Shown: positions 1 to 64,000 of the stretch, in pieces
Layout: each line of letters opens with the position of its first letter
Numbering within the stretch: position 1 is the stretch's first letter
From: Alphaproteobacteria bacterium
GTDB lineage: Bacteria; Pseudomonadota; Alphaproteobacteria; CACIAM-22H2
Assembly (NCBI GenBank): GCA_017308135.1
Contig: JAFKFM010000006.1
Span: 127,724-191,723, forward strand
Length of the DNA: 64,000 bases
Reading direction: 5' to 3'
Made by a program: the position numbers and the translations under genes
Notes under the pieces: generated by a model
Database searches by the model: none
Seen by the model: the letters and a program-made list of their open reading frames with translations, nothing else
Told to the model about the DNA's origin: nothing

Positions 1-1326
1 ATGTCCAACAACGCGGCCGTCACCGAAGACGGCGGCGAGATCGGCCGCGCCCAAGCCTTGCAAGCGCGGGCCGCGCGCATTCCCGCCAGCGTCCATATGA
101 ACCCGGTGCTGCTGAAGCCCGAAAGCGACACCGGCAGCCAGATCGTCGTGCACGGCCAGGTCACGGGCCGTGCCACCGCGTGCGACTATCATGCGCTGAA
201 GCCGAAGCTGCTCGGCGCCGTGCGCGACAGCTTCGCGCGGCTGAAAGCGCAAGCCGATCTGGTGCTGGTCGAAGGGGCCGGTTCGCCCGCCGAGATCAAT
301 CTGCGCAGCGGCGACATCGCGAATATGGGCTTCGCGATTTCCGAGCGCGTGCCCGTCGTGCTGATCGCCGATATCGAGCGCGGCGGGGCCATCGCGTCAA
401 TCGTCGGCACGCTTGCCGTATTGGAGCAAGACGAACGCGCGGCGATCGTCGGGTGCCTGATCAACAAATTCCGCGGCGACGCGACGCTGTTCGATTCCGG
501 CGTCGCCGAAATCGAACGACGTGCGGTTCCCTGCTTGGGCGTGATCCCCTATTTCGCGCGCGCACGCGATTTGCCGCCCGAAGATTCGGTCGGGCTGGAA
601 CAACGCCATGCGGGCCGCGCCGGCGCGATCAAGATCCGCGTGCCGCGTTTGCCGCGCATCGCCAATACCGACGATCTCGACCCGTTGGCGGCCGAGCCGG
701 ATGTCGATCTGGCGTTGCTCGAACAAGGCGACGCGTTGCCGGGCGATTGCGACGTGGTGCTGTTGCCCGGCTCGAAGGCCACACTCGGCGATCTCGCTGC
801 CTTGCGCGAGAATGGCTGGGATATCGACATCGCAGCACACCGGCGGCGCGGCGGCTGGATCGTCGGGCTCTGCGGCGGCTATCAAATGCTCGGCATCAAG
901 ATCGCCGATCCCGCCGGTCTCGAAGGCCCCGCCCAAGAAGCGGTAGGACTTGGCCTGCTCGACGCGACCTCCGTGTTGGCGCGCGAGAAGATTTTGCGCC
1001 GCGTGGAATCGCGCGACGCGATTACCGAGTTGCCGATCGCGGGCTACGAAATCCATCTCGGCGAAACCTGGTCGAACGAAGCGCCCTTGCTGTCGCTCGA
1101 CGGCGTGCCGGAAGGGGCGCGCAGCGCGGATGGCCGCGTGATCGGGTCCTATATCCATGGACTGTTCGCGTCGGACCACTACCGCGCGTCGTTCCTGGCC
1201 CAAGTGCGCGCACGCCCGGATTCGGGGCTCGCCTTCGAAGCGCGCATCGACGCGACACTGGACGCGCTGGCCGATCACATCGCCAAAGCGGTCGATCTCG
1301 ACCGATTGCTGGAATTGGCGCGATGA
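1..1326 (+). CDS. cobQ: Cobyric acid synthase CobQ (5'-truncated by window)
   Basis: Glutamine-dependent amidase of adenosylcobalamin synthesis that amidates side chains of adenosylcobyrinic acid a,c-diamide in the cytoplasm. Only the last 441 residues are visible: the first codon is the internal Met of the family's usual NMSNNAAV stretch, so the N-terminal P-loop lies upstream of the window. The synthetase part shows VEGAGSPAEINL near visible residue 90. The class I amidotransferase half is complete, with the nucleophile Cys291 in GLCGGYQMLG and His in GSYIHGLF. The stop codon sits 2 bp from the convergent cobD stop. Function is secure; the true start cannot be seen. Confidence 0.95.
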   Translation: MSNNAAVTEDGGEIGRAQALQARAARIPASVHMNPVLLKPESDTGSQIVVHGQVTGRATACDYHALKPKLLGAVRDSFARLKAQADLVLVEGAGSPAEINLRSGDIANMGFAISERVPVVLIADIERGGAIASIVGTLAVLEQDERAAIVGCLINKFRGDATLFDSGVAEIERRAVPCLGVIPYFARARDLPPEDSVGLEQRHAGRAGAIKIRVPRLPRIANTDDLDPLAAEPDVDLALLEQGDALPGDCDVVLLPGSKATLGDLAALRENGWDIDIAAHRRRGGWIVGLCGGYQMLGIKIADPAGLEGPAQEAVGLGLLDATSVLAREKILRRVESRDAITELPIAGYEIHLGETWSNEAPLLSLDGVPEGARSADGRVIGSYIHGLFASDHYRASFLAQVRARPDSGLAFEARIDATLDALADHIAKAVDLDRLLELAR

Positions 1327-1328
1327 AA

Positions 1329-2318
1329 CTAGAGCGCCATTCGGCCGAGGCCAATCGCGGCGAAGAGCAGCGCGTTGACCAGACACGCGGCGACGAACAG
1401 CCACAAGGCGCGGCGCATGTCTTCGAGCGTGGCGCGCGCCCGGCCCTGGCCGATCCATGGATCGTTGACGATCTCGCTGCCGTAGCGGCGTGGGCCCGCC
1501 AAAGCGAGATTCAAAGCGCCGGCGAACGCGCCTTCGGGCCAGCCCGCATTGACGGATTTATGCTTGCGCGCGTCGGCGATCGCCGTCTTGACCGCCGCGA
1601 AGGGCTTGGCGCCGGGCGCGACCAAGGCCGCCACCGCCACGATCAACGTGGACAGGCGCGCGGGGATGAAATTCATCGCCGTGTCGAGGCGCGCGGCAAA
1701 ACGGCCGAAATCCAGATAACGCTCGCTGCGATGCGCGATCATCGAATCGAGCGTGTTGACGGCCTTGTAGAAGAACAAGCCCGGCAGGCCGAACACCGCG
1801 TACCAGAAGCACGGTGCGACGACCGCGTCGGAAAAATTCTCTGCCAAGGATTCGATTCCTGCGCGCGCGACGCCATGCGCATCGAGACTTTCGGGATCGC
1901 GGCCGACGATATGCGACACCGCTTCGCGCCCGCCCGCGAGCCCGCCCTTGTCGAGCCCGTCGGCGACCGCGCGCACGTGATCGTAGAGCGAGCGCTGCGC
2001 GACCAGAATCGCGACCAGCACGATTTCCGCGATCCAACCCCAGCCGCGCGCGCGCAAGGCGTAAAGCAACGCGAAACCGATCCCGGCCGCCAGCGCGCCG
2101 ACGATCAGGACCGTCAGCGCGCCGCGCGCGCGCCGTTCGGCGGCCGAACGCTGCGGGCGGTTGAGTTTCGTTTCCAGAAACGCGATCAGCTTGCCGAGCC
2201 ACTGCACCGGATGGCCGATCACGCCGAAGACCGGGCGCATTTCGCCGACCACGGCGTCGAGTGCCAAGGCGGCGGCCAAGATCAACAAAGGATCGAAGGG
2301 TGCGGCGTGGGGAAACAT
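1329..2318 (-). CDS. cobD: Adenosylcobinamide-phosphate synthase CobD/CbiB
   Basis: Integral membrane enzyme that attaches the aminopropanol arm to adenosylcobyric acid to form adenosylcobinamide (phosphate). The 329-residue protein has the family size, several hydrophobic segments, and typical blocks HPVQWLGKLI near residue 35, NTLDSMIAH and PEGAFAGAL. The ATG at 2318 is chosen because the frame stays open far upstream but would then run through cobE on the other strand. It is inverted relative to the rest of the cobalamin genes, convergent with cobQ and divergent from cobE with a 47-bp gap that must hold both starts. Confidence 0.93.
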   Translation of the reverse strand: MFPHAAPFDPLLILAAALALDAVVGEMRPVFGVIGHPVQWLGKLIAFLETKLNRPQRSAAERRARGALTVLIVGALAAGIGFALLYALRARGWGWIAEIVLVAILVAQRSLYDHVRAVADGLDKGGLAGGREAVSHIVGRDPESLDAHGVARAGIESLAENFSDAVVAPCFWYAVFGLPGLFFYKAVNTLDSMIAHRSERYLDFGRFAARLDTAMNFIPARLSTLIVAVAALVAPGAKPFAAVKTAIADARKHKSVNAGWPEGAFAGALNLALAGPRRYGSEIVNDPWIGQGRARATLEDMRRALWLFVAACLVNALLFAAIGLGRMAL

Positions 2319-2365
2319 CGGCGCCACCTTGGCCGCCTTGACCGATTCGGTCAATTCCAACGCGG

Positions 2366-2761
2366 ATGTCGGGCATGATCGTAACGATCGGTATCGGCTG
2401 CAAAAGCGGCGCAGCCTCCAGCGAGGTATTGGAGCTGGTGCGCGCGACGCTTGCAGACGCAAGGCTTTCGCCCAGTGCCGTCGCCTGCGTCGCGACGATC
2501 GACCGCAAAAAGGACGAAGCCGCGATCGTCGAGCTCGCGGCCAGGTTCGGCGTGCCCGCGCGGTTTTTCTCGGCCGCCGATTTGGCGGCGGAAACGCGCA
2601 TCGCACAAGCATCGGAACACGTCTTGGACGCGGTCGATACGGCGTCGGTATCGGAAGCGGCGGCGTTGCTGGCCGCCGGACCGGACGCCAAATTGATCGT
2701 GCCCAAGCGCAAATCGGCGCACGCGACTTGCGCCATCGCCGCGACCGGAGATGTGCGATGA
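2366..2761 (+). CDS. cobE: CobE/CbiG C-terminal-type cobalamin biosynthesis protein
   Basis: 131-residue protein of the CobE / CbiG C-terminal family, seen next to the precorrin methyltransferases in aerobic cobalamin pathways; its exact step is not well defined. The start VTIGIGCKSGA and the block LAARFGVPARFF are characteristic. ATG 2366 is used; a second in-frame ATG at 2375 (MIVTIG) is equally possible and neither has a strong ribosome site. Its stop overlaps the cobM start as ATGA, so the two are translationally coupled. Confidence 0.85.
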   Translation: MSGMIVTIGIGCKSGAASSEVLELVRATLADARLSPSAVACVATIDRKKDEAAIVELAARFGVPARFFSAADLAAETRIAQASEHVLDAVDTASVSEAAALLAAGPDAKLIVPKRKSAHATCAIAATGDVR

Positions 2762-3513
2762 CCGTTTCATTTATCGGCGCCGGGCCCGGCGCGCCCGACC
2801 TGATCACCTTGCGCGGATTGGAGCGCATCCGGACCGCCGATCTGGTGCTCTTTGCGGGGTCGCTGGTGCCCGAAGCGGTCGTGGCGCAGCGCCGCGCGGG
2901 CGTCGACGCGATCGACACCGCGCCACTAACGCTCGACGCGATCGTCGCGAAAATCGAAGACGCGCATGCCAAAGGCTGGAACATCGCGCGCGTGCATTCG
3001 GGCGATCCGTCGATCTACGGCGCCATCGCCGAACAGATGCGCCGTCTCGACGCCGCCGGCATTCCCTACGAGGTCGTGCCCGGCGTGCCCGCCTTCGCCG
3101 CGATGGCCGCATCGCTCAATCTTGAACTCACGCTGCCGAATATCGTGCAGTCGATCGTGTTGACGCGCGTGTCGTCGCGCGCATCGGCGATGCCGGCGGG
3201 CGAAGATCTCGCCGCCTTCGCGCGCACGGGCGCCACACTCGCGATCCATCTGTCGATCGCGGGCCTCGACAAAATCGTCGCCGAATTGACGCCGATCCTG
3301 GGCGCCGATTGCCCCGCGATCGTCGGGCATCGCGTGTCGTGGCCCGATCAGGCGTTCGTGTCCGGCACGCTGGCCGATATTCGCGACAAGACAATCGCGG
3401 CAGGTTTCAAGCGCACCGCGCTGATTTTGATCGGGCGGGGTTTAACCGGTGCGGCGCAAGCCGCCGACAGTCGCCTCTACGCCGCCGAGCACACCCGATA
3501 TTTGCGCGAGTAA
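2758..3513 (+). CDS. cobM: Precorrin-4 C(11)-methyltransferase CobM
   Basis: SAM-dependent methyltransferase that methylates C-11 of precorrin-4 in the corrin ring pathway. The 251-residue protein has the SAM-binding GAGPGAPDL at residues 7-15, RVHSGDPSIYGA near 80-90 (the CobM/CbiF signature) and VVPGVPAF near 105. The start is fixed by the 4-nt ATGA overlap with cobE; the frame is open far upstream but that part is a shadow of cobD. The stop lies 1 nt from the convergent ankyrin gene, leaving no room for a terminator. Confidence 0.95.
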   Translation: MTVSFIGAGPGAPDLITLRGLERIRTADLVLFAGSLVPEAVVAQRRAGVDAIDTAPLTLDAIVAKIEDAHAKGWNIARVHSGDPSIYGAIAEQMRRLDAAGIPYEVVPGVPAFAAMAASLNLELTLPNIVQSIVLTRVSSRASAMPAGEDLAAFARTGATLAIHLSIAGLDKIVAELTPILGADCPAIVGHRVSWPDQAFVSGTLADIRDKTIAAGFKRTALILIGRGLTGAAQAADSRLYAAEHTRYLRE

Positions 3514-3514
3514 A

Positions 3515-4066
3515 TCAGCGCCGCAGCGCGTCGATGACGGCGCGCTTGTTGCCCGCTTGGGCGATATCCAACGCCGTACGGCCGGTCGAATCGGTCTTGT
3601 TCTTGTCCGCGCCGCTTCGCAGTAACATTTCGACGATGCGGATGTTGCCTTCGCGCGCCGCGATCATCAGCGCGGTCGAACCGGTGCGATCGTCGAGATC
3701 GGGTCTAGCCTTGCCGCGGATCAATTCCTCGACGACCCGCAGATGCCCGCGCTCCGTGGCCCACATCAACGCGGTACGATTGTCGCGATCGCGCCCGTCG
3801 GGATTGGCGCGATTTTCCAGCAGCAATCGCACGATATCCGGAAAATTATTGGCGGCCGCGAGCAGCAAAGCCGGCCGGAAGTCGAGATCCGGTTGATTGG
3901 GAGAATCGCCCGCATTCAGACGCTGACGGACGGCTTCCAGATTGCCATCGCGCGCCGCCTCGGCCAGAGGTCGGCGCTGGCGGATCTCGATATTCATCTG
4001 CGCCCAAGCGGGCATCGCGGCGGCAAGGGAAATCGCGGCCAGAACGGCCCGGCGTGTGATCGTCAT
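3515..4066 (-). CDS. Exported ankyrin-repeat protein
   Basis: 183-residue protein with an N-terminal signal peptide (TITRRAVLAAISLAAAMPAWA, cleavage expected after AWA near residue 22) and four to five ankyrin repeats from about residue 33 to the C-terminus, each with the usual ALMWATERGHLRVV or ALMIAAREGNIRIV helix pattern. Small periplasmic ankyrin proteins are common in Proteobacteria; some are linked to catalase or oxidative stress, but nothing here defines a partner. It interrupts the cobalamin genes on the opposite strand, 1 nt from the cobM stop. Confidence 0.85.
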   Translation of the reverse strand: MTITRRAVLAAISLAAAMPAWAQMNIEIRQRRPLAEAARDGNLEAVRQRLNAGDSPNQPDLDFRPALLLAAANNFPDIVRLLLENRANPDGRDRDNRTALMWATERGHLRVVEELIRGKARPDLDDRTGSTALMIAAREGNIRIVEMLLRSGADKNKTDSTGRTALDIAQAGNKRAVIDALRR

Positions 4067-4163
4067 GGGCCGGGATTAGAGCGAAGCGGGCGTCGTTTCG
4101 TCAAGCCGGGCCGGGGCTGGTATTGGCGGCCTCCGCGCGATAAAGTCGGGGACTGGTTTTCAT

Positions 4164-5018
4164 ATGATCAAGCCTATGGAATCTTTGCCTTTCGACATGC
4201 CCGAATTCGCGCCGGGCAGCGTGTGGCTGGTGGGTGCGGGCCCCGGCGATCCGGGCCTGATCAGCTTGCTGGGTTATCACGCTTTGCGCCACGCCGACGC
4301 CGTCGTCTACGACGCGCTGGTCGATTCGCGCCTGCTGCAAGCCGTGCGCGCGGGCGCGATCGTCGAATACGCGGGCAAGCGCGGCGGCAAGCCCAGCCCC
4401 AAGCAGCGCGACATCTCGCTGCGCCTGGTCGAGCTGGCGCGCGCCGGGCATCGCGTGTTGCGCTTGAAAGGCGGCGACCCGTTCGTGTTCGGGCGCGGCG
4501 GCGAGGAAGCGCTGACGCTGGTCGGCGCCGATATTCCCTTCCGCGTCGTCCCGGGCATCAGCGCGGGTGTGGGCGGGCTCGCCTATGCCGGCATTCCCGT
4601 CACCCATCGCGATGTGAACCAAGCGGTGACCTTCGTGACCGGCCATGGCGTGACCGGCGACGTGCCCGATGGGCTCGATTGGCAAGGCCTCGCCAAAGGC
4701 TCGCCCGTCCTCGTCTTCTACATGGCGCTCAAACATCTCGGCACCATCGCCGCCAATCTGATCGCCAGCGGGCGCAACCCGGCCGAGGCGGCCGCGATCG
4801 TCGTGCGCGCCAGCCTGCCCGATCAACGCGTGCTGGAGACCACGCTGGGTGCCGCCGCGCGCGACGCTTCGGCGCAGGATTTGCGCCCGCCCGGATTGTT
4901 CGTGGTGGGCGACGTGGTGCGCTTGCGCGCCGGGCTGGACTGGCTGGGCGCGATGGCGCATAACCGCCGTCTGGACGCCGATCCGCTGCGCAACGGGCCG
5001 CCCGCACGCAGCGCCTGA
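4164..5018 (+). CDS. cobA: Uroporphyrinogen-III C-methyltransferase
   Basis: Bis-methylates uroporphyrinogen III at C-2 and C-7 with SAM to give precorrin-2, the branch point to cobalamin and siroheme. The 284-residue protein is a stand-alone CobA without the CysG dehydrogenase domain. Motifs: VGAGPGDPGL at 23-32, VVYDALV near 47, KGGDPFVFGRGGEE at 102-115 and VVPGISAG, plus YAGIPVTHR. ATG 4164 is used; ATG 4176 (MESLPF) is an alternative. The short lipoprotein and cobB follow in the same direction. Confidence 0.95.
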   Translation: MIKPMESLPFDMPEFAPGSVWLVGAGPGDPGLISLLGYHALRHADAVVYDALVDSRLLQAVRAGAIVEYAGKRGGKPSPKQRDISLRLVELARAGHRVLRLKGGDPFVFGRGGEEALTLVGADIPFRVVPGISAGVGGLAYAGIPVTHRDVNQAVTFVTGHGVTGDVPDGLDWQGLAKGSPVLVFYMALKHLGTIAANLIASGRNPAEAAAIVVRASLPDQRVLETTLGAAARDASAQDLRPPGLFVVGDVVRLRAGLDWLGAMAHNRRLDADPLRNGPPARSA

Positions 5019-5044
5019 ACGTTCCGAAGACGAAGGAAGAGAGA

Positions 5045-5365
5045 ATGAGCCGGGTTGCCAATATCGCGCGTTTCGCCGTCATCGCCGCATCGCTCGCCGT
5101 TTTGGGTGCGTGCGAATCGCGCACGGTTTGGGTCAAGGAAAGCGCGCCCGCCGGGCAGCTCGCCATCGATCAGCGCGATTGCACGCGCGCGGCCAGCGGT
5201 TACGGCTATATCGAGCGCGGCTCGTCGACCGGCCTCGACGACGGCCGCGCGATGGGCGGTGCGGGCTCGGTCTCGTCGGATTCCTACCGCCGCTGCATGG
5301 AGCAGCGCGGCTGGCGCCGCGAACGGCAGGGCGAAACCGCGCCCGCCGGTTCCCAGCGCACCTAA
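5045..5365 (+). CDS. Small putative lipoprotein
   Basis: 106-residue protein with a type II signal peptide: hydrophobic stretch FAVIAASLAVL followed by the lipobox LGAC, lipidated Cys at residue 23. The mature part is short and polar, with two further Cys residues (RDCTRAAS and YRRCMEQRGW), which could form a disulfide in the periplasm. A well placed GAAGGAAGAGAG lies just before the ATG. It sits between cobA and cobB with no visible relation to cobalamin; no function is recognised. Confidence 0.8.
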   Translation: MSRVANIARFAVIAASLAVLGACESRTVWVKESAPAGQLAIDQRDCTRAASGYGYIERGSSTGLDDGRAMGGAGSVSSDSYRRCMEQRGWRRERQGETAPAGSQRT

Positions 5366-5374
5366 TTTTTTAAA

Positions 5375-6694
5375 TTGAACGGCGGCGGCCTCGTCTTCGC
5401 GGCCCCTTCTTCGGGTTCGGGGAAGACGACGCTCGTCCTGGGCCTCGCGCGCGCGTTGCGCGACCGGGGCCTCGCCGTCGCTTGCGCCAAATCCGGCCCC
5501 GATTACATCGATCCCGCCTTCCACGCAGCGGCGAGCGGGCGGCCTTGCCGCAACCTTGATCGCTGGGCGATGCGCGAAGACACGCTCGCCGGATTGATTG
5601 CCGAGGCGGGTCAAGCGCAGCTTGTCCTGTGCGAAGGGGCAATGGGGCTCTTCGACGGCATCGACGCGCAAGGAACCGGCTCTTGCGCCGACCTCGCGCG
5701 CTTCGCCGGCTGGCCGGTGATTTTAATCGTCGATGCGCGCGGCCTCGCCGCCTCCGCCGGACCGCTGGTCGCGGGTTTCGCCAACGCCGCGAACGCGCCG
5801 CGCATTGCGGGCGTCATCTTCAATCGCGTGGGCGGCGAGACGCATGCGCATATCTTGCGCGACGCCTTGGCGATTCACGCGCCCGATGTCGTCTATCTCG
5901 GCGCAATGCCGCGCGACGCGAAGCTTGTTCATCCCGAACGGCATTTGGGCTTGGTGCAGGCGCGTGAACGCGACGACCTCGACGCGTTCATCGCCCATGC
6001 GGCGGCGGTCGTCGCCACGCATGTCGATCTCGACGCGTTGCAAGCGCTCGCCGTGCCCAGCGCGCGCAAGGGAGACACGGCGACACCGCTGCCGCCTTTG
6101 GGTTCGCGCATCGCGATCGCGCGCGACGACGCTTTCGCCTTCGCCTATCCCGCGATTTTCGACGGCTGGCGCCGCCAAGGCGCGGAACTCTCGTTTTTCG
6201 CGCCCTTGGATGGCGCGACGCCGGAATCGAATGCCGACGCGATCTATCTGCCCGGCGGCTACCCGGAACTTCACGCCGGCAAGCTCGCCGCCGGTCCGTT
6301 GCCGCAAGCCTTGCGCGACGCGGCCACGCGGAACGCGACGATCTATGGCGAGTGCGGCGGCTATATGGTGCTCGGCCGCACGATGATCGACGCGAACGGC
6401 GTCACGCACGCGATGGCGGGTTTGCTGCCGCTCGACACGTCCTTCGCCGCGCGGCGTTTGCATTTGGGTTACCGGCGCGTCGTTTTGTATGCCGAAACGA
6501 AGCTGGGCGCGGCGGGCGGCGCGTTCCGCGCGCACGAATTCCATTACACCGCGATTTTGCGCGAAGGCCCCGGCGAACCGCTGTTCACCGCGTCCGACGC
6601 GCGCGGAAAACCCCTTGGTGTCATGGGCTTGCGGGCCGGACCGGTGTTCGGATCCTTCGCCCATCTGATCGACAGGGATGCATGCGATTCATGA
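5375..6694 (+). CDS. cobB: Cobyrinic acid a,c-diamide synthase CobB (TTG start)
   Basis: ATP- and glutamine-dependent enzyme that amidates side chains a and c of hydrogenobyrinic or cobyrinic acid. The 439-residue protein has the P-loop SSGSGKTT at 12-19, KSGPDYIDPAFH near 39-50, CEGAMGLFDG near 89-98, and a C-terminal class I amidotransferase domain with the nucleophile Cys327 in YGECGGYMVLG. No ATG or GTG precedes the P-loop in frame, so the start is TTG at 5375, 9 nt after the lipoprotein stop in an AT-rich spacer with no Shine-Dalgarno. The exact start is therefore uncertain; the function is not. Confidence 0.93.
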   Translation: MNGGGLVFAAPSSGSGKTTLVLGLARALRDRGLAVACAKSGPDYIDPAFHAAASGRPCRNLDRWAMREDTLAGLIAEAGQAQLVLCEGAMGLFDGIDAQGTGSCADLARFAGWPVILIVDARGLAASAGPLVAGFANAANAPRIAGVIFNRVGGETHAHILRDALAIHAPDVVYLGAMPRDAKLVHPERHLGLVQARERDDLDAFIAHAAAVVATHVDLDALQALAVPSARKGDTATPLPPLGSRIAIARDDAFAFAYPAIFDGWRRQGAELSFFAPLDGATPESNADAIYLPGGYPELHAGKLAAGPLPQALRDAATRNATIYGECGGYMVLGRTMIDANGVTHAMAGLLPLDTSFAARRLHLGYRRVVLYAETKLGAAGGAFRAHEFHYTAILREGPGEPLFTASDARGKPLGVMGLRAGPVFGSFAHLIDRDACDS

Positions 6695-6780
6695 CGCAGT
6701 GCAGCAATGATGCTTGCTTTCGCGCCGAATAGGACTAGCGTGGTGCGACAAATAGAAGCAAGTCTTCGGGCGAAATCGGA

Positions 6781-8004
6781 ATGCTTTATCAGATCTACGA
6801 TCTGCATCAGACGATGCTGTCGCCGGTGCGTTTGGCCGCCGAAACCATGCAGCAGGTGTTCAGCCATCCGCTGATGCCGATGAGCTATACGCGCATGGGC
6901 CGCGCGCTCGCCGCCGGGGCGGAGATGGTGGAGCGCGCGACGCGCCGCTACGGCAAGCCCGCATTCGATTTGAACTTCACTGTGATCGACGGCGACGAAA
7001 CGCCGATCGCCGAACAGGTGGTCGCGAGCAAGCCGTTTTGCGATCTGCTGCATTTCGCGCGCGCGACGAAGCATCATCGCGACGACCCCAAAGTGCTGGT
7101 CGTGGCGCCGATGTCGGGCCACTACGCCACGCTGCTGCGCGGCACGGTCGAGGCGTTGCTGCCCGACCACGATGTCTACATCACCGATTGGATGAACGCG
7201 GCGCATGTGCCGCTGGCCGAAGGCACGTTCGGCCTGGACGACTATATCGACTACGTGATCGAGTTCCTGGAATTCCTCGGTCCCGACACGCATGTGATCG
7301 CCGTGTGCCAGCCCTCCGTGCCGGTCTTCGCGGCCATCGCGCTGATGTCGGCCGAGACCCCGGAAGCCGCGCCGCGCTCGATGACGCTGATGGGCGGGCC
7401 GATCGACACGCGCGTGAACCCCACCAAGGTGAACCAGCTCGCGGCCGACCGCTCGATCGAATGGTTCGAACGCACGGTCGTGCAGACCGTGCCGCCGGGC
7501 TATCAGGGCTTCATGCGCCGCGTCTATCCGGGCTTCATCCAATTGTCGGGATTCATGAGCATGAATCTCGACCGCCATGTCGGCTCGGCGATGAAGCAGT
7601 TCAACCACCTCGTGCGCGGCGACGGCGAAAGCGCGCAAGGCCATCGCGCGTTCTACGACGAGTATCTCTCGGTCATGGATCTCGACGCCGCGTTCTATCT
7701 GGAAACGGTGCGCATCGCCTTCCAGGAACATGCGCTGCCCGAAGGCACCTGGGTCAGCCGCAATCGCAAAATCGACGGCGGCGCCATCCGCAATACGGCA
7801 CTGCTGACGGTCGAAGGCGAGTTCGACGACATCTCCGGCGTCGGCCAGACTTATGCCGCACACGCCCTCGCGCCCAACCTGCCCGCCGACAAGCACCGGC
7901 ATTGGCTGCAGCCCAAGGTCGGCCATTACGGCATTTTCAACGGCAAGCGCTGGCGCGCGGAAATCCTGCCGCAGGTGCGCGGCTTCATCCGCGACAATCG
8001 CTGA
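6781..8004 (+). CDS. phaZ: Intracellular polyhydroxyalkanoate (PHB) depolymerase
   Basis: Alpha/beta-hydrolase of the intracellular PHB depolymerase family, which hydrolyses the amorphous polyester of storage granules in the cytoplasm. The 407-residue length fits. The N-terminus MLYQIYDLHQTMLSPVR is typical, and the nucleophile is Cys176 in VCQPSVP rather than the Ser of a normal lipase box, the mark of this family. Later blocks TVEGEFDDISG and KVGHYGIFNGKRW hold the likely acid and His of the triad. No PHA synthase or phasin lies nearby. An 86-bp gap from cobB suggests its own promoter; the stop is 3 bp from the convergent transporter gene. Confidence 0.94.
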   Translation: MLYQIYDLHQTMLSPVRLAAETMQQVFSHPLMPMSYTRMGRALAAGAEMVERATRRYGKPAFDLNFTVIDGDETPIAEQVVASKPFCDLLHFARATKHHRDDPKVLVVAPMSGHYATLLRGTVEALLPDHDVYITDWMNAAHVPLAEGTFGLDDYIDYVIEFLEFLGPDTHVIAVCQPSVPVFAAIALMSAETPEAAPRSMTLMGGPIDTRVNPTKVNQLAADRSIEWFERTVVQTVPPGYQGFMRRVYPGFIQLSGFMSMNLDRHVGSAMKQFNHLVRGDGESAQGHRAFYDEYLSVMDLDAAFYLETVRIAFQEHALPEGTWVSRNRKIDGGAIRNTALLTVEGEFDDISGVGQTYAAHALAPNLPADKHRHWLQPKVGHYGIFNGKRWRAEILPQVRGFIRDNR

Positions 8005-8007
8005 CGA

Positions 8008-8901
8008 TCAGCCGCGTCCCGCGCGGGTGACGAGGGCGAGACCGGCGAGGATCGCCGCCATCGCGCCCCAGATATAAAGGCTGTGCGTCTCGCCGAAGAA
8101 CAGCCAGCCCCAGAACACGCCGAAGATCGTGCTGATGAATCCGGTCTGGCTGAAAAAGACCGGCCCGGCGAGCCGCATCACTTCGAAAAACAGCAGCGAC
8201 GAAATCCAATACATCGCCGCCAGCGCGATCAGCGCCCAGTCGCCCGCATGGGCCGGCGGGATCGGAATATGGGTGCCCTGCCACAAGGCCAGCGGCAGCA
8301 AGGCGGCGACCGAGCCGACCTGCATCACGCCCGCCAGCGCGATCGAATCCACGCCTGCGGGCCTGGCGCGCGCCACGTAGATGTTCGACAGCGCGTAAAA
8401 GAACGGGACCAGCAGATTGAGCGCCACCCACGGAATCATCGCCGGATCGGGCAGGCTGGCGCGCGGGCCCAAGATCAGCAGCGTGCCGATCACGCCGAAG
8501 CCGATGCCCGCGACGCGCAGGGGATGGAACTTGTCCATCGCGAAACCCAGCGCCATCGCATAGGTCATGACCGGCGACAGCGTGTTGAGCATCGAGGCGA
8601 CGCCCGCGGGCACGTGCCCGACGACGAACGCCATCACCGTATTCGGGATCGCGACCGAGGTGGCGCCGGCCAGGATCGCGTAGCGCGTATGGGGGATCAG
8701 ATCGCCCGCCCGCACACCCCGCCACCTTGCGATGGCGAGCAAAGCGATCGCGGCCGTCGCGCAAACGAAGATCGTCCAGGCCGAAGGCGCGATCCCCTCT
8801 TGCATCCCGATCTTGGCGAGCGAAAACTGGGCGCCCCAAATGGCACCCATCGCAAACATGTAAACCAAAGCGCGGTATAAACGGGCGGGAGGAATCGACA
8901 T
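8008..8901 (-). CDS. DMT superfamily (EamA) transporter
   Basis: 297-residue inner-membrane protein with about ten hydrophobic segments arranged as two EamA repeats (residues about 15-140 and 155-290), as in drug/metabolite transporters. The substrate cannot be told. The ATG used at 8901 overlaps the start codon of the divergent gene within one CATG; an in-frame ATG at 8859 (MFAMGAIWGA) is the alternative and would separate the two genes. Neither start has a clear Shine-Dalgarno. Confidence 0.85.
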   Translation of the reverse strand: MSIPPARLYRALVYMFAMGAIWGAQFSLAKIGMQEGIAPSAWTIFVCATAAIALLAIARWRGVRAGDLIPHTRYAILAGATSVAIPNTVMAFVVGHVPAGVASMLNTLSPVMTYAMALGFAMDKFHPLRVAGIGFGVIGTLLILGPRASLPDPAMIPWVALNLLVPFFYALSNIYVARARPAGVDSIALAGVMQVGSVAALLPLALWQGTHIPIPPAHAGDWALIALAAMYWISSLLFFEVMRLAGPVFFSQTGFISTIFGVFWGWLFFGETHSLYIWGAMAAILAGLALVTRAGRG

Positions 8902-9778
8902 GCTGCTCGCGAGCTACAACATCCAATACGGCAAGGGCAAGGATCTGAAATACGACCTGGCCCGCATCTGCGCTTCGATCGAAAGTGCGGACATCATCGC
9001 ATTGCAGGAGGTCGAACGCCATTGGCCGCGTTCGGGCGATATGGACCAACCCGCCGAGATCGCGCGCTTGCTGGGCGGCAAGTATTATTGGGTCTACGGC
9101 CCCGGCTTCGACGTCGACGCCAGCGGCGGCAAACCCGGCAACCGGCGCGCGCAATTCGGCAATATGGTGCTGTCGCGCTTTCCGATCGTTTCGTCGCGCC
9201 ACCATTTGCTGCCCAAAATGGGCCTCGCCAAGCAGTACAGCTTGCAGCGTTCGCTGATCGAGGCGGTGATCGTTTCGCCCCAAGGCAATGCGTTGCGGGT
9301 GAACTCGCTGCATCTGAGCCATGTGGGTGATGGCGACCGCGCACCGCAGGTCGAGAAGCTGCTGGAAATCCACCGCACGGCGCCGCTGGAAGGCGGGGCG
9401 TGGTGCGGCGAACGCGACGACGCCGATTGGACGTTCGGCAAGCCGCAACCGCCGATGCCCGCCGAAGCGGTCTATATGGGCGATTTCAACCTGACGCCGG
9501 ATTCGCCGCTTTATACCCGCCTGACCGCGCCGTATTCGGCCGATTACGGCCGCATGAGCCATGCGGGCGGCTTGGTCGACGCGTTCGTCGTGGCCGGTGG
9601 GGCGGAGAACGACCCCAAGGATTGGACCTGCGATACCTGCCCCGAGCCGACGACGCTGCGCCGTCTGGATTACTGTTTCGTCTCGACCGAGCTTTCCAAA
9701 CGCATCAAGAAAGCCTGGGTCGATCAGAAGGCGCAGGGCTCGGACCACCAGCCGATTTTCACCGAGCTGGATTACTGA
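8900..9778 (+). CDS. Endonuclease/exonuclease/phosphatase-fold hydrolase
   Basis: 292-residue protein of the EEP (DNase I-like) superfamily. Visible motifs in order: ASYNIQYG (metal/phosphate Asn7), IIALQEVE near residue 37 (metal Glu), FGNMVLSRFPI, VNSLHLSH near 135, VYMGDFNLTPDS near 195 (catalytic Asp/Asn) and GSDHQPIF at the C-terminus (catalytic His). Whether it cleaves nucleic acid, phospholipid head groups or phosphoesters cannot be decided. A strong GGGAGGA lies 6-12 nt upstream of the ATG. No signal peptide. Confidence 0.88.
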   Translation: MLLASYNIQYGKGKDLKYDLARICASIESADIIALQEVERHWPRSGDMDQPAEIARLLGGKYYWVYGPGFDVDASGGKPGNRRAQFGNMVLSRFPIVSSRHHLLPKMGLAKQYSLQRSLIEAVIVSPQGNALRVNSLHLSHVGDGDRAPQVEKLLEIHRTAPLEGGAWCGERDDADWTFGKPQPPMPAEAVYMGDFNLTPDSPLYTRLTAPYSADYGRMSHAGGLVDAFVVAGGAENDPKDWTCDTCPEPTTLRRLDYCFVSTELSKRIKKAWVDQKAQGSDHQPIFTELDY

Positions 9779-9779
9779 G

Positions 9780-10235
9780 TCAGATCCAGCGCCGGACGCG
9801 CGCGCGATAGGCATCGTAGTCGGCGCCGAACAGCGCCGACAGCGCGCGTTCCTCCGGCCCGATCTGGAAGCGGTTCATATAGAGCACGAAGAACGGCACG
9901 GTTAGAACGGCGACCCAGGCGCCGAGATGAAGCGCCCAGCCGGCGAGGATCAGCGCGGAGCCCAGATACATCGGGTTGCGTGTGACGCGATAAAGCCCGT
10001 CGACGACGAGGGCGGCACTGCGTTCGGGCGAGATCGGATTCACGGTCGTGCCGCGCGCCCGAAACGCCAGCGCCGCGACGATCTTGAGGCCGAGCCCAGC
10101 TGCCATCGCGGCAAGGCCAAGGACCGCGCGGCCGGGAAATTCGGAACGCGGCCCGCCGGCCCCCCAAGCGAGCAGAAGCAACAGTCCGAGCAGAAGCAGC
10201 GGCGGAACGCGCGTTTCGAGAAACGCGCGCTTCAT
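9780..10235 (-). CDS. Membrane methyltransferase, isoprenylcysteine carboxyl methyltransferase-like
   Basis: 151-residue membrane protein with four hydrophobic segments and the conserved C-terminal block of the ICMT/PEMT-like families: [20 protein letters not shown] near residue 80, then [20 protein letters not shown]. Such proteins methylate lipids, isoprenylcysteine or unknown small substrates. The start is set by a 4-nt ATGA overlap with the ugpC stop, so it is probably the last cistron of the glycerol-3-phosphate uptake unit. The stop is 1 nt from the convergent EEP gene. The link to glycerophosphate metabolism is only positional. Confidence 0.8.
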
Positions 10236-11308
10236 GCCCGCCGCAAGCTGCGGCCGGATTCCGGATCGAAGATGTGGACGGTCTCGGGCGTCGCCTCGAG
10301 CGTCAATTCGCGCGCGGGCGTGTCGATATCGGCTTGCATCGCCAGTACGAAGGCGCTGCCCGCGAGCATGCCGTGCAACAGGCGCGTGGCGCCCAGCTCT
10401 TCGGTGACTTCCCAAACGAGCTTCGGCCGGCCGGGGGCCGCGACGCTCGCTTTCGCGTCTTCGGGGCGCAAGCCGATCTCAACCTTGGCGCCAATCTTTG
10501 CGTCGAACACATTGGCGTCGTAGGCGAAGCTGCTGCCGTCGGCGAGCGTCACCTTGCCCGGCGCGGCGATGGTGCCGGGGAACAGATTCATCGCCGGCGA
10601 ACCGATGAAGGTCGCGACGAAAATACTGGCCGGGCGGCGATAGATTTCGAGCGGCGTGCCGGTCTGTTCGATGCGCCCCGCGTTCATCACGACGACCTGA
10701 TCGGCGAGCGTCATCGCTTCGACCTGATCATGGGTCACGAAGATCGACGTGGCTTTGAGGCGGTTATGCAGCTTGCGGATTTCGAGCCGCATCTGCACGC
10801 GCAATTTGGCGTCGAGGTTGGAGAGCGGCTCGTCGAACAGGAAGGCCGCCGGCTCGCGTACGATCGCGCGGCCCATCGCCACGCGCTGGCGCTGCCCCCC
10901 CGACAAAGCGCGCGGCTTGCGCTGCAAATAGGGCTCGATCGCCAGCATGCGCGCGGCTTCGGCCACGCGGCGCTCGATCTCTTCCTTCGCGGTGCCGCGA
11001 TTGCGCAGCCCGTAGGCCATATTGTCGTAGACGCTCATATGCGGGTAGAGCGCGTAATTCTGGAACACCATCGCGATATCGCGGTCCGACGGCTCGACGT
11101 CGTTGACCTTCTTGTCGCCGATCGTGACGGTGCCGCCGCTGATTTCCTCCAGCCCCGCGATCATGCGCAGCAATGTGGATTTGCCGCAGCCCGACGGGCC
11201 CAGCAGCACGGTGAAGGAACCGTTCGGAATGGTCAGCGACAGGCCTTTCACCGCCTCCACGCCGCCCGCATAGACTTTCCGCACCGCTTCGAGAACAACG
11301 CTCGCCAT
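10232..11308 (-). CDS. ugpC: sn-Glycerol-3-phosphate ABC importer ATP-binding protein
   Basis: ATPase of the MalK/UgpC family, 358 residues, that powers the UgpAE permease from the cytoplasmic side. Walker [10 protein letters not shown] at 37-45, Q-loop [10 protein letters not shown], signature [14 protein letters not shown], Walker [12 protein letters not shown] and switch [10 protein letters not shown] are intact, followed by a regulatory OB-type domain from about residue 235 ([10 protein letters not shown]). It follows ugpE by 14 nt in the same direction, in the usual ugp gene set. Confidence 0.93.
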
Positions 11309-11322
11309 CGATCAGGCCCCGC

Positions 11323-12174
11323 TCACTTCTCGGTCTCGACGAGACCTTTGACGAACAATTTCTGCATCAGCACCACGACGACGACCGGCGGCAGCAAGGC
11401 CAACACGGCTGTCGCCATGGCGAGCTGCCATTCGGTCAGCGCGTCCTGCGTGACGATCATCTTTTTGATGCCGATGACGATCGTCTGCATGTTGTCGCGC
11501 GTGGTGATCAGCAGCGGCCAGAGATACTGGTTCCAGCCGTAGATGAATTGGATCACGAACAGCGCCGCCATCGTCGTGACCGACAGCGGCAGCAGCGTGT
11601 CTTTGAAGAATTTGTAGGGCCCCGCGCCGTCGATCTTCGAGGCTTCGACGAGTTCCTCGGGCACGGTCATGAAGAACTGCCGGAACAGCAGCGTGGCGGT
11701 CGCGGACGCGATCAACGGCAGCGTCAGCCCCGTATAGGTGTCGAGCAACTGAAGATCGGCGACGATCTTGTAGGTCGGGTAGATACGCACTTCGACGGGC
11801 AGCATCAGCGTCACGAAGATCAGCCAGAACGCGGCCATGCGGAACGGAAAGCGGAAAAACACGATCGCGTACGCGGAGATCAGCGAGATCGCGATTTTGC
11901 CGAGTGCGATCACCATCGCCATGATGAAGCTGTTCATCAGCATCGTGCCGACGGGTTCGCGCGTCGTGGCGCGCGCGCCGCTGAAGATGATGCGCTCGTA
12001 ATTCTCCAGCATCTGGTCGCCGGGCAGCAGGGTCATCCGGCCGTTCTGCACCGTGCCCGCGTCGTAGGTCGAGGCGAGGAGCGCGAGATAGACGGGAAAC
12101 GCGACGATGCACACGCCGGTTATCAGCACGACATGCGGCAGGATGCGGGCGAAAAGGGTTTGGCGCTCGACCAT
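11323..12174 (-). CDS. ugpE: sn-Glycerol-3-phosphate ABC importer permease UgpE
   Basis: 283-residue inner-membrane permease with six predicted helices and the MalG-type EAA loop EELVEASKIDGAGPYKFF near residue 190, which docks the ATPase. It pairs with UgpA to form the channel. Its ATG overlaps the ugpA stop as TGATG, showing coupled translation. The open frame continues upstream into ugpA, but the conserved N-terminus VERQTLFARILPH begins here. Confidence 0.93.
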   Translation of the reverse strand: MVERQTLFARILPHVVLITGVCIVAFPVYLALLASTYDAGTVQNGRMTLLPGDQMLENYERIIFSGARATTREPVGTMLMNSFIMAMVIALGKIAISLISAYAIVFFRFPFRMAAFWLIFVTLMLPVEVRIYPTYKIVADLQLLDTYTGLTLPLIASATATLLFRQFFMTVPEELVEASKIDGAGPYKFFKDTLLPLSVTTMAALFVIQFIYGWNQYLWPLLITTRDNMQTIVIGIKKMIVTQDALTEWQLAMATAVLALLPPVVVVVLMQKLFVKGLVETEK

Positions 12175-13055
12175 CAGTATTGGACCTTGCGCTCGATGAA
12201 TTTGAACTGGACCGCGGTCAGCGCGATCACGATGACCATCAGCACCACGGATTGCGCGGCCGAGCTGCCGAGATTGGCGCCCGATTTTCCGTCCTGATAG
12301 ACCTTGTAGACCATCGTGATCGTATTGCCTGCGGGGCCCCCGCCGGTGACCGAATCGATGATGCCGAACGTGTCGAAGAACACGTAGACGATGTTGATGA
12401 CCAGCAGGAAAAACGCGGTCGGCGACAGCAGCGGAAAGATGATCGTCCAGAAGCGGCGCATCGGCTTGGCGCCGTCGATCGCGGCGGCCTCGATCACGCT
12501 TTTGGGGATCGCCGCGAGGCCGGCGAGGAAGAACAGGAAATTGTAAGAGATCTGCTTCCACGTCGCGGCGAGCACGACCAGGATCATCGCGTGATTGCCG
12601 TTGAGCAGCGGGTTCCAATCGATACCCCAGCTGCGCAACATTTTCGCGAGCATGCCCAGCGACGGCTGGAACATGAACAGCCACAGTACGCCCGCGACCG
12701 CCGGCGCCACCGCGTAGGGCCAGATCAGCATGGTCTTGTAGATCGTCGCACCCTTGATCTGCTTGTCGGCCATGACGGCGAGCAACAGACCGCAAGAGAG
12801 GGACAGGAACGCGACGAGGAACGAGAACACCGCCGTCGTCGTCATCGTCTTGTAGTATTCGGGGTTCACCGCGAGGAGCTGGTAATTCTCGAACCAGACG
12901 AATTCGGTGGATATGCCGAACGCGTCCTCCATCAGCAGCGATTGCCAGACCGCCTGCCCGGCCGGGAAATAGAAGAACACCACGACGATCGCGAATTGCG
13001 GCAGCAGCAGCATATAGGGCAAGGTCTTGCCGCCGAATAGTGCGCGTCGTTCCAT
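12174..13055 (-). CDS. ugpA: sn-Glycerol-3-phosphate ABC importer permease UgpA
   Basis: 293-residue inner-membrane permease with six helices and the EAA loop [17 protein letters not shown] near residue 200; the block [12 protein letters not shown] is usual for UgpA/MalF-type subunits. Forms the heterodimeric pore with UgpE. A 91-bp gap with a strong hairpin separates it from ugpB, so its level relative to the binding protein may be set by RNA processing. No strong Shine-Dalgarno is seen. Confidence 0.93.
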
Positions 13056-13102
13056 GGGTGAAGCCGGTCCGGTTGGTTTTATTCTGTCTTCAGAACGCGA
13101 GA

Positions 13103-13129
13103 GGGGCCGGACCTTGCGGGTCCGACCCC
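13103..13129 (-). other. Strong intercistronic hairpin between ugpB and ugpA
   Basis: Two 11-nt arms (13103-13113 and 13119-13129) pair fully with one G-U pair around a 5-nt loop. On the transcribed strand no U-tract follows directly, so it looks less like a full terminator than an attenuator or 3'-end stabiliser that lets ugpB mRNA outnumber the permease message, as is common after binding-protein genes. Confidence 0.6.
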
Positions 13130-13146
13130 TTCGACATCACGTCAGC

Positions 13147-14484
13147 TCAGCGCGAAACCGTGCGCTCGAACTGGCGCAGCGAGGCGTTGCCGCGGGCAAC
13201 CGCCGCGTCCATGCCCGCCTGCGCGGTCTTCTTGCCGGCCAGGATCTCTTCGATCTCCTCCGACCAGATGTCGCGGATCTGGACGAGGTTGCCGAAGCGC
13301 AGACCGCGCGAGTTCTCGGTCGGCGCCTTGTTGTTGAGCGACTTCAGCGGCGTCTCGAGATAGGGGTTGGTGTTGTAGAAGCCCGAGGCCTTCACCTTCT
13401 CGTAGGCCGCCTTGGTGATCGGCAGATAGCCCGAGTCGGTGTGCAGCTTCGCCTGACGGTCCGTGTCCGACAGGAAGGCGAAGAACTTCGCCACGCCGCG
13501 ATATTCGTTCGCCGGCTTGCCGCCCATGACCCACAGCGAAGCGCCGCCCAGGGTCGAGTTCTGCGGGGCGCCCGCGACGTCCGGATAATACGGCATCGGC
13601 GCGTTGGCCCAGTCGAACTTCGCGTTGGCCTTCACGTTGCCGTAGAAGCCCGACGAGGTCAGCATGATCGGGCATTCGCCCGAGGTGAACGTGCCTTCGC
13701 CGGTGTTGGTGCGGCCGCCATAGACGTAGGTCTTGTCCTTGGCGAGCTCGGCCAGATTGGCGAAGTGCTTCACATGCGTGGGCGAGTTGATCTTGAACTC
13801 GGTGTCGAAGCCGTCGATCCCGTTGGCCTTCGTGCCGATCGGAATGTTGTGCCACACCGAGAACTGCTCGACGTTCACCCACGTCACCCACGCGGTCGAG
13901 AAGCCGCAATTCGGCGTCGCCGCAGCCTTCAGCTTCTTGGCGGCTTCGAACACTTCCGGCCACGTCTTCGGCGGCGCGTCGGGGTTCAAGCCCGCCTTGC
14001 GGAAGGCGTCCTTGTTGTACCACATGACGGTCGACGACGAATTGAACGGGAAGGACAACATCTCGCCCTTCGACGTCGAGTAATAGCCCGCGACCGCCGG
14101 CAGATACGAATCCGGCACGAAGCGTTCGCCCGCGTCCTTCATCACGTCGGCGACCGGCTTGATCGCGCCGCGCGCGGCCATCATCGTGGCCGTGCCGACT
14201 TCGAACACCTGCATGATGTGCGGCGCGTTGCCCGCACGGAACGCGGCGATGCCGGCGTTCATCGTGTCGGGGTACGAGCCCTTATACGAGGCGACGACCT
14301 TGTACTCGTTCTGCGCGGCGTTGAATTCGGCGGCGAGGCGGTTGACGACGTCGTTATTGGCGCCCGTCATCGCGTGCCACCACTGGATTTCGACCTGCGC
14401 CGAGGCCGGGGCGGCCAGCGTCAGTGCCGTGCCGGCGAGCAGCGCGCCGGCGGCAATACGGGAAACGTTACGACCGAAAGACAT
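13147..14484 (-). CDS. ugpB: sn-Glycerol-3-phosphate-binding periplasmic protein UgpB
   Basis: 445-residue solute-binding protein with a Sec signal peptide (residues 1 to about 29, ending APASAQ) and the mature start VEIQWWHAMTGANND typical of UgpB; further blocks SFPFNSSSTVMWYNKD and FTSGECPIMLTSSGFYGN match the family. It captures glycerol-3-phosphate or glycerophosphodiesters for UgpAE. ATG 14484 is chosen because the signal peptide starts there and AGGAGAGGAAG stands just upstream; the open frame goes on to 14568. A possible promoter is a TTGCGA (14568-14573), 16 nt, CATAAA (14546-14551). Confidence 0.94.
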   Translation of the reverse strand: MSFGRNVSRIAAGALLAGTALTLAAPASAQVEIQWWHAMTGANNDVVNRLAAEFNAAQNEYKVVASYKGSYPDTMNAGIAAFRAGNAPHIMQVFEVGTATMMAARGAIKPVADVMKDAGERFVPDSYLPAVAGYYSTSKGEMLSFPFNSSSTVMWYNKDAFRKAGLNPDAPPKTWPEVFEAAKKLKAAATPNCGFSTAWVTWVNVEQFSVWHNIPIGTKANGIDGFDTEFKINSPTHVKHFANLAELAKDKTYVYGGRTNTGEGTFTSGECPIMLTSSGFYGNVKANAKFDWANAPMPYYPDVAGAPQNSTLGGASLWVMGGKPANEYRGVAKFFAFLSDTDRQAKLHTDSGYLPITKAAYEKVKASGFYNTNPYLETPLKSLNNKAPTENSRGLRFGNLVQIRDIWSEEIEEILAGKKTAQAGMDAAVARGNASLRQFERTVSR

Positions 14485-14591
14485 CGGGTTTCTTCCTCTC
14501 CTTGTTTGCGCGGGGGGTCGGGATTTCGATTGGCCCACCGCGACCTTTATGCTTCGTCCGATTTCCATCGCAAGACGGAAACATGAAGCTT

Positions 14592-16139
14592 TTATGACGC
14601 GGTTTTAGCACGGGCCCGCGCGCGCCCCAAGCCCTTGTGTTTGGCCGGTTGGGTGCGCACCCGCGCCACCGCGTCCCGCCAGCCGGAATACAGCGCGTCA
14701 TACGCTTTGCGGGATTTTACCGGCTGGAACAGTCGTTCCGACCGCCACCGCGCGGCGATGTCGTCGAGCCCGCGATAGGCACCGATCCCCAAACCCGCCA
14801 GGGCGGCGGCCCCCCAGGCGGTCGTTTCGGTCACGGCCGGGCGGTTGACGCGAAGTCCCAGCTGGTCGGCCAGGAACTGCATGACCCAATCATTGACGAC
14901 CATGCCGCCATCCACGCGGATTTCGGCGAGCTTCGCGCCTGCGCCCATATCGGCCTTCATCGCGGCCATCAAATCGCGGGTTTGATAGACAGTCGATTCC
15001 AACCCTGCGCGGACGATCTGCGCGATGCCCGAATCGCGGGTCAGGCCCAGGATCGCGCCGCGCGCCTCGGGGTCCCACCACGGCGCCCCCAACCCGGTGA
15101 AGGCGGGTACGAGATAGACGCCGCCGGTGTTTTCGATGCCGCGCGCCAAGGCTTCGCTATCCGCCGCACGCGGAATGGCTTTGAGCCCGTCGCGCAGCCA
15201 TTGCATCACGGCGCCCGAAATGAAGATCGAGCCTTCGATCGCGTAGGTCGCCTTGCCGCCGATGCGATAGGCGATGGTCGAGAGCAGCCGGTTTTTCGAG
15301 CGCACGAATTTGCCGCCCGTATTGGCGAGCGCGAAACAGCCCGTGCCGTAAGTCGATTTGATCATGCCGGGCTTGAAACAGGCCTGACCGACCGTCGCGG
15401 CCTGCTGATCGCCCGCGATGCCGCGAATGGGAATCGCCGCCCCGAACAAAGCGGGCTGCGTCGTGCCGAAATCGGCGGCCGAATCCTTCACCTCCGGCAG
15501 CAGCGAGGGCGGAATGCCGAACGCCTTGAGCAGCGTTCCATCCCATTCTTGCTTCGCGATATTGAAGACCATCGTGCGCGAGGCGTTGGTCGCGTCGGTC
15601 GCATGGACCTTGCCGCCGGTCAGGCGCCACAACAGGAACGTATCGATCGTGCCGAAGGCGAGCTCGCCGCGCTTGGCGGCCTCTTTGGCGCCGGCGACGT
15701 TGTTCAGGATCCAGGCGATCTTGGAGCCGGAGAAATACGCGTCGAACAACAAGCCGGTGCGCTTGCCCAGTTCCGCGTCGCCGATCTTGGCCTTCATCTT
15801 GCGGCACCAATCGGCCGTGCGCCGGTCCTGCCAGACGATCGCCTTGTGGATCGGCCGCCCGGTGCCGCGTTCCCACACCACGGTCGTTTCGCGCTGATTG
15901 GTGATGCCGATCGCCAGGATATCCGCCGCCGACAAACGCGCGTTCTGCAGCGCCTGGCGAACGGTCGCGACCGTCGCCTGCCAGATTTCCTCCGGGTCGT
16001 GTTCCACCCAGCCGGGCTGCGGAAAATATTGCTTGAGCTCGACTTGCGCGGTTGAAACCGGCGCGCCGTTCAGGCCGAAGATCAACGCGCGCGTCGATGT
16101 CGTGCCCTGATCGATGGCAAGCAAATATTCGGCGGACAT
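14592..16139 (-). CDS. glpK: Glycerol kinase
   Basis: 515-residue FGGY-family kinase that phosphorylates glycerol to sn-glycerol-3-phosphate with ATP. N-terminal phosphate site [11 protein letters not shown] at 8-18, substrate block [16 protein letters not shown] near 82, [13 protein letters not shown] near 240, [12 protein letters not shown] and [14 protein letters not shown] short basic tail ([10 protein letters not shown]) extends the family C-terminus. It lies 107 bp upstream of ugpB on the same strand, so uptake and phosphorylation of glycerol compounds are grouped; no glpD, glpF or glpR is in the window. Its ribosome site overlaps a perfect palindrome (see 16148). Confidence 0.96.
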
Positions 16140-16147
16140 GGCCTCTC

Positions 16148-16160
16148 CCCAATTATTGGG
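16148..16160. promoter_or_regulatory. Palindrome CCCAAT-T-ATTGGG over the glpK ribosome-binding region
   Basis: A perfect 6+1+6 palindrome ending 9 nt before the glpK ATG. The purine-rich GGGGAGAGG that should bind the ribosome overlaps one arm. It could be an operator for a glycerol regulator or a small hairpin that limits translation; which of these cannot be told from one copy. Confidence 0.45.
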
Positions 16161-16183
16161 AAGGAACTTGGCGCGGCGGCCGG

Positions 16184-17314
16184 TCAGGCGTCAAGCTTGC
16201 GCCAATCGACTTTCGCCAAAGCCTCGTAATCGGCGGTGCGATTATAGATCTGGACCGAGGGCCGCGCCCATAACCCGCCCGCAAAGGCGATCACCGGCAT
16301 TTGGATTTGGTGAACGTCGTAAAGCCGCGACCACAGCTTCTGGGCGCGCGCTTCGTCGGCCAGGCCGAGCAGCGGAATTTCCACGCAAGCCATGTGCGCG
16401 CGCATCGCATCCGGCGTGCCGATGCGTGTGCCCCAGACTTGCGCCAGCAGCTTGGCGGCGTCGCTGGCCAGATCGTTGTTGCGCTGGCGCAATTGCGCCC
16501 AGCCGAGATTCTCGCCATAGGCGATGCCGTCGGGCACGCTGAGCCAAGCGCCGACATCGCGCGTGCCCACCCAATCGAACTCGGCCGCCATGCCTTGGCC
16601 GTAGCCATGCGAGATCGTGCCCGGATGCAAGCGATCGCGGAATTGCGGGGCGGCATAAAGGAACGCGGCGCCCTTCGCGGCGAACAGCCATTTATGGCAA
16701 TTGCCGACGTAGAAATCCGGCGACAGGGCGGCGAGATCGAGCGGCACTTGACCGGGCGCATGCGCGCCGTCGATCAGCACGGGCACGCCGCGCTTGCGCG
16801 CGCGGGTTTGAATCGCGGCGACGGGAAACACCGCCGCGGTGGGCGAGGTGATGTGATCGACGACGATCAAGCGCGCACGCGGCGTGATCGCGGCGTCGAT
16901 CGCGTCGACCACCGCTTCGGGTCCGGTCAGCGGAAACGGAATATCGACGATGCGCGCGACGGCACCCGTGCGCCGACAAACATACTCGACGGTTTTGGAA
17001 ACGGCGCGATAGCCATGCGACGTGACCAGAATCTCGTCGCCGGCGGCGAAATCGAGCGAGCGCAATACGGCATTGGCGCCGTCGCTCGCATTCATCACGA
17101 AAGCGAGGCCCGCGATATCGGCGTTGAGGAACGCGGCAAGCTTCGCCTTCGCTTCGGCCAGCGACGGCGCCCAGAGGCGACGCATGAAATGCGTCGGGTC
17201 CGCTTCGAATTTGCGCCGCCACGCCTCGGCCGCGTCGAGCACCGGGATCGGCGTGGCGCCGAACGAGCCGTGATTGATCTGGATCGTGCCGGACGTCAGG
17301 ATGAAATCAGACAC
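16184..17314 (-). CDS. Class V aminotransferase, isopenicillin-N-epimerase-like PLP enzyme
   Basis: 376-residue fold-type I PLP enzyme. The N-terminal [13 protein letters not shown] near residue 9, the PLP-anchoring block [13 protein letters not shown], the PLP Asp region [15 protein letters not shown] and the Schiff-base Lys in [15 protein letters not shown] identify the isopenicillin N epimerase / EgtE / cysteine-desulfurase-like group. Reaction unknown; a C-S lyase or ergothioneine role is conceivable because of the redox neighbours, but no other egt gene is present. The start is GTG at 17314, needed to include the N-terminal motif, and overlaps gpx by 8 nt. Confidence 0.85.
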
Positions 17315-17918
17315 GCGCGGCGAGCGCCTTCTCGATGGCGCCGCGAATTTCCGATCCCGTCGGCGATGCGGTCGACGGCCAAGCGCCCTGCAGCGTGCCG
17401 TCGCGCCCGACGAGATATTTGAAGAAGTTCCAGCGCGGCAAGGCGCCGTCGCCCAATTCCGCCGCCACCCATTTGAAGAATTCGTGGCGCGCAGCACCTT
17501 TGGTCGCCGCCTTCTCCGCGATCGGGAACGACACGTCGTAGCTTTCGCAGAAGGCTTTGATCTCGGCCGCCGAGCCCGGCTCCTGCCCGCCGAAATCGTT
17601 CGACGGCACGCCGATCACGACAAGGCCCTTGTCCTTGTACTCGGTCCAGATTTTTTCCAGCTCCTTGTATTGCGGCGTGAAGCCGCAAAGGCTGGCGGTG
17701 TTGACGACCAGCAGCGCTTTGCCCTGGAAATTCTTCAGCGGCAATGCCTCGCCTTCGATCGACACGAAATCGATATCCCACGCGCGCATACTGGTTCGCG
17801 GTCCCCCGGCCGAAATCTGCGCCGCGTCGACCTGCCCGATCAGACGCCAGCCGTAATAGCCGGCCATGCCGGCGACGAACGCGAAACCGGCGAACAGCCG
17901 GCGGCCGAGCTTAGCCAT
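17307..17918 (-). CDS. Glutathione peroxidase-family protein with N-terminal membrane anchor
   Basis: 203-residue thioredoxin-fold peroxidase that reduces hydroperoxides using thioredoxin or glutathione. Catalytic Cys in VNTASLCGFTPQY near residue 82, the Gln in PSNDFGGQEPGS near 117, and Trp in PRWNFFKYLV near 163 make up the usual triad. Unlike the common 160-residue cytosolic form it has an N-terminal hydrophobic segment (LFAGFAFVAGMAGYYGW) that probably anchors it facing the periplasm. It overlaps both neighbours by 8 nt (stop of the sulfite-oxidase-like gene, start of the aminotransferase). Confidence 0.92.
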   Translation of the reverse strand: MAKLGRRLFAGFAFVAGMAGYYGWRLIGQVDAAQISAGGPRTSMRAWDIDFVSIEGEALPLKNFQGKALLVVNTASLCGFTPQYKELEKIWTEYKDKGLVVIGVPSNDFGGQEPGSAAEIKAFCESYDVSFPIAEKAATKGAARHEFFKWVAAELGDGALPRWNFFKYLVGRDGTLQGAWPSTASPTGSEIRGAIEKALAARV

Positions 17919-18573
17919 AGCGCTCCTCCGTCCACGGATCGCCGCGCATGTGATAGCCGCGCACTTCCCAGAAACCCGCCTTGTCCTCCGCGACGAATTC
18001 GAGCTTCGAGAGCCACTTCGTGCTTTTCCAGAAATAGAGTTTGGGCAGCACCAAGCGCACCGGCCCGCCATGTTCGCGGCTGATCGGCTTTCCTTCCCAT
18101 TCGTGCGCGAGCAGCACGTCGTCGTCCGCGAAATATTCGAGCGGCACATTGGTCGTGTAGCCGTCGAACCCGTGCTGGACGACGAACTTCGCTTCCTTGC
18201 GCGGCTTGACGAGATCGAGCAACGCGCGCGTCGAGAGGCCCTTCCAGCGATTGTCGTAACGCGACCACGCGGTCACGCAATGGATGTCGGACACGAATTC
18301 TTCCTGCGCGTGGCCGATGAATTTCCGCCAATCCCAAACCAGCGGAAAATCGACCAGGCCGCCCACTTCCAGGCGCCAATTTTCGGCCGTCACGTCGGGC
18401 TGGATGCCCAGATCGAGCACCGGCCAGTTCTTCACCTCGCGCTGGCCGGGCGGCAGGCGCGTGGCGGGATCGGCGGCTTTGCCGGTCAGCAAGCGGCCTT
18501 CCTGCGACCATTTACGCTTGGAATCGACCAGCTTTTGCTTGATCTGGCCGATCAATCCGTCGTCGTTCGCCAT
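17911..18573 (-). CDS. Sulfite-oxidase-like molybdopterin protein
   Basis: 220-residue protein of the sulfite oxidase / MsrP catalytic-subunit superfamily. The Mo-ligand Cys is in SDIHCVTAWSRYD near residue 99, followed by GFDGYTTNVPLEYF and HGGPVRLVLPKLYFWKSTKW, the usual molybdopterin blocks. It has no Tat signal, so unlike MsrP it should stay in the cytoplasm; the short length is normal for this subfamily. Substrate unknown; reduction or oxidation of sulfur compounds is likely. First gene of a tightly overlapping redox unit. Confidence 0.9.
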   Translation of the reverse strand: MANDDGLIGQIKQKLVDSKRKWSQEGRLLTGKAADPATRLPPGQREVKNWPVLDLGIQPDVTAENWRLEVGGLVDFPLVWDWRKFIGHAQEEFVSDIHCVTAWSRYDNRWKGLSTRALLDLVKPRKEAKFVVQHGFDGYTTNVPLEYFADDDVLLAHEWEGKPISREHGGPVRLVLPKLYFWKSTKWLSKLEFVAEDKAGFWEVRGYHMRGDPWTEERYG

Positions 18574-18615
18574 GGGGGGCCCTCGATTCCATTCGAATAT
18601 AGGTCGCGGCCCCCC
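18574..18615 (-). promoter_or_regulatory. Leader inverted repeat before the sulfite-oxidase-like gene
   Basis: Perfect 8-bp inverted repeat GGGGGGCC (18574-18581) and GGCCCCCC (18608-18615) with a 26-nt loop, directly abutting the ATG. In the mRNA the arm next to the start would hide the ribosome-binding region. The AT-rich loop contains TATATTCGAATGG, part of which could instead be a -10 element. Role unproven. Confidence 0.35.
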
Positions 18616-18621
18616 GAATCA

Positions 18622-18651
18622 AAAGGGCCCGGCGTCGCCGCCGGGCCCTTT
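18622..18651 (-). terminator. Rho-independent terminator of the Lys-rich protein gene
   Basis: A GC-rich stem (GGGCCCGGCG at 18625-18634 with CGCCGGGCCC at 18639-18648) flanked by A/T pairs and followed on the minus strand by TTTTGATTC. It lies 24 nt after the stop of the 78-residue gene and insulates it from the redox unit; the stem is nearly symmetric, so it may act both ways. Confidence 0.85.
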
Positions 18652-18675
18652 CGTTTCGCCGGAACGGGCGCGCGG

Positions 18676-18912
18676 TTACGCGCGGTGCGTCGCCGGCTTC
18701 TTCGCGGCCGTCTTCTTGGCCGGGGTCTTCTTCTTGGAAGCCGACTTCTTGGTCGACTTCTTCTTCGTCGCCACGTCTTGGGTCAGGCTCGTGTCAGACG
18801 CGACCGACTTGGCGGCAGCGGGGGCGCCGAACGCGGCGGCCTTGGCTTGATAGGGAACGGCGAGAGCGACGGCGATCATCAGACCGGCGGCAAGAACAGC
18901 GAACTTCTTCAT
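18676..18912 (-). CDS. Small secreted Lys/Ala-rich protein
   Basis: 78-residue protein: signal peptide (KKFAVLAAGLMIAVALAVPYQAKA, cleavage near residue 25), a short Ala/Ser linker, then a tail made almost only of Lys, Ala, Thr and Ser (KKKSTKKSASKKKTPAKK, ending THRA) that resembles a histone H1 tail but should be exported. It has a clear GAGGAGA before the ATG and its own terminator, so it is probably a highly expressed monocistronic gene. Function unknown; binding to the anionic envelope, LPS or external DNA would fit the charge. Confidence 0.75.
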   Translation of the reverse strand: MKKFAVLAAGLMIAVALAVPYQAKAAAFGAPAAAKSVASDTSLTQDVATKKKSTKKSASKKKTPAKKTAAKKPATHRA

Positions 18913-19023
18913 GGTTTCTCCTCGTCGCCGGTTAAGGCGGGCGCGGGGGCGACACGCACCCCGATCGCCGCAGGCGACTCGATATCCGAATCTTGCGCCC
19001 GCGAATCGTGCCGTTTCAAGCGA

Positions 19024-19037
19024 TACAACGAGTTGTA
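19024..19037. promoter_or_regulatory. Palindrome TACAAC-GA-GTTGTA
   Basis: Perfect 6+2+6 palindrome in the 149-bp gap between fliP and the Lys-rich protein gene, about 112 nt upstream of the latter's start. The size and symmetry suit a dimeric regulator's operator. Nothing else in the gap is recognised and no second copy was noticed. Confidence 0.3.
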
Positions 19038-19061
19038 ACCGTATTTTCCAGCCGCCGACGC

Positions 19062-19799
19062 CTAGCCGCCACCGAACGACTGCACCAGCGACCCGGCGAT
19101 CAGGTACCAGCCATCGACCAGCACGAAGAAAATCAGTTTGAACGGCAAGGCGACCACGGCCGGCGGCATCATCATCATGCCCATCGACATCAAGACGGCG
19201 GCCACGACCATATCGATGATGACGAAGGGCACGAAGAGCAGGAAGCCGATTTCGAACGCGCGGCGCAGTTCCGAGATCAAGAAGGCCGGGATCAGCACGC
19301 GATAGGGAATCGCCTCGGGCGAGGCCGGCGCTTCGATCTTCGCGATGTCGACGAACAGCGCCACGTCGTTTTCGCGCACATGGGCGACCATAAAATCGTG
19401 GAACGGCTTCGCCGTGCGCTCGACCGCCTGTTCCTCGGTGATCTGGCCGTTGATGAGCGGCGACACGCCCTCGCGCCACGCGCGCTCGCCCGTCGGCGTC
19501 ATGATGAAGAAGGTCAAGAACAGCGCAAGGCTCGTCAAAACAACGTTGGGCGGGGCTTGCTGCGTGCCCAAGGCCGTGCGCAGCAGCGACAGCACGACGA
19601 TGATGCGCACGAAGCTCGTGACCATCATCAGGATGGACGGTGCAAGCGTCAGCACCGTCATCATCAGGATCAATTGGACGATGCGGCCCGTGGTCGAGCT
19701 GCCGTCGCCCAAATCGAGGGTGAAGGCTTGCGCGAAGGCCTCGGCCGGAATCGCGATTCCGGCGACAACCAAACCGAGAAGCAGCATCCGGCGGATCAT
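19062..19799 (-). CDS. fliP: Flagellar export gate protein FliP
   Basis: 245-residue core component of the flagellar type III export gate. It has a cleavable signal peptide (up to about AEAFAQ, residue 24), then helices with the FliP blocks LILMMTVLTLAPSILMMVTS near 42-61, LRTALGTQQAPPNVVL near 74, FIMTPTG and the C-terminal pair VIIDMVVAAVLMSMGMMM and LPFKLIFFVLVDGW. Its ATG overlaps the fliO stop as ATGA. Last gene of the minus-strand flagellar operon; no clear terminator follows. Confidence 0.96.
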   Translation of the reverse strand: MIRRMLLLGLVVAGIAIPAEAFAQAFTLDLGDGSSTTGRIVQLILMMTVLTLAPSILMMVTSFVRIIVVLSLLRTALGTQQAPPNVVLTSLALFLTFFIMTPTGERAWREGVSPLINGQITEEQAVERTAKPFHDFMVAHVRENDVALFVDIAKIEAPASPEAIPYRVLIPAFLISELRRAFEIGFLLFVPFVIIDMVVAAVLMSMGMMMMPPAVVALPFKLIFFVLVDGWYLIAGSLVQSFGGG

Positions 19800-20077
19800 G
19801 CGCGATCCTCCGCTTCCGCTTTCAACGTTTCGACCTTCACCGCGCCGTGGGGCCCGAGCACGATCAGATGCTCGACATCGTCGCGGCGCAGCAGAACCGC
19901 GCGGGTTTTGGGATCGAGCGTCAAGGATTCGAGCAGCGCCAAACGCTTGCGCTTGCCGGTCGATATTCCGCCCGCTCCCGGCAGGAAGCGGCGCGCGAGC
20001 CAGCCGAACAATGCAACCAGCGCAAGAACGAAGGCGAGAGCCGCCGCGTAGAGGAACAGGTTTTGCGGTTCGATCAT
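19796..20077 (-). CDS. fliO: Flagellar export chaperone-like protein FliO
   Basis: 93-residue protein with one N-terminal transmembrane helix (NLFLYAAALAFVLALVALFG, residues 5-24) and a small cytoplasmic domain containing RLALLESLTLDPKTRAVLLR and LIVLGPHG, the FliO pattern. FliO helps assemble the FliP ring. Coupled by TGATG to the preceding gene and by ATGA to fliP. The open frame continues upstream but the membrane segment begins right after this ATG. Confidence 0.85.
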   Translation of the reverse strand: MIEPQNLFLYAAALAFVLALVALFGWLARRFLPGAGGISTGKRKRLALLESLTLDPKTRAVLLRRDDVEHLIVLGPHGAVKVETLKAEAEDRA

Positions 20078-20346
20078 CACGGCTTGGCGCCCGGCTTCAG
20101 ATCCACGCGCTCGGCCATGCGCAAAGCGGCGGTCAAACGGTCGAGCCCCACCGCGATCGATTCGAACGCGTCGGCGCAGACCTTGCCTTCGGCGCGCGGC
20201 AATTCGGTCGCGGCCAAGCATAGATCGCGCACGCGCAGATCGAAACCGGCCATATCGACATCCAGACCGCGATGCACGCGCGCGCGCGCGTCGTCCAGCT
20301 CGCGCGTCATATCGACGATATTCTGCAGAACTTCCACGGCGCGCAT
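20077..20346 (-). CDS. Hypothetical 89-residue protein of the flagellar operon
   Basis: Small soluble, mostly helical, acidic/basic mixed protein without signal or membrane segment, starting MRAVEVLQNIVDMTREL. It lies 4 nt after the FlhB-like gene and overlaps fliO by TGATG, so it is co-translated with export-gate genes. The size and heptad-like spacing of Leu/Val would suit a FliT-like chaperone or assembly factor, but no motif proves this. The open frame extends to 20721 only as a shadow of the FlhB-like gene. Confidence 0.6.
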   Translation of the reverse strand: MRAVEVLQNIVDMTRELDDARARVHRGLDVDMAGFDLRVRDLCLAATELPRAEGKVCADAFESIAVGLDRLTAALRMAERVDLKPGAKP

Positions 20347-20350
20347 CGCG

Positions 20351-20674
20351 TCAACGTTCCCGTTTTTCGCCGGGTTTCGGCGGTTTGAGTTTGTCCTGCC
20401 GGCGATAGATGTAGGACAGGATTTCGGCCACGGCCTGGAAAGCCTCCAGCGGAATCGGGCTGTCGATATCGACCGTGTCGAGCAAGCGCACCAAATCGCG
20501 GTCGGAGCGCACTTCGACGCCGTGCGCGCGCGCCACTTCGATGATCTTGTCCGCGAGCAGCCCTTCGCCCTTGGCCGTGACGCGCGGCGCATCGGCCTCG
20601 CCGCGGGCGTATTTGAGGGCCACGGCCCGGTTGACGTCCGGGTCGAAGGGCTTGCGGGGCGGGCGACGGGCCAA
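20351..20674 (-). CDS. FlhB C-terminal-domain homologue (FhlX/YlqH type)
   Basis: 107-residue protein equal to the cytoplasmic domain of FlhB without its membrane part: the run ALKYARGEADAPRVTAKGEG, then VARAHGVEVRSD and AFQAVAEILSYIYRRQ aligns with AVALRYDESKSPAP... and AVAEVISYVFALKKK of the true FlhB in this window. It lacks the NPTH autocleavage motif. Such proteins can partly replace the cleaved FlhB C-terminus in substrate switching. The start is TTG 20674 after AAGGA; no in-frame ATG is available, so it is uncertain by a few codons. Confidence 0.8.
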   Translation of the reverse strand: MARRPPRKPFDPDVNRAVALKYARGEADAPRVTAKGEGLLADKIIEVARAHGVEVRSDRDLVRLLDTVDIDSPIPLEAFQAVAEILSYIYRRQDKLKPPKPGEKRER

Positions 20675-20959
20675 ACGACGGATGATCCTTCGACGAAACT
20701 CGGCAGGGTCATGATGGCCACAAAACCGCTAAAAGTTTCTTAAAAGGCGTTTCACCAAAGAAATCCGAGGGGTTAACCTTGAATTCGCCCTCGAATCCGA
20801 CTCGGCTCTTAACCACAAGGTATTGATTCCGGGGTCGAATCGAAAGGACTTCAAATTCTCTAAAATTTGGGATAATTTACGTTCTGTTAACCTTCGACGG
20901 GTCATACTCCCCGTCAACGCCGCGAAAAGCGGTGGATTTTCACGGAACCCAGGCGCGTT
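20675..20959. promoter_or_regulatory. Divergent flagellar control region
   Basis: 285-bp AT-rich gap between the fhlX-fliP and flgB-flhB operons. It contains no gene. GTTAAC occurs as a perfect GGTTAACC palindrome at 20771-20778 and again at 20886-20892, with a related CTTAACCA near 20809. The second copy is part of a CtrA-like site listed separately. Both operons probably start here. Confidence 0.6.
20876..20891 (+). promoter_or_regulatory. Candidate CtrA-binding site
   Basis: TTTA, a 7-nt spacer, then TTAAC. The alphaproteobacterial cell-cycle regulator CtrA recognises TTAA-N7-TTAA(C), so this differs by one base in the first half. It stands about 70 nt before the flgB start, where class II flagellar promoters of Alphaproteobacteria carry CtrA boxes. 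A single match in AT-rich sequence is suggestive only. Confidence 0.4.
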
Positions 20960-21364
20960 ATGGATTTCTCGCGTATGCCCCTGTTCGGGATGATCTCCCG
21001 CCGCATGGACTGGCTCAGCCAGCGCCAGCAGGTGCTCGCGCAGAATATCGCCAACGCCGATACGCCCAATTACAAGCCGCACGATCTGCGCGCGCTCGAT
21101 TTCCGCGCCGAGTTGCGCGGCCAGACGCAGCGTTTGTCCGCGACGACGACGTCGGGCCAGCATCAGGTCAGCAAGCTGATCCCGCCGCCGCATCGCGTCG
21201 ATACGCCGCGCGCGAAGGAAACCACGCTGTCGGGCAACTCGGTCGAGATGGATACCGAGTTGATGAAGGTCGCCGACACGTCGATGGACTATCAGCTCAC
21301 CACCAACATCTATCGCCGTCAGATCGCCATGCTGCGCGCCGCCATCGGGCGGCCCGGCCAGTAA
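20960..21364 (+). CDS. flgB: Flagellar proximal rod protein FlgB
   Basis: 134-residue rod protein exported through the flagellar type III system. The conserved N-terminal rod motif LAQNIANADTPNYKPHDLR lies near residues 27-45 and the C-terminal pairing helix YQLTTNIYRRQIAMLRAAIG near 109-128. First gene of the plus-strand operon flgB-flgC-fliE-fliQ-fliR-flhB, 12 nt before flgC. Confidence 0.95.
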   Translation: MDFSRMPLFGMISRRMDWLSQRQQVLAQNIANADTPNYKPHDLRALDFRAELRGQTQRLSATTTSGQHQVSKLIPPPHRVDTPRAKETTLSGNSVEMDTELMKVADTSMDYQLTTNIYRRQIAMLRAAIGRPGQ

Positions 21365-21376
21365 GGACATCGGATC

Positions 21377-21787
21377 ATGGATCTCCAGAAAGCCATCAAG
21401 GTTTCCGCGTCGGGCCTGCAAGCGCAATCGACGCGCATGCGCGTGATCTCGGAAAACATCGCCAACGCCGATGCGCTCGGCGAAACGCCGGGTGCGGATC
21501 CGTTCCGCCGCAAGACGATCAGCTTCCGCAACGTGCTCGACCGCCAGCTCGGCGCCGAGACGGTGCGCCCGTCGCGCATCGGCACCGACAAGACCGCCTT
21601 CCAGCGCCGCTACGATCCGGGCCACCCGGCCGCCGACCAGGAAGGTTATGTGCTGGCGCCGAACGTCAACACGCTGATCGAGGCGATGGATATGCGCCAG
21701 GCCCAGCGCAGCTACGAAGCGAATATCAACGTCATCGACGCGTCGAAGACGATGATCATGCGCACGATCGATCTGCTGCGCGGCTAA
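21377..21787 (+). CDS. flgC: Flagellar proximal rod protein FlgC
   Basis: 136-residue rod protein, partner of FlgB. N-terminal SASGLQAQSTRMRVISENIA with ANADALGETPG, the mid block YDPGHPAADQEGYVLAPNVN near 80-99, and the C-terminal helix ANINVIDASKTMIMRTIDLL are standard. AAGGA precedes the ATG by about 7 nt. Confidence 0.96.
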   Translation: MDLQKAIKVSASGLQAQSTRMRVISENIANADALGETPGADPFRRKTISFRNVLDRQLGAETVRPSRIGTDKTAFQRRYDPGHPAADQEGYVLAPNVNTLIEAMDMRQAQRSYEANINVIDASKTMIMRTIDLLRG

Positions 21788-21810
21788 TAGAAAACGGGGC
21801 GCAAAGCTAA

Positions 21811-22122
21811 ATGGCCATCAATCCCTCCGCCGTCGCCGCCGCCTACGCCGGCACGCAATCCATCGGCAAATCCGCGGGCGTCGACGCGCGCGGTTCGGGC
21901 GATGTGCCGGCTTTCGGCGACGTCCTCGCCGACGCCGCCAAGGCGACGATGGGCAGTTTGCGCGCGGGCGAACAGGCGAGCCTGCGCGCCCTCGCGGGCA
22001 AAGCCGACGTCGCCCAGGTCGTGCAGGCGGTTTCCGCCGCCGAAGTCACGCTGCAAACAGCCGTCGCGGTGCGCGACCGCGTGGTCGGCGCGTATCAAGA
22101 AATCATTCGGATGCAAATCTAG
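21811..22122 (+). CDS. fliE: Flagellar hook-basal body protein FliE
   Basis: 103-residue adaptor between MS ring and rod. The C-terminal helical half AEVTLQTAVAVRDRVVGAYQ followed by EIIRMQI is the FliE signature; the N-terminus is variable. It follows flgC by 23 nt and precedes fliQ by 21 nt in the conserved flgBC-fliE-fliQR order. Confidence 0.92.
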   Translation: MAINPSAVAAAYAGTQSIGKSAGVDARGSGDVPAFGDVLADAAKATMGSLRAGEQASLRALAGKADVAQVVQAVSAAEVTLQTAVAVRDRVVGAYQEIIRMQI

Positions 22123-22143
22123 CGGCGAAGGGGCCGTTCGCGC

Positions 22144-22425
22144 ATGAACGCCGCCGACGTCCTTGGAATTTCCCGCGAAGCGGTCTGGGTCATGCTCAAG
22201 ATCGCCGCACCGTTGATGCTGACCGCCCTCGTCGTCGGCTTGGTCATCAGTCTGTTCCAGGCGCTGACCCAGCTGCAGGAACAGACGCTGACCTTCGTGC
22301 CGAAAATCCTGATCCTGCTGGCCGTATTCGTGCTGACCATTCCGTTCATGTCGAACACGCTGATCGAGTTCACGCGCGAGCTGATGGCCAAAGCCGTCGG
22401 CATCGGCATCGGCGGCGCGGGATGA
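22144..22425 (+). CDS. fliQ: Flagellar export gate protein FliQ
   Basis: 93-residue export-gate subunit with two transmembrane helices (about 16-40 and 52-75). The block LVVGLVISLFQALTQLQEQT followed by LTFVPKI is diagnostic. Its TGA overlaps the fliR start as ATGA, giving coupled translation of two gate subunits that assemble together. Confidence 0.95.
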   Translation: MNAADVLGISREAVWVMLKIAAPLMLTALVVGLVISLFQALTQLQEQTLTFVPKILILLAVFVLTIPFMSNTLIEFTRELMAKAVGIGIGGAG

Positions 22426-23204
22426 ATGCGCTTATCAATCCGCTGATCGCGATCCTGCCGGCGGAAGCCTTCGCCTTTTTCGCGGTGCTGGTACGCGTGG
22501 GCGCCGCGTTAATGGCGATGCCCGGTTTCGGCGAAGTCTACGTGCCCATGCGCATCCGCTTGGGGGCCGCCCTGGCGATCACGGCGATCGTGACACCCGT
22601 CGTCGCGGGAACCTTGCCGCCCTTGCCCGCAAGCCCGCTGCTGTTCGCCGGCATCTTCGCCCAGGAAACGCTGGTCGGCGCCTTTATCGGCTTGGCCGCG
22701 CGCTTCAGCCTGTCGGCCCTGACGGTCGCGGGCACGATCATCGCGCAGCAAGGCGGCTTGGCGGCCGCCACGTTGTTCGACCCCGGTTTCGGCCAGCAAG
22801 GCACGGCCGTGTCCTCGATCATGGTCGCCACGGCGCTGGCGATCATCTTCACCGCCGATATGCATCATCTGCTGCTGCGCGCGATGGCGGATTCCTACGC
22901 GTTGTTCCCGCCGGGCTCGGTCGTGCCTTACGGCGATTGGGCGGAAGCCTTCGTGCGCTGGACGTCCAACGCCTTCCTGGTCGGCGTGCAGATTTCCGCC
23001 CCCTTCCTCGTCTTCGGCCTGATCATCAACCTCGCCATGGCGCTGGTCGCGCGCCTGATGCCGCAGATGCAGGTCTTCTTCGTCGCCCAGCCCTTGATCA
23101 TCGCAGTGGCGCTGTTCGCGCTGGCGATCACGATGTCGGGCGCCATGTTCGCCTTCGAGCGCGGTTTGATGGACCGTCTCGAACCGCTCTTGCTCCAGCC
23201 CTAG
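22422..23204 (+). CDS. fliR: Flagellar export gate protein FliR
   Basis: 260-residue multi-span export-gate subunit. Conserved stretches are VRVGAALMAMPGFGEVYVPM near 26-45, QQGGLAAATLFDPGFGQQG near 106-124 and the C-terminal VARLMPQMQVFFVAQPL. Start fixed by the fliQ overlap; flhB begins 9 nt after the stop. Confidence 0.95.
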   Translation: MNALINPLIAILPAEAFAFFAVLVRVGAALMAMPGFGEVYVPMRIRLGAALAITAIVTPVVAGTLPPLPASPLLFAGIFAQETLVGAFIGLAARFSLSALTVAGTIIAQQGGLAAATLFDPGFGQQGTAVSSIMVATALAIIFTADMHHLLLRAMADSYALFPPGSVVPYGDWAEAFVRWTSNAFLVGVQISAPFLVFGLIINLAMALVARLMPQMQVFFVAQPLIIAVALFALAITMSGAMFAFERGLMDRLEPLLLQP

Positions 23205-23213
23205 GATCGCGCC

Positions 23214-24320
23214 ATGGCGGAAGAAGCCGACGACGACTCCTCAAAAACAGAAGAGCCAACCGGCAAACGGCTGGAAGACGCGCGCGAGAAAGGCCAAGTC
23301 GCCGCCTCGCGCGAGATCACCCATTGGATGATGTTCGTGACGGCGACCTTGGCGCTGTCGCTGTTCGCGAGTTATTCGTGGAAGCGCCTCACCTCGGCGA
23401 TGACGCCCTATATCGAGCGGCCGCACGAGATGGATTTGTCCATCATGGGCGTGCAGCGCATCATCGGCCACGCGCTGCTGGAGCCGTTGATCGCCGTCGG
23501 CCCGTTGCTGGCGCTGCTCGTTCTCGCCGCGATGGCCGCGCAATGGCTGCAGAACGGCTTCCTCTATTCCGGAGAATCGCTGATCCCGAAATTCTCCAAG
23601 ATTTCGCCCGCGACCGGCTTCAAGCGCATGTTCTCGGCCAATGCGCTGGTCGAATTCATCAAAGGCCTGATCAAGATCACCATCGTGGGCGCGGCCGCCT
23701 GGCACGTGATCTCGGGCCAGCTGCACGACATCGACCGTTTCATCGACATGTCGCCGATGCAGCTGGGGCCGATCATGGGCGACATGACCATCGCGGTGAT
23801 GATCGCGGTGATTTCGGTCGTGACCGTGATCGCGGGGCTCGACTATTTCTGGCAGCGCTTCCAGCACATGAAGCGCCTGCGCATGACCAAGCAGGAAATC
23901 AAAGAGGAATACAAACAGGCCGAAGGCGATCCGGTCATCAAGGGCCGCATCAAACAGATGCGCATGGAACGCGCGCGCAAGCGCATGATGGCCGAAGTGC
24001 CCAAGGCGACCGTGATCGTCACCAACCCGACCCACTACGCGGTCGCTCTGCGCTACGACGAATCCAAATCGCCGGCGCCGATCTGCGTCGCCAAGGGTGT
24101 AGATCTCGTCGCGCTTCGCATCCGCGAAATCGCGACCGAAGCGCAGGTGCCGATCGTCGAGAACCCGCCCCTCGCCCGCGCGCTTTACGCCACCGTGGAC
24201 CTCGAAGAAGAGATTCCGCCCGACCAGTACAAGGCCGTGGCGGAAGTCATCTCCTACGTCTTCGCGCTCAAGAAGAAGCGTCCCGGCCGTCTCGACATCG
24301 CCGCGCGTCCGCAGCGCTGA
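23214..24320 (+). CDS. flhB: Flagellar export protein FlhB
   Basis: 368-residue export-switch protein: a basic N-terminus with KTEEPTGKRLEDAREKGQVA, four transmembrane helices (about 33-210), a charged linker, and the C-terminal domain with the autocleavage motif NPTHYAVAL near residue 268. Cleavage between Asn and Pro switches export from rod/hook to filament substrates. Last flagellar gene of the operon; the RNA methyltransferase gene starts 2 nt later. Confidence 0.96.
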   Translation: MAEEADDDSSKTEEPTGKRLEDAREKGQVAASREITHWMMFVTATLALSLFASYSWKRLTSAMTPYIERPHEMDLSIMGVQRIIGHALLEPLIAVGPLLALLVLAAMAAQWLQNGFLYSGESLIPKFSKISPATGFKRMFSANALVEFIKGLIKITIVGAAAWHVISGQLHDIDRFIDMSPMQLGPIMGDMTIAVMIAVISVVTVIAGLDYFWQRFQHMKRLRMTKQEIKEEYKQAEGDPVIKGRIKQMRMERARKRMMAEVPKATVIVTNPTHYAVALRYDESKSPAPICVAKGVDLVALRIREIATEAQVPIVENPPLARALYATVDLEEEIPPDQYKAVAEVISYVFALKKKRPGRLDIAARPQR

Positions 24321-24322
24321 CA

Positions 24323-25579
24323 ATGACGACGATCGAACTCACCATCGACGCCCTCGGGTCGGGCGGCGACGGGCTCGCCAAGACCGCGGAAGGTTCGCGC
24401 GTCATTGTACCCGGCGCGCTGCCCGGCGAGCGCGTGCGCGCGACGATCGGCAAAGGTGCGCGTGCCGAGAATGTCGAAATCCTCGCCGCGTCGCCGGATC
24501 GCGTGGCGCCGCCTTGCGCGCATTTCGGCGCTTGCGGCGGCTGTTCGATCCAGCATCTGGGAGCGGCCGCCTATGCCGAATGGAAAGCCGGCCTGCTGCG
24601 CGAAGCGCTCAATCGCGTTGGTCTGTCGCCGGAGATCGCCCCTTTGCGATCCATCCCGCCGCGCACGCGACGGCGCGCCGATCTCGCCGCCGTCAACGCG
24701 GCAAGCGGTGTCGCGCTGGGTTTCCATCGCGACGGATCGGCCGATATCGTCGACGTGACGAATTGCGAAGTGTTGAGCCCCGTCCTCGCCGCCGCCTTGC
24801 CGGGCTTGCGCGGCGTGTTGCGCGAAGCGCTGGACGCGTCCGAGCGCGTCGATCTGCATCTGACCGCGACGAAGGAAGGCATCGACGTTCTGATCACCGG
24901 CCGCCTGCCCGATGCGCGTATCCGCGCGAAGCTGGCCGAATACGCGCGCGCCGCCGATATCCCGCGCATCGCCTGGCGCAAGAATATCCGCGCGACGCCC
25001 GAGATCGTGGTTTTACGCGCCGTTCCGCATCTCGATATTTCCGGCGTGCCGGTCGAACCGCCGCCCGGCGCTTTCCTGCAAGCCGCTCGCGAATCCGAAG
25101 CCATTCTGGTCGAGGAAATCGTGGCCGCGATCGGCAAGGCCAAGCGCGTCGCCGATCTTTATGCGGGCCTCGGTACGTTCACGTTCCCGTTGAACGCCCG
25201 CGTGCATGCGGTCGAGGGCAACGATCCCGCCCGCTTGGCGCTGGACGCCGCCGCACGCAAAGCCGAGCGCGCGGGGCGCGTCACGTCGGAAACGCGCGAT
25301 CTCGAGCGTCGGCCGCTGACGCCGCCCGAACTCGAAGCCTATGACGCCGCGATTTTCGATCCGCCGCGCGAAGGGGCCGAAGCCCAGGCGCGCAATTTCG
25401 CGCGCGGGCGCGTGCCCACCGTGATCGGCGTGTCGTGCAATCCCGTCACATTCGCGCGCGACGCGAAGATCATGGTCGAGGGCGGCTATAAGCTCGAACG
25501 CGTCGTGCCGGTCGACCAGTTCCTATGGACCGGCCATCTGGAACTGGTCGCGACGTTCAAGAAACCGCGTAAGCGCTAG
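24323..25579 (+). CDS. RlmD/TrmA-family rRNA (uracil-5) methyltransferase
   Basis: 418-residue SAM-dependent RNA m5U methyltransferase. An N-terminal TRAM-like domain (residues 1-60) is followed by iron-sulfur cysteines CAHFGACGGCSIQH near 67-80, the SAM site VADLYAGLGTFTFPL near 272, the DPPREGA motif near 346 and the catalytic Cys in GVSCNPVTFARD near 370. Closest in layout to RlmD (23S U1939), but RlmC or another family member is possible. The ATG follows the flhB stop by 2 nt; its stop overlaps the stop of the convergent aldolase gene. Confidence 0.88.
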   Translation: MTTIELTIDALGSGGDGLAKTAEGSRVIVPGALPGERVRATIGKGARAENVEILAASPDRVAPPCAHFGACGGCSIQHLGAAAYAEWKAGLLREALNRVGLSPEIAPLRSIPPRTRRRADLAAVNAASGVALGFHRDGSADIVDVTNCEVLSPVLAAALPGLRGVLREALDASERVDLHLTATKEGIDVLITGRLPDARIRAKLAEYARAADIPRIAWRKNIRATPEIVVLRAVPHLDISGVPVEPPPGAFLQAARESEAILVEEIVAAIGKAKRVADLYAGLGTFTFPLNARVHAVEGNDPARLALDAAARKAERAGRVTSETRDLERRPLTPPELEAYDAAIFDPPREGAEAQARNFARGRVPTVIGVSCNPVTFARDAKIMVEGGYKLERVVPVDQFLWTGHLELVATFKKPRKR

Positions 25580-26334
25580 AAGTTTTCGGCGAGATCGGCT
25601 TTTGCACCCCGGCGCATCAAGCCGAATTCGGTCGTGCCGGCGATGAAGCGCATGCCGCGCGCGAACAGCTTCTTCGCCCCCCACGGCCCGTGCGGCACGG
25701 TGCCGACCGGTACGTTGGATTTGCGCGCGTCCGCAATGATCTTGTCGATCGCGCGCTCCAGCACCGGCGATTCGAAATTCTGCGGCACGCCAAGTGAACC
25801 CGACAGATCGTTGGGCCCGACGATGATCATGTCGACGCCCTCGACCGCCGCGATCTTCTCGGCGTTCGCGACACCCTTTTCCGATTCGATCTGGAGCATG
25901 ACGAACAGGTTTTCGGACATGAACTCGATATAATTCGCCAAGGGAATGCCGCGCATCATCGCGCGCCACGGGCCGTAGCCGCGCCTTCCCTTGGGCGGAT
26001 AGCGGCACGCCGCCACGGCCGCCTTGGCCTGCTCGGCATCGTCGATCATCGGGATCATCACCGTGTCGGCGCCCAGATCGAGCAATTGCTTCAAATAAAC
26101 TTGGTCGTTCCATGGCGTGCGCACGCACAAGCCGCAATCATAGGGAAACGACGCCAGCAATTGCGTGCGCGTCTGTTCGAGCGACGATGGCCCGTGTTCG
26201 TTGTCGACGATCAGGCAGTCGTAGCCGGTATCGCCCAACGCTTCGACCGTCGATGCCGAGGCCGAATGCAGCCACACGCCCGACAGATTGGCGCCGGTCG
26301 CAAGGCGACGTTTGAATTGGTTGGGCTTCAGCAT
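25576..26334 (-). CDS. HpcH/HpaI-family aldolase (2-keto-3-deoxy acid aldolase type)
   Basis: 252-residue class II (metal-dependent) pyruvate aldolase. Family motifs: GVWLHSAS near 19, DNEHGPSSLEQ near 43 (catalytic His), LLDLGADTVMIPMIDDAEQA near 84, MLQIESEKGV near 146 (metal Glu) and GPNDLSGSLG near 172 (metal Asp). It cleaves or forms 4-hydroxy-2-oxo acids; the exact substrate is not visible. ATG 26334 matches family starts; the frame is open further upstream only against the plus-strand gene. A GGGGGAG lies about 9-15 nt before it. Confidence 0.88.
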   Translation of the reverse strand: MLKPNQFKRRLATGANLSGVWLHSASASTVEALGDTGYDCLIVDNEHGPSSLEQTRTQLLASFPYDCGLCVRTPWNDQVYLKQLLDLGADTVMIPMIDDAEQAKAAVAACRYPPKGRRGYGPWRAMMRGIPLANYIEFMSENLFVMLQIESEKGVANAEKIAAVEGVDMIIVGPNDLSGSLGVPQNFESPVLERAIDKIIADARKSNVPVGTVPHGPWGAKKLFARGMRFIAGTTEFGLMRRGAKADLAENF

Positions 26335-26424
26335 CGGACTTGGTCTCCCCCGGTTGGTTATTTCCGGCCATCTTCGGCGCTTGCAACGGTCACGGGCAAG
26401 CCCATAAAACGGGGCGTGGGCTTG

Positions 26425-27177
26425 ATGTCCTCCCTCCTCTCCCGGTTGTCGCGCGGGCTCGGCGATCAACAAGGCCGCAAGCGCACGCTGGACGTCGCCG
26501 ATCTGGTCGAACCCGGCCGGACGACGCAGGTGCGCGTGACGCGCAATCCGCGCGCGCGGCGCATTTCCTTGCGCGTCGATCCGACCGATGGCGCGGTCGC
26601 GTTGACCGTGCCGTGGCATGTGTCGATCGAGGAAGGCTTGCGCTTCGCCCGGCGCGAGGCCGAGTGGCTGCGCAAGCGCCTCGAAAGATTACCCGAATCG
26701 GCGCCCTTCGCGGCCGGCGCGGAATTCGACTTTTTGGGCAAGCGCGTGCGCGTCGAACATGAGCCGGGCGGCGGGCCGACGCGCCTCGACGGCGACACGC
26801 TACGCGTGGGCGGCGATGCGGCGTTCGTCGCGCGCCGGGTGCGCGATTTCCTGCGCGCGCAAGCGCGAACCGTGTTGCTGGCGAAATCCCGCGACGCGGC
26901 GCAGCGCATCGGCAAGACGGTGCGCGCCGTGCGCATAGCAGACCCCAGATCGCGCTGGGGTTCGGCGGCGCAGGGCGGGCGGCTTTCCTATTCCTGGCGG
27001 CTGGTGCTCGCCCCCGTCTTCGTGCTGGACTATGTCGTCGCGCACGAAGTGGCGCATCTGGCCCATATGAATCACGGGCCCCGCTTCTGGGCGACGGTCG
27101 AACAACTCTACGGCGATCATCGGGCCGCCAAGGCTTGGCTCGCCGAGCACGGAACGAAACTCCACCGGCATGGCTGA
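26425..27177 (+). CDS. YgjP/SprT-like zinc metallopeptidase-domain protein
   Basis: 250-residue protein of the YgjP (DUF45) family. The zinc site HEVAHLAHMNHGPRFW near residues 210-225 has the HExxH pair and the third His; upstream is the family block ADPRSRWGSAAQGGRLSYSW. Cytoplasmic, no signal. Family members are presumed metal-dependent proteases or hydrolases, with no established substrate. ATG 26425 is used; GTG 26416 is an alternative. Overlaps the next gene by 8 nt. Confidence 0.85.
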   Translation: MSSLLSRLSRGLGDQQGRKRTLDVADLVEPGRTTQVRVTRNPRARRISLRVDPTDGAVALTVPWHVSIEEGLRFARREAEWLRKRLERLPESAPFAAGAEFDFLGKRVRVEHEPGGGPTRLDGDTLRVGGDAAFVARRVRDFLRAQARTVLLAKSRDAAQRIGKTVRAVRIADPRSRWGSAAQGGRLSYSWRLVLAPVFVLDYVVAHEVAHLAHMNHGPRFWATVEQLYGDHRAAKAWLAEHGTKLHRHG

Positions 27178-28366
27178 ACAAGCGCGCGCGACGGCGGGCA
27201 CGATCGCGTTGCTCACCTTGATCTCGATCCTCGGGCAATTGTCGATCGGCCTTTACACGCCGTCGCTGCCCTCGCTCGCCCAGGCCTTGGGCGCGGCGGC
27301 GGGCGAGATCAAGCTGACCATGACGGTGTTCCTCGCGTCATTCGCGGTCGCGCAGTTGTTCTGGGGCGCCTTCTCCGACCGCTTCGGCCGCCGGCCGATT
27401 CTGTTCGCGGGCGTGATCGTCTATCTCGCGGGCACCATCATCTGCATGACCGCCGGCTCGATCGGCATTCTGATCGCCGGGCGCTTCATCCAAGGGATCG
27501 GCGCTTGCGTAGGCGTCACGATTTCGCGCGCCGTGGTGCGCGACCGTTACGATCGCGTGCAAGGGGCGCGCACCCTCGCCTTCATCGGCATGGCGATGGC
27601 GGCGGGCCCGGCCATCGCACCCGTTCTTGGCGGACAGTTGCAGGTGTTGTTCGGCTGGCGCGCCGCCTTCGCCGCGTTGCTGCTGATCGGTGCTGGAATC
27701 GGGCTTGCCACCTATCTGCGGCTCGACGAAAGCATCCGGCAACGCGATCCCGCCGCCACCGACCCCGTCCGGTTGATGACGAATTACGGCGCCTTGCTGC
27801 GCAGCCGGATCTACATCGCCTATTCCGGGCTGACCGCGGCATTCTTCGGCGGGCTGATGGCGTTCGCGACCGGCCTGCCCTTCGTGATGATCGACGGCTT
27901 CGGGATGAGCCCCGCCTTGTTCGGCTTCATGCCGCTGTTCACGGTGGTCGGCTATTTCTCCGGTTCCACGCTCGCGGGCAAACGCACCGGGCGCGATCCG
28001 TCGCATAAGCTGGCCCGTATCGGTGCGGGTTGCGCGCTCGCCGGCGGCATGGCCTATGCGGCGGTCACGTTGCTGGGGCTGGAAGCGCCGGCCACCGTGA
28101 TCGCGCCGATGATGATCTATATGTTCGGCTACGGCCTCGTCTTGCCCTCCGCCCTCGCCGCCGCGATGCAGCCTTTCGCGCAGATGGCGGGAACCGCCGC
28201 CGCCCTGCAAGGCTTCGCGCAGATGGCGATGGGCGCCAGCGTCACATTGATCGTCGCCGCTTTCGCCGACGGCAGCGCGCGGTCGATGGCGTTGGCGATC
28301 GCGGCCGCATCGATTCTGGTCGCGGTCTTCGCCTGGCTCGCCCCCGCCGAGAGCAAACACGCATGA
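27170..28366 (+). CDS. Bcr/CflA-type MFS drug efflux transporter (copy 1)
   Basis: 398-residue, 12-helix major facilitator protein. QLSIGLYTPSLPSLAQALG near residue 23 and the motif-A loop GAFSDRFGRRPIL near 62 place it in the Bcr/CflA (DHA1) drug:H+ antiporter group, which exports bicyclomycin, chloramphenicol or sulfonamides in other species. Overlaps the protease-like gene by 8 nt and its TGA overlaps the next ATG. The neighbour is clearly a paralogue, so the pair arose by duplication. Confidence 0.9.
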   Translation: MAEQARATAGTIALLTLISILGQLSIGLYTPSLPSLAQALGAAAGEIKLTMTVFLASFAVAQLFWGAFSDRFGRRPILFAGVIVYLAGTIICMTAGSIGILIAGRFIQGIGACVGVTISRAVVRDRYDRVQGARTLAFIGMAMAAGPAIAPVLGGQLQVLFGWRAAFAALLLIGAGIGLATYLRLDESIRQRDPAATDPVRLMTNYGALLRSRIYIAYSGLTAAFFGGLMAFATGLPFVMIDGFGMSPALFGFMPLFTVVGYFSGSTLAGKRTGRDPSHKLARIGAGCALAGGMAYAAVTLLGLEAPATVIAPMMIYMFGYGLVLPSALAAAMQPFAQMAGTAAALQGFAQMAMGASVTLIVAAFADGSARSMALAIAAASILVAVFAWLAPAESKHA

Positions 28367-29550
28367 CCGCCGGGCGCTACGTCTTCGCGCTGATCGTCGG
28401 CATGGTGGCCATCGGGCCGCTGTCGACCGATCTTTATCTGCCCTCGCTGCCCGCGATCGGTAAAGCGCTGGACGCCGACGTGGCACGCGTGCAGCTCACG
28501 CTGTCCGCCTATATGTGCGCTTTCGCGGTCGTGCAGCTCGTCTACGGCCCGCTATCCGATCGTTACGGCCGTCGGCCGGTGGCGATCGCGGGCATCGCGA
28601 TCTACACGGCGGCCAGCCTCGCCTGCGCGCTCGCCCCCACGATCGAAGCGTTGATCTGGGGCCGGGCGGGTCAAGCGGCCGGCGCCTGTGCGGGCGTGGT
28701 GCTCGGCCGCGCGATCGTGCGCGACGTCTATGGCCGCGACGGCGCCGCGCGCGCTTTGGCCATCGTCGGATCGATCATGGCGTTCGCACCCGCCATCGGA
28801 CCGATCTTCGGCGGCTTCATCGAAGTCGCGTTCGGTTGGCGCTGGAATTTCGTGCTGCTGCTCGGCTTCGCGCTGGTGCTGCTAGCGGGGCTCGTCTTCG
28901 GTCTCGACGAGACCAACGCGCACAAGGACCCCGCCGCGACCGATCCCGGCCGCATGCTGCGCAATTTCGCGCTGCTGCTCGCCAGCCGCACATATCTCGG
29001 CTACGCGCTGGTCGTGTCGCTTTGCTATGGCGGGTTCTTTGCCTTCATTTCCGGCTCGCCCTTCGTGTTGATCGAGGTGCTGGGCCTGTCGCCGCCGGAA
29101 TACGCGGGCTTCTTCCTGATTTGCGTGATCGGCTATGTCGTCGGCGCGCAATTGACCGTGCGGCTCAGCAAAAGCTGGGGCGCGGATAAATTGCTGCGGC
29201 TGGGCACCTGCCTCAACGTCGCGGGCGGGGCGGCGATGCTGCTCGTCGCTTCCGGCGGCTTCGCCACACCCGGCTTGATCGGCGCCACGCTGCTAACGGC
29301 GCCGATGGCGGTCTATATGGCCGGCATGGGCATCGTGCTGCCCAATGGCCAGGGTGCCGCACTTGGCCCCTATCCCACGATGGCGGGGGCGGCGTCGGCC
29401 CTGATGGGTTTCCTGCAAATGGCGACGGCGGCCTTCACCGGCATCGTGTTCGGCGCGTTGCATGCGGGCGGCACGACCGCCCTGCCCGCGATCGTGCTTG
29501 CTTGCGGGTCGGCCGCGTTCGTCAGCTTCGCGCTGCTCGCCAAACGCTAG
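28363..29550 (+). CDS. Bcr/CflA-type MFS drug efflux transporter (copy 2)
   Basis: 395-residue 12-helix transporter. The N-terminal IGPLSTDLYLPSLPAIGKAL and motif-A loop GPLSDRYGRRPVAI match Bcr/CflA exporters; helix 4 has AGACAGVVLGRAIVRDVYG, parallel to GACVGVTISRAVVRDRY in copy 1. Coupled to copy 1 by ATGA. Substrate unknown. Its stop overlaps the stop of the convergent PBP1A gene (CTAG, 29547-29550), so no terminator separates them. Confidence 0.9.
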   Translation: MTAGRYVFALIVGMVAIGPLSTDLYLPSLPAIGKALDADVARVQLTLSAYMCAFAVVQLVYGPLSDRYGRRPVAIAGIAIYTAASLACALAPTIEALIWGRAGQAAGACAGVVLGRAIVRDVYGRDGAARALAIVGSIMAFAPAIGPIFGGFIEVAFGWRWNFVLLLGFALVLLAGLVFGLDETNAHKDPAATDPGRMLRNFALLLASRTYLGYALVVSLCYGGFFAFISGSPFVLIEVLGLSPPEYAGFFLICVIGYVVGAQLTVRLSKSWGADKLLRLGTCLNVAGGAAMLLVASGGFATPGLIGATLLTAPMAVYMAGMGIVLPNGQGAALGPYPTMAGAASALMGFLQMATAAFTGIVFGALHAGGTTALPAIVLACGSAAFVSFALLAKR

Positions 29551-31724
29551 TTGGTGGTGCCGTGATTGGGCGTGTAGCCCGGATCGCCGGGCAATAGCCC
29601 GCGATAGTCGCGCTGAGATTCGTCGATCATGCGTTGCGCGGGCGCGCTGGGTGATGCGGGCACGCGCAGGACCTGGCCTTGCGATTCGGGTGTTGGCGCC
29701 GACGGCGCTTGCAGCGATTGGAACAGCCGCGCGAACCAGCCCGGTTGTTCGATCGGGATATCGCCGGGCAGCGGGCGCGCGGGCAGGCCGCGATGCGCTT
29801 CGAGCATCACGCTGCGCCACAACCGGGCGGGCAACGTACCGCCAGTGATGCGGCGCATATCGTCGCGATCGTCGTTGCCGAACCACGCCCCGCCCACGTA
29901 ATCGGCGGTGAAGCCGATGAACAGCGCGTCGCGATAATCCTGCGTCGTGCCCGTTTTGCCGGCGGTCGGCCGGTCCAGCGCGGCCGCACGGCCCGAGCCT
30001 TCCTTCACCACCGCCGTCAGCAATTCGGTCATCGCGGCCAAAGCCGGTTTCTCGACGACCATGCCGGGGCCCGAGCCTTGGCGGCGATACAGCACGGTGC
30101 CGCCCGCATCGCGGATTTCGGTGATCGCATGCGGGATGACGCCCTCGCCGCCATTGGCGAAAGGCGCATAGGCGGCAACCATTTCCAGCAGCGTGGTTTC
30201 CGACGTGCCCAGCGCGATCGACAGATCGCGGCGCAAGGGCGAGGCCACGCCCAAACGCTGCGCGGTGCGCAGCACGTTGTCGATGCCCGCCTGCTGGGCC
30301 ACGCGGATCGCGGCCGTGTTGACCGAACGCGCGAACGCGTCGTGCACGGTCATATCGCCGAAGACGCGCCCGTCGATATTCTGCGGGCGCCAATCGCGGA
30401 TCTGAAGCGGCGCACCCGACACGATATCGGTCGTCTTCAACCCATGTTCGATGCCCGCGAGATAGACGAAGGTTTTGAACGACGAGCCGGGCTGGCGGCG
30501 CGCTTCGGTCGCGCGATTGAAGGGGCTGGTCGCGTAATCGCGCCCGCCGACCAGCGCCTGCACCGCACCGTCGGGCTTCATCAACACGAAGGCGCCCTGT
30601 TCGACCTCCGCGCGCGGGCCTTCGCGGTTGAGGATATCGGCGAGCGCCGTTTCGGCCGCGCGCTGCAAGCGCTGATCGATCGTGGTGACGATCGTCAAAT
30701 CCCGATCGGCGAAGCCGACGAAGCCTTGCACCTGATCGAGCAGCCAATCGGTGAAATAGCGATTGCCGCGCTGGGCTTGGGTGAAGCTGGGGCTCGACAC
30801 CGGCATCGTGCCCGCCGTCTGGCGCTGGGTAGATGTCAAGAATCCCGCCTCGACCATATTGTCGAGCACGTCGGAGGCGCGCGCCTTGGCGCGCGGCAGG
30901 CTGGCGGTGGGTGCCAAGCGTGACGGCGCTTTCAGAAGCCCCGCGATGATCGCGGCTTCGTGGACATTCACCTCGCGCGCCGATTTGCCGAAATAGCGCC
31001 GCGCGGCGGCTTCCACACCATAGGTGCCCGCCCCCAGATAGACGCGGTTCAAATAGAGCGTGAGGATCTGTTCCTTGGTAAATTTGCGCTCCAGCCAGAA
31101 GGCGAGCAGCAATTCACGGATCTTGCGCTCGGCCGAACGGTCGTTGTCGAGAAACACGTTCTTGGCGAGCTGCTGGGTGATCGTCGAGCCGCCTTGCACG
31201 ACGCGACCCGCCTGAAGATTGGCGACGAAAGCGCGCGCGATGCCGCGCGGATCGACGCCGAAATGCTCGTAGAAGCGCCGATCCTCGGTCGCCAACACGG
31301 CCATCGGCAGATAGGCCGGCATCTCGTCCAGGCGCACGAGACCGCCATAGAGATCGCCATAGGTCGCGACCGTGTCGCCGCCCGCATCGACGAAAGTCAT
31401 CGCCGGGCGGCGGTCGAAACGCTCGATCCGATCGATCGGCGGCAGGGTCAGCGCGAAATAGGCGAGCGCCCCGGCCCCTGCGATACCGCCCCAAATGCCA
31501 ACGACGAGACCCCATTTGAGGGCGAATTTCGCGATCTTGCCAAAGCGGCCGCCGCCGCCGCCGCGCCTCTTGGCGGATTTGTCGGCTTTGGCGCGCTTGG
31601 GCTTGGGGCTCCGCCTTGGCGGTCGCGATTCCGGGTCGGCGCGCAAGGAATCCCCGCGTTCGGCCGTATCGGCGGCGGACCGTTCGAAGCTCGGCTCGCG
31701 CCGGGAGATTCTGCGACTCGACAT
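29547..31724 (-). CDS. mrcA: Penicillin-binding protein 1A (bifunctional transglycosylase/transpeptidase)
   Basis: 725-residue class A PBP that polymerises and cross-links peptidoglycan at the outer face of the inner membrane. Long basic, Pro/Gly-rich cytoplasmic tail (1-68), one helix (about 70-92), GT51 domain with catalytic Glu in ATEDRRFYEHFGVD and QGGSTITQQLAKNVFL, then a transpeptidase domain with SxxK in PGSSFKTFVYLAG, SxN in RSVNTAAIR and KTG in AGKTGTTQDYRDA. A Pro-rich C-terminal tail follows. Naming as PBP1A rather than PBP1C or 2D is by overall layout. Confidence 0.92.
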   Translation of the reverse strand: MSSRRISRREPSFERSAADTAERGDSLRADPESRPPRRSPKPKRAKADKSAKRRGGGGGRFGKIAKFALKWGLVVGIWGGIAGAGALAYFALTLPPIDRIERFDRRPAMTFVDAGGDTVATYGDLYGGLVRLDEMPAYLPMAVLATEDRRFYEHFGVDPRGIARAFVANLQAGRVVQGGSTITQQLAKNVFLDNDRSAERKIRELLLAFWLERKFTKEQILTLYLNRVYLGAGTYGVEAAARRYFGKSAREVNVHEAAIIAGLLKAPSRLAPTASLPRAKARASDVLDNMVEAGFLTSTQRQTAGTMPVSSPSFTQAQRGNRYFTDWLLDQVQGFVGFADRDLTIVTTIDQRLQRAAETALADILNREGPRAEVEQGAFVLMKPDGAVQALVGGRDYATSPFNRATEARRQPGSSFKTFVYLAGIEHGLKTTDIVSGAPLQIRDWRPQNIDGRVFGDMTVHDAFARSVNTAAIRVAQQAGIDNVLRTAQRLGVASPLRRDLSIALGTSETTLLEMVAAYAPFANGGEGVIPHAITEIRDAGGTVLYRRQGSGPGMVVEKPALAAMTELLTAVVKEGSGRAAALDRPTAGKTGTTQDYRDALFIGFTADYVGGAWFGNDDRDDMRRITGGTLPARLWRSVMLEAHRGLPARPLPGDIPIEQPGWFARLFQSLQAPSAPTPESQGQVLRVPASPSAPAQRMIDESQRDYRGLLPGDPGYTPNHGTTN

Positions 31725-31777
31725 AGGCGGATTCTACCGCCGAATCCGCCGGATTTATGGCGAAGCCGCGCCGAAGC

Positions 31778-32386
31778 TTAGGCCAGGGCGGCCAGACCCT
31801 TGGCCATCGCCGGGCGGGCGAAAACCCGCGCGATATAGGCCTGGAGATGGGCGAGGTCCGCCACGCCGGGTATGTCCTTCGCCCGGCGCGCGGCCGGGGC
31901 AAGGGCGAGATCGGCGATGGTGAATTCGTCGCCCGCGATGAACGGGCGGCCATCGGCGAGCGCCTTGTCGGCCTGGCCCAGCGCCGTCGCGACGCGCGCG
32001 GCGAGCCATTCGCCCACGGGGGCCGGCTTGTCGGCGAGCTTCGACATCGAGAAGCCGATATAGGCGCCGACGGCACCCGACACATCGGACGCCGCATAGG
32101 CGACCAAGCGCAGCACATCCGCCTTCTTGGCGGCGGGCAGCAGCTTGCCGGTCTTGTCGGCGAGATAGAGCAGGATCGCGCAAGACTGCGCGAGCTTCAC
32201 GCCGGCCGCGTCATCGACCATGGCGGGCACTTGGCCCGCCGGGTTGATCGCCAGGAATTCCGCCGTCTTTTGCTCGCCCTTCGACAGGTCGAGCTTATGC
32301 AGCGTGTAGGGCAAACCGAATTCCTCCAACGCGCAGCTGGCGCGCTGCGCGTTGGAGGTGTTCGCGGCGTAAAGATGCAGCGCCAT
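31778..32386 (-). CDS. Glutathione S-transferase family protein
   Basis: 202-residue two-domain GST: thioredoxin-like N-terminal half with LYAANTSNAQRASCALEE at 4-21 and the cis-Pro block NPAGQVPAMVD near 48, then a helical C-terminal half with FIAGDEFTIADLALAP near 148 (N-capping motif). Ser/Asn near residue 10-14 may activate glutathione. Its ATG overlaps the stop of the upstream ABC ATPase gene as TAATG, an unexpected pairing. Substrate unknown. Confidence 0.87.
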   Translation of the reverse strand: MALHLYAANTSNAQRASCALEEFGLPYTLHKLDLSKGEQKTAEFLAINPAGQVPAMVDDAAGVKLAQSCAILLYLADKTGKLLPAAKKADVLRLVAYAASDVSGAVGAYIGFSMSKLADKPAPVGEWLAARVATALGQADKALADGRPFIAGDEFTIADLALAPAARRAKDIPGVADLAHLQAYIARVFARPAMAKGLAALA

Positions 32387-33432
32387 TAGAGACGACGGCC
32401 GGAAGCGGCGTCGAACACATGGAACATGCCGGGCTTGGGCGTGAGCTTGATGTGCTCGCCCGGACGGAAGGCATGACGCTCGCTGAACACGGCGGTCGTG
32501 TCCTGACCGTCGATTTCGAACAGCACCAGCGTTTCCGCACCCGTCGGCTCGATCACCTTGACCGTCGCCGGCAAGCCTTCACCGCCGGTGGCGAGCGTGA
32601 GGTGTTCGGGCCGGATGCCGACCTTGAGATCGGAGCCCGCACCCTTGGGGGCCTGAACCTTCAAGCCGCCGGGCAGTTCGACCGCGCCGCCATTGGCCTT
32701 GGCCTTCAGGAAGTTCATCGCCGGCGAGCCGATGAAGCCCGCGACGAACAGGTTCGCCGGGCTGTCGTACAGCTCGAGCGGCGTGCCGATCTGCTCGACG
32801 ATGCCGTCATGCATGACGACGATGCGGTCGGCCATCGTCATCGCTTCGATCTGGTCGTGCGTGACGTAGACGGTCGTGGTCTTCAGGCGCTGGTGCAGCG
32901 CCTTGATTTCCGTGCGCATCGCGACGCGCAGCTTGGCGTCGAGGTTCGACAACGGTTCGTCGAACAGGAACACCTGCGGGTCGCGCACGATCGCGCGGCC
33001 CATGGCGACGCGCTGGCGCTGACCGCCCGACAACTGCTTCGGGTAACGGTCGAGATACTTCTCGAGGTTCAGAATCTCGGACGCGCGCTTCACGCGCTTG
33101 TCGATCTCGGCCTTGTCGGCTTTGCGCAGCGTCAGCGAGAACGCCATGTTGTCGCGCACGGTCATGTGCGGATACAGCGCATAGTTCTGGAACACCATCG
33201 CGACGTCGCGTTCCTTCGGCGGCAGGTGGTTCACCACCCGGTTTCCGATCGAGATTTCGCCGCCGGAGATTTCCTCCAGACCCGCGATCATACGCAGCAG
33301 GGTCGACTTGCCGCAGCCCGAGGGACCGACCAGAACAACGAATTCGCCGTCCGCGATTTCGACGTCCACGCCGTGAATGACGGCCGTGTTGCCATAAGCC
33401 TTGCGAACGTCACGTACAGATACGCCAGCCAT
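32386..33432 (-). CDS. Orphan MalK/UgpC-type ABC transporter ATP-binding protein
   Basis: 348-residue ATPase of the sugar/polyol importer class, paralogous to the ugpC at 10232. Walker [10 protein letters not shown] near 38, Q-loop [10 protein letters not shown], signature [14 protein letters not shown], Walker [12 protein letters not shown] and switch YVTHDQIEAM are intact, with the C-terminal OB domain ([19 protein letters not shown]). No permease or binding protein is adjacent, so it probably serves one or several transporters encoded elsewhere. GGGGGA lies 8 nt before the ATG. Confidence 0.88.
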   Translation of the reverse strand: MAGVSVRDVRKAYGNTAVIHGVDVEIADGEFVVLVGPSGCGKSTLLRMIAGLEEISGGEISIGNRVVNHLPPKERDVAMVFQNYALYPHMTVRDNMAFSLTLRKADKAEIDKRVKRASEILNLEKYLDRYPKQLSGGQRQRVAMGRAIVRDPQVFLFDEPLSNLDAKLRVAMRTEIKALHQRLKTTTVYVTHDQIEAMTMADRIVVMHDGIVEQIGTPLELYDSPANLFVAGFIGSPAMNFLKAKANGGAVELPGGLKVQAPKGAGSDLKVGIRPEHLTLATGGEGLPATVKVIEPTGAETLVLFEIDGQDTTAVFSERHAFRPGEHIKLTPKPGMFHVFDAASGRRL

Positions 33433-33636
33433 AGGTGTTTCCCCCGTTGGAATTATGGGGGGCAGATTAATGCGATACACCCGCCTTGGGCAACCTGAAG
33501 ATTGCGCCGGAGTACCGTTCCGCGATGCAATAAAACCGACGGCGGCGATGTGATTACAAAAGCAGGCGGTTTCAAGTCATGGAACCGGCCGCGACGTGAA
33601 GTTCAAAAATTGGGCAAAAGAACCGGGCCCAAAAGA

Positions 33637-33672
33637 AAAAGCGCGGGAACGGCGATGCGTCCCCGCGCTTTT
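33637..33672 (-). terminator. Rho-independent terminator of the HU gene
   Basis: Arms AAAAGCGCGGG (33637-33647) and CCCCGCGCTTTT (33661-33672) pair around a 13-nt loop; on the minus strand the stem is followed by a T-rich run. It lies 30 nt after the HU stop. Otherwise the 269 bp between the ABC ATPase start and the HU stop hold no gene. Confidence 0.85.
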
Positions 33673-33701
33673 ATTCCGGCCCGAAAGCCGGGCAAGAAAG
33701 C

Positions 33702-33992
33702 TTAGACGGCTTCCTTGAGATCCTTGGCGGCGCGGAAAGCGACCTTCTTCGACGCCTTGATCTTGATCTGCTCGCCCGTGGCCGGGTTACGGCCGAGGCG
33801 CGCCGGACGCTTGCGAACCTGGAAAATGCCCAGGCCCGGAACGCGGATCTTGGCACCCTTCTTCAGGCTCTTCGTCAGCGCGGCGACGAAGCCGTCGAGG
33901 ATCTCGACCGACTGCTTCTTGGGGATCTCATGCTTCTCAGCGAGCTCATACGCGATCGCCTTGAGCGTAACGACTTCCTGCTTCTCGGCCAT
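33702..33992 (-). CDS. HU/IHF-family DNA-binding protein
   Basis: 96-residue histone-like protein that bends and compacts DNA. The arm motif VPGLGIFQVRKRPARLGRNP with ATGEQIKIKA near 50-78 is the HU/IHF signature, and the C-terminus VAFRAAKDLKEAV is typical of HU. A GAGGAGG sits 10 nt before the ATG and a strong terminator follows, as expected for a highly expressed monocistronic gene. Slightly longer than E. coli HU (90 residues). Confidence 0.95.
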   Translation of the reverse strand: MAEKQEVVTLKAIAYELAEKHEIPKKQSVEILDGFVAALTKSLKKGAKIRVPGLGIFQVRKRPARLGRNPATGEQIKIKASKKVAFRAAKDLKEAV

Positions 33993-34300
33993 TGAGGTAG
34001 GCCTCCTCTAACGGGTTTCTTCCTTTTCGACGCCCCCGAGCGGACTTCGAACGCGCTATCGCGCCGTTCATCGAACCTTCGAGTTGCGCCGCCCCCATCC
34101 CCTCGCACCCGCATCAAAGCCCGGATTTACGGGCGATTCGAAGCGAATCGGAGAGGGTGGCTGCGAATCGGTATGCCCCTTCGACCGATTCGGGGCAAGC
34201 ACAAAAAAATGAGAAATGCCGATGGAATCGGTATTTCTTGCGCTTCCGATCCGAAAAACACCGGAAATCCGGGTTTTTACGACGGTCGGCGCCGAACGAT
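33993..34300. promoter_or_regulatory. HU upstream region with repeated GAATCG motifs
   Basis: 308 bp without a gene. It holds the HU promoter (not pinned down) and a cluster of GAATCG(G) words: a perfect inverted repeat CGATTCG-AAG-CGAATCG at 34134-34150, a second pair CGAATCGG (34164-34171) with CCGATTCG (34185-34192), and one more GAATCGG at 34225-34231. The cluster may bind a regulator of HU. The terminator of the kinase gene is at its right end. Confidence 0.4.
34254..34278 (-). terminator. Terminator after the P-loop kinase gene
   Basis: Hairpin AAAAACACCGG / CCGGGTTTTT around AAAT with one mismatch, ending in a T-run on the minus strand, 22 nt after the kinase stop. The A/T-rich outer stem is symmetric, so it could also stop transcription arriving from the other side. 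It closes the long minus-strand unit that begins with the chemoreceptor gene. Confidence 0.7.
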
Positions 34301-34819
34301 TCAATGTCGCGGCACGACGCCGCGCACGCGCGAAGCCAGTATTTCCGCGGCTTGAGATGCGGAAGTCGCGGCCGTATCGACGCGAATATCCGCGTCGTCC
34401 CACCGGCGATAGTCGCGCGCGACGACGGCCGACCATTCGACTTTCGGCACGCCGGGCAGATCGTTCATCCGGCCTTCCAAACGTTCGCGATGAAGGCCCG
34501 CATCGGCGCAGACGATCTCCACGCCCAGAAATTCGGCATGCGCGCGACGCGCCGCTTGGCGGAAACCCTCGCGCGTCAACGGCCACGGATTGACGCAATC
34601 GACAATCGCGTCCCGCCCGGTTTCCAGATTGGAAACGGCGAGTGCGGCCGCGATGTCGTAGCCTTCGGGCCCGATCGCGCGGCCGGGATCGAGGCTGCGC
34701 AACGCGCCTTCGATCGCATCGACGCGCAAATAGACCGCACCGATCGCGCGCGCCAGCAATTTGGCGATCGTCGATTTTCCGGTTCCCGGCAGGCCGGCAA
34801 AAGCGATCAGAACCGCCAT
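34301..34819 (-). CDS. P-loop kinase-like ATPase (AAA_33/zeta-like)
   Basis: 172-residue single-domain P-loop protein: Walker A AGLPGTGKST at 8-17, VDAIEGALRS near 34 in the position of the substrate lid, VVDCVNPWPLTREGFRQAA near 74 and a C-terminal half typical of small kinases. Proteins of this type phosphorylate small molecules (for example gluconate, chloramphenicol, UDP-sugars), but no specific substrate is visible. It begins 1 nt after the preceding stop. Confidence 0.8.
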   Translation of the reverse strand: MAVLIAFAGLPGTGKSTIAKLLARAIGAVYLRVDAIEGALRSLDPGRAIGPEGYDIAAALAVSNLETGRDAIVDCVNPWPLTREGFRQAARRAHAEFLGVEIVCADAGLHRERLEGRMNDLPGVPKVEWSAVVARDYRRWDDADIRVDTAATSASQAAEILASRVRGVVPRH

Positions 34820-34820
34820 T

Positions 34821-35150
34821 TCAGCTTGTCGGCCGCGCGCAGCGTTCCCACACTTCGTCGCTCGCAGCACCTTCGGGCCGGAACAACATGGTGCGGTCGT
34901 TGACCAAGCGCATCGCGACGCGCTTGCCCGCTTCGCGTTCGCCCGCCGGCGCCAAATACGAAAAATCGTGACGGCGGTAATCGCCGTCGATCGCTTTGCC
35001 GGCCGGCGTCACGATCTTGGGCCCGGCGATATTGAGATGACGGCGCGACGTGGTCGAACACCAATCCCCATCGATCGCATCGGCGAAGGCCGATCCGGCG
35101 AACGCGACACAAGCGATGCACGCAACGAAGGCACCAACCGGAATTCGCAT
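34821..35150 (-). CDS. Exported hypothetical protein
   Basis: 109-residue protein with a signal peptide (RIPVGAFVACIACVAFAGSAFA, cleavage near residue 23) and a mature domain with two Cys (GDWCSTT and ERCARPT) that may pair in the periplasm, plus the stretch RRHDFSYLAPAGEREAG. GGGGAGGGAG precedes the ATG. No family is recognised. It sits between the TonB-like protein and the kinase in a minus-strand run. Confidence 0.75.
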   Translation of the reverse strand: MRIPVGAFVACIACVAFAGSAFADAIDGDWCSTTSRRHLNIAGPKIVTPAGKAIDGDYRRHDFSYLAPAGEREAGKRVAMRLVNDRTMLFRPEGAASDEVWERCARPTS

Positions 35151-35189
35151 GGCTCCCTCCCCTTATGAGCGTCGAAACGCCGCTTATTC

Positions 35190-36197
35190 TTACCTGCGCG
35201 GCGGCAGGTCGCCCATCACGAAGCGGATTTCCAGCATGCGCGCTTGTGTAACAGGCGGCGCGCCCGGCTGGCGGGCGAAGGGCTGGGCCGCGCGCGCGGC
35301 GACGACGAAGGATTCGAGCAACGAGCGCGCGTCGCGCGCTTCGGGATTGCGCGCGGATGCCGCGACGATCGCGTCGTAGTCGCCGATGATCCGCCGGTAG
35401 TCGAGCGGTGCGCGCGCGTTCATCTCGTCGCGCAACATGCCGTCGGGTTCGATGATGAAAAAGAAGGAAATCTGAATCTTCGCGAAGCGCGGATTGCTGT
35501 AATCGAGCATCCAGTTGCGCAGGATCTGCGCGAGCAGGAAATCCGTTTCCGCCTGGGTGACTTTTTCGGACGGCACGCCGCCGCCGACGGTCGGGCGCGC
35601 TTCGTCCTGCACTTGCGCCGGGCGCTGGGCGGGCGGGGCGGCCGGGGCCGCGCGGCGCGGCACCGGGGCGGGCGGCGGCGGGGCAAGCCCGTCGGGCGAG
35701 GTCGGCACGGGCGGCGCCTCGGCAGCGGCGGCGGGCGGCTCCGGCGCAACCGCCTCGCGATTGGCGGGCGATGGCGACGGGGCGGGTGTCGCGCGCCGGT
35801 CGATCGGCGGCACGGTTTCAGGCCGCGCATTGGGCGTGGGCGAGCTCGACCGTTCGGCCGGTGTGGCGGTTTCAAGCTGCGGCGGCAAAGGCGGCGGCGG
35901 CGGTGGTGCGACTTGCGGTGCGGGCGGCGGTTGCGGCACGCGCGGCGCCTCGCGCGCCGGCGGCGGTGCGGGCGGCGGCGGTGCGGGCGGCGGCGGCGGT
36001 TCGATAAATTCCATCGGGATCGCGACGATCTCGGGCTCGGCCGGCGGCAAATCGCGCCGTTCGGCGCCGACCCATAGAAACAGCAGCAGCAAATGCAGCA
36101 GGATCGACGCGATCAACGCCAATAGCAGCGGCTTGCCGCCGCCGGGCAACGGCGCGGTCGAAAGCCTGGAATCGGCGTCGATAACGGCGACGGCCAT
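35190..36197 (-). CDS. TonB/TolA-like protein with long proline-rich periplasmic region
   Basis: 335-residue protein: short cytoplasmic tail, one transmembrane helix (LLLALIASILLHLLLLFLWV, about 23-42), a Pro/Ala-rich extended region (about 48-215) and a folded C-terminal domain (about 220-335) with ILRNWMLDYSNPRFAKIQIS and IEPDGMLRD, as in TonB/TolA C-termini. Such proteins transmit the proton-motive force across the periplasm. No exbB/exbD or tolQ/tolR lies nearby. The family assignment is by architecture. Confidence 0.75.
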   Translation of the reverse strand: MAVAVIDADSRLSTAPLPGGGKPLLLALIASILLHLLLLFLWVGAERRDLPPAEPEIVAIPMEFIEPPPPPAPPPPAPPPAREAPRVPQPPPAPQVAPPPPPPLPPQLETATPAERSSSPTPNARPETVPPIDRRATPAPSPSPANREAVAPEPPAAAAEAPPVPTSPDGLAPPPPAPVPRRAAPAAPPAQRPAQVQDEARPTVGGGVPSEKVTQAETDFLLAQILRNWMLDYSNPRFAKIQISFFFIIEPDGMLRDEMNARAPLDYRRIIGDYDAIVAASARNPEARDARSLLESFVVAARAAQPFARQPGAPPVTQARMLEIRFVMGDLPPRR

Positions 36198-36206
36198 GCT
36201 GGTGCC

Positions 36207-37172
36207 TTACAACCAGCCCGTCTTCTTGAAGCGCCGATAGAGCAGCCCGCACGCCAATGCGATCGTGACGAGAGCGGCCGGATAGCCGTAATCCCAGTCG
36301 AGCTCCGGCATGTTTTTGAAGTTCATGCCCCAGATGCCGGCGAAGGCGGTGGCGACGGCGAAGATACCGGCCCAAGCCGCGAGGCGCTTGTTGACCTCGC
36401 TTTCTTCGATCGTGACCATCGACAGGTTCACCTGCATCGCAGTCGTCGCGGTGTCGCGCAAATCGTCGATCGACGCGTTGATGCGCAGCAGATGGTCGTA
36501 GACGTCGCGGAAATATTCCTGGCTATGCGTGCACACGGCGGGCACGCGCCCGCCATAGAGCTTGCTGACCCCTTCGATCAACGGCACCACCGCGTGGCGC
36601 AGGCACATGACCTTGCGCTTCAATTCGTAAAGCCGTTCGATATTCGCGCGCTGGCCGCCCTTTTCGAAGATCCGGTCTTCGATCGCCTCAAGCTCGGTCT
36701 CCAGCGCATCGACGACCGGGAAATAGCGATCGACCGCGGCGTCCATCAGCGCGTAGAGCACGAAGGAAGCGCCCTGCTTCAACAGATGCGGCTCGCGCTC
36801 GCAACGGTCGCGCACGCCCAGGAAGGTCTGCTTGGCGCGGCTGCGCACCGACAACACGTAGTTCGGGCCGACGAACACCGCGACCTCGCCGACCGATAAT
36901 TCGCCACCCTCGATATCCACGAGCTGAATGATCGCGAACAGCGAGTCGCCATATTCCTCGATCTTCGGGCGCTGATGGCCGCGCAGCGCGTCTTCGACCG
37001 CCAATTCGTGCAGGCCGAATTCGCGGCGCATCGCCTCCATCTCCGCCTGGTCGGGATCGCGCATGGCGACCCAAACGAAGGTCCCGGGCGTGTGCAGGAC
37101 TTCGCTGATCCGTTCGACGGGAATGTCGGAGAGCTTCTTGCCCTCCTGATAGGCGACGCAATTCAGCAGCAT
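36207..37172 (-). CDS. corA: CorA-family magnesium/cobalt transporter
   Basis: 321-residue divalent cation channel. The selectivity motif GMN is in FAGIWGMNFKNMPE near 288, between the two C-terminal helices; the cytoplasmic N-terminal domain shows VEDALRGHQRPKIEEYGDSL near 59 and the long stalk helix before the membrane part, and the C-terminal RRFKKTGWL is typical. ATG 37172 is chosen; the frame is open to 37367 but without family similarity. Carries cobalt in other species, of interest beside a cobalamin maker, but no B12 link is shown. Confidence 0.94.
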   Translation of the reverse strand: MLLNCVAYQEGKKLSDIPVERISEVLHTPGTFVWVAMRDPDQAEMEAMRREFGLHELAVEDALRGHQRPKIEEYGDSLFAIIQLVDIEGGELSVGEVAVFVGPNYVLSVRSRAKQTFLGVRDRCEREPHLLKQGASFVLYALMDAAVDRYFPVVDALETELEAIEDRIFEKGGQRANIERLYELKRKVMCLRHAVVPLIEGVSKLYGGRVPAVCTHSQEYFRDVYDHLLRINASIDDLRDTATTAMQVNLSMVTIEESEVNKRLAAWAGIFAVATAFAGIWGMNFKNMPELDWDYGYPAALVTIALACGLLYRRFKKTGWL

Positions 37173-37230
37173 GGGGGCGCCCCGGGGTGAACGGGCGCAC
37201 CCTAGCAGGACGCCCGCGAACTGGCACGTC

Positions 37231-38154
37231 TCAGAACACCGACCAGCCGGTCCGCGCGGCGAGTTTTTCCAGCGCCAGCCCGCCCAGCAACGATGTGCCC
37301 GCCGTCCCCAGCCCCGGCGACCAGACCGCGATTGCCGCCCGTTTGGGCGCCACGGCCAGAATGCCACCGCCCACGCCGCTTTTGCCCGGCAGGCCGACGC
37401 GGAAGGCGAAATCGCCCGACGCGTCGTAATGGCCGCAGGTCATCATGACCGCGCAAATACGCCGCGCACCCGCCGCGTCGATCACCCGGCGCTTGGCCAA
37501 CGGATCGACGCCTTCATTGGCGAGGTAGAGCCCCGCGCGCGCCAAGGCAAGGCAGCTCGCCGCGATGGCGCATTGGCCGAAATAGACGGCCAGCACGTCG
37601 TCGATCGGATTATGGATATTGCCGAAGGCGCGAATGAAATTCGCAAGGCTGGCGTTGCGGAACCCCGTCGCCGCTTCCGAAGCCGCGACTTCCGCGTCGC
37701 GCGTGACGGGTTCGCCGCCTGCACGTTCACGCATGAACGCCAGAATATCGGCGGCCGTCTCGTCCCGCCCGCGCCCGTCGAGCAGCGTGTCAGTCACGAC
37801 CAGCGCCCCCGCGTTGATCAGCGGATTGCGCGGAATGCCGCGCTCGGCCTCCAGCTGCACGATCGAATTGAACGGCGAGCCCGACGGCTCGCGCCCGACC
37901 CGCGTCCAAAGCTCCGCACCCGACCGGCCCAGCGCCATCGTCAGCGTGAAGACCTTCGAGATACTCTGGATCGAGAACGGCGTTTTCGCGTCGCCCGCGA
38001 TCGCCGCCTTGCCATCGAGATCGACGACCGCGAGGCCGAATTTCTTGGCGTCGACCCGCGCCAAAGCCGGGATGTAATCCGCGACCTTGCCTTCGCCGCG
38101 CCGCGGGGCCAGTTCGGCGTGGATCTCGTCGACGATGTTTTGCAGATCGGTCAT
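37231..38154 (-). CDS. glsA: Glutaminase
   Basis: 307-residue serine-dependent glutaminase that hydrolyses glutamine to glutamate and ammonia. The beta-lactamase-like fold carries the catalytic S64-I-S-K67 in [13 protein letters not shown], then [10 protein letters not shown] near 108, and [12 protein letters not shown] near 259. Length and motifs are those of the GlsA/YbaS family. ATG 38154 is selected as the family start; the frame continues upstream only as a shadow. Confidence 0.94.
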
Positions 38155-38167
38155 GCCGACTGGAAGA

Positions 38168-39379
38168 CTATCGTCCGGATTCAAGAAACGCGAGAACGCC
38201 CTTGGCCGCCGCGTGACCGGTGGCGAAACAGGCTTGCAGCAAATACCCGCCGGTCGGCGCTTCCCAATCGAGCATTTCGCCCGCGACGAACACGCCCGGC
38301 AGATCGCGCAGCATGTAGTGCGCGTCGATCCCGCCGAAAGCCACACCGCCGGCGGAGGAAATCGCGCGGTCGATCGGCGCCATCGCGACCAGCGTGATCG
38401 GCACCGATTTGATCGCCGCCGCCACGCCCGAAGCGTCGAGCTTGGCGACGTTGCGGTCTTCCTGCAGCAGCGCCAAGGCGGCGGGCGGCAGCGCCACGGC
38501 GCGGCGCACCCAGGTGGCGAAGGATTTTGTCCCGCGCGGCTTGTCGAGCTTGGCGTGCAGTTCGGCAAAGCTCATATCGGGTACGAGATCGATCCGCGCG
38601 GTCGCGTAGCCGTCGCGCAAAATCGCGTCGCGCAACGGCCCCGACAGCGCGTAGATCGCCCCGCCTTCGATGCCTTCGCGCGTCAGCATCGCTTCGCCGC
38701 GCGCGCGCTTATCGCCGAACGCGATCGCGATGCGTTTGAGCGGCGTGCCCGCGTGGTTCGCGGCCAGATGCGCCGACCATGTTGCGACGAAACCGCAATT
38801 CGACGGCTGCAATTTCGCGACATTCACGCCGCGCGCGGCGAGTGTATCGACCCATGCGCCATCCGAGCCGAGCTTGGGCCAGCTGGCCCCGCCCAGCGCC
38901 AGGATCGTCGCGTCGGCTTTGAACGTGACGTCGCCGTCCGGCGTTTCGAAACGCAACGCGCCATCGTCGGTCCAGCCGATCCAGCGATGCCGCGCGCGCA
39001 GTTCCACGCCCAGCCGCGAAAGTTCGCGCAGCCACGCGCGCGCCAAAGGCGAGGCCTTCATCGCTTTGGGAAATACGCGGTTGGACGAGCCGACGAAGGT
39101 TTCGGCCCCCAACCCATCGGCCCATTCGCGCAATTTCGCAGGCGGAAAGTCGCGGATCGCCGCTTCCAAGTTCGGCGCGGCGCCCGCATAGCGCGCAAGG
39201 AACGGATCGAGCGCTTCGCCATGCGTCAGATTCAAACCGCCGCGCCCGGCGAGCAGGAATTTGCGCAACGGCGCGGCCATAAGGTCGAACACGACCGGGG
39301 CCAGCCCCGCTTGTGCCAGGACTTGCGCGGCGAACAACCCGGCGGGGCCCGCCCCGATAATGGCAACCTTGCGCGTCAC
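38168..39379 (-). CDS. HI0933/YhiN-like FAD-dependent flavoprotein
   Basis: 403-residue flavoprotein of the HI0933/BaiN-like family (TIGR03862 type). Rossmann motif [16 protein letters not shown] at 7-22, GRGGLNLTH near 46-54 (family signature), [18 protein letters not shown] near 161 and the C-terminal FAD block [20 protein letters not shown]. Physiological substrate unknown. Its ATG overlaps the chemoreceptor stop as ATGA and glsA follows after 13 nt. Confidence 0.88.
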
Positions 39380-41334
39380 GCCGCCTGCTTGGCGACCAGC
39401 GCCGAGACCACGCGCCGGACGGCTTCGTTCTGGTTGAGGCTGATGCCCACACCATCCGCATTGCGGCGCACGACGCGCCCGATCAGCGCTTCGGCGAAAC
39501 CCACCGGCGTCACCCGCAATTGGGTGCCGATCGGCGCATCCAGCGCGCCGTCGACCAACGCACCGGCGCTGGAGACGTTGAGCAGCTTGGCGTCATTCGT
39601 GCGGCCGGCATATTCGATGCGGCACGCGACGTTGCAATCGTGACGCTCGAACATGCGCCGTTCGCCCGCGTTGCGCATCGAGTCGAGGAATTCTTCGACC
39701 TCGCTACGCAGCTCGCTGGCCTGTTTCGACAGATCGCTTGCCGCATTCAGCACTTCGCCGGCGGCCGAGCCGGTTTCGGCGGCGGCTTGCGAGACGTGAT
39801 CGATCGACGCGGTGACCGAGCGGGTCGAATCGCTGGCGTGCTGGACGTTGCGCACGATGTCTTGCGTCGTCGCGCCCTGCTCCTCGACGGCGGCGGCGAT
39901 GGCGGACGAGATCTGGCTGACCTGCCCGATGATCTTGGACACGTTGGCGAGCGACGAGCTCGCCTCGCCCGTGGCGCTTTGCACGGCCTTGATCTTCGCC
40001 GCGATTTCCTCGGTCGCCTTGGATGTCTGGTTGGCGAGGTTCTTGACCTCCGACGCGACGACCGCGAAGCCCTTGCCCGCTTCGCCCGCGCGCGCGGCTT
40101 CGATCGTGGCGTTGAGCGCCAGCAGATTCGTCTGGCCCGCGATGTCGTTGATGAGCTTCACCACGTCGCCGATCTGGGCGGCCGCATCGACCAGCCCCGC
40201 AACGATACGGTCGGTCTTTTCGGTCTCACCCACGGCGTCGGCGGCGATCTTGGTCGCGTCTTCGACCTGGCGGCCGATTTCGCGCACGGTCGCCAGCATT
40301 TCCTCGGTCGCGCCCGCGACGGTCGCGAGATTTTCCGACGACGCGGTCGCCGCGCGCGACACGGTTTCGGCTTGGCTGCGCGTCGTGTCGGCGGTGTCGG
40401 TCATCGTCTTGGACGTCGCCTGCATTTCGTCGGCCGCGGCCGACAAGGTTTGCAGCACGCTCGACACGGCGGTGTTGAAATCCGCCGTCAATTGCTCGAC
40501 CGCGGCTTGGCGGCGCGCTTTGGCTTCGCGTTCGGCTTCCGCCGCCTGTTCGAGCTTGCGCTGCGCGCGGCCCTTCTCGACGAACACGGCCAAAGCGCGC
40601 GCCAATTCGCCGATCTCGTCCGGACGATCGGTGTCCGGCACGGTCACGTCGAGCTTGCCGTCGGCGACTTCGCCGATCAGCGCGACTTTGGCGTTCAACG
40701 GGCGCGCGATCGAGCGCGACAGCACGAAGCCGATCGCGAAAATGACGCCGCCCGCGACGATCAGGATGGCGCCCAGGATCATCGCCTTGCGGATCAGTTC
40801 GGCCTGAATGTCGTCGACATAGACGCCCGAGCCGACGATCCAGCCCCAGGGCTGGAAGCCGCGCACGAAGGAGATCTTCTCGACCGGCTTCTCGAAGCCG
40901 GGCTTGGGCCACAGATACGGCACGAACCCCGCCCCCGCTTCGCGCACCTTGGTCGCGAATTCGCGGAACAGGAACTTGCCGGTCGGGTCCTTAACCTCGG
41001 CCACGCTCTTGCCGTCGAGATCGGGGCGGAAGGGATGCATGATGACGTTTGGCGCGCCATCCTGCACCCAGACATAGTCGTTGTCGCCGTAGCGCAACGC
41101 CTTCAGCGCGGCCAGCGCGCCCGCCTTCGCGGCGTCGACGGCCAAGCGGCCTTCCTTCGCGTCCGTCTCGAATTTCGCGACGATCGACACCGCCGCGTCG
41201 ACGATCGCCTGGCTGCGGCGGCCCGCGTCGTCGCGCATCTGGCTGTTGAACACCGTCAGCGCCGTGCCCGCGACGATCGCCATGCCGATCAAAGCGAGTG
41301 CGGGGATGACGGCGAGTTTGGTCGAGATGCGCAT
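39376..41334 (-). CDS. Methyl-accepting chemotaxis protein with Cache sensor and C-terminal PilZ domain
   Basis: 652-residue chemoreceptor. TM1 (about 7-28), a periplasmic single Cache domain (about 35-185; [18 protein letters not shown] and [12 protein letters not shown]), TM2 (about 186-208), HAMP (about 209-262), signalling domain with tip [20 protein letters not shown] and [16 protein letters not shown], then a PilZ domain (about 552-645) with the c-di-GMP-binding RxxxR in RRMFERHD and NxSxxG in NVSSAG. It should couple chemotaxis to c-di-GMP levels. ATGA-coupled to the flavoprotein gene. Confidence 0.92.
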
Positions 41335-41477
41335 TCGAGAGGAACTCCGATTGTATTTTCGAGATCGGCGAATGTGATGCCGTTACATGAGCCCAATCTG
41401 AAATGCTACGTCGGATGGCGCAGCATTTTTGCGTCGCGTCGTGACCTTATGTCGCAGCGCCGCCAGGGACGCCAATA

Positions 41478-42029
41478 TCATCTGCGCCGCCACGGGGCGA
41501 TCCATCGCCGCACGGTATCGCGCACCGCGCGGGCCGTTTCCCGCGCGACGCGCAACGCCGCCAGCGCGCCCGGCAGGGTCATCAACGCGGCATAGAGCTT
41601 CGCGCGCAACGCCAGTACCGCGTGATGCAGCCACGCATACCACGGGATCGACAGCAATTTCGGCGTTGCGATCGCGTGCAGGCGCAAGATCACCGCGAAC
41701 TCGAACGCCTTGGCGGCGAGCAGCAGGGCGAGCCCCGGCCAGAACTTGCCCGTCGCCATCCACCACAGCGCGACCGCCTTGGGCGGCTCCAGCAACACGA
41801 CGGGCACGGCCAGCACGAGCAAGGCGCCGTATGCCGGTAACGCGGCGATCGCCTGCTCCACGCGATGCCAGAAGGCGAGCTTCGCCAGCAGGTTGAGAAT
41901 GGGCGCGATCGCCCACATGACCAGATCGGCGAGGAGGAAGTAGAGCACGGCCGGGATCGCGAATAACGCGCGCGCCAAACGCCCCAAGAAATGGCCGAGA
42001 CCGGAAAACATGCGCCGCAAAACTACCAT
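41478..42029 (-). CDS. Hypothetical inner-membrane protein
   Basis: 183-residue protein with four hydrophobic stretches (about 15-35, 37-52, 68-85 and 95-115) and a basic, amphipathic C-terminal third rich in Arg/Ala. No conserved domain recognised. A second in-frame ATG at 42011 (MFSGLGHF) may be the real start. It lies divergent from the GGDEF gene with a 79-bp gap and 143 bp upstream of the chemoreceptor start. Confidence 0.65.
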   Translation of the reverse strand: MVVLRRMFSGLGHFLGRLARALFAIPAVLYFLLADLVMWAIAPILNLLAKLAFWHRVEQAIAALPAYGALLVLAVPVVLLEPPKAVALWWMATGKFWPGLALLLAAKAFEFAVILRLHAIATPKLLSIPWYAWLHHAVLALRAKLYAALMTLPGALAALRVARETARAVRDTVRRWIAPWRRR

Positions 42030-42108
42030 GCGAATTCGGCGAATAGGGGGCGCGATTTACCGAAGCGAAACATCTGCCATAGTATGTTCGGCGTTCCGCC
42101 GAAGACGG

Positions 42109-43095
42109 ATGGAGACGCCTTTGCTCGCCCCCGCTTTGCCCCCCGACGACGACGAACGCCTGCGGCTTTTGGCCGATCTGGCGATCCTCGACTCGCCGCC
42201 CGAAGAGCAATTCGACCGCATCGTGCGGCTCGCCAAAAAGATGTTCGACGTGCCGATCGCGCTGGTGAGCTTGGTCGACGCGAACCGGCAATGGTTCAAG
42301 GCCTGTATCGGCCTGCCGGTGCGCGAAACCGGGCGCGACGTGTCGTTTTGCGGCCACGCGATTTTGGGCGACGAGATTTTCGTGGTCGAAGACACTTACG
42401 ATGATCCGCGCTTCGCCGATAATCCGCTGGTGATCGGCGCGCCGTTCATCCGCTTCTATGCGGGCCAGCCGCTGCGCGTCGCGGGCGGCCTTAAGATCGG
42501 CACGCTTTGTATCATCGATACCGCACCGCGCGATTTCCCCGCCGAAGATCGCGCGGCGCTACGCGATCTTGCCGCCGTGCTGGAACGCGAACTGGCGGCG
42601 ATGCATTTAGCGACGGTCGACGAGTTGACCGGCTTGACGAACCGGCGCGGCTTCGCGGCGCAAGGCCAAAAGGCGTTTAGCCTGGCGCGGCGCTTGAAGC
42701 TGCCGATGGCCGCAATCGCCTTCGACCTCGACAAGTTCAAAGCGATCAACGACACCTACGGTCACGCGACCGGCGATGCGGCGTTGCGCGTGTTCGCCGA
42801 CGCGCTGCGCCGTTCGGTGCGCGATGCCGACGTAACGGCAAGGCTGGGCGGCGACGAGTTCGCGGCGTTGCTGATCGATTGTCCGGCCGACCGGATCGAC
42901 GCGGTGATCGCGCGCATCCGGACGCTTATCGTCGCGCGCGTCACGGAAACGGGTTTCCCCGCCGCCATCGAATTCAGCGCGGGCTTCGCCGCGATCGACG
43001 CCGATGCCGCCGCGGATTTCGACGCGGCGATGGCGCAAGCCGATGCGGAAATGTACCGGCGGAAAAACGCGCGCAAAGCCGCGCGCGGCGCTTAG
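42109..43095 (+). CDS. GAF-GGDEF diguanylate cyclase
   Basis: 328-residue soluble c-di-GMP synthase. GAF domain about 18-160 (DRIVRLAKKMFDVPIALVSL, SFCGHAIL), linker DELTGLTNRRGF at 171-182, and catalytic GGDEF at 247-251 in ARLGGDEFAAL. The inhibitory I-site RxxD (RDAD, 238-241) stands the usual five residues before GGDEF, so product inhibition is expected. ATG 42109 is the family-like start. Its stop overlaps the convergent ABC-F stop by 4 nt. Close to a PilZ chemoreceptor, which could read its product. Confidence 0.93.
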   Translation: METPLLAPALPPDDDERLRLLADLAILDSPPEEQFDRIVRLAKKMFDVPIALVSLVDANRQWFKACIGLPVRETGRDVSFCGHAILGDEIFVVEDTYDDPRFADNPLVIGAPFIRFYAGQPLRVAGGLKIGTLCIIDTAPRDFPAEDRAALRDLAAVLERELAAMHLATVDELTGLTNRRGFAAQGQKAFSLARRLKLPMAAIAFDLDKFKAINDTYGHATGDAALRVFADALRRSVRDADVTARLGGDEFAALLIDCPADRIDAVIARIRTLIVARVTETGFPAAIEFSAGFAAIDADAAADFDAAMAQADAEMYRRKNARKAARGA

Positions 43096-44714
43096 CCGCG
43101 CAGGCCCGGCGCTTCCTGGCCCGTGCGCGCGACGTATTCGACATAACCGCCGTCGTAGCGATGCACGCCGTCGGGCGTGATTTCGAGCACGCGGTTGGAC
43201 AAAGCCGCCAGGAAATGCCGGTCGTGGGAGACGAACAGCATCGTCCCTTCGTAATCGGCCAAGGCCGCGATCAGCATTTCCTTGGTCGCGATGTCGAGAT
43301 GGTTCGTCGGCTCGTCGAGCACCAGGAAATTCGGCGGATCGTAGAGCATCAACGCCATCACGAGGCGCGCCTTCTCGCCGCCCGACAACACGCGGCAGCG
43401 CTTCTCCACATCGTCGCCCGAGAAGCCGAAGCAACCGGCGAGCGTGCGCAAACTGCCTTGGCCCGCGCGCGGAAACGCGTTCGAGAGCTGTTCGAAAACC
43501 GTGTTGTCGCCGTCGAGCAATTCCATCGCGTGCTGGGCGAAATAGCCGAGCTTGACCGAACCGCCGAGCGTGACGATGCCCGCATCGGGCTCGGTCGAAC
43601 CGGTGACGAGTTTCAATAGCGTCGACTTGCCGGCCCCGTTGACACCCATCACGCACCAACGCTCCTTGCGCCGGATCATCAGGTCGAAACCGTCGTAGAT
43701 CTTCTTCGCGCCGTAGGCTTTGGCCACGCCCTTCAACGTCACGACATCGTCGCCCGAGCGCGGCGGGGCGGGAAAATCGAACGCGACGGTCTGGCGGCGG
43801 CGCGGCGGCTCGATCTTCTCGATCTTGTCGAGCTTCTTCACCCGGCTTTGCACCTGGGCGGCGTGGCTGGCGCGCGCCTTGAAACGCTCGATGAATTTGA
43901 TTTCCTTGGCCAGCATCGCCTGCTGGCGCTCGAACTGCGCCTGCTGCTGCTTTTCGTTCTGCGCGCGCTGGGCTTCGTAGAATTCGTAGTCGCCGGAATA
44001 GGTGTTGAGAGTACCGCCGTCGATCTCGACGATCTTGCCGACGACGCGGTTCATGAAGGCGCGATCATGCGCGGTCATCATCAACGCGCCGTCATAATTC
44101 TTCAGGAACGCTTCCAGCCAGATGATGCTTTCGATGTCGAGATGGTTGCTGGGCTCGTCGAGCAGCATCACGTCGGGCCGCATCAGCAGAATGCGCGCGA
44201 GTGCCACGCGCATCTTCCAGCCACCCGACAGCATGCCCACATCGCCGTCCATCATCTCCTGGCTGAAGCCGAGCCCCGCCAGGGTTTCGCGCGCGCGCGC
44301 GTCGAGCGCGTAGCCGCCCAACTCCTCGAACCGCGCTTGGACCTCGCCGAAGCGTTCGACCAGCGTGTCGAGTTCGTCGGCGTGATCGGGATCGCCCATT
44401 TTGGCTTCGAGGCTGCGCAGCTCCGCCGCGACTTCCGACACGGGGCCCGCCCCATCCATCGTTTCGGCGACGGCGCTGCGCCCGGACATTTCGCCCACAT
44501 CCTGGCTGAAATAACCGATCGTGGTGCCGCGCTCGACCATCACCTGGCCTTCGTCCGGCGGCTCTTGGCCCGCGATCAGGCGGAAGATCGTCGTCTTGCC
44601 CGCCCCGTTGGGGCCGACAAGGCCGATCTTCTCGCCGCGATTGAGGACGGCCGACGCCTCGATGAACAGAATTTGCGCGCCGTTGCGCTTGGAGATGTTG
44701 TCGAGGCGGATCAT
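43092..44714 (-). CDS. ABC-F family ATPase (ribosome-associated, YbiT/Uup-like)
   Basis: 540-residue soluble protein with two ABC domains and no membrane part. Domain 1: GPNGAGKTTIF near 34, LSGGWKMRVALARIL, LLDEPSNHLD; linker about 240-310, rich in Gln/Lys, as in translation factors; domain 2: GVNGAGKSTLL near 350, LSGGEKARLVMALML, VLDEPTNHLD. ABC-F proteins act on the ribosome or give antibiotic resistance. The ATG at 44714 (MIRLDNISK) fits the family. A repeated promoter-like element lies just upstream (44751). Confidence 0.92.
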   Translation of the reverse strand: MIRLDNISKRNGAQILFIEASAVLNRGEKIGLVGPNGAGKTTIFRLIAGQEPPDEGQVMVERGTTIGYFSQDVGEMSGRSAVAETMDGAGPVSEVAAELRSLEAKMGDPDHADELDTLVERFGEVQARFEELGGYALDARARETLAGLGFSQEMMDGDVGMLSGGWKMRVALARILLMRPDVMLLDEPSNHLDIESIIWLEAFLKNYDGALMMTAHDRAFMNRVVGKIVEIDGGTLNTYSGDYEFYEAQRAQNEKQQQAQFERQQAMLAKEIKFIERFKARASHAAQVQSRVKKLDKIEKIEPPRRRQTVAFDFPAPPRSGDDVVTLKGVAKAYGAKKIYDGFDLMIRRKERWCVMGVNGAGKSTLLKLVTGSTEPDAGIVTLGGSVKLGYFAQHAMELLDGDNTVFEQLSNAFPRAGQGSLRTLAGCFGFSGDDVEKRCRVLSGGEKARLVMALMLYDPPNFLVLDEPTNHLDIATKEMLIAALADYEGTMLFVSHDRHFLAALSNRVLEITPDGVHRYDGGYVEYVARTGQEAPGLRG

Positions 44715-44750
44715 GTGTCGCGGGCGTTCCAAAAGAAACGCCGGGCGGGG

Positions 44751-44804
44751 CGCCCGGCGCGTCGAGGCCGCGCTTAAATCACGTTAGGGCGCTTGCGTCC
44801 AGAC
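44751..44804. repeat. Dispersed element, copy 1 (between ABC-F gene and lysE)
   Basis: About 52 bp matching copy 2 at 45549 with five differences. Read on the minus strand, towards the ABC-F gene, it contains TGGACG, 17 nt, TTTAAG, a spacing that would suit a promoter. The core GCGCTTAAAT with TTGCGTC downstream is shared by all three copies. Confidence 0.65.
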
Positions 44805-44833
44805 CGGCGGCGGGCGCCGCGACACGCGCGGAT

Positions 44834-45478
44834 TCAATCGTTCGGCCGGCCGGTCAAGGCGAGCCGTGCGGCCAAGCCGATAAAGAACACGCCCGCGATC
44901 CCGTCGAGCCAGCTTCCGAAGCGCGTCCGGGCGAGCCAGCCCGACGCTTTGCCGGCGGCGAGCCCGACCGCGAGCAGGAACGTCAAGCCGATGGCGTTAT
45001 GGATGCAGCCGAGCAGGAACACCTGAAGCCCGACATGCCCCAATTGCACGCTGACGAATTGGGGCAGCAGCGCCAAATAGAAGACGATGACTTTCGGGTT
45101 CAGAATATTCGTGAAGAACCCGCGCAAGAAAACCCGCCACACGGAGACGTCTTGGATTTTCTGCGCGAGTGCCGCCGATCGGTCGTTGCGCAAGAACGAT
45201 CGGATCGCTTGAACGCCGAGCCAGGCGAGATACAAGGCGCCGGCGATTTTCATCGTCTCGAACGCGACGGGCGAAGCCGCGATCACCGCCGATACGCCGA
45301 GTGCCGCGAAGATCGCGTGAAAAAACGAACCGGCGCCGATGCCGAGCGCCGACGCGACGGCGCCCTTCGCCTTGTGCCGCATGCCGCTCGCGACGACGAA
45401 CATCGTGTCCGGCCCCGGCGAAAACGCCAAAGCCGCCGCCAGGACGATGTAAGCGGCGGTCAGGCTAGGATCGAGCAT
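44834..45478 (-). CDS. LysE/RhtB family amino-acid exporter
   Basis: 214-residue inner-membrane exporter with about six helices. N-terminal AFSPGPDTMFVVASGMRHK near 17-35 is the LysE/RhtB signature, followed by LGIGAGSFFHAIFAALG and the mid block GFFTNILNPKVIVFYLALLP near 120-140. It exports amino acids or derivatives such as homoserine or threonine. ATG 45478 has GAAGGAA about 9 nt upstream. The gene is bracketed by copies 1 and 2 of the dispersed element. Confidence 0.9.
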   Translation of the reverse strand: MLDPSLTAAYIVLAAALAFSPGPDTMFVVASGMRHKAKGAVASALGIGAGSFFHAIFAALGVSAVIAASPVAFETMKIAGALYLAWLGVQAIRSFLRNDRSAALAQKIQDVSVWRVFLRGFFTNILNPKVIVFYLALLPQFVSVQLGHVGLQVFLLGCIHNAIGLTFLLAVGLAAGKASGWLARTRFGSWLDGIAGVFFIGLAARLALTGRPND

Positions 45479-45501
45479 CGCGCAATTTCCTTCGAGATTT
45501 A

Positions 45502-45527
45502 CCAATGTCCTGGCTGAAATAACCCAT
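45502..45527 (-). pseudogene. Relic of ABC-F coding sequence upstream of lysE
   Basis: 26 bp that match the ABC-F gene at 44494-44519 in 22 positions, including 17 identical bases in a row (45508-45524 against 44500-44516). In the ABC-F frame both encode GYFSQD-V/I-G. The fragment lies directly beside copy 2 of the upstream element, so this looks like a deleted second copy of the promoter and part of the 5' coding region. Confidence 0.6.
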
Positions 45528-45548
45528 GGCAGGGCAAGCTTCGGCCTT

Positions 45549-45600
45549 CGCCCGGCGCATCGAGGTCGCGCTTAAATCACGTTCGGGCGCGTGCGTCCAC
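45549..45600. repeat. Dispersed element, copy 2 (between lysE and histidine kinase)
   Basis: 52 bp in the same orientation as copy 1 and 47 of 52 identical. On the minus strand it keeps TGGACG, 17 nt, TTTAAG, pointing toward lysE. With copy 3 it brackets the histidine kinase gene as direct repeats. Confidence 0.65.
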
Positions 45601-45723
45601 ATCGACTGCGAATCAAACTCGTTCCAGTCCGAAACAGTCGCTGCGCGACAAATCGACGCTCTTTGGAATTACGGGACCGCCCCCTATGGTATCGCGGTTG
45701 TGGTCGAATAAATACGAAACGCA

Positions 45724-47703
45724 ATGACCTTCTCGCGAACCACCACGAAATACGCATTTGCCGGTTTCATCGTGAGCGCGGTTCTTTCCACGTTCGCGAG
45801 CCTTATGGCGATGCGCGAATGGCAGAACGAAACCGCGAGGAACATCGATTCGTTCCACAGCATCGCGCAGACCGTGGCACGATCCGTCGGCAGCAAGGTC
45901 GCGTTGCGATTGCGCGGCTTGTCGGTGCTCCACGACGCGATACGCAACGGATCGGTTGCGATCGGCGGGAGTTTCGAAACCGCCGCAGCACTCGTCGACG
46001 GAAGTTCCGGGGGTTATTTGGCCGTCAACTGGATCGACGCGGAACGCCGGATCGTTCAAGTGTGGCCCGAAGCGCCCAATCGCAACGCCCTGGGCCGAAT
46101 CGTCGGGCAAAGCCCCGCGGTTATGGCGCTGCTCGAAGACGCCGCGCGAAGCGACGCGCCGCGCGCCACGGGCGTCGTCGATTTGTTTCAGGGCGGACAA
46201 GGTGTGGCCGTCTATTACCCGATCCGGCGGGACGGCGCGTTCGACGGATATCTGAATGCTGTCTTCCGGCTCGGCGATCTCGACGCGGATCTGCTCGCGA
46301 TCGTGCCCGACGGGCTGACGCTGCACTTCGCCGATCCGGGTCATCCGGCCGTCCATCCGCAAACGGTGATGCAGACCGCCGAAGGATATCTGCTGTCCTT
46401 CCACCAGCGCCTGTTGAATCAGACCTTTCACATCGACGTCGCGTTGGCCCGTAGCGAGGGACGGACGAGCGATCGCTACCTGTATCTCGGCTGGGAAATA
46501 TTCCTTTGCGGTCTGATCGGCCTGACGTTGAGCGTCTATCTGATCTGGTCGCGCCGCGCCCGCGCGGAGGAAGCGCTGCTTGCGAGCATCCTGCGCTCGA
46601 GCCCGATCGCGTTCGTCTGCGTCGACCGAAGCGGCGCCATCGTGAAATTCAATCCGGCGGCCGAAGCGATGTTCGGATTGAAATCGTCGGAGATGATTTC
46701 GAGATCGATCGAAACGCTCGTCCCGAAGGAGGGCCGCGCGAAACACAAGGAGCTGGTCGCCGATTTCCTCCGCTCCGATGTCGAACATATGTTCATGGGC
46801 GATTGGCGGAAAATCGTCGCCGTGCGCGCGGACGGCTCGCAGTTCCCCGTTTCGATTCTGCTGACGAAAGCGGTGGTCGATGGCGATTCGATCACGACCG
46901 CGATGCTGACGGATATGACCGACGAGCAGAACCGTCAGCGCGATCTTATGCGGCTCGTCACCGACCGCGCCGACGCAGCCCAACGGGCCGAGACGGCCAA
47001 CCGCGCGAAATCAATGTTTCTCGCCTCGATGAGCCACGAGCTCAGAACGCCGCTGAACGCCATTATCGGCTTTTCTGATCTGATAAACCGCGAGATTTTC
47101 GGGCGGATCGAACCGCCGAAATATCGCGCGTATCTCAAGGATATCCACGAAAGCGCGCAAGGGCTGCTGGCGCTCATCAACGACATTCTCGACTACTCGA
47201 AAATGGAGGATGGCGAGCGGAATCTCGTCCGGGATCCTTTCGAGATCGACGGCATCGTCGAACCGGCGATCCGGACCGTCGCGGGCATCGCGGGCGACCG
47301 GAACATCGCCATCCTCTTCGATCGCGGGGACGCGTCGCCGATCGCATTGGGCGACGCGCGCGCGACGCGGCAGGTGCTTCTCAATCTGTTATCGAACGCG
47401 ATCAAGTTCTCGCCGAACGGCGCGACCGTAACCGTCAGAAGCGGAGTCGACGAAGCCCGGCGCGAGACTTTCGTCGAGGTCAAGGACAATGGCCCCGGGA
47501 TTTCACAGAAGGATCTGGCCAATCTTGGCAAGCCCTTCTATCAGGCGCGCGACAACAGCTTCGTCGCCGTGCAAGGCACGGGGCTCGGTCTTGCGATCTG
47601 CTTCGGGTTGATGCGATCGATGGGCGGCCGGATCGACATCCAATCGGTCGTCGGCCACGGCACGACGGCGCGCGCCGTCTTCAAAGCGCCCGAAAAGGCC
47701 TGA
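45724..47703 (+). CDS. Membrane PAS sensor histidine kinase
   Basis: 659-residue kinase: TM1 (about 10-30), a periplasmic sensor region (about 31-255), TM2 (ILGWEIFLCGLIGL-like, about 257-277), a PAS domain (about 285-400), HisKA with phospho-acceptor His in ASMSHELRTPLNAIIGF near 441, and HATPase with QVLLNLLSNAIKFSPNG (N box), KDNGPGIS (G1) and GTGLGLAI (G2). No receiver domain and no response regulator next to it, so its partner is elsewhere. The periplasmic domain is not recognised. Confidence 0.92.
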   Translation: MTFSRTTTKYAFAGFIVSAVLSTFASLMAMREWQNETARNIDSFHSIAQTVARSVGSKVALRLRGLSVLHDAIRNGSVAIGGSFETAAALVDGSSGGYLAVNWIDAERRIVQVWPEAPNRNALGRIVGQSPAVMALLEDAARSDAPRATGVVDLFQGGQGVAVYYPIRRDGAFDGYLNAVFRLGDLDADLLAIVPDGLTLHFADPGHPAVHPQTVMQTAEGYLLSFHQRLLNQTFHIDVALARSEGRTSDRYLYLGWEIFLCGLIGLTLSVYLIWSRRARAEEALLASILRSSPIAFVCVDRSGAIVKFNPAAEAMFGLKSSEMISRSIETLVPKEGRAKHKELVADFLRSDVEHMFMGDWRKIVAVRADGSQFPVSILLTKAVVDGDSITTAMLTDMTDEQNRQRDLMRLVTDRADAAQRAETANRAKSMFLASMSHELRTPLNAIIGFSDLINREIFGRIEPPKYRAYLKDIHESAQGLLALINDILDYSKMEDGERNLVRDPFEIDGIVEPAIRTVAGIAGDRNIAILFDRGDASPIALGDARATRQVLLNLLSNAIKFSPNGATVTVRSGVDEARRETFVEVKDNGPGISQKDLANLGKPFYQARDNSFVAVQGTGLGLAICFGLMRSMGGRIDIQSVVGHGTTARAVFKAPEKA

Positions 47704-47730
47704 GGCTCCGGCGATGCCTCGGCGCAGAAG

Positions 47731-47765
47731 CGGCACTTAAATAACGCTAAGGCGCTTGCGTCTAG
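47731..47765. repeat. Dispersed element, copy 3 (downstream of histidine kinase)
   Basis: 35 bp matching positions 44768-44802 of copy 1 in 29 places, same orientation. It keeps TAGACG, 17 nt, TTTAAG on the minus strand, but here that would point into the 3' end of the kinase gene. It marks the left boundary of the lower-GC island. Confidence 0.55.
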
Positions 47766-47822
47766 ATTGGCGGGACGGGCTCGATCCCGCCGAGGATCGG
47801 CACCTCGCCGAAGGGGCTATCC

Positions 47823-47881
47823 TTGATTATGGGCGCCATTTTTCATCCATAATCAACTTTAGCCGACAGAGTTGATTATGG
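47823..47881. repeat. Alternating inverted repeats at the left edge of the island
   Basis: TTGATTATGG at 47823-47832, its complement CCATAATCAA at 47847-47856, and TTGATTATGG again at 47872-47881. The middle copy can pair with either neighbour (10 bp with a 14-nt loop or 11 bp with a 14-nt loop), so two hairpins exclude each other. This could be an attenuator, a multi-site operator or a recombination/mobile-element end. AT-rich against the surrounding sequence. The rest of 47704-47968 shows nothing more than repeat copy 3. Confidence 0.6.
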
Positions 47882-47968
47882 AGGCGGCCGGAGGACGTAT
47901 TCGCACTCGTGGCGCACGGATTGGCGGCGTATACTCATGGTGGCTTTCATAATTCCTTGCGAGGTTTT

Positions 47969-48286
47969 ATGAGTATCCGCCTGCACAGTCGGAGAGCACA
48001 TATACGACGCCACCCATCCGGTAAGGCCGTTCTCGTACGCGCGTGCGTCGTCACATGCGAAACCGGCTCGAACGAACCCGGCAAAAGGTGTGCAACGACC
48101 TGCCCACGCTGTGACGCCAAAATCGTGAGTTTGAGAATGCCCAATAAGGGCTGGGTACACTACGAACGTGATATGTCGCGCATCAAGCATGCGTGCTTCA
48201 ATAGAGGCGAAGGACTAGGCAAGGGTCGAGACGGAGAGACGATCGATCTCTTCCTATCTAAGGGCTCTGACGCAACGAAGTCATAG
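47969..48286 (+). CDS. Small protein with Cys/His pairs (possible zinc ribbon), unknown function
   Basis: 105-residue basic protein, no signal or membrane segment. C45 and C48 in TTCPRCDAKI and H64, H74, C76 (GWVHYE, IKHACF) could bind one zinc. It begins MSIRLHSRRAHIRRHPSG and ends in a hydrophilic tail. GAGG lies 5-8 nt before the ATG at 47969; a longer in-frame start exists at 47909. Base composition is lower in GC than neighbours, like the dGTPase gene it converges on (6-nt stop overlap). I do not recognise the family; candidate DNA/RNA-binding or regulatory partner of the dGTPase. Confidence 0.6.
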   Translation: MSIRLHSRRAHIRRHPSGKAVLVRACVVTCETGSNEPGKRCATTCPRCDAKIVSLRMPNKGWVHYERDMSRIKHACFNRGEGLGKGRDGETIDLFLSKGSDATKS

Positions 48287-49633
48287 CTGATCAAATACTG
48301 ATCCCATGCGAGGGCTAAAAAGGCGATCGTATGTCTTGAGCAAATAGCCGTCTGTCATTCCTGCAACATAGTCACAAATCACACGCAAATCTTCGCCGCT
48401 CGCGACATATTCTTTATATGCGTCGCGCGGCAAGAAGGATCTTGGATCAGATTGCATCGCCTCGAACACCGAGACGACCATTTTTTGGCCTTTGAACTCA
48501 AGATGCTGGACGTTTGGACTCGTAATTACTTCCGCCACGATTAGATCTTGAAGTGCGCTGAGAAAATCACGATCGCTTTTTGGAACTCCGGCGCGAAAAC
48601 TCAGAATGGGGTCTTCAAACCCATCGCTAGTGTCAATACGAGTGCTAACAATGAAGTAATGGACAAGGCGTCCGATCGACCTCTTTCGGCCTCCACCTTC
48701 TCCGAATAATCCATTCACAAACGATTCGAACGCGGAAGCCTCATCAATATTTTTCTCGGGGTATCGCTGCATCAAAGAATACAGAAAGGGGCCACACTTT
48801 TCTGGAGTAATTGCCTGACGGAAAGTACGCTCCGAAATCAGCCCTAATGCGATGGCATCCTCAAGGTCGTGGACACCATATGCAATGTCATCTGCAACAT
48901 CCATGATGCTGCAATCGAAGGACTTGTGTGTTGGCTTCGAGTGTTTCCCTTCAATTGACTTGACCGCCTGGAAGCTATGTCTGTCTGAGTCGCTAAAAGG
49001 CGTCAAGATCCAGTCAACGACATCCCTTTCGCTATCCATAAAGCATTTCGGTGGCTTTGATTTATTTCGATCAAGCAATCGAATCGAAGTGGGCCGCTCA
49101 TCCATTGCTGGATAGCATCGCGGGTTCTTTACGTCTGAGAACGGTGCTGGGTATTTCAACAAACCCAGCAATGTTCTCCGACAGAGATCAGCCCCATCTT
49201 TTTCTGAAAAACTTTCTAACTTAGATAATATTCGAAGGGTTTGGCCGTTGCCCTCAAAACCACCGTTCTTGCGCATGCAGTAGTTTAACGCGACTTCACC
49301 CCCATGCCCAAAGGGTGGATGTCCCAAATCATGCGCGAAGCCAATTGCCTGAACCAATTTTTCATCTGGCAGAAAATGCGCGCCCGGATGCGCCGATTGT
49401 GACATCCGAAGTTGTCGAACAATACCGCCAGCGATCTGGCCAACTTCTAATGAATGCGTAAGGCGCGTTCGATAGAAATCGCTATCGCCGAGATTTAGGA
49501 TTTGCGTCTTGCCTTGAAGTCGACGAAATGATGATGAATGTACGATGCGTGAATAGTCAACGTCGTAAGGGCCACGTGAGTCATCGGGCTGTTGAGCCCA
49601 TTTGCTACGACGCTCAGTCCACGCATCCGACAT
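48281..49633 (-). CDS. dGTPase-like dNTP triphosphohydrolase (low-GC, probably acquired)
   Basis: 450-residue HD-domain enzyme that splits dNTPs to nucleoside and triphosphate. SFRRLQGKTQI at 35-45, HD ligands H60 (RTRLTHSLEVGQIAG), H101/D102 (FAHDLGHPPFGHGGE) and the distal Asp in VADDIAYG near 247 are all present. It differs from the compact housekeeping alphaproteobacterial homologue and is longer. Codon choice and base content (45-52% G+C in two lines counted, against about 62% in gyrB) point to transfer. Related enzymes defend against phage by depleting dNTPs; that role here is inference. Confidence 0.88.
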   Translation of the reverse strand: MSDAWTERRSKWAQQPDDSRGPYDVDYSRIVHSSSFRRLQGKTQILNLGDSDFYRTRLTHSLEVGQIAGGIVRQLRMSQSAHPGAHFLPDEKLVQAIGFAHDLGHPPFGHGGEVALNYCMRKNGGFEGNGQTLRILSKLESFSEKDGADLCRRTLLGLLKYPAPFSDVKNPRCYPAMDERPTSIRLLDRNKSKPPKCFMDSERDVVDWILTPFSDSDRHSFQAVKSIEGKHSKPTHKSFDCSIMDVADDIAYGVHDLEDAIALGLISERTFRQAITPEKCGPFLYSLMQRYPEKNIDEASAFESFVNGLFGEGGGRKRSIGRLVHYFIVSTRIDTSDGFEDPILSFRAGVPKSDRDFLSALQDLIVAEVITSPNVQHLEFKGQKMVVSVFEAMQSDPRSFLPRDAYKEYVASGEDLRVICDYVAGMTDGYLLKTYDRLFSPRMGSVFDQL

Positions 49634-49670
49634 CGAAACCTCACATTCTCAATTTCTCCGATAGCTCGAC

Positions 49671-53277
<3,607 letters not shown>

Positions 53278-53281
<4 letters not shown>

Positions 53282-54399
53282 ACGCGCATCGGCATGAGGA
53301 CGTAGAGCGCGCTTTGATCGGCGGAATCGGTCACCACGGTCGGCGAGGCGGCGTCGGCCATTTTGAACGTCGCGTTCTCGCCTTCGATCTGCTCGGCGAT
53401 GTCGAGCAGATAGCGCGCGTTAAACCCGATTTCGATCGCCGCACCCTGATAGCCGACTTCGATCTCCTCGTTCGCCGAACCCGCTTCGGCCGAATTGGCC
53501 GACAGCGCCAGCGTGCCCTTGGTCAGCGCCATTTTCACGGCGCGCGACTTTTCGGTCGAAATCGTCGCGACGCGATCGACGGCGGCGGCGAACTCGTTGC
53601 AGTTCACCTCCATCGTCTTGTCGTTGCCCGACGGGATGACGCGCTCGTAATCCGGGAAGGCGCCGTCGATCAGCTTGGAGGTCAGCACCGCGTCGCCGAA
53701 GGCGAAGCGCACGCGCGTGTCGGACAGCGACACTTCGACCGCCCCGTCGACCTCGTCGATCAGCTTGCGCACTTCCATCACCGTCTTGCGCGGCAGGATG
53801 ACGCCGGGAATGTTTTCGGCCCCCGCCGGCAGCGGCATTTGGATGCGGGCCAAGCGATGCCCGTCGGTCGCGACGGCGCGCAGCACCTTCACGCCGTCGG
53901 CGGCGGTCGAGTGCAGGAAAATGCCGTTGAGGTAGTAGCGCGTTTCCTCGGTCGAGATCGCGAAGCGCGTCTTGTCGATCAGCTGCTTCAACTCGGGCGC
54001 GCCGAGTTCGAATTTATGCGGGAGGTCCCCCGACGCCATTTTCGGGAAATCGTCGGCCGGCAATGCGGCCAGCGCAAAGGTCGAACGGCCCGCGCGCAAC
54101 GAAACCTGGCCCTTGCCCGCATCCCATTCGAGGCCGACCTGGCTGCCTTCGGGCAGCTTGCGCACGATTTCGTAGAACGTATGCGCCTGAACGGTCGTCG
54201 TGCCGGGCTTGGCGACTTCCGCCGAGACGGTTTCGACGAAGGCCACGTCCATGTCGGTCGCGGTCAGCGCGAGGGCGCCTTTGGCCGACGCGTCGAGCAG
54301 CACGTTCGACAGAATGGGGATCGTGTTGCGCCGTTCGACGACGCTTTGGATATGGCCAAGGGCCTTGAGCAGGGCCGCGCGCTCGATCGTGATTTTCAT
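53278..54399 (-). CDS. dnaN: DNA polymerase III beta sliding clamp
   Basis: 373-residue ring-forming clamp. N-terminal MKITIERAALLKALGHIQSV, RRNTIPILSNVLLDAS near 24, LTATDMDVAF near 45, TDGHRLA near 175 and the C-terminal VLMPMRV are typical. The ATG 54399 fits the family exactly. Unlike in most bacteria it is separated from dnaA by a peptidase gene and has its own candidate promoter upstream (54453). Confidence 0.97.
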
Positions 54400-54452
54400 A
54401 GGGGCGTGGGCTTTGCGATATGGGGTTTGGCGAATCGAAATTTCGGGTTTCG

Positions 54453-54481
54453 AGTATACCAAACCGCGCGCGAAGCAAAAG
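54453..54481 (-). promoter_or_regulatory. Candidate dnaN promoter
   Basis: On the minus strand a near-consensus -10 box TATACT (54453-54458) is preceded by 17 nt and CTTTTG (54476-54481), a weak -35 (TTTTGC with 16 nt is an alternative). It sits 54 nt before the dnaN ATG, in the 117-bp gap after the pcp stop. It would let dnaN-recF-gyrB be transcribed without dnaA. Confidence 0.45.
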
Positions 54482-54516
54482 CTCCGCGAACGCCGAAAAA
54501 ACCTTGGAAAACCGCG

Positions 54517-55161
54517 TTATTTCAGCGCTTTGCGCGCCGTCTCCACGACCGCGAGGCGGATCGCCGCCAATTGCGCGCGCAAGCCCATCGACGCGAGCTG
54601 GGCGGGGTCCGATTCCGGGTCTTTCTTCAGCAATCCCGCAACCATTTCGGGTGTGCGCGGCAGATGGACGAAGCCGCAGGGCACGCCCTTCCCCAGGCGC
54701 GCGAGCAGCCCGTAAAGGGCGGCATTGCACAGGAAACGGCCGGGATCGTCCGACACGCGCGCCGGGATGCCGGCGGCGAGCAACGCCTTACGGATCGCCG
54801 GGATCGGGAAGGTCGAGGCGCGTGTCGCCGGGCCCGCCTTGTCGATCTTGCCTTTGCGCTTCTTGCCGTCGTTGTCGGGGATCCGGAAATCGAGCTCGTT
54901 ATAGGCCGTGCTCTCGAGCCGGATCACGCTCTCGCGCTCGGCCAAGCCCAAAGCCACGACGGCGATCGGCTTCACCTCGGCCAAGGCCGTGTCGAGCGCT
55001 TCGTCGATCTTGGCGAGCGACACGGGCAGGATGCGCGCTTCGATGCGCGCATCGCCCGCCCATTCGCCGTCCAGCCGCGTCGCGATGGCTTGCGACGGGT
55101 TGAAGCGATGGCCGCCGAAGACCTCGAACCCCGTCAGCAGAATGCGCGGGTGGCGCGCCAT
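54517..55161 (-). CDS. pcp: Pyrrolidone-carboxylate peptidase (pyroglutamyl peptidase I, C15)
   Basis: 214-residue cysteine peptidase that removes N-terminal pyroglutamate. The N-terminal ILLTGFEVFGGHRFNPSQ at 7-24, catalytic Glu in LGLAERESVIRLE near 76-80, Cys in DDPGRFLCNAALYG near 144, and His in CGFVHLPRTPE near 165 form the triad. It starts 6 nt after the dnaA stop, splitting the usual dnaA-dnaN pair. Function is clear by motif; why it sits there is not. Confidence 0.93.
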   Translation of the reverse strand: MARHPRILLTGFEVFGGHRFNPSQAIATRLDGEWAGDARIEARILPVSLAKIDEALDTALAEVKPIAVVALGLAERESVIRLESTAYNELDFRIPDNDGKKRKGKIDKAGPATRASTFPIPAIRKALLAAGIPARVSDDPGRFLCNAALYGLLARLGKGVPCGFVHLPRTPEMVAGLLKKDPESDPAQLASMGLRAQLAAIRLAVVETARKALK

Positions 55162-55167
55162 GCGGGA

Positions 55168-56625
55168 TTACGCTTCCAGCATCCGGCGCAGCAACTCGAT
55201 ATCCTCGCTGAACGCGATATCGGAGCCGCGCAGTTCCTCGATCTTGCGCACCGCGTGCATCACCGTGGTGTGGTCGCGCCCGCCGAATTTGCGGCCGATT
55301 TCCGGCAGCGAACGGCTTGTGAGCTGCTTGGCGAGATACATCGCGACCTGCCGGGGCCGCGCCACCGCGCGCGCGCGGCGGGGCGAATGCATGTCGGCCA
55401 GGCGGATCGCGAAATGCTCGGCGACCTTCTTCTGGATTTCCTCGATCGTCACGCGGCGATCGGAGGCGCGCAGAATATCGTGCAGCACTTCCTGCGCGCC
55501 CTCGAGGCTGATCGGCCGGCCGATCAACGTGGCATGCGCCACGATGCGGTTCAGCGAGCCTTCGAGTTCGCGCACATTCGCCACGATCTTGTGGGCGAGG
55601 AATTCGAGCACCTTCGGCGGCACGATCGTGCCGAGCTTCTCGGCCTTCGTTTCCAGAATGCCGAGGCGCAATTCATAGGTCGTCGGGTGGATGTCGGCGA
55701 CGAGGCCCCAGCCCAGGCGCGAACGCACGCGGTCTTCGAGGCCTTCGAGATCGGCCGGCGATTTATCCGCCGACAGCACGATCTGCTTGTTCTGATCGAC
55801 CAGCGCGTTGAACGTGTGGAAGAACTCTTCCTGCGTCGCGTCCTTGCCGGAGATGAACTGGACGTCGTCGACCAGCAGCACGTCGACCGAGCGGAATTGC
55901 TCCTTGAAGGACATCGTGTCCTTGAAGCGCATCGCGCGGATGAACTGGTACATGAACTTCTCGGCCGAGAGATAGACGACCCGGCGCGAGGGATGCTTCT
56001 TGCGGATATGCCACGCGATCGCGTGCATCAGATGGGTCTTGCCCAGACCCACGCCGCCGTAAAGGAACAGCGGGTTGAACGGCACCTTGGCTTCTTCGGC
56101 CACACGCTTGGCGGCGGCGGCGGCGAATTCGTTCGACTTGCCGGTGACGAAGCTTTGGAAGGTGAAGCGCGGATCCAGCGGTGCGCCGAAATCCTCGACG
56201 TCGTCCTGACCCGCGCGCGCGACCGCCGGGGCGGGCGGGGCCATGCCGACACGCGAGGACGGCGACGACGCCTGGGTGCGCGCACCCTGGGTGGTGACGA
56301 ACAGCGACGAGCCGGGGCCCGGCTGCGCGGTCGACGAGGACTGCATCGGCGGGGCGGCCATCTGGACGATGACCTCGATCAGACGGATGGCCTTGTTCTC
56401 GGCCCGCCATAGCGACTTGATGCGGTCGGCGTAATGCTGGCGCACCCAGTCCTGCATAAAGCGGGTAGGTACGGCGATACGCACCACGCCGTCTTCCTGG
56501 CTCACCAGGGTCAAGGGCTTCAGCCACGAACGATAGGCCGCTTCGCCGAATTCCACCTTCAGACGGGCGCGCACGCGCACCCATTGGGCTTCCAGGCTGG
56601 GACCGTTATCGGAAGGACGCATCAT
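55168..56625 (-). CDS. dnaA: Chromosomal replication initiator protein DnaA
   Basis: 485-residue AAA+ initiator. Domain I 1-90, a variable Ser/Pro-rich linker (about 95-150), AAA+ domain with Walker A LYGGVGLGKTHLMHAI near 190 and Walker B VLLVDDVQFISGK near 250, and DNA-binding domain IV with GGRDHTTVMHAVRKI near 450. AGGAG, overlapping the stop of the rhodanese gene, lies 7 nt before an ATGATG start. Only 2 nt separate it from that gene, so dnaA has no promoter gap of its own. Confidence 0.98.
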   Translation of the reverse strand: MMRPSDNGPSLEAQWVRVRARLKVEFGEAAYRSWLKPLTLVSQEDGVVRIAVPTRFMQDWVRQHYADRIKSLWRAENKAIRLIEVIVQMAAPPMQSSSTAQPGPGSSLFVTTQGARTQASSPSSRVGMAPPAPAVARAGQDDVEDFGAPLDPRFTFQSFVTGKSNEFAAAAAKRVAEEAKVPFNPLFLYGGVGLGKTHLMHAIAWHIRKKHPSRRVVYLSAEKFMYQFIRAMRFKDTMSFKEQFRSVDVLLVDDVQFISGKDATQEEFFHTFNALVDQNKQIVLSADKSPADLEGLEDRVRSRLGWGLVADIHPTTYELRLGILETKAEKLGTIVPPKVLEFLAHKIVANVRELEGSLNRIVAHATLIGRPISLEGAQEVLHDILRASDRRVTIEEIQKKVAEHFAIRLADMHSPRRARAVARPRQVAMYLAKQLTSRSLPEIGRKFGGRDHTTVMHAVRKIEELRGSDIAFSEDIELLRRMLEA

Positions 56626-56627
56626 CG

Positions 56628-57101
56628 TTACTCCTGCGTCCAGGGGAGACCGGCGACTTTCCAGCCGCCGAGGCGGCCGCGATGGCCGTCCGGATCTTTA
56701 TCGCCTTCGAAACCGCCGGCGAGATTATAGGCGCGCGCATAGCCAAGCCCGGTTGCCGCGATGGCGGCGGCCCGGCTGCGCCCGCCCGAGCGGCACAGGA
56801 ACACCACCGGCGAGGCCTTGGGCACGGCCGCCACGACGGCGGGGCCGAATTCGCCATTGGGAATCATCTGCGCGCGGCCATCCGCCGCGGTCGCGTAGTT
56901 CTGCCACGCCACGAACAACGGCGCCTTGCCGAGCTTGCCGAGGGCCGGCACGCCCACGAAGGTCCATTCGGCGCGGCTGCGCACGTCGACCAGCACCGCG
57001 TCTTTTTCGGATTCCAAAAGAGCCCACGCATCGCGCGGCGACAAATCGCCCGCGTAGCCGAGATTGCCATTCGCCCGACCGTCTTGCGCCGCTTCGCTCA
57101 T
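56628..57101 (-). CDS. Rhodanese-like sulfurtransferase
   Basis: 157-residue single-domain rhodanese. The active-site loop CRSGGRSRAAA carries the catalytic Cys near residue 102; LVDVRSRAEWTFVGVP near 37 and NLAGGFEGDKD are family blocks. It moves sulfane sulfur or acts in redox/tRNA thiolation; no partner visible. ATG 57101 is used; a GTG at 57119 is possible. It immediately precedes dnaA and must share its transcript. Confidence 0.88.
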   Translation of the reverse strand: MSEAAQDGRANGNLGYAGDLSPRDAWALLESEKDAVLVDVRSRAEWTFVGVPALGKLGKAPLFVAWQNYATAADGRAQMIPNGEFGPAVVAAVPKASPVVFLCRSGGRSRAAAIAATGLGYARAYNLAGGFEGDKDPDGHRGRLGGWKVAGLPWTQE

Positions 57102-57150
57102 CGCCGTCCAACCACTCACTTTTTTCCGCCGCCGACTTTACCGTCGACAC

Positions 57151-57671
57151 ATGACCACCCCGACGTTCCGGCCGGTCGCGCGACTTGGCGCCCGGCGGAC
57201 CCGTGGGAACTTCCGTTCCGCGCGCTTGCGTTCGATCAGCTCTTGGCCGATCGGCGCGCGGAACGTCCGCCGCCGCCCGGCCATCGGGGCGGCGCGAACA
57301 ATGCCAACCGGGGGTTGTCGGCGTATGAAACGCGACGGCCGAAGCACGGCGCCGCTTGATTGCGCGAAAAAATCATCCGGGAGGAAATCGAACTCACAAT
57401 GCCCATCCCCTGCGATAGAGTCTGTGTTGCTCCAGACTTCCGATCGCCCGCCCCTTCCTTGATCGCCTTCGCGTCGTTCGACGCATCGGCGGTCGATCGG
57501 GTGCGGGTGTTCGGCGCGGCGTCCTGTGCGGACTTGTCTTGCGCCAAATTGTCTTGCGCCGTCACGATTACTTTCCAGTCCGAGGGACGGCGCCGCATTC
57601 TTGTCTCCTCATTCGGTCGTACCGAAGATAGCGAACCGGACGGTTCGTTTATCGCATCGGGCCGACGATAG
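57151..57671 (+). pseudogene. Possible disrupted ORF opposite the dnaA-rpsT gap
   Basis: From ATG 57151 the frame reads MTTPTFRPVARLGA; a -1 shift in the CCC near 57191-57194 then gives DPWELPFRALAFDQLLADRR, a hydrophilic stretch, GANNANRGLSAYETRRP, a TGA at 57357-57359 and, in the same frame, LREKIIREEIELTMPIPCDRV, with GC-rich third positions. This looks like a decayed or frameshifted gene but could be chance. It overlaps the minus-strand ORF at 57236. Confidence 0.22.
57236..57598 (-). CDS. Hypothetical 120-residue ORF in the dnaA-rpsT gap
   Basis: Open frame with a strong GAGGAGA 6-12 nt before its ATG. The protein starts MRRRPSDWKVIVTAQDNL, is hydrophilic in the first half (Asp/Lys/Ala/Thr) and basic, Gly/Pro-rich at the end; no signal, helix or domain is recognised. 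The ribosome site argues for a real gene; unremarkable composition and the competing plus-strand reading argue against. Treat as tentative. Confidence 0.35.
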   Translation of the reverse strand: MRRRPSDWKVIVTAQDNLAQDKSAQDAAPNTRTRSTADASNDAKAIKEGAGDRKSGATQTLSQGMGIVSSISSRMIFSRNQAAPCFGRRVSYADNPRLALFAPPRWPGGGGRSARRSAKS

Positions 57672-57935
57672 CCAAATCAGTGGGCCGCCCCTTGTCGTCG
57701 TTGCGCGCCGCCGGTTTCATCCGACGTCATCGTTCCGACGACGATCCGACTTAATCACGCTCGCGCGAGACTCGCAACTGGAGTCGTGCGGAATACGAGT
57801 CCGATTTTTGAATCGCGCGAAGCGTTGCGCGATTGCATCGCGAAACATTTGAAGCGTCGCGAAAAAAAACTGCGCGCGCATGCGCAGCACTTCCGATTCA
57901 ACGACTTGCGCGGCGTTCCTTCGCGCGCAAAAGAA
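57599..57935. other. Non-coding stretch between the hypothetical ORF and the rpsT terminator
   Basis: About 340 bp with no supported gene. AT-richer patches (57641-57655, 57857-57870) and short inverted repeats of GCGCG/CGCGC type occur around 57815-57890. No DnaA box close to TTATCCACA is seen, so I do not call an origin here. Confidence 0.3.
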
Positions 57936-57966
57936 ACGCCGCCCGCGTGGGAAACGCGAGCGGCGT
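57936..57966 (-). terminator. Rho-independent terminator of rpsT
   Basis: 13-bp stem (ACGCCGCCCGCGT at 57936-57948 against ACGCGAGCGGCGT at 57954-57966, one mismatch) with a 5-nt loop, followed on the minus strand by TTCTTTT. It stands about 48 nt after the rpsT stop. Confidence 0.85.
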
Positions 57967-58003
57967 AAAAATCAAGCGCGGAATCGCTTTCGCGATACCG
58001 CGT

Positions 58004-58021
58004 GCGCTTAAAATTAAGCGC
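58004..58021. repeat. 18-bp perfect palindrome over the rpsT stop codon
   Basis: GCGCTTAA-AA-TTAAGCGC, 8+2+8, includes the rpsT stop (TAA at 58014-58016 on the minus strand). Its half GCGCTTAA is also the core of the dispersed element near 44.7-47.8 kb. It may be a protein-binding site or a minor hairpin before the terminator. Confidence 0.5.
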
Positions 58022-58280
58022 CGATTTTTTTGATGCGCTGGGCGAGGCGCGACACTTTGCGCGACGCCGTGTTCTTGTGCAGCGTGCCCGTCTTCGCACC
58101 ACGCGCGATGATCGGTTGCGCGTCGCGCAACGCTTCGGCCGCGACCTTCTTGTCGCCGGTCTTGATCGCGTCTTCGACCTTCTTGATCGCGGTGCGGATA
58201 CGGGTCACGCGCGTACGGTTGACTTCGGTGCGGCGCAGCGTCTGACGCGCGGCCTTTTTCGCGGAGGAGGTGTTCGCCAT
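58014..58280 (-). CDS. rpsT: 30S ribosomal protein S20
   Basis: 88-residue basic ribosomal protein that binds 16S r[23 protein letters not shown] at the N-terminus, [20 protein letters not shown] and [17 protein letters not shown] at the C-terminus are standard. It has its own strong promoter upstream (58346) and terminator downstream. Its place beside dnaA is conserved in Alphaproteobacteria. Confidence 0.97.
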
Positions 58281-58345
58281 TTTATCTCTCGATATGGGAT
58301 TCCGGATCGCGTCGAAGCCGGACGGCCCCTTCGCGAAGGTCGCGG

Positions 58346-58375
58346 GTTATAGCCCCCGTTCGCGCACCCCGTCAA
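58346..58375 (-). promoter_or_regulatory. Sigma-70 type promoter of rpsT
   Basis: On the minus strand TTGACG (58370-58375), 18 nt, TATAAC (58346-58351): near-consensus housekeeping boxes, 65 nt before the rpsT ATG, in the gap after the enoyl-CoA hydratase stop. The best promoter match noticed in the window. Confidence 0.7.
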
Positions 58376-58397
58376 CCGGCCGGAAAATGGCGGTGAA

Positions 58398-59174
58398 TCA
58401 ACGGTTTTTCCACTGCGGCGGACGCTTCTCGGCGAACGCGGCCATCCCTTCCTTCTGATCTTCGGTCGCGAAGGTGGCGTGGAAGGTCCGCCGTTCGAAG
58501 CGGATCCCTTCGGAAAGCGTCGTCTCGTAGGCGCGATTGACCGCTTCTTTGGCCATCATCACGATCGGCCGCGACAGGCCGGCGATCTTCGCCGCGACCT
58601 TGATCGCTTCGTCGACCAACTCGGCGGCCGGGACGACGCGGCTGACCAACCCCGCGCGTTCGGCTTCCGCCGCATCCATCATGCGCCCGGTCAGGCACAT
58701 TTCCATCGCCTTGGATTTGCCCACGAACCGCGTCAGGCGCTGCGTACCGCCCGCCCCAGGGATCGTGCCGATGGTGATTTCCGGCTGGCCGAATTTCGCG
58801 GTGTCGGCGGCGAGGATAAAATCGCACATCATCGCGACCTCGCACCCGCCGCCCAGCGCGAAGCCCGATACCGCCGCGATAATCGGCTTGCGGCAGACGG
58901 TGATGCGCTCCCAACCCTTTGTGATGAAGTCGGTCAGATAGACGTCCATATAGGTCTTGGACGCCATCTCCTTGATATCCGCACCGGCGGCGAAGGCTTT
59001 CTCCGATCCGGTCAGCACGATCGCACCGATCGCATCGTCGGCCTCGAACGCGTCGAGCGCCTGGCCCAGCTCCGTGATCAACGCCGCGCAGAGCGCGTTC
59101 AACGCCTTCGGGCGGTTCAGGCGGATGATGCCGACGGCGCCGTTGGTTTCGACCAAAATGTTTTCGTAAGCCAT
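58398..59174 (-). CDS. Enoyl-CoA hydratase
   Basis: 258-residue crotonase that hydrates trans-2-enoyl-CoA in fatty-acid oxidation or related pathways. Oxyanion-hole blocks [12 protein letters not shown] near 61 and [18 protein letters not shown] near 98-115; both catalytic Glu are present (GGGCEV and [17 protein letters not shown] near 135). The gene order with rpsT and mutM is common in Alphaproteobacteria. Substrate chain length is not predictable. Confidence 0.93.
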
Positions 59175-59181
59175 TTGTCCC

Positions 59182-59532
59182 TCACTCGGGCCGCAGGAAA
59201 AACCGGACGCGCGTGACGCCGCCGGAAGCCGCGGGAAATTCGATGGTCAATTTCTCGCCTTCGCGCGCGAACTTCCCCTCGCCTTCGCCGCGCCAGCCGA
59301 GTTCGGCGAGCGTGCGCGTGTAGAAGGCGAGAATATCCGCGCGCGACACACGGCCTTGCGCGGTCGCATCGACGACGCGGCCCGAGGGCGCGTCGAACAC
59401 GGTCGCGTCGCCATCGGCGGAAAGGCCGGGCATCAACGGCAGGTCGTCGACGCCGCCGACATAGGCGTCTTGGGCCATCGCCGGGGCGAACAGGCCGAGA
59501 AGGAGGATCGCAGCAGCGAGAAATGCGCGCAT
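59182..59532 (-). CDS. Exported hypothetical protein
   Basis: 116-residue protein with a signal peptide ([19 protein letters not shown], cleavage near residue 20) and a mature domain with [20 protein letters not shown], then [20 protein letters not shown] and a C-terminal strand pattern ending RFFLRPE. No Cys. Small exported proteins are often found at this place between mutM and enoyl-CoA hydratase in Alphaproteobacteria; function unknown. Confidence 0.75.
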
Positions 59533-59549
59533 GACGCAGAATTTCTACG

Positions 59550-60374
59550 TCAGCGCTGGCAGATCGGACAATAGAAAGTGGAGCGGCCCGATTGCACGAT
59601 GCGCTTGACTTTGGTCGCGCATGAAACGCATTCGACGCCTTCGCGGTCGTAGACGCGCCAGCGATGCTGGAACCAGCCAAGTTCGCCAGAGGCTTGCACG
59701 TAATCGCGCGCCGACGAGCCGCCCGCCTTGATCGCGTCCGACAGCGTTTCCTTGATCGACGCGCACAGCGCTTCCATCTTGTCGCGCTTGACCGTGCCGG
59801 CCTTGCGCTTGGGCGACAGGCCGCAGCGGAACAAAGCCTCGCACACGTAAATATTGCCGAGGCCCGCGACATTGCGCTGATCGAGCAGCGCGGCCTTCAA
59901 CGGCGCCTTCGATCCCGCCAAGGCCGCCGCCAGCACGCCAGCATCGAACGAATCGTCGAGCGGTTCGGGCCCCAAATCCTTGAATCGCCGGTCTTGGCCA
60001 AGTTCGCCGGCGCGCAGCAGATCGATCACGCCGAAGCGGCGCGGATCGGTGAAGCGGATCGTCGGCCCGTCCTTCAGCGTGAAATCGACGTGATCATGCG
60101 GCCCGGCATTGGGGATGTGCTGGGGCAACAGGACCAAGCGCCCCGACATGCCCAGATGCACGATCACCACGTCACCGCTTTCCAGCCGGATCCACACATA
60201 TTTGGCCCGTCTTTCGACGGACAGGATGCGCTTTCCGGCCACCCGCTTGGCGAAATCGCGCGGAATGGGCGAACGGATCGCATCGCGACGAACGGTCGCG
60301 CCGGCGAGTACGCGGCCTTCCAGATGCGGCTTCAAGCCGCGGACGACGGTTTCGACTTCGGGCAATTCGGGCAT
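59550..60374 (-). CDS. mutM: Formamidopyrimidine-DNA glycosylase (Fpg/MutM)
   Basis: 274-residue bifunctional glycosylase/AP lyase that removes 8-oxoguanine. Catalytic Pro2/Glu3 in MPELPEVETVVRGL, Lys near 59 in RRAKYVWI, NVAGLGNIYVCEALF near 168, GRSTFYCPICQR at the end; the C-terminal zinc finger has CVSC and CPIC. The ATG at 60374 is required because Pro2 is catalytic. Divergent from ubiE with a 63-bp gap. Confidence 0.96.
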   Translation of the reverse strand: MPELPEVETVVRGLKPHLEGRVLAGATVRRDAIRSPIPRDFAKRVAGKRILSVERRAKYVWIRLESGDVVIVHLGMSGRLVLLPQHIPNAGPHDHVDFTLKDGPTIRFTDPRRFGVIDLLRAGELGQDRRFKDLGPEPLDDSFDAGVLAAALAGSKAPLKAALLDQRNVAGLGNIYVCEALFRCGLSPKRKAGTVKRDKMEALCASIKETLSDAIKAGGSSARDYVQASGELGWFQHRWRVYDREGVECVSCATKVKRIVQSGRSTFYCPICQR

Positions 60375-60437
60375 GGGCGGGCCAGAAGGTGCCCGATGCG
60401 CTTTTGCTTTTCCAGCGCAGTCCGCTAAGTTCCCGCC

Positions 60438-61163
60438 GTGACGAACGAAACGACCCATTTCGGCTTCCAGGAAGTGCCGGTCGCGGACAAGGCCAAGCGC
60501 GTGCGCGCGGTCTTCGATTCCGTGGCGAGCCGCTACGACCTGATGAACGATCTGATGAGCGGCGGCGTGCATCGGCTGTGGAAGCGCGCCTATGTCCACG
60601 AAGCCGCCCCGCGCGCAGGCGAGCATTTCCTGGATCTCGCCGGCGGGACGGGCGACATCGCCTTCGCGTTGCAGGATGCGGGCGCCGAAGTCTCGGTCTG
60701 CGACATCAACGAGGCGATGCTGCGCCAGGGCCGCGCGCGGGCGCTGACCCGCAAGCTCGACTGGATCACCGGCGACGCGATGGCGCTGCCTTTCGCGTCG
60801 ATGAGCTTCGATGCCGCGACCATCGCCTTCGGCCTGCGCAACGTGACCGATCCGGACGCGGCGTTGCGCGAAATCCGCCGCGTGCTGAAACCGGGCGGGC
60901 GTTTCCTGTGCCTGGAATTCAGCCGCGTCGCGATGCCGGTGCTCGACAAAATCTACGACACCTATTCCTTCTCTGTGTTGCCGCAGCTCGGCCAATGGGT
61001 CGCGGGCGATGCGCAATCCTATCGCTATCTCGCCGAGAGCATTCGTCGTTTCCCCCCGCAAGAAGAACTTGTGCGCCGCATGGGCGAAGCGGGCTTCAGC
61101 CGCGCGCGCTACCGAAATCTTTCGGGCGGGATCGTCGCGATCCATGCGGGCTGGCGGACCTGA
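60438..61163 (+). CDS. ubiE: Ubiquinone/menaquinone C-methyltransferase UbiE
   Basis: 241-residue SAM-dependent methyltransferase of quinone synthesis. The N-terminal VFDSVASRYDLMNDLMSGGV near 25, SAM site LDLAGGTGDIAF near 66, FGLRNVTDPDAALREI near 128 and the C-terminal GGIVAIHAGWR are typical. The start is GTG at 60438. Its TGA overlaps the ubiB start as TGATG. Confidence 0.95.
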   Translation: MTNETTHFGFQEVPVADKAKRVRAVFDSVASRYDLMNDLMSGGVHRLWKRAYVHEAAPRAGEHFLDLAGGTGDIAFALQDAGAEVSVCDINEAMLRQGRARALTRKLDWITGDAMALPFASMSFDAATIAFGLRNVTDPDAALREIRRVLKPGGRFLCLEFSRVAMPVLDKIYDTYSFSVLPQLGQWVAGDAQSYRYLAESIRRFPPQEELVRRMGEAGFSRARYRNLSGGIVAIHAGWRT

Positions 61164-62698
61164 TGGCGTTCCGCCTGCCCGGCCGGCTGTTCCGGCTCGC
61201 CAAGATCGCACGCACGCTGCTCGCCTATGACGCGTTCGAAGCGTTCGGCATCGAAACCTTGTCGCCGCTCGCCGCGCGCATCGGACGGCGCTTGCGCCGC
61301 TCAGGCTTGCCGCCGCGCGCCGGCCAGCGCTTGGCGCTGGCGCTGGGCGAACTCGGCCCCGGCTTCATCAAACTGGGCCAGGTGCTGTCGACGCGCGCGG
61401 ATATCGTGGGCGAAGCGGTCGCGAGCGATTTGTCCGAATTGCAGGACCGTCTCGCGCCGTTCCCCTTCGCGCAAGCGCGCGCGACGATCGAGCGCGAGCT
61501 GGGCCTGAAGCTCGAGGAAATCTACGCCGAATTCGACGAAACGCCGGTTGCGGCGGCGTCGATCGCGCAAGTCCATTTCGCGAAAACGCCGGAAGGTGCC
61601 GATGTCGCCGTCAAGGTGCTGCGCCCCGGCGTCGAGACCGCCTTCGCGCGCGACGTCGATCTGCTGGCCTGGATCGCGCGTCTGGTCGAGCGTTTCATGC
61701 CGTCCTTGCGCCGCTTGAAGCCGCAAGCGGTCGTCGAAACGCTGGCCGAGACCGTGCGGCTCGAAATGGATCTGCGGCTGGAAGCCGCCGCGGCGGCCGA
61801 GCTTGCCGAGAATTTCAAAGGCGACGACGAGTTCCGCGTGCCGAGCGTCGATTGGACGCGCACCGCCAAGCGCACCTTGTGCACGCAACGCATCTACGGC
61901 ATTCCGATCGACGAACGCGACCGCTTGATCGAAGCGGGGCACGATCCGCAGGAGATCGTGGCGCGCGCCGCGCGCACCTTCTTCCGCCAAGTGTTCCGCG
62001 ACGGCTTCTTCCACGCGGATATGCATCCCGGGAACATCTTCATCGCCGAGGACGGCGCGCTGGTCGCGGTCGATTTCGGCATCATGGGCCGGATCGACGC
62101 GCCCACGCGCATCCTGCTCGCCGATATGCTCGCCGGATTCCTGACCCAGGATTATCAGAAAGTCGCGGAAGTGCATTTCCGCGCGGGCTTCGTGCCCGAA
62201 AGCCAGAACCAAGGCGCCTTCGCCCAGGCCGCGCGCGCGATCGCCGAACCGATCTTGGGCCTGCCGCTCGAAAAAATCTCGCTCGCGCGGTTGCTGGCAC
62301 AACTCTTCGAAGTGACCGAGCAGTTCCAGATGGAAACGCAGCCGCAATTGCTGCTGCTGCAAAAATCCATGCTGGTCTGCGAAGGTGTCGGCCGGACCCT
62401 CGACCCGTCGATCAATATGTGGGCGCTGGCGCGGCCGTTGATCGAGGATTGGATGACCGCGCATCGCGGGCCCCTCGCCCGTGGCCTCACCGGCGCCAAT
62501 ACGCTGCTGGCGCGCCTTGAAGAACTGCCGGCGCTGATCGGCAATCTCGATCGCGCGGCGGCGTTGATCGCCGATGGCGGTGTGCGCCTGCACCCCGATA
62601 CGCTGGCCGCATTCGGTGCCGGCCGCCGCCCGTCGCCCTGGCCTTGGATCGCCGTGGGCGCCGCGGCAATGGCCATTATCATTTTGATTTTCAAATAA
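61163..62698 (+). CDS. ubiB: Ubiquinone biosynthesis kinase-like protein UbiB
   Basis: 511-residue ABC1/ADCK-family ATPase that supports ubiquinone assembly. The KxGQ motif in GPGFIKLGQVLSTRADI near 63-79, AAASIAQVHFA, catalytic block FFHADMHPGNIFIAEDG near 284 and VAVDFGIMGR near 303 are intact. Two C-terminal hydrophobic segments (about 487-510: WPWIAVGAAAMAIIILIF) anchor it. Start fixed by overlap with ubiE. Confidence 0.95.
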   Translation: MAFRLPGRLFRLAKIARTLLAYDAFEAFGIETLSPLAARIGRRLRRSGLPPRAGQRLALALGELGPGFIKLGQVLSTRADIVGEAVASDLSELQDRLAPFPFAQARATIERELGLKLEEIYAEFDETPVAAASIAQVHFAKTPEGADVAVKVLRPGVETAFARDVDLLAWIARLVERFMPSLRRLKPQAVVETLAETVRLEMDLRLEAAAAAELAENFKGDDEFRVPSVDWTRTAKRTLCTQRIYGIPIDERDRLIEAGHDPQEIVARAARTFFRQVFRDGFFHADMHPGNIFIAEDGALVAVDFGIMGRIDAPTRILLADMLAGFLTQDYQKVAEVHFRAGFVPESQNQGAFAQAARAIAEPILGLPLEKISLARLLAQLFEVTEQFQMETQPQLLLLQKSMLVCEGVGRTLDPSINMWALARPLIEDWMTAHRGPLARGLTGANTLLARLEELPALIGNLDRAAALIADGGVRLHPDTLAAFGAGRRPSPWPWIAVGAAAMAIIILIFK

Positions 62699-62772
62699 GA
62701 TTAGCGCGTTCTGTTGCGGCGCGGCGCATCCCGGGGTAGAATTCACGCGTTTTCGAGAGGTGAATTCCCCCC

Positions 62773-63993
62773 ATGAAACCGCCACCGCGAACCCTGTCGG
62801 GCAAGCGCATCCTGCTGATCGTGGCGGGCGGTATCGCCGCGTATAAAAGCCTGGATCTGATCCGGCGCTTGCGCGAGCGAGGGAGCAGCGTGCGCTGCGT
62901 GCTGACGGCGGCGGCCAAGGAATTCGTGACACCGCTTAGCGTCGCAACGCTGTCGCGCGACAAGGTCTATTCCGATCTGTTCGACCTGACGGCCGAGAAC
63001 GAGATCGGCCATATCCGCTTGGCGCGCGATTGCGATTTGGTCGTCGTCGCCCCGGCGACCGCCGACCTGATCGCCAAAATGGCGACGGGGCTTGCCGGCG
63101 ACCTCGCCACAACCATATTGCTCGCGACCGATAAACCGATCCTGCTGGCCCCTGCGATGAACCATGTCATGTGGGCGCACGACGCGACGCGCAAGAATAT
63201 GGCGACGCTCGCCGCGCGCAAAGTTTCGTCGATCGGGCCGGAAAGCGGCGAACTCGCCGAGGGCGAGATCGGGTCGGGCCGCATGAGCGAGCCGCTCGAC
63301 ATCGTCGCGGCGATCGAACGGCACTTCAGCGCGAATGCGCCGCTCGCGGGCAAACGCGCCCTCGTCACCTCGGGCCCGACGCACGAGGCGATCGACCCCG
63401 TGCGCTATATCGCCAATCGTTCCTCCGGCAAGCAGGGCCATGCGATCGCGGCGGCCCTCGCCGCGTTGGGGGCCGACACGATTCTGGTCAGCGGCCCCAC
63501 CAATCTTTCCGCCCCCGCCGGCGTGAAGCTGCGCGAAATCGAAAGCGCGCAACAAATGCTGGCGGCTTGCGTCGACGCGTTGCCCGCCGACATCGCGGTG
63601 TGCGCCGCCGCCGTCGCCGATTGGCGGCCCGCGACACTCGGCAATTCCAAACTGAAGAAAGACGGCGGGGCCGCACCCACGCTGGCACTGACCGAGAATC
63701 CCGACATTCTGGCGACGTTGTCCAAACACGCGCAGCGCCCCGGTCTGGTCGTCGGCTTCGCGGCCGAGACCGACGATCTGATCCGCCACGCGACGGAAAA
63801 GCGCCTGCGCAAAGGCTGCGACTGGATCGTCGCCAACGACGTGTCGCTAGGCACGAACGTGTTCGGCGGCGACGCCAACACCGTGCATGTCATCGACAAG
63901 GCCGGTGTGGAATCCTGGGAACGGCAAAGCAAGGACGACGTCGCGCGCCGCTTGGCGCTGCGCATCGCCGCCCATTTCGCCAAAGCCGCGTGA
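62773..63993 (+). CDS. coaBC: Bifunctional phosphopantothenoylcysteine decarboxylase/synthetase CoaBC
   Basis: 406-residue fused enzyme of coenzyme A synthesis. The N-terminal CoaC flavoprotein half has LLIVAGGIAAYKSLDLIR near 14-31, the active-site His in GHIRLARDCD near 79, APAMNHVMW near 127; the CoaB half starts near 185 with RALVTSGPTHEAIDPVRYI, SSGKQGHAIA, ADWRPA and catalytic Lys in KLKKDGG. GAGAGGTGAATTCCCCCC precedes the ATG. Another ATG at 63996, 3 nt after the stop, is probably the next cistron (dut in many Alphaproteobacteria) but only 5 nt are in the window. Confidence 0.96.
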   Translation: MKPPPRTLSGKRILLIVAGGIAAYKSLDLIRRLRERGSSVRCVLTAAAKEFVTPLSVATLSRDKVYSDLFDLTAENEIGHIRLARDCDLVVVAPATADLIAKMATGLAGDLATTILLATDKPILLAPAMNHVMWAHDATRKNMATLAARKVSSIGPESGELAEGEIGSGRMSEPLDIVAAIERHFSANAPLAGKRALVTSGPTHEAIDPVRYIANRSSGKQGHAIAAALAALGADTILVSGPTNLSAPAGVKLREIESAQQMLAACVDALPADIAVCAAAVADWRPATLGNSKLKKDGGAAPTLALTENPDILATLSKHAQRPGLVVGFAAETDDLIRHATEKRLRKGCDWIVANDVSLGTNVFGGDANTVHVIDKAGVESWERQSKDDVARRLALRIAAHFAKAA

Positions 63994-64000
63994 ATATGAC

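Follow-up and report, generated by a model that had tools for sequence, protein, structure and literature searches.

Our analysis indicated that three copies of a direct repeat, located between gyrB and an ABC-F family ATPase gene in a 64,000-nt stretch of DNA (the window) from an alphaproteobacterium, are real, homologous and confined to a single locus, and that this local repeat is a scar left by ordinary gene acquisition and not a mobile promoter. The repeated element is the region upstream of ABC-F, a housekeeping gene, with a putative promoter in it. Duplication of this region is well supported, and we infer the recombination route as well as the number and order of the events; stepwise duplicative insertion at the ABC-F upstream region is on balance the probable explanation of the copies.

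Read from gyrB to ABC-F, the locus consists of gyrB (-), a dGTPase gene (-), a 125-aa frame (+), copy 3, a histidine kinase (HK) gene (+), copy 2, lysE (-), copy 1 and ABC-F (-) (Table 1). An earlier reading of the window made from its letters without database searches (the sequence-only reading) had described the copies as bracketing lysE and then HK, which is the arrangement found. In a repeat search of the window, identity to copy 1 over 62 nt was 87% for copy 2 and 69% for copy 3, with copy spacings of 798 and 2165, and copy 3 lies 2.96 kb from copy 1, start to start. Copies 1 and 2 are identical at 54/62 positions and copies 3 and 2 at 25/35, and the longest exact run common to two copies is 17 nt. 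The identities given earlier for narrower segments were confirmed without change, at 47/52 for 44751-44802 with 45549-45600 and at 29/35 for 47731-47765 with 44768-44802, and TRGACG-N17-TTTAAG is indeed present on the minus strand of all three copies. Two other words reported as common to all copies are not: GCGCTTAAAT is absent from copy 3, which reads GCACTTAAAT, and TTGCGTC is absent from copy 2, which reads GTGCGTC.

Table 1 Features of the gyrB-ABC-F locus, in window coordinates.
Feature	Position	Strand	Remarks
ABC-F family ATPase gene	43092..44714	-	ATG at 44714; owner of copy 1
Hairpin followed by TTTCTTTT	44734..44760	-	G+C-rich; between copy 1 and the ABC-F ATG
Copy 1	44751..44812	-	62-nt repeat family; counterpart in G001, ABC-F-side half in G009
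Copy 1 hexamers	-35-like TGGACG 44801-44796; -10-like TTTAAG 44778-44773	-	
LysE/RhtB-family exporter gene (lysE)	44834..45478	-	ATG at 45478, AAGGA upstream; start read from the sequence
ABC-F coding relic	45508..45527	-	In the lysE leader; 19/20 identical to 44500-44519, codons for GYFSQ
Copy 2	45549..45610	-	In the divergent lysE/HK gap; repeat family and alignments
Copy 2 hexamers	-35-like 45599-45594; -10-like 45576-45571	-	
CHASE-PAS-HisKA-HATPase histidine kinase gene (HK)	45724..47703	+	Pfam; between copies 2 and 3
Copy 3	47714..47775	-	Antisense to HK, directed at its 3' end; repeat family
Copy 3 hexamers	-35-like 47764-47759; -10-like 47741-47736	-	
Flank U	47769..47820	-	Upstream side of copy 3, ~52 bp; has a homologue in front of the single G001 copy
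Anti-phage-type dGTPase gene	48281..49633	-	Adjoins gyrB, inside the same insert
Open frame ending with gyrB	49671..52697	-	Insert bounded on this side by the gyrB stop codon

The ABC-F protein, with its frame taken from the upstream TTG, contains two stretches matching Pfam ABC_tran and one matching ABC_tran_Xtn, and scored 409.8 bits against NCBIfam ribo_prot_ABC_F (cut-off 380); among the best 80 of at least 590 loci of its GTDB relatives, the top identity among the matches listed was 85%. LysE matched Pfam LysE with 130.9 bits (cut-off 25.6) and stayed under the cut-off of NCBIfam 2A76. The dGTPase, whose gene has a low G+C content of 48%, was recognized by NCBIfam NF041026 (540.7 bits, cut-off 400) and by PADLOC (dGTPase, E 1.1e-144). 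The 125-aa frame between the dGTPase gene and copy 3 had no Pfam match. A 25-aa frame adjoining copy 3 was found in the source genome only, among 23 searched. Both lysE and HK are host-like in G+C and GC3. In the 10 other genomes of the genus, lysE had no match at 1e-30, and the best match of HK was 63% identical and located on a different contig, where the DNA similarity did not extend beyond the gene; these results agree with the earlier view of the genes between the copies as insertions. Plasmid matches to LysE (822 records) were all below 60% identity, as were all counted ones of at least 5000 records for HK, and therefore gave no donor lead.

We then consider where else the element occurs. 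A 27-nt family pattern with up to 3 mismatches matched the window three times and none of 100 shuffles. In the whole source genome (G000; 5.2 Mb, 20 contigs, 98.19% complete), in which the window occupies positions 127724-191723 of contig C6, the same three matches were obtained, all within 3 kb at the ABC-F locus and none at unrelated loci, which answers the genome-wide search proposed in the sequence-only reading. TRGACG-N17-TTTAAG likewise had three genome matches, all at this locus, against two for a reversed control pattern. Across 61 genomes, comprising the source genome, 10 of the same genus, 12 of the same family and 38 of the same class, only the source genome and the relative G001 matched the 27-nt pattern, and the one clear copy in G001 also stands at ABC-F. 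In a set of 385 class genomes including the source, which overlaps the 61-genome set and does not contain G001 or the relative G009, the sole other match was in one genome, with 3 mismatches. No exact match to the element was found in viral contigs. A close match of the ABC-F protein (79-100% at the amino acid level) is encoded in 14 genomes including the source. Among the other 13, G001 has the full element and G009 its ABC-F-side half, and the remaining 11 orthologues show scattered matches with 6-7 substitutions, such as one with 6 at -60 in G010 and one with 7 at -85 in G019, or none. Measured against the refuting conditions of the sequence-only reading, the outcome is mixed: the element does not serve as a common promoter across the genome, and its conservation at ABC-F extends to the closest relatives only. 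At ABC-F, G001 has a single copy, within 3.2 kb, and G009 half an element.

The two relatives, both of the same genus as the source, differ in what precedes ABC-F. In G009, where the gene order is MCP, DUF, GGDEF, ABC-F and gyrB, 81 bp (stop codon included) separate the last gyrB codon from the ABC-F ATG. Alignment of positions 44000-50500 of the window with G009 halts at 44785 and resumes at 49672, corresponding to G009 positions 8710 and 8717. Since gyrB is directly upstream of ABC-F in G009, the 4.9-kb gyrB-ABC-F insert is absent there, and the 3' end of gyrB takes the place of the element's upstream half. In G001, ABC-F is preceded by one element copy and then by A+T-rich DNA that forms a different island, containing an AAA ATPase gene, whose product passed the Pfam AAA cut-off and was only weakly Lon-like and TRIP13-like. 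The G001 contig stops 3.2 kb upstream of ABC-F in a genome that is 84% complete, and the copy count applies to these 3.2 kb; gyrB was found in seven of 11 genomes of the genus, G001 not being among them. Conserved flanks with differing content are thus seen between gyrB and ABC-F for G000 and G009, and upstream of ABC-F for G001. On these three genomes, the gyrB-ABC-F interval is a strain-variable segment or hotspot. The earlier suggestion of an integration hotspot is therefore supported for the interval and not for the element itself as the integration site, and the related suggestion that the copies are products of insertion or recombination is supported by the lack of the insert in G009 and by the different island with a single copy in G001.

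The alignments with G001 further link the two outer copies. Copy 3 together with flank U gave a 104-column blastn match to G001 (76%), and flank U alone scored 44, whereas 1000 shuffles went no higher than 29. The match of copy 1 to G001 begins 7 nt before TCTGGACG, spans the hairpin and runs on into ABC-F, with identity at 63/71 positions; further upstream, its flank does not match (333 of 1000 shuffles reached the score). In a longer alignment, the flank upstream of copy 2 had seemed homologous to G001 and U, but taken alone this flank is not significant (its score against G001 was reached by 211 of 1000 shuffles). Copy 3 compared with G009 scored 23, below the best of 300 shuffles (28). The U side is kept by copy 3 and the ABC-F side by copy 1; therefore, HK, copy 2 and lysE lie between descendants of one segment. 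Judged by these alignments, the overlap of ~55-60 bp is the direct repeat, and the segment that is single in G001 is now split between copy 3 and copy 1. Such a pattern is left by a duplicative insertion, or would have been removed by an excision in the G001 lineage.

A scrap of ABC-F coding sequence also lies beside copy 2. On the downstream side of this copy, the ABC-F leader breaks off after the first (5') hairpin arm; next come the coding relic and then lysE. The relic holds a 17-nt exact run to the ABC-F coding sequence, and its local score of 35 exceeds the 31 that 2000 shuffles reach at most; the next-best segment of the window, after the relic and ABC-F itself, scores 24. The two pieces keep the order that they have in ABC-F, where the distance between them is ~210 bp greater (spacing 1008 as against 798). 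Because a part of the leader and a coding relic stand in ABC-F order, copy 2 is the remnant of a promoter with the ABC-F start and not of a promoter alone. No such relic was detected beside copy 3 (score 22, with 95% of shuffles up to 27). As none was detected beside copy 3 and the relic at copy 2 is only 20 bp long, the entry of HK is documented less well than that of lysE.

The hexamers of all three copies match the sigma-70 consensus at 4/6 and 4/6 positions with a 17-nt spacer, and the 64-kb window has 28 sites of this kind, the three copies among them. A stricter promoter scan omits the copies; it demands an A at position 2 and a T at position 6, and TTTAAG has neither. G009 keeps TGGACG-17-TTTAAG, with the -35-like hexamer inside the last codons of gyrB, and since this motif is kept despite the replaced upstream half, a promoter role of the element, presumably a weak one, is plausible. 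Copies 1 and 2 would then be weak promoters for ABC-F and lysE, and copy 3 a relic. The hairpin and T-run between copy 1 and ABC-F are conserved in sequence in alignments of G000, G001 and G009. This hairpin was listed as terminator-like with 10 pairs, but terminator-like sites between 43000 and 50000 (nine) are no commoner than in shuffles (8.4), so that the case for it rests on conservation and on its fold, with z-scores of -2.5, -2.7 and -2.1 in the three genomes. The predicted hairpin could end upstream transcription or serve as an attenuator. An Rfam search of 44600-48000 returned SorX at 44733-44790 (-), with 17.2 bits (gathering threshold 46.6) and E 1.1, a sub-threshold score that we read as a chance match to the G+C-rich hairpin.

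For the history of the locus, we propose that ~55-60 bp of the ABC-F upstream region was duplicated while foreign DNA entered alongside. The incoming DNA, carrying or joined to a 5' piece of ABC-F, would have integrated by recombination that was at least partly homologous, through a Campbell-like route or a tandem duplication. The lysE-bearing DNA may have entered in one event and HK in another, each duplicating the ABC-F 5' region and leaving a truncated copy of promoter and ABC-F start, then the cargo, then the intact promoter and ABC-F. The relic at copy 2 would be expected on this proposal, because the ABC-F 5' end would have been duplicated when lysE arrived; the truncated piece may afterwards have shrunk to ~20 bp. 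In the present order, U and copy 3 are followed by HK, by copy 2 with the ABC-F relic and lysE, and by copy 1 with ABC-F, so that the element stands at three edges. For Escherichia coli, a RecA threshold of ~30 bp is reported (PMC2884548); since no two copies have more than 17 nt in an exact run, the copies as they stand now are unlikely to recombine often through RecA. Because copies 1 and 2 have diverged about as much as copy 1 and its G001 counterpart, either the insertions happened long ago or the block had been duplicated before it was imported.

The latter possibility, in which homologous exchange within the flanks (ABC-F and U) brought in HK, copy 2 and lysE whole from a relative with a prior duplication, would account for a divergence between copies 1 and 2 (54/62) as large as that between species (63/71) and for the host-like G+C and GC3 of both genes. 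However, the genomes searched contained no donor of the block, and import merely moves the duplication into another genome; we regard it as unlikely. Site-specific integration, with the element as an att-like core and HK and lysE stacked as cassettes that each added a direct repeat, is less probable still. It fits the presence of a direct repeat on either side of HK and of lysE, the variation of the interval between strains and the single copy within 3.2 kb in G001, a relative without HK and lysE, but that single copy is equally expected of homologous duplication. Moreover, none of the six window proteins scanned with Pfam is a recombinase, the element has no further copy in the genome, no exact viral match and one 3-mismatch match in 384 other class genomes, and the ABC-F coding relic beside copy 2 is unexpected for an att core.

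That recombination is active at the ~60 bp upstream of ABC-F and stacks single genes there, with a ready promoter supplied, in an integrase-less cassette array near gyrB, seems very improbable to us.

A mobile promoter, one of the two explanations offered in the sequence-only reading, or a small transposable element landing upstream of genes hardly deserves credence. All copies have promoter-like hexamers, and two of them lie upstream of ABC-F and lysE. However, the copies occupy one locus only, the sole other clear copy in 60 further genomes is also at ABC-F, no viral contig matches exactly, the homology extends into the ABC-F leader and coding sequence, and copy 3 faces no gene in its own direction. 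In addition, the outer 200 bp of each insert end contain no convincing terminal inverted repeat (best match 13 nt, score 16). The weakest explanation, unrelated promoters made alike by a common sigma factor or regulator, draws on the shared hexamers and spacing and can practically be set aside, since the identity spans spacer and leader (62 nt at 87% and 69%) and no other copy exists in the genome.

The locus can be compared with known systems. Single-crossover (Campbell-type) integration or tandem duplication leaves a truncated gene copy, the cargo and an intact copy in direct orientation; the ABC-F locus shows the same arrangement and orientation, except that the truncated copy has almost vanished. 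Defence genes are known to gather in hotspots between core genes. The gyrB-ABC-F interval resembles these in the anti-phage-type dGTPase of the source and the AAA ATPase gene upstream of ABC-F in G001, and differs in that its neighbourhood is drawn from three genomes, no mobilising enzyme was seen and the G001 genes are at most candidates for a defence role. Microdiversity loci (PMC2884548) are small variable segments, specific to a strain and set in conserved sequence; direct repeats flank 10-18% of them, and homology-assisted illegitimate recombination was proposed as one cause. The variable segment and the direct-repeat flanks are shared with such loci; in contrast to them, the repeat at ABC-F is the gene's own upstream region, is present in three copies, is accompanied by a coding relic and separates whole single genes.

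The locus therefore offers a readable record of gene entry between core genes, in which each of two relatives represents a 'before' state of its own and the recombination is marked by a remnant of the adjacent ABC-F gene. Should lysE be driven by copy 2, the duplication would have supplied the newcomer with a promoter at once. The gyrB-ABC-F interval is also a place to seek defence genes in this genus.

The terminator-like hairpin preceding the gene for the ABC-F family ATPase was kept in three genomes and is a possible attenuator. Farther towards gyrB, TTGATTATGG is repeated beside U, the flank upstream of element copy 3. Three occurrences of this sequence were reached in none of 100 shuffles, and in appearance the repeats look like an operator or a hairpin. 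A 25-aa frame adjoins them. The gyrB gene itself is immediately followed by a dGTPase gene, which is absent from the corresponding gyrB-side place in G009, a genome of the same genus compared at this locus only.

Features between the ABC-F start codon and gyrB
Feature	Position	Setting
Terminator-like hairpin with T-run	44734-44760	Between probable promoter and ABC-F start codon
TTGATTATGG, two direct copies and one inverted	47815-47882	Beside U
Gene for anti-phage-type dGTPase, low G+C	48281-49633	Immediately after gyrB

Two of the 11 genus genomes, G001 and G004, contain GAAAGTTTGAGAC, which occurs once upstream of ABC-F in G001 (L036:1-3130) and as two inverted copies just past gyrB in G004 (L148/L151, gyrB 3' side). 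TTTGAGACT is present after gyrB in G010, and among the 23 family genomes searched, only G001 carries two copies of it spaced by 8-30 nt. These sequences are possibly the ends of a mobile element common to these genomes. The sequence past the gyrB stop codon, compared by eye, varies across the seven members of the genus whose sequence was inspected there (L142-L148), and judging from this variation the gyrB 3' neighbourhood seems to be labile in this genus.
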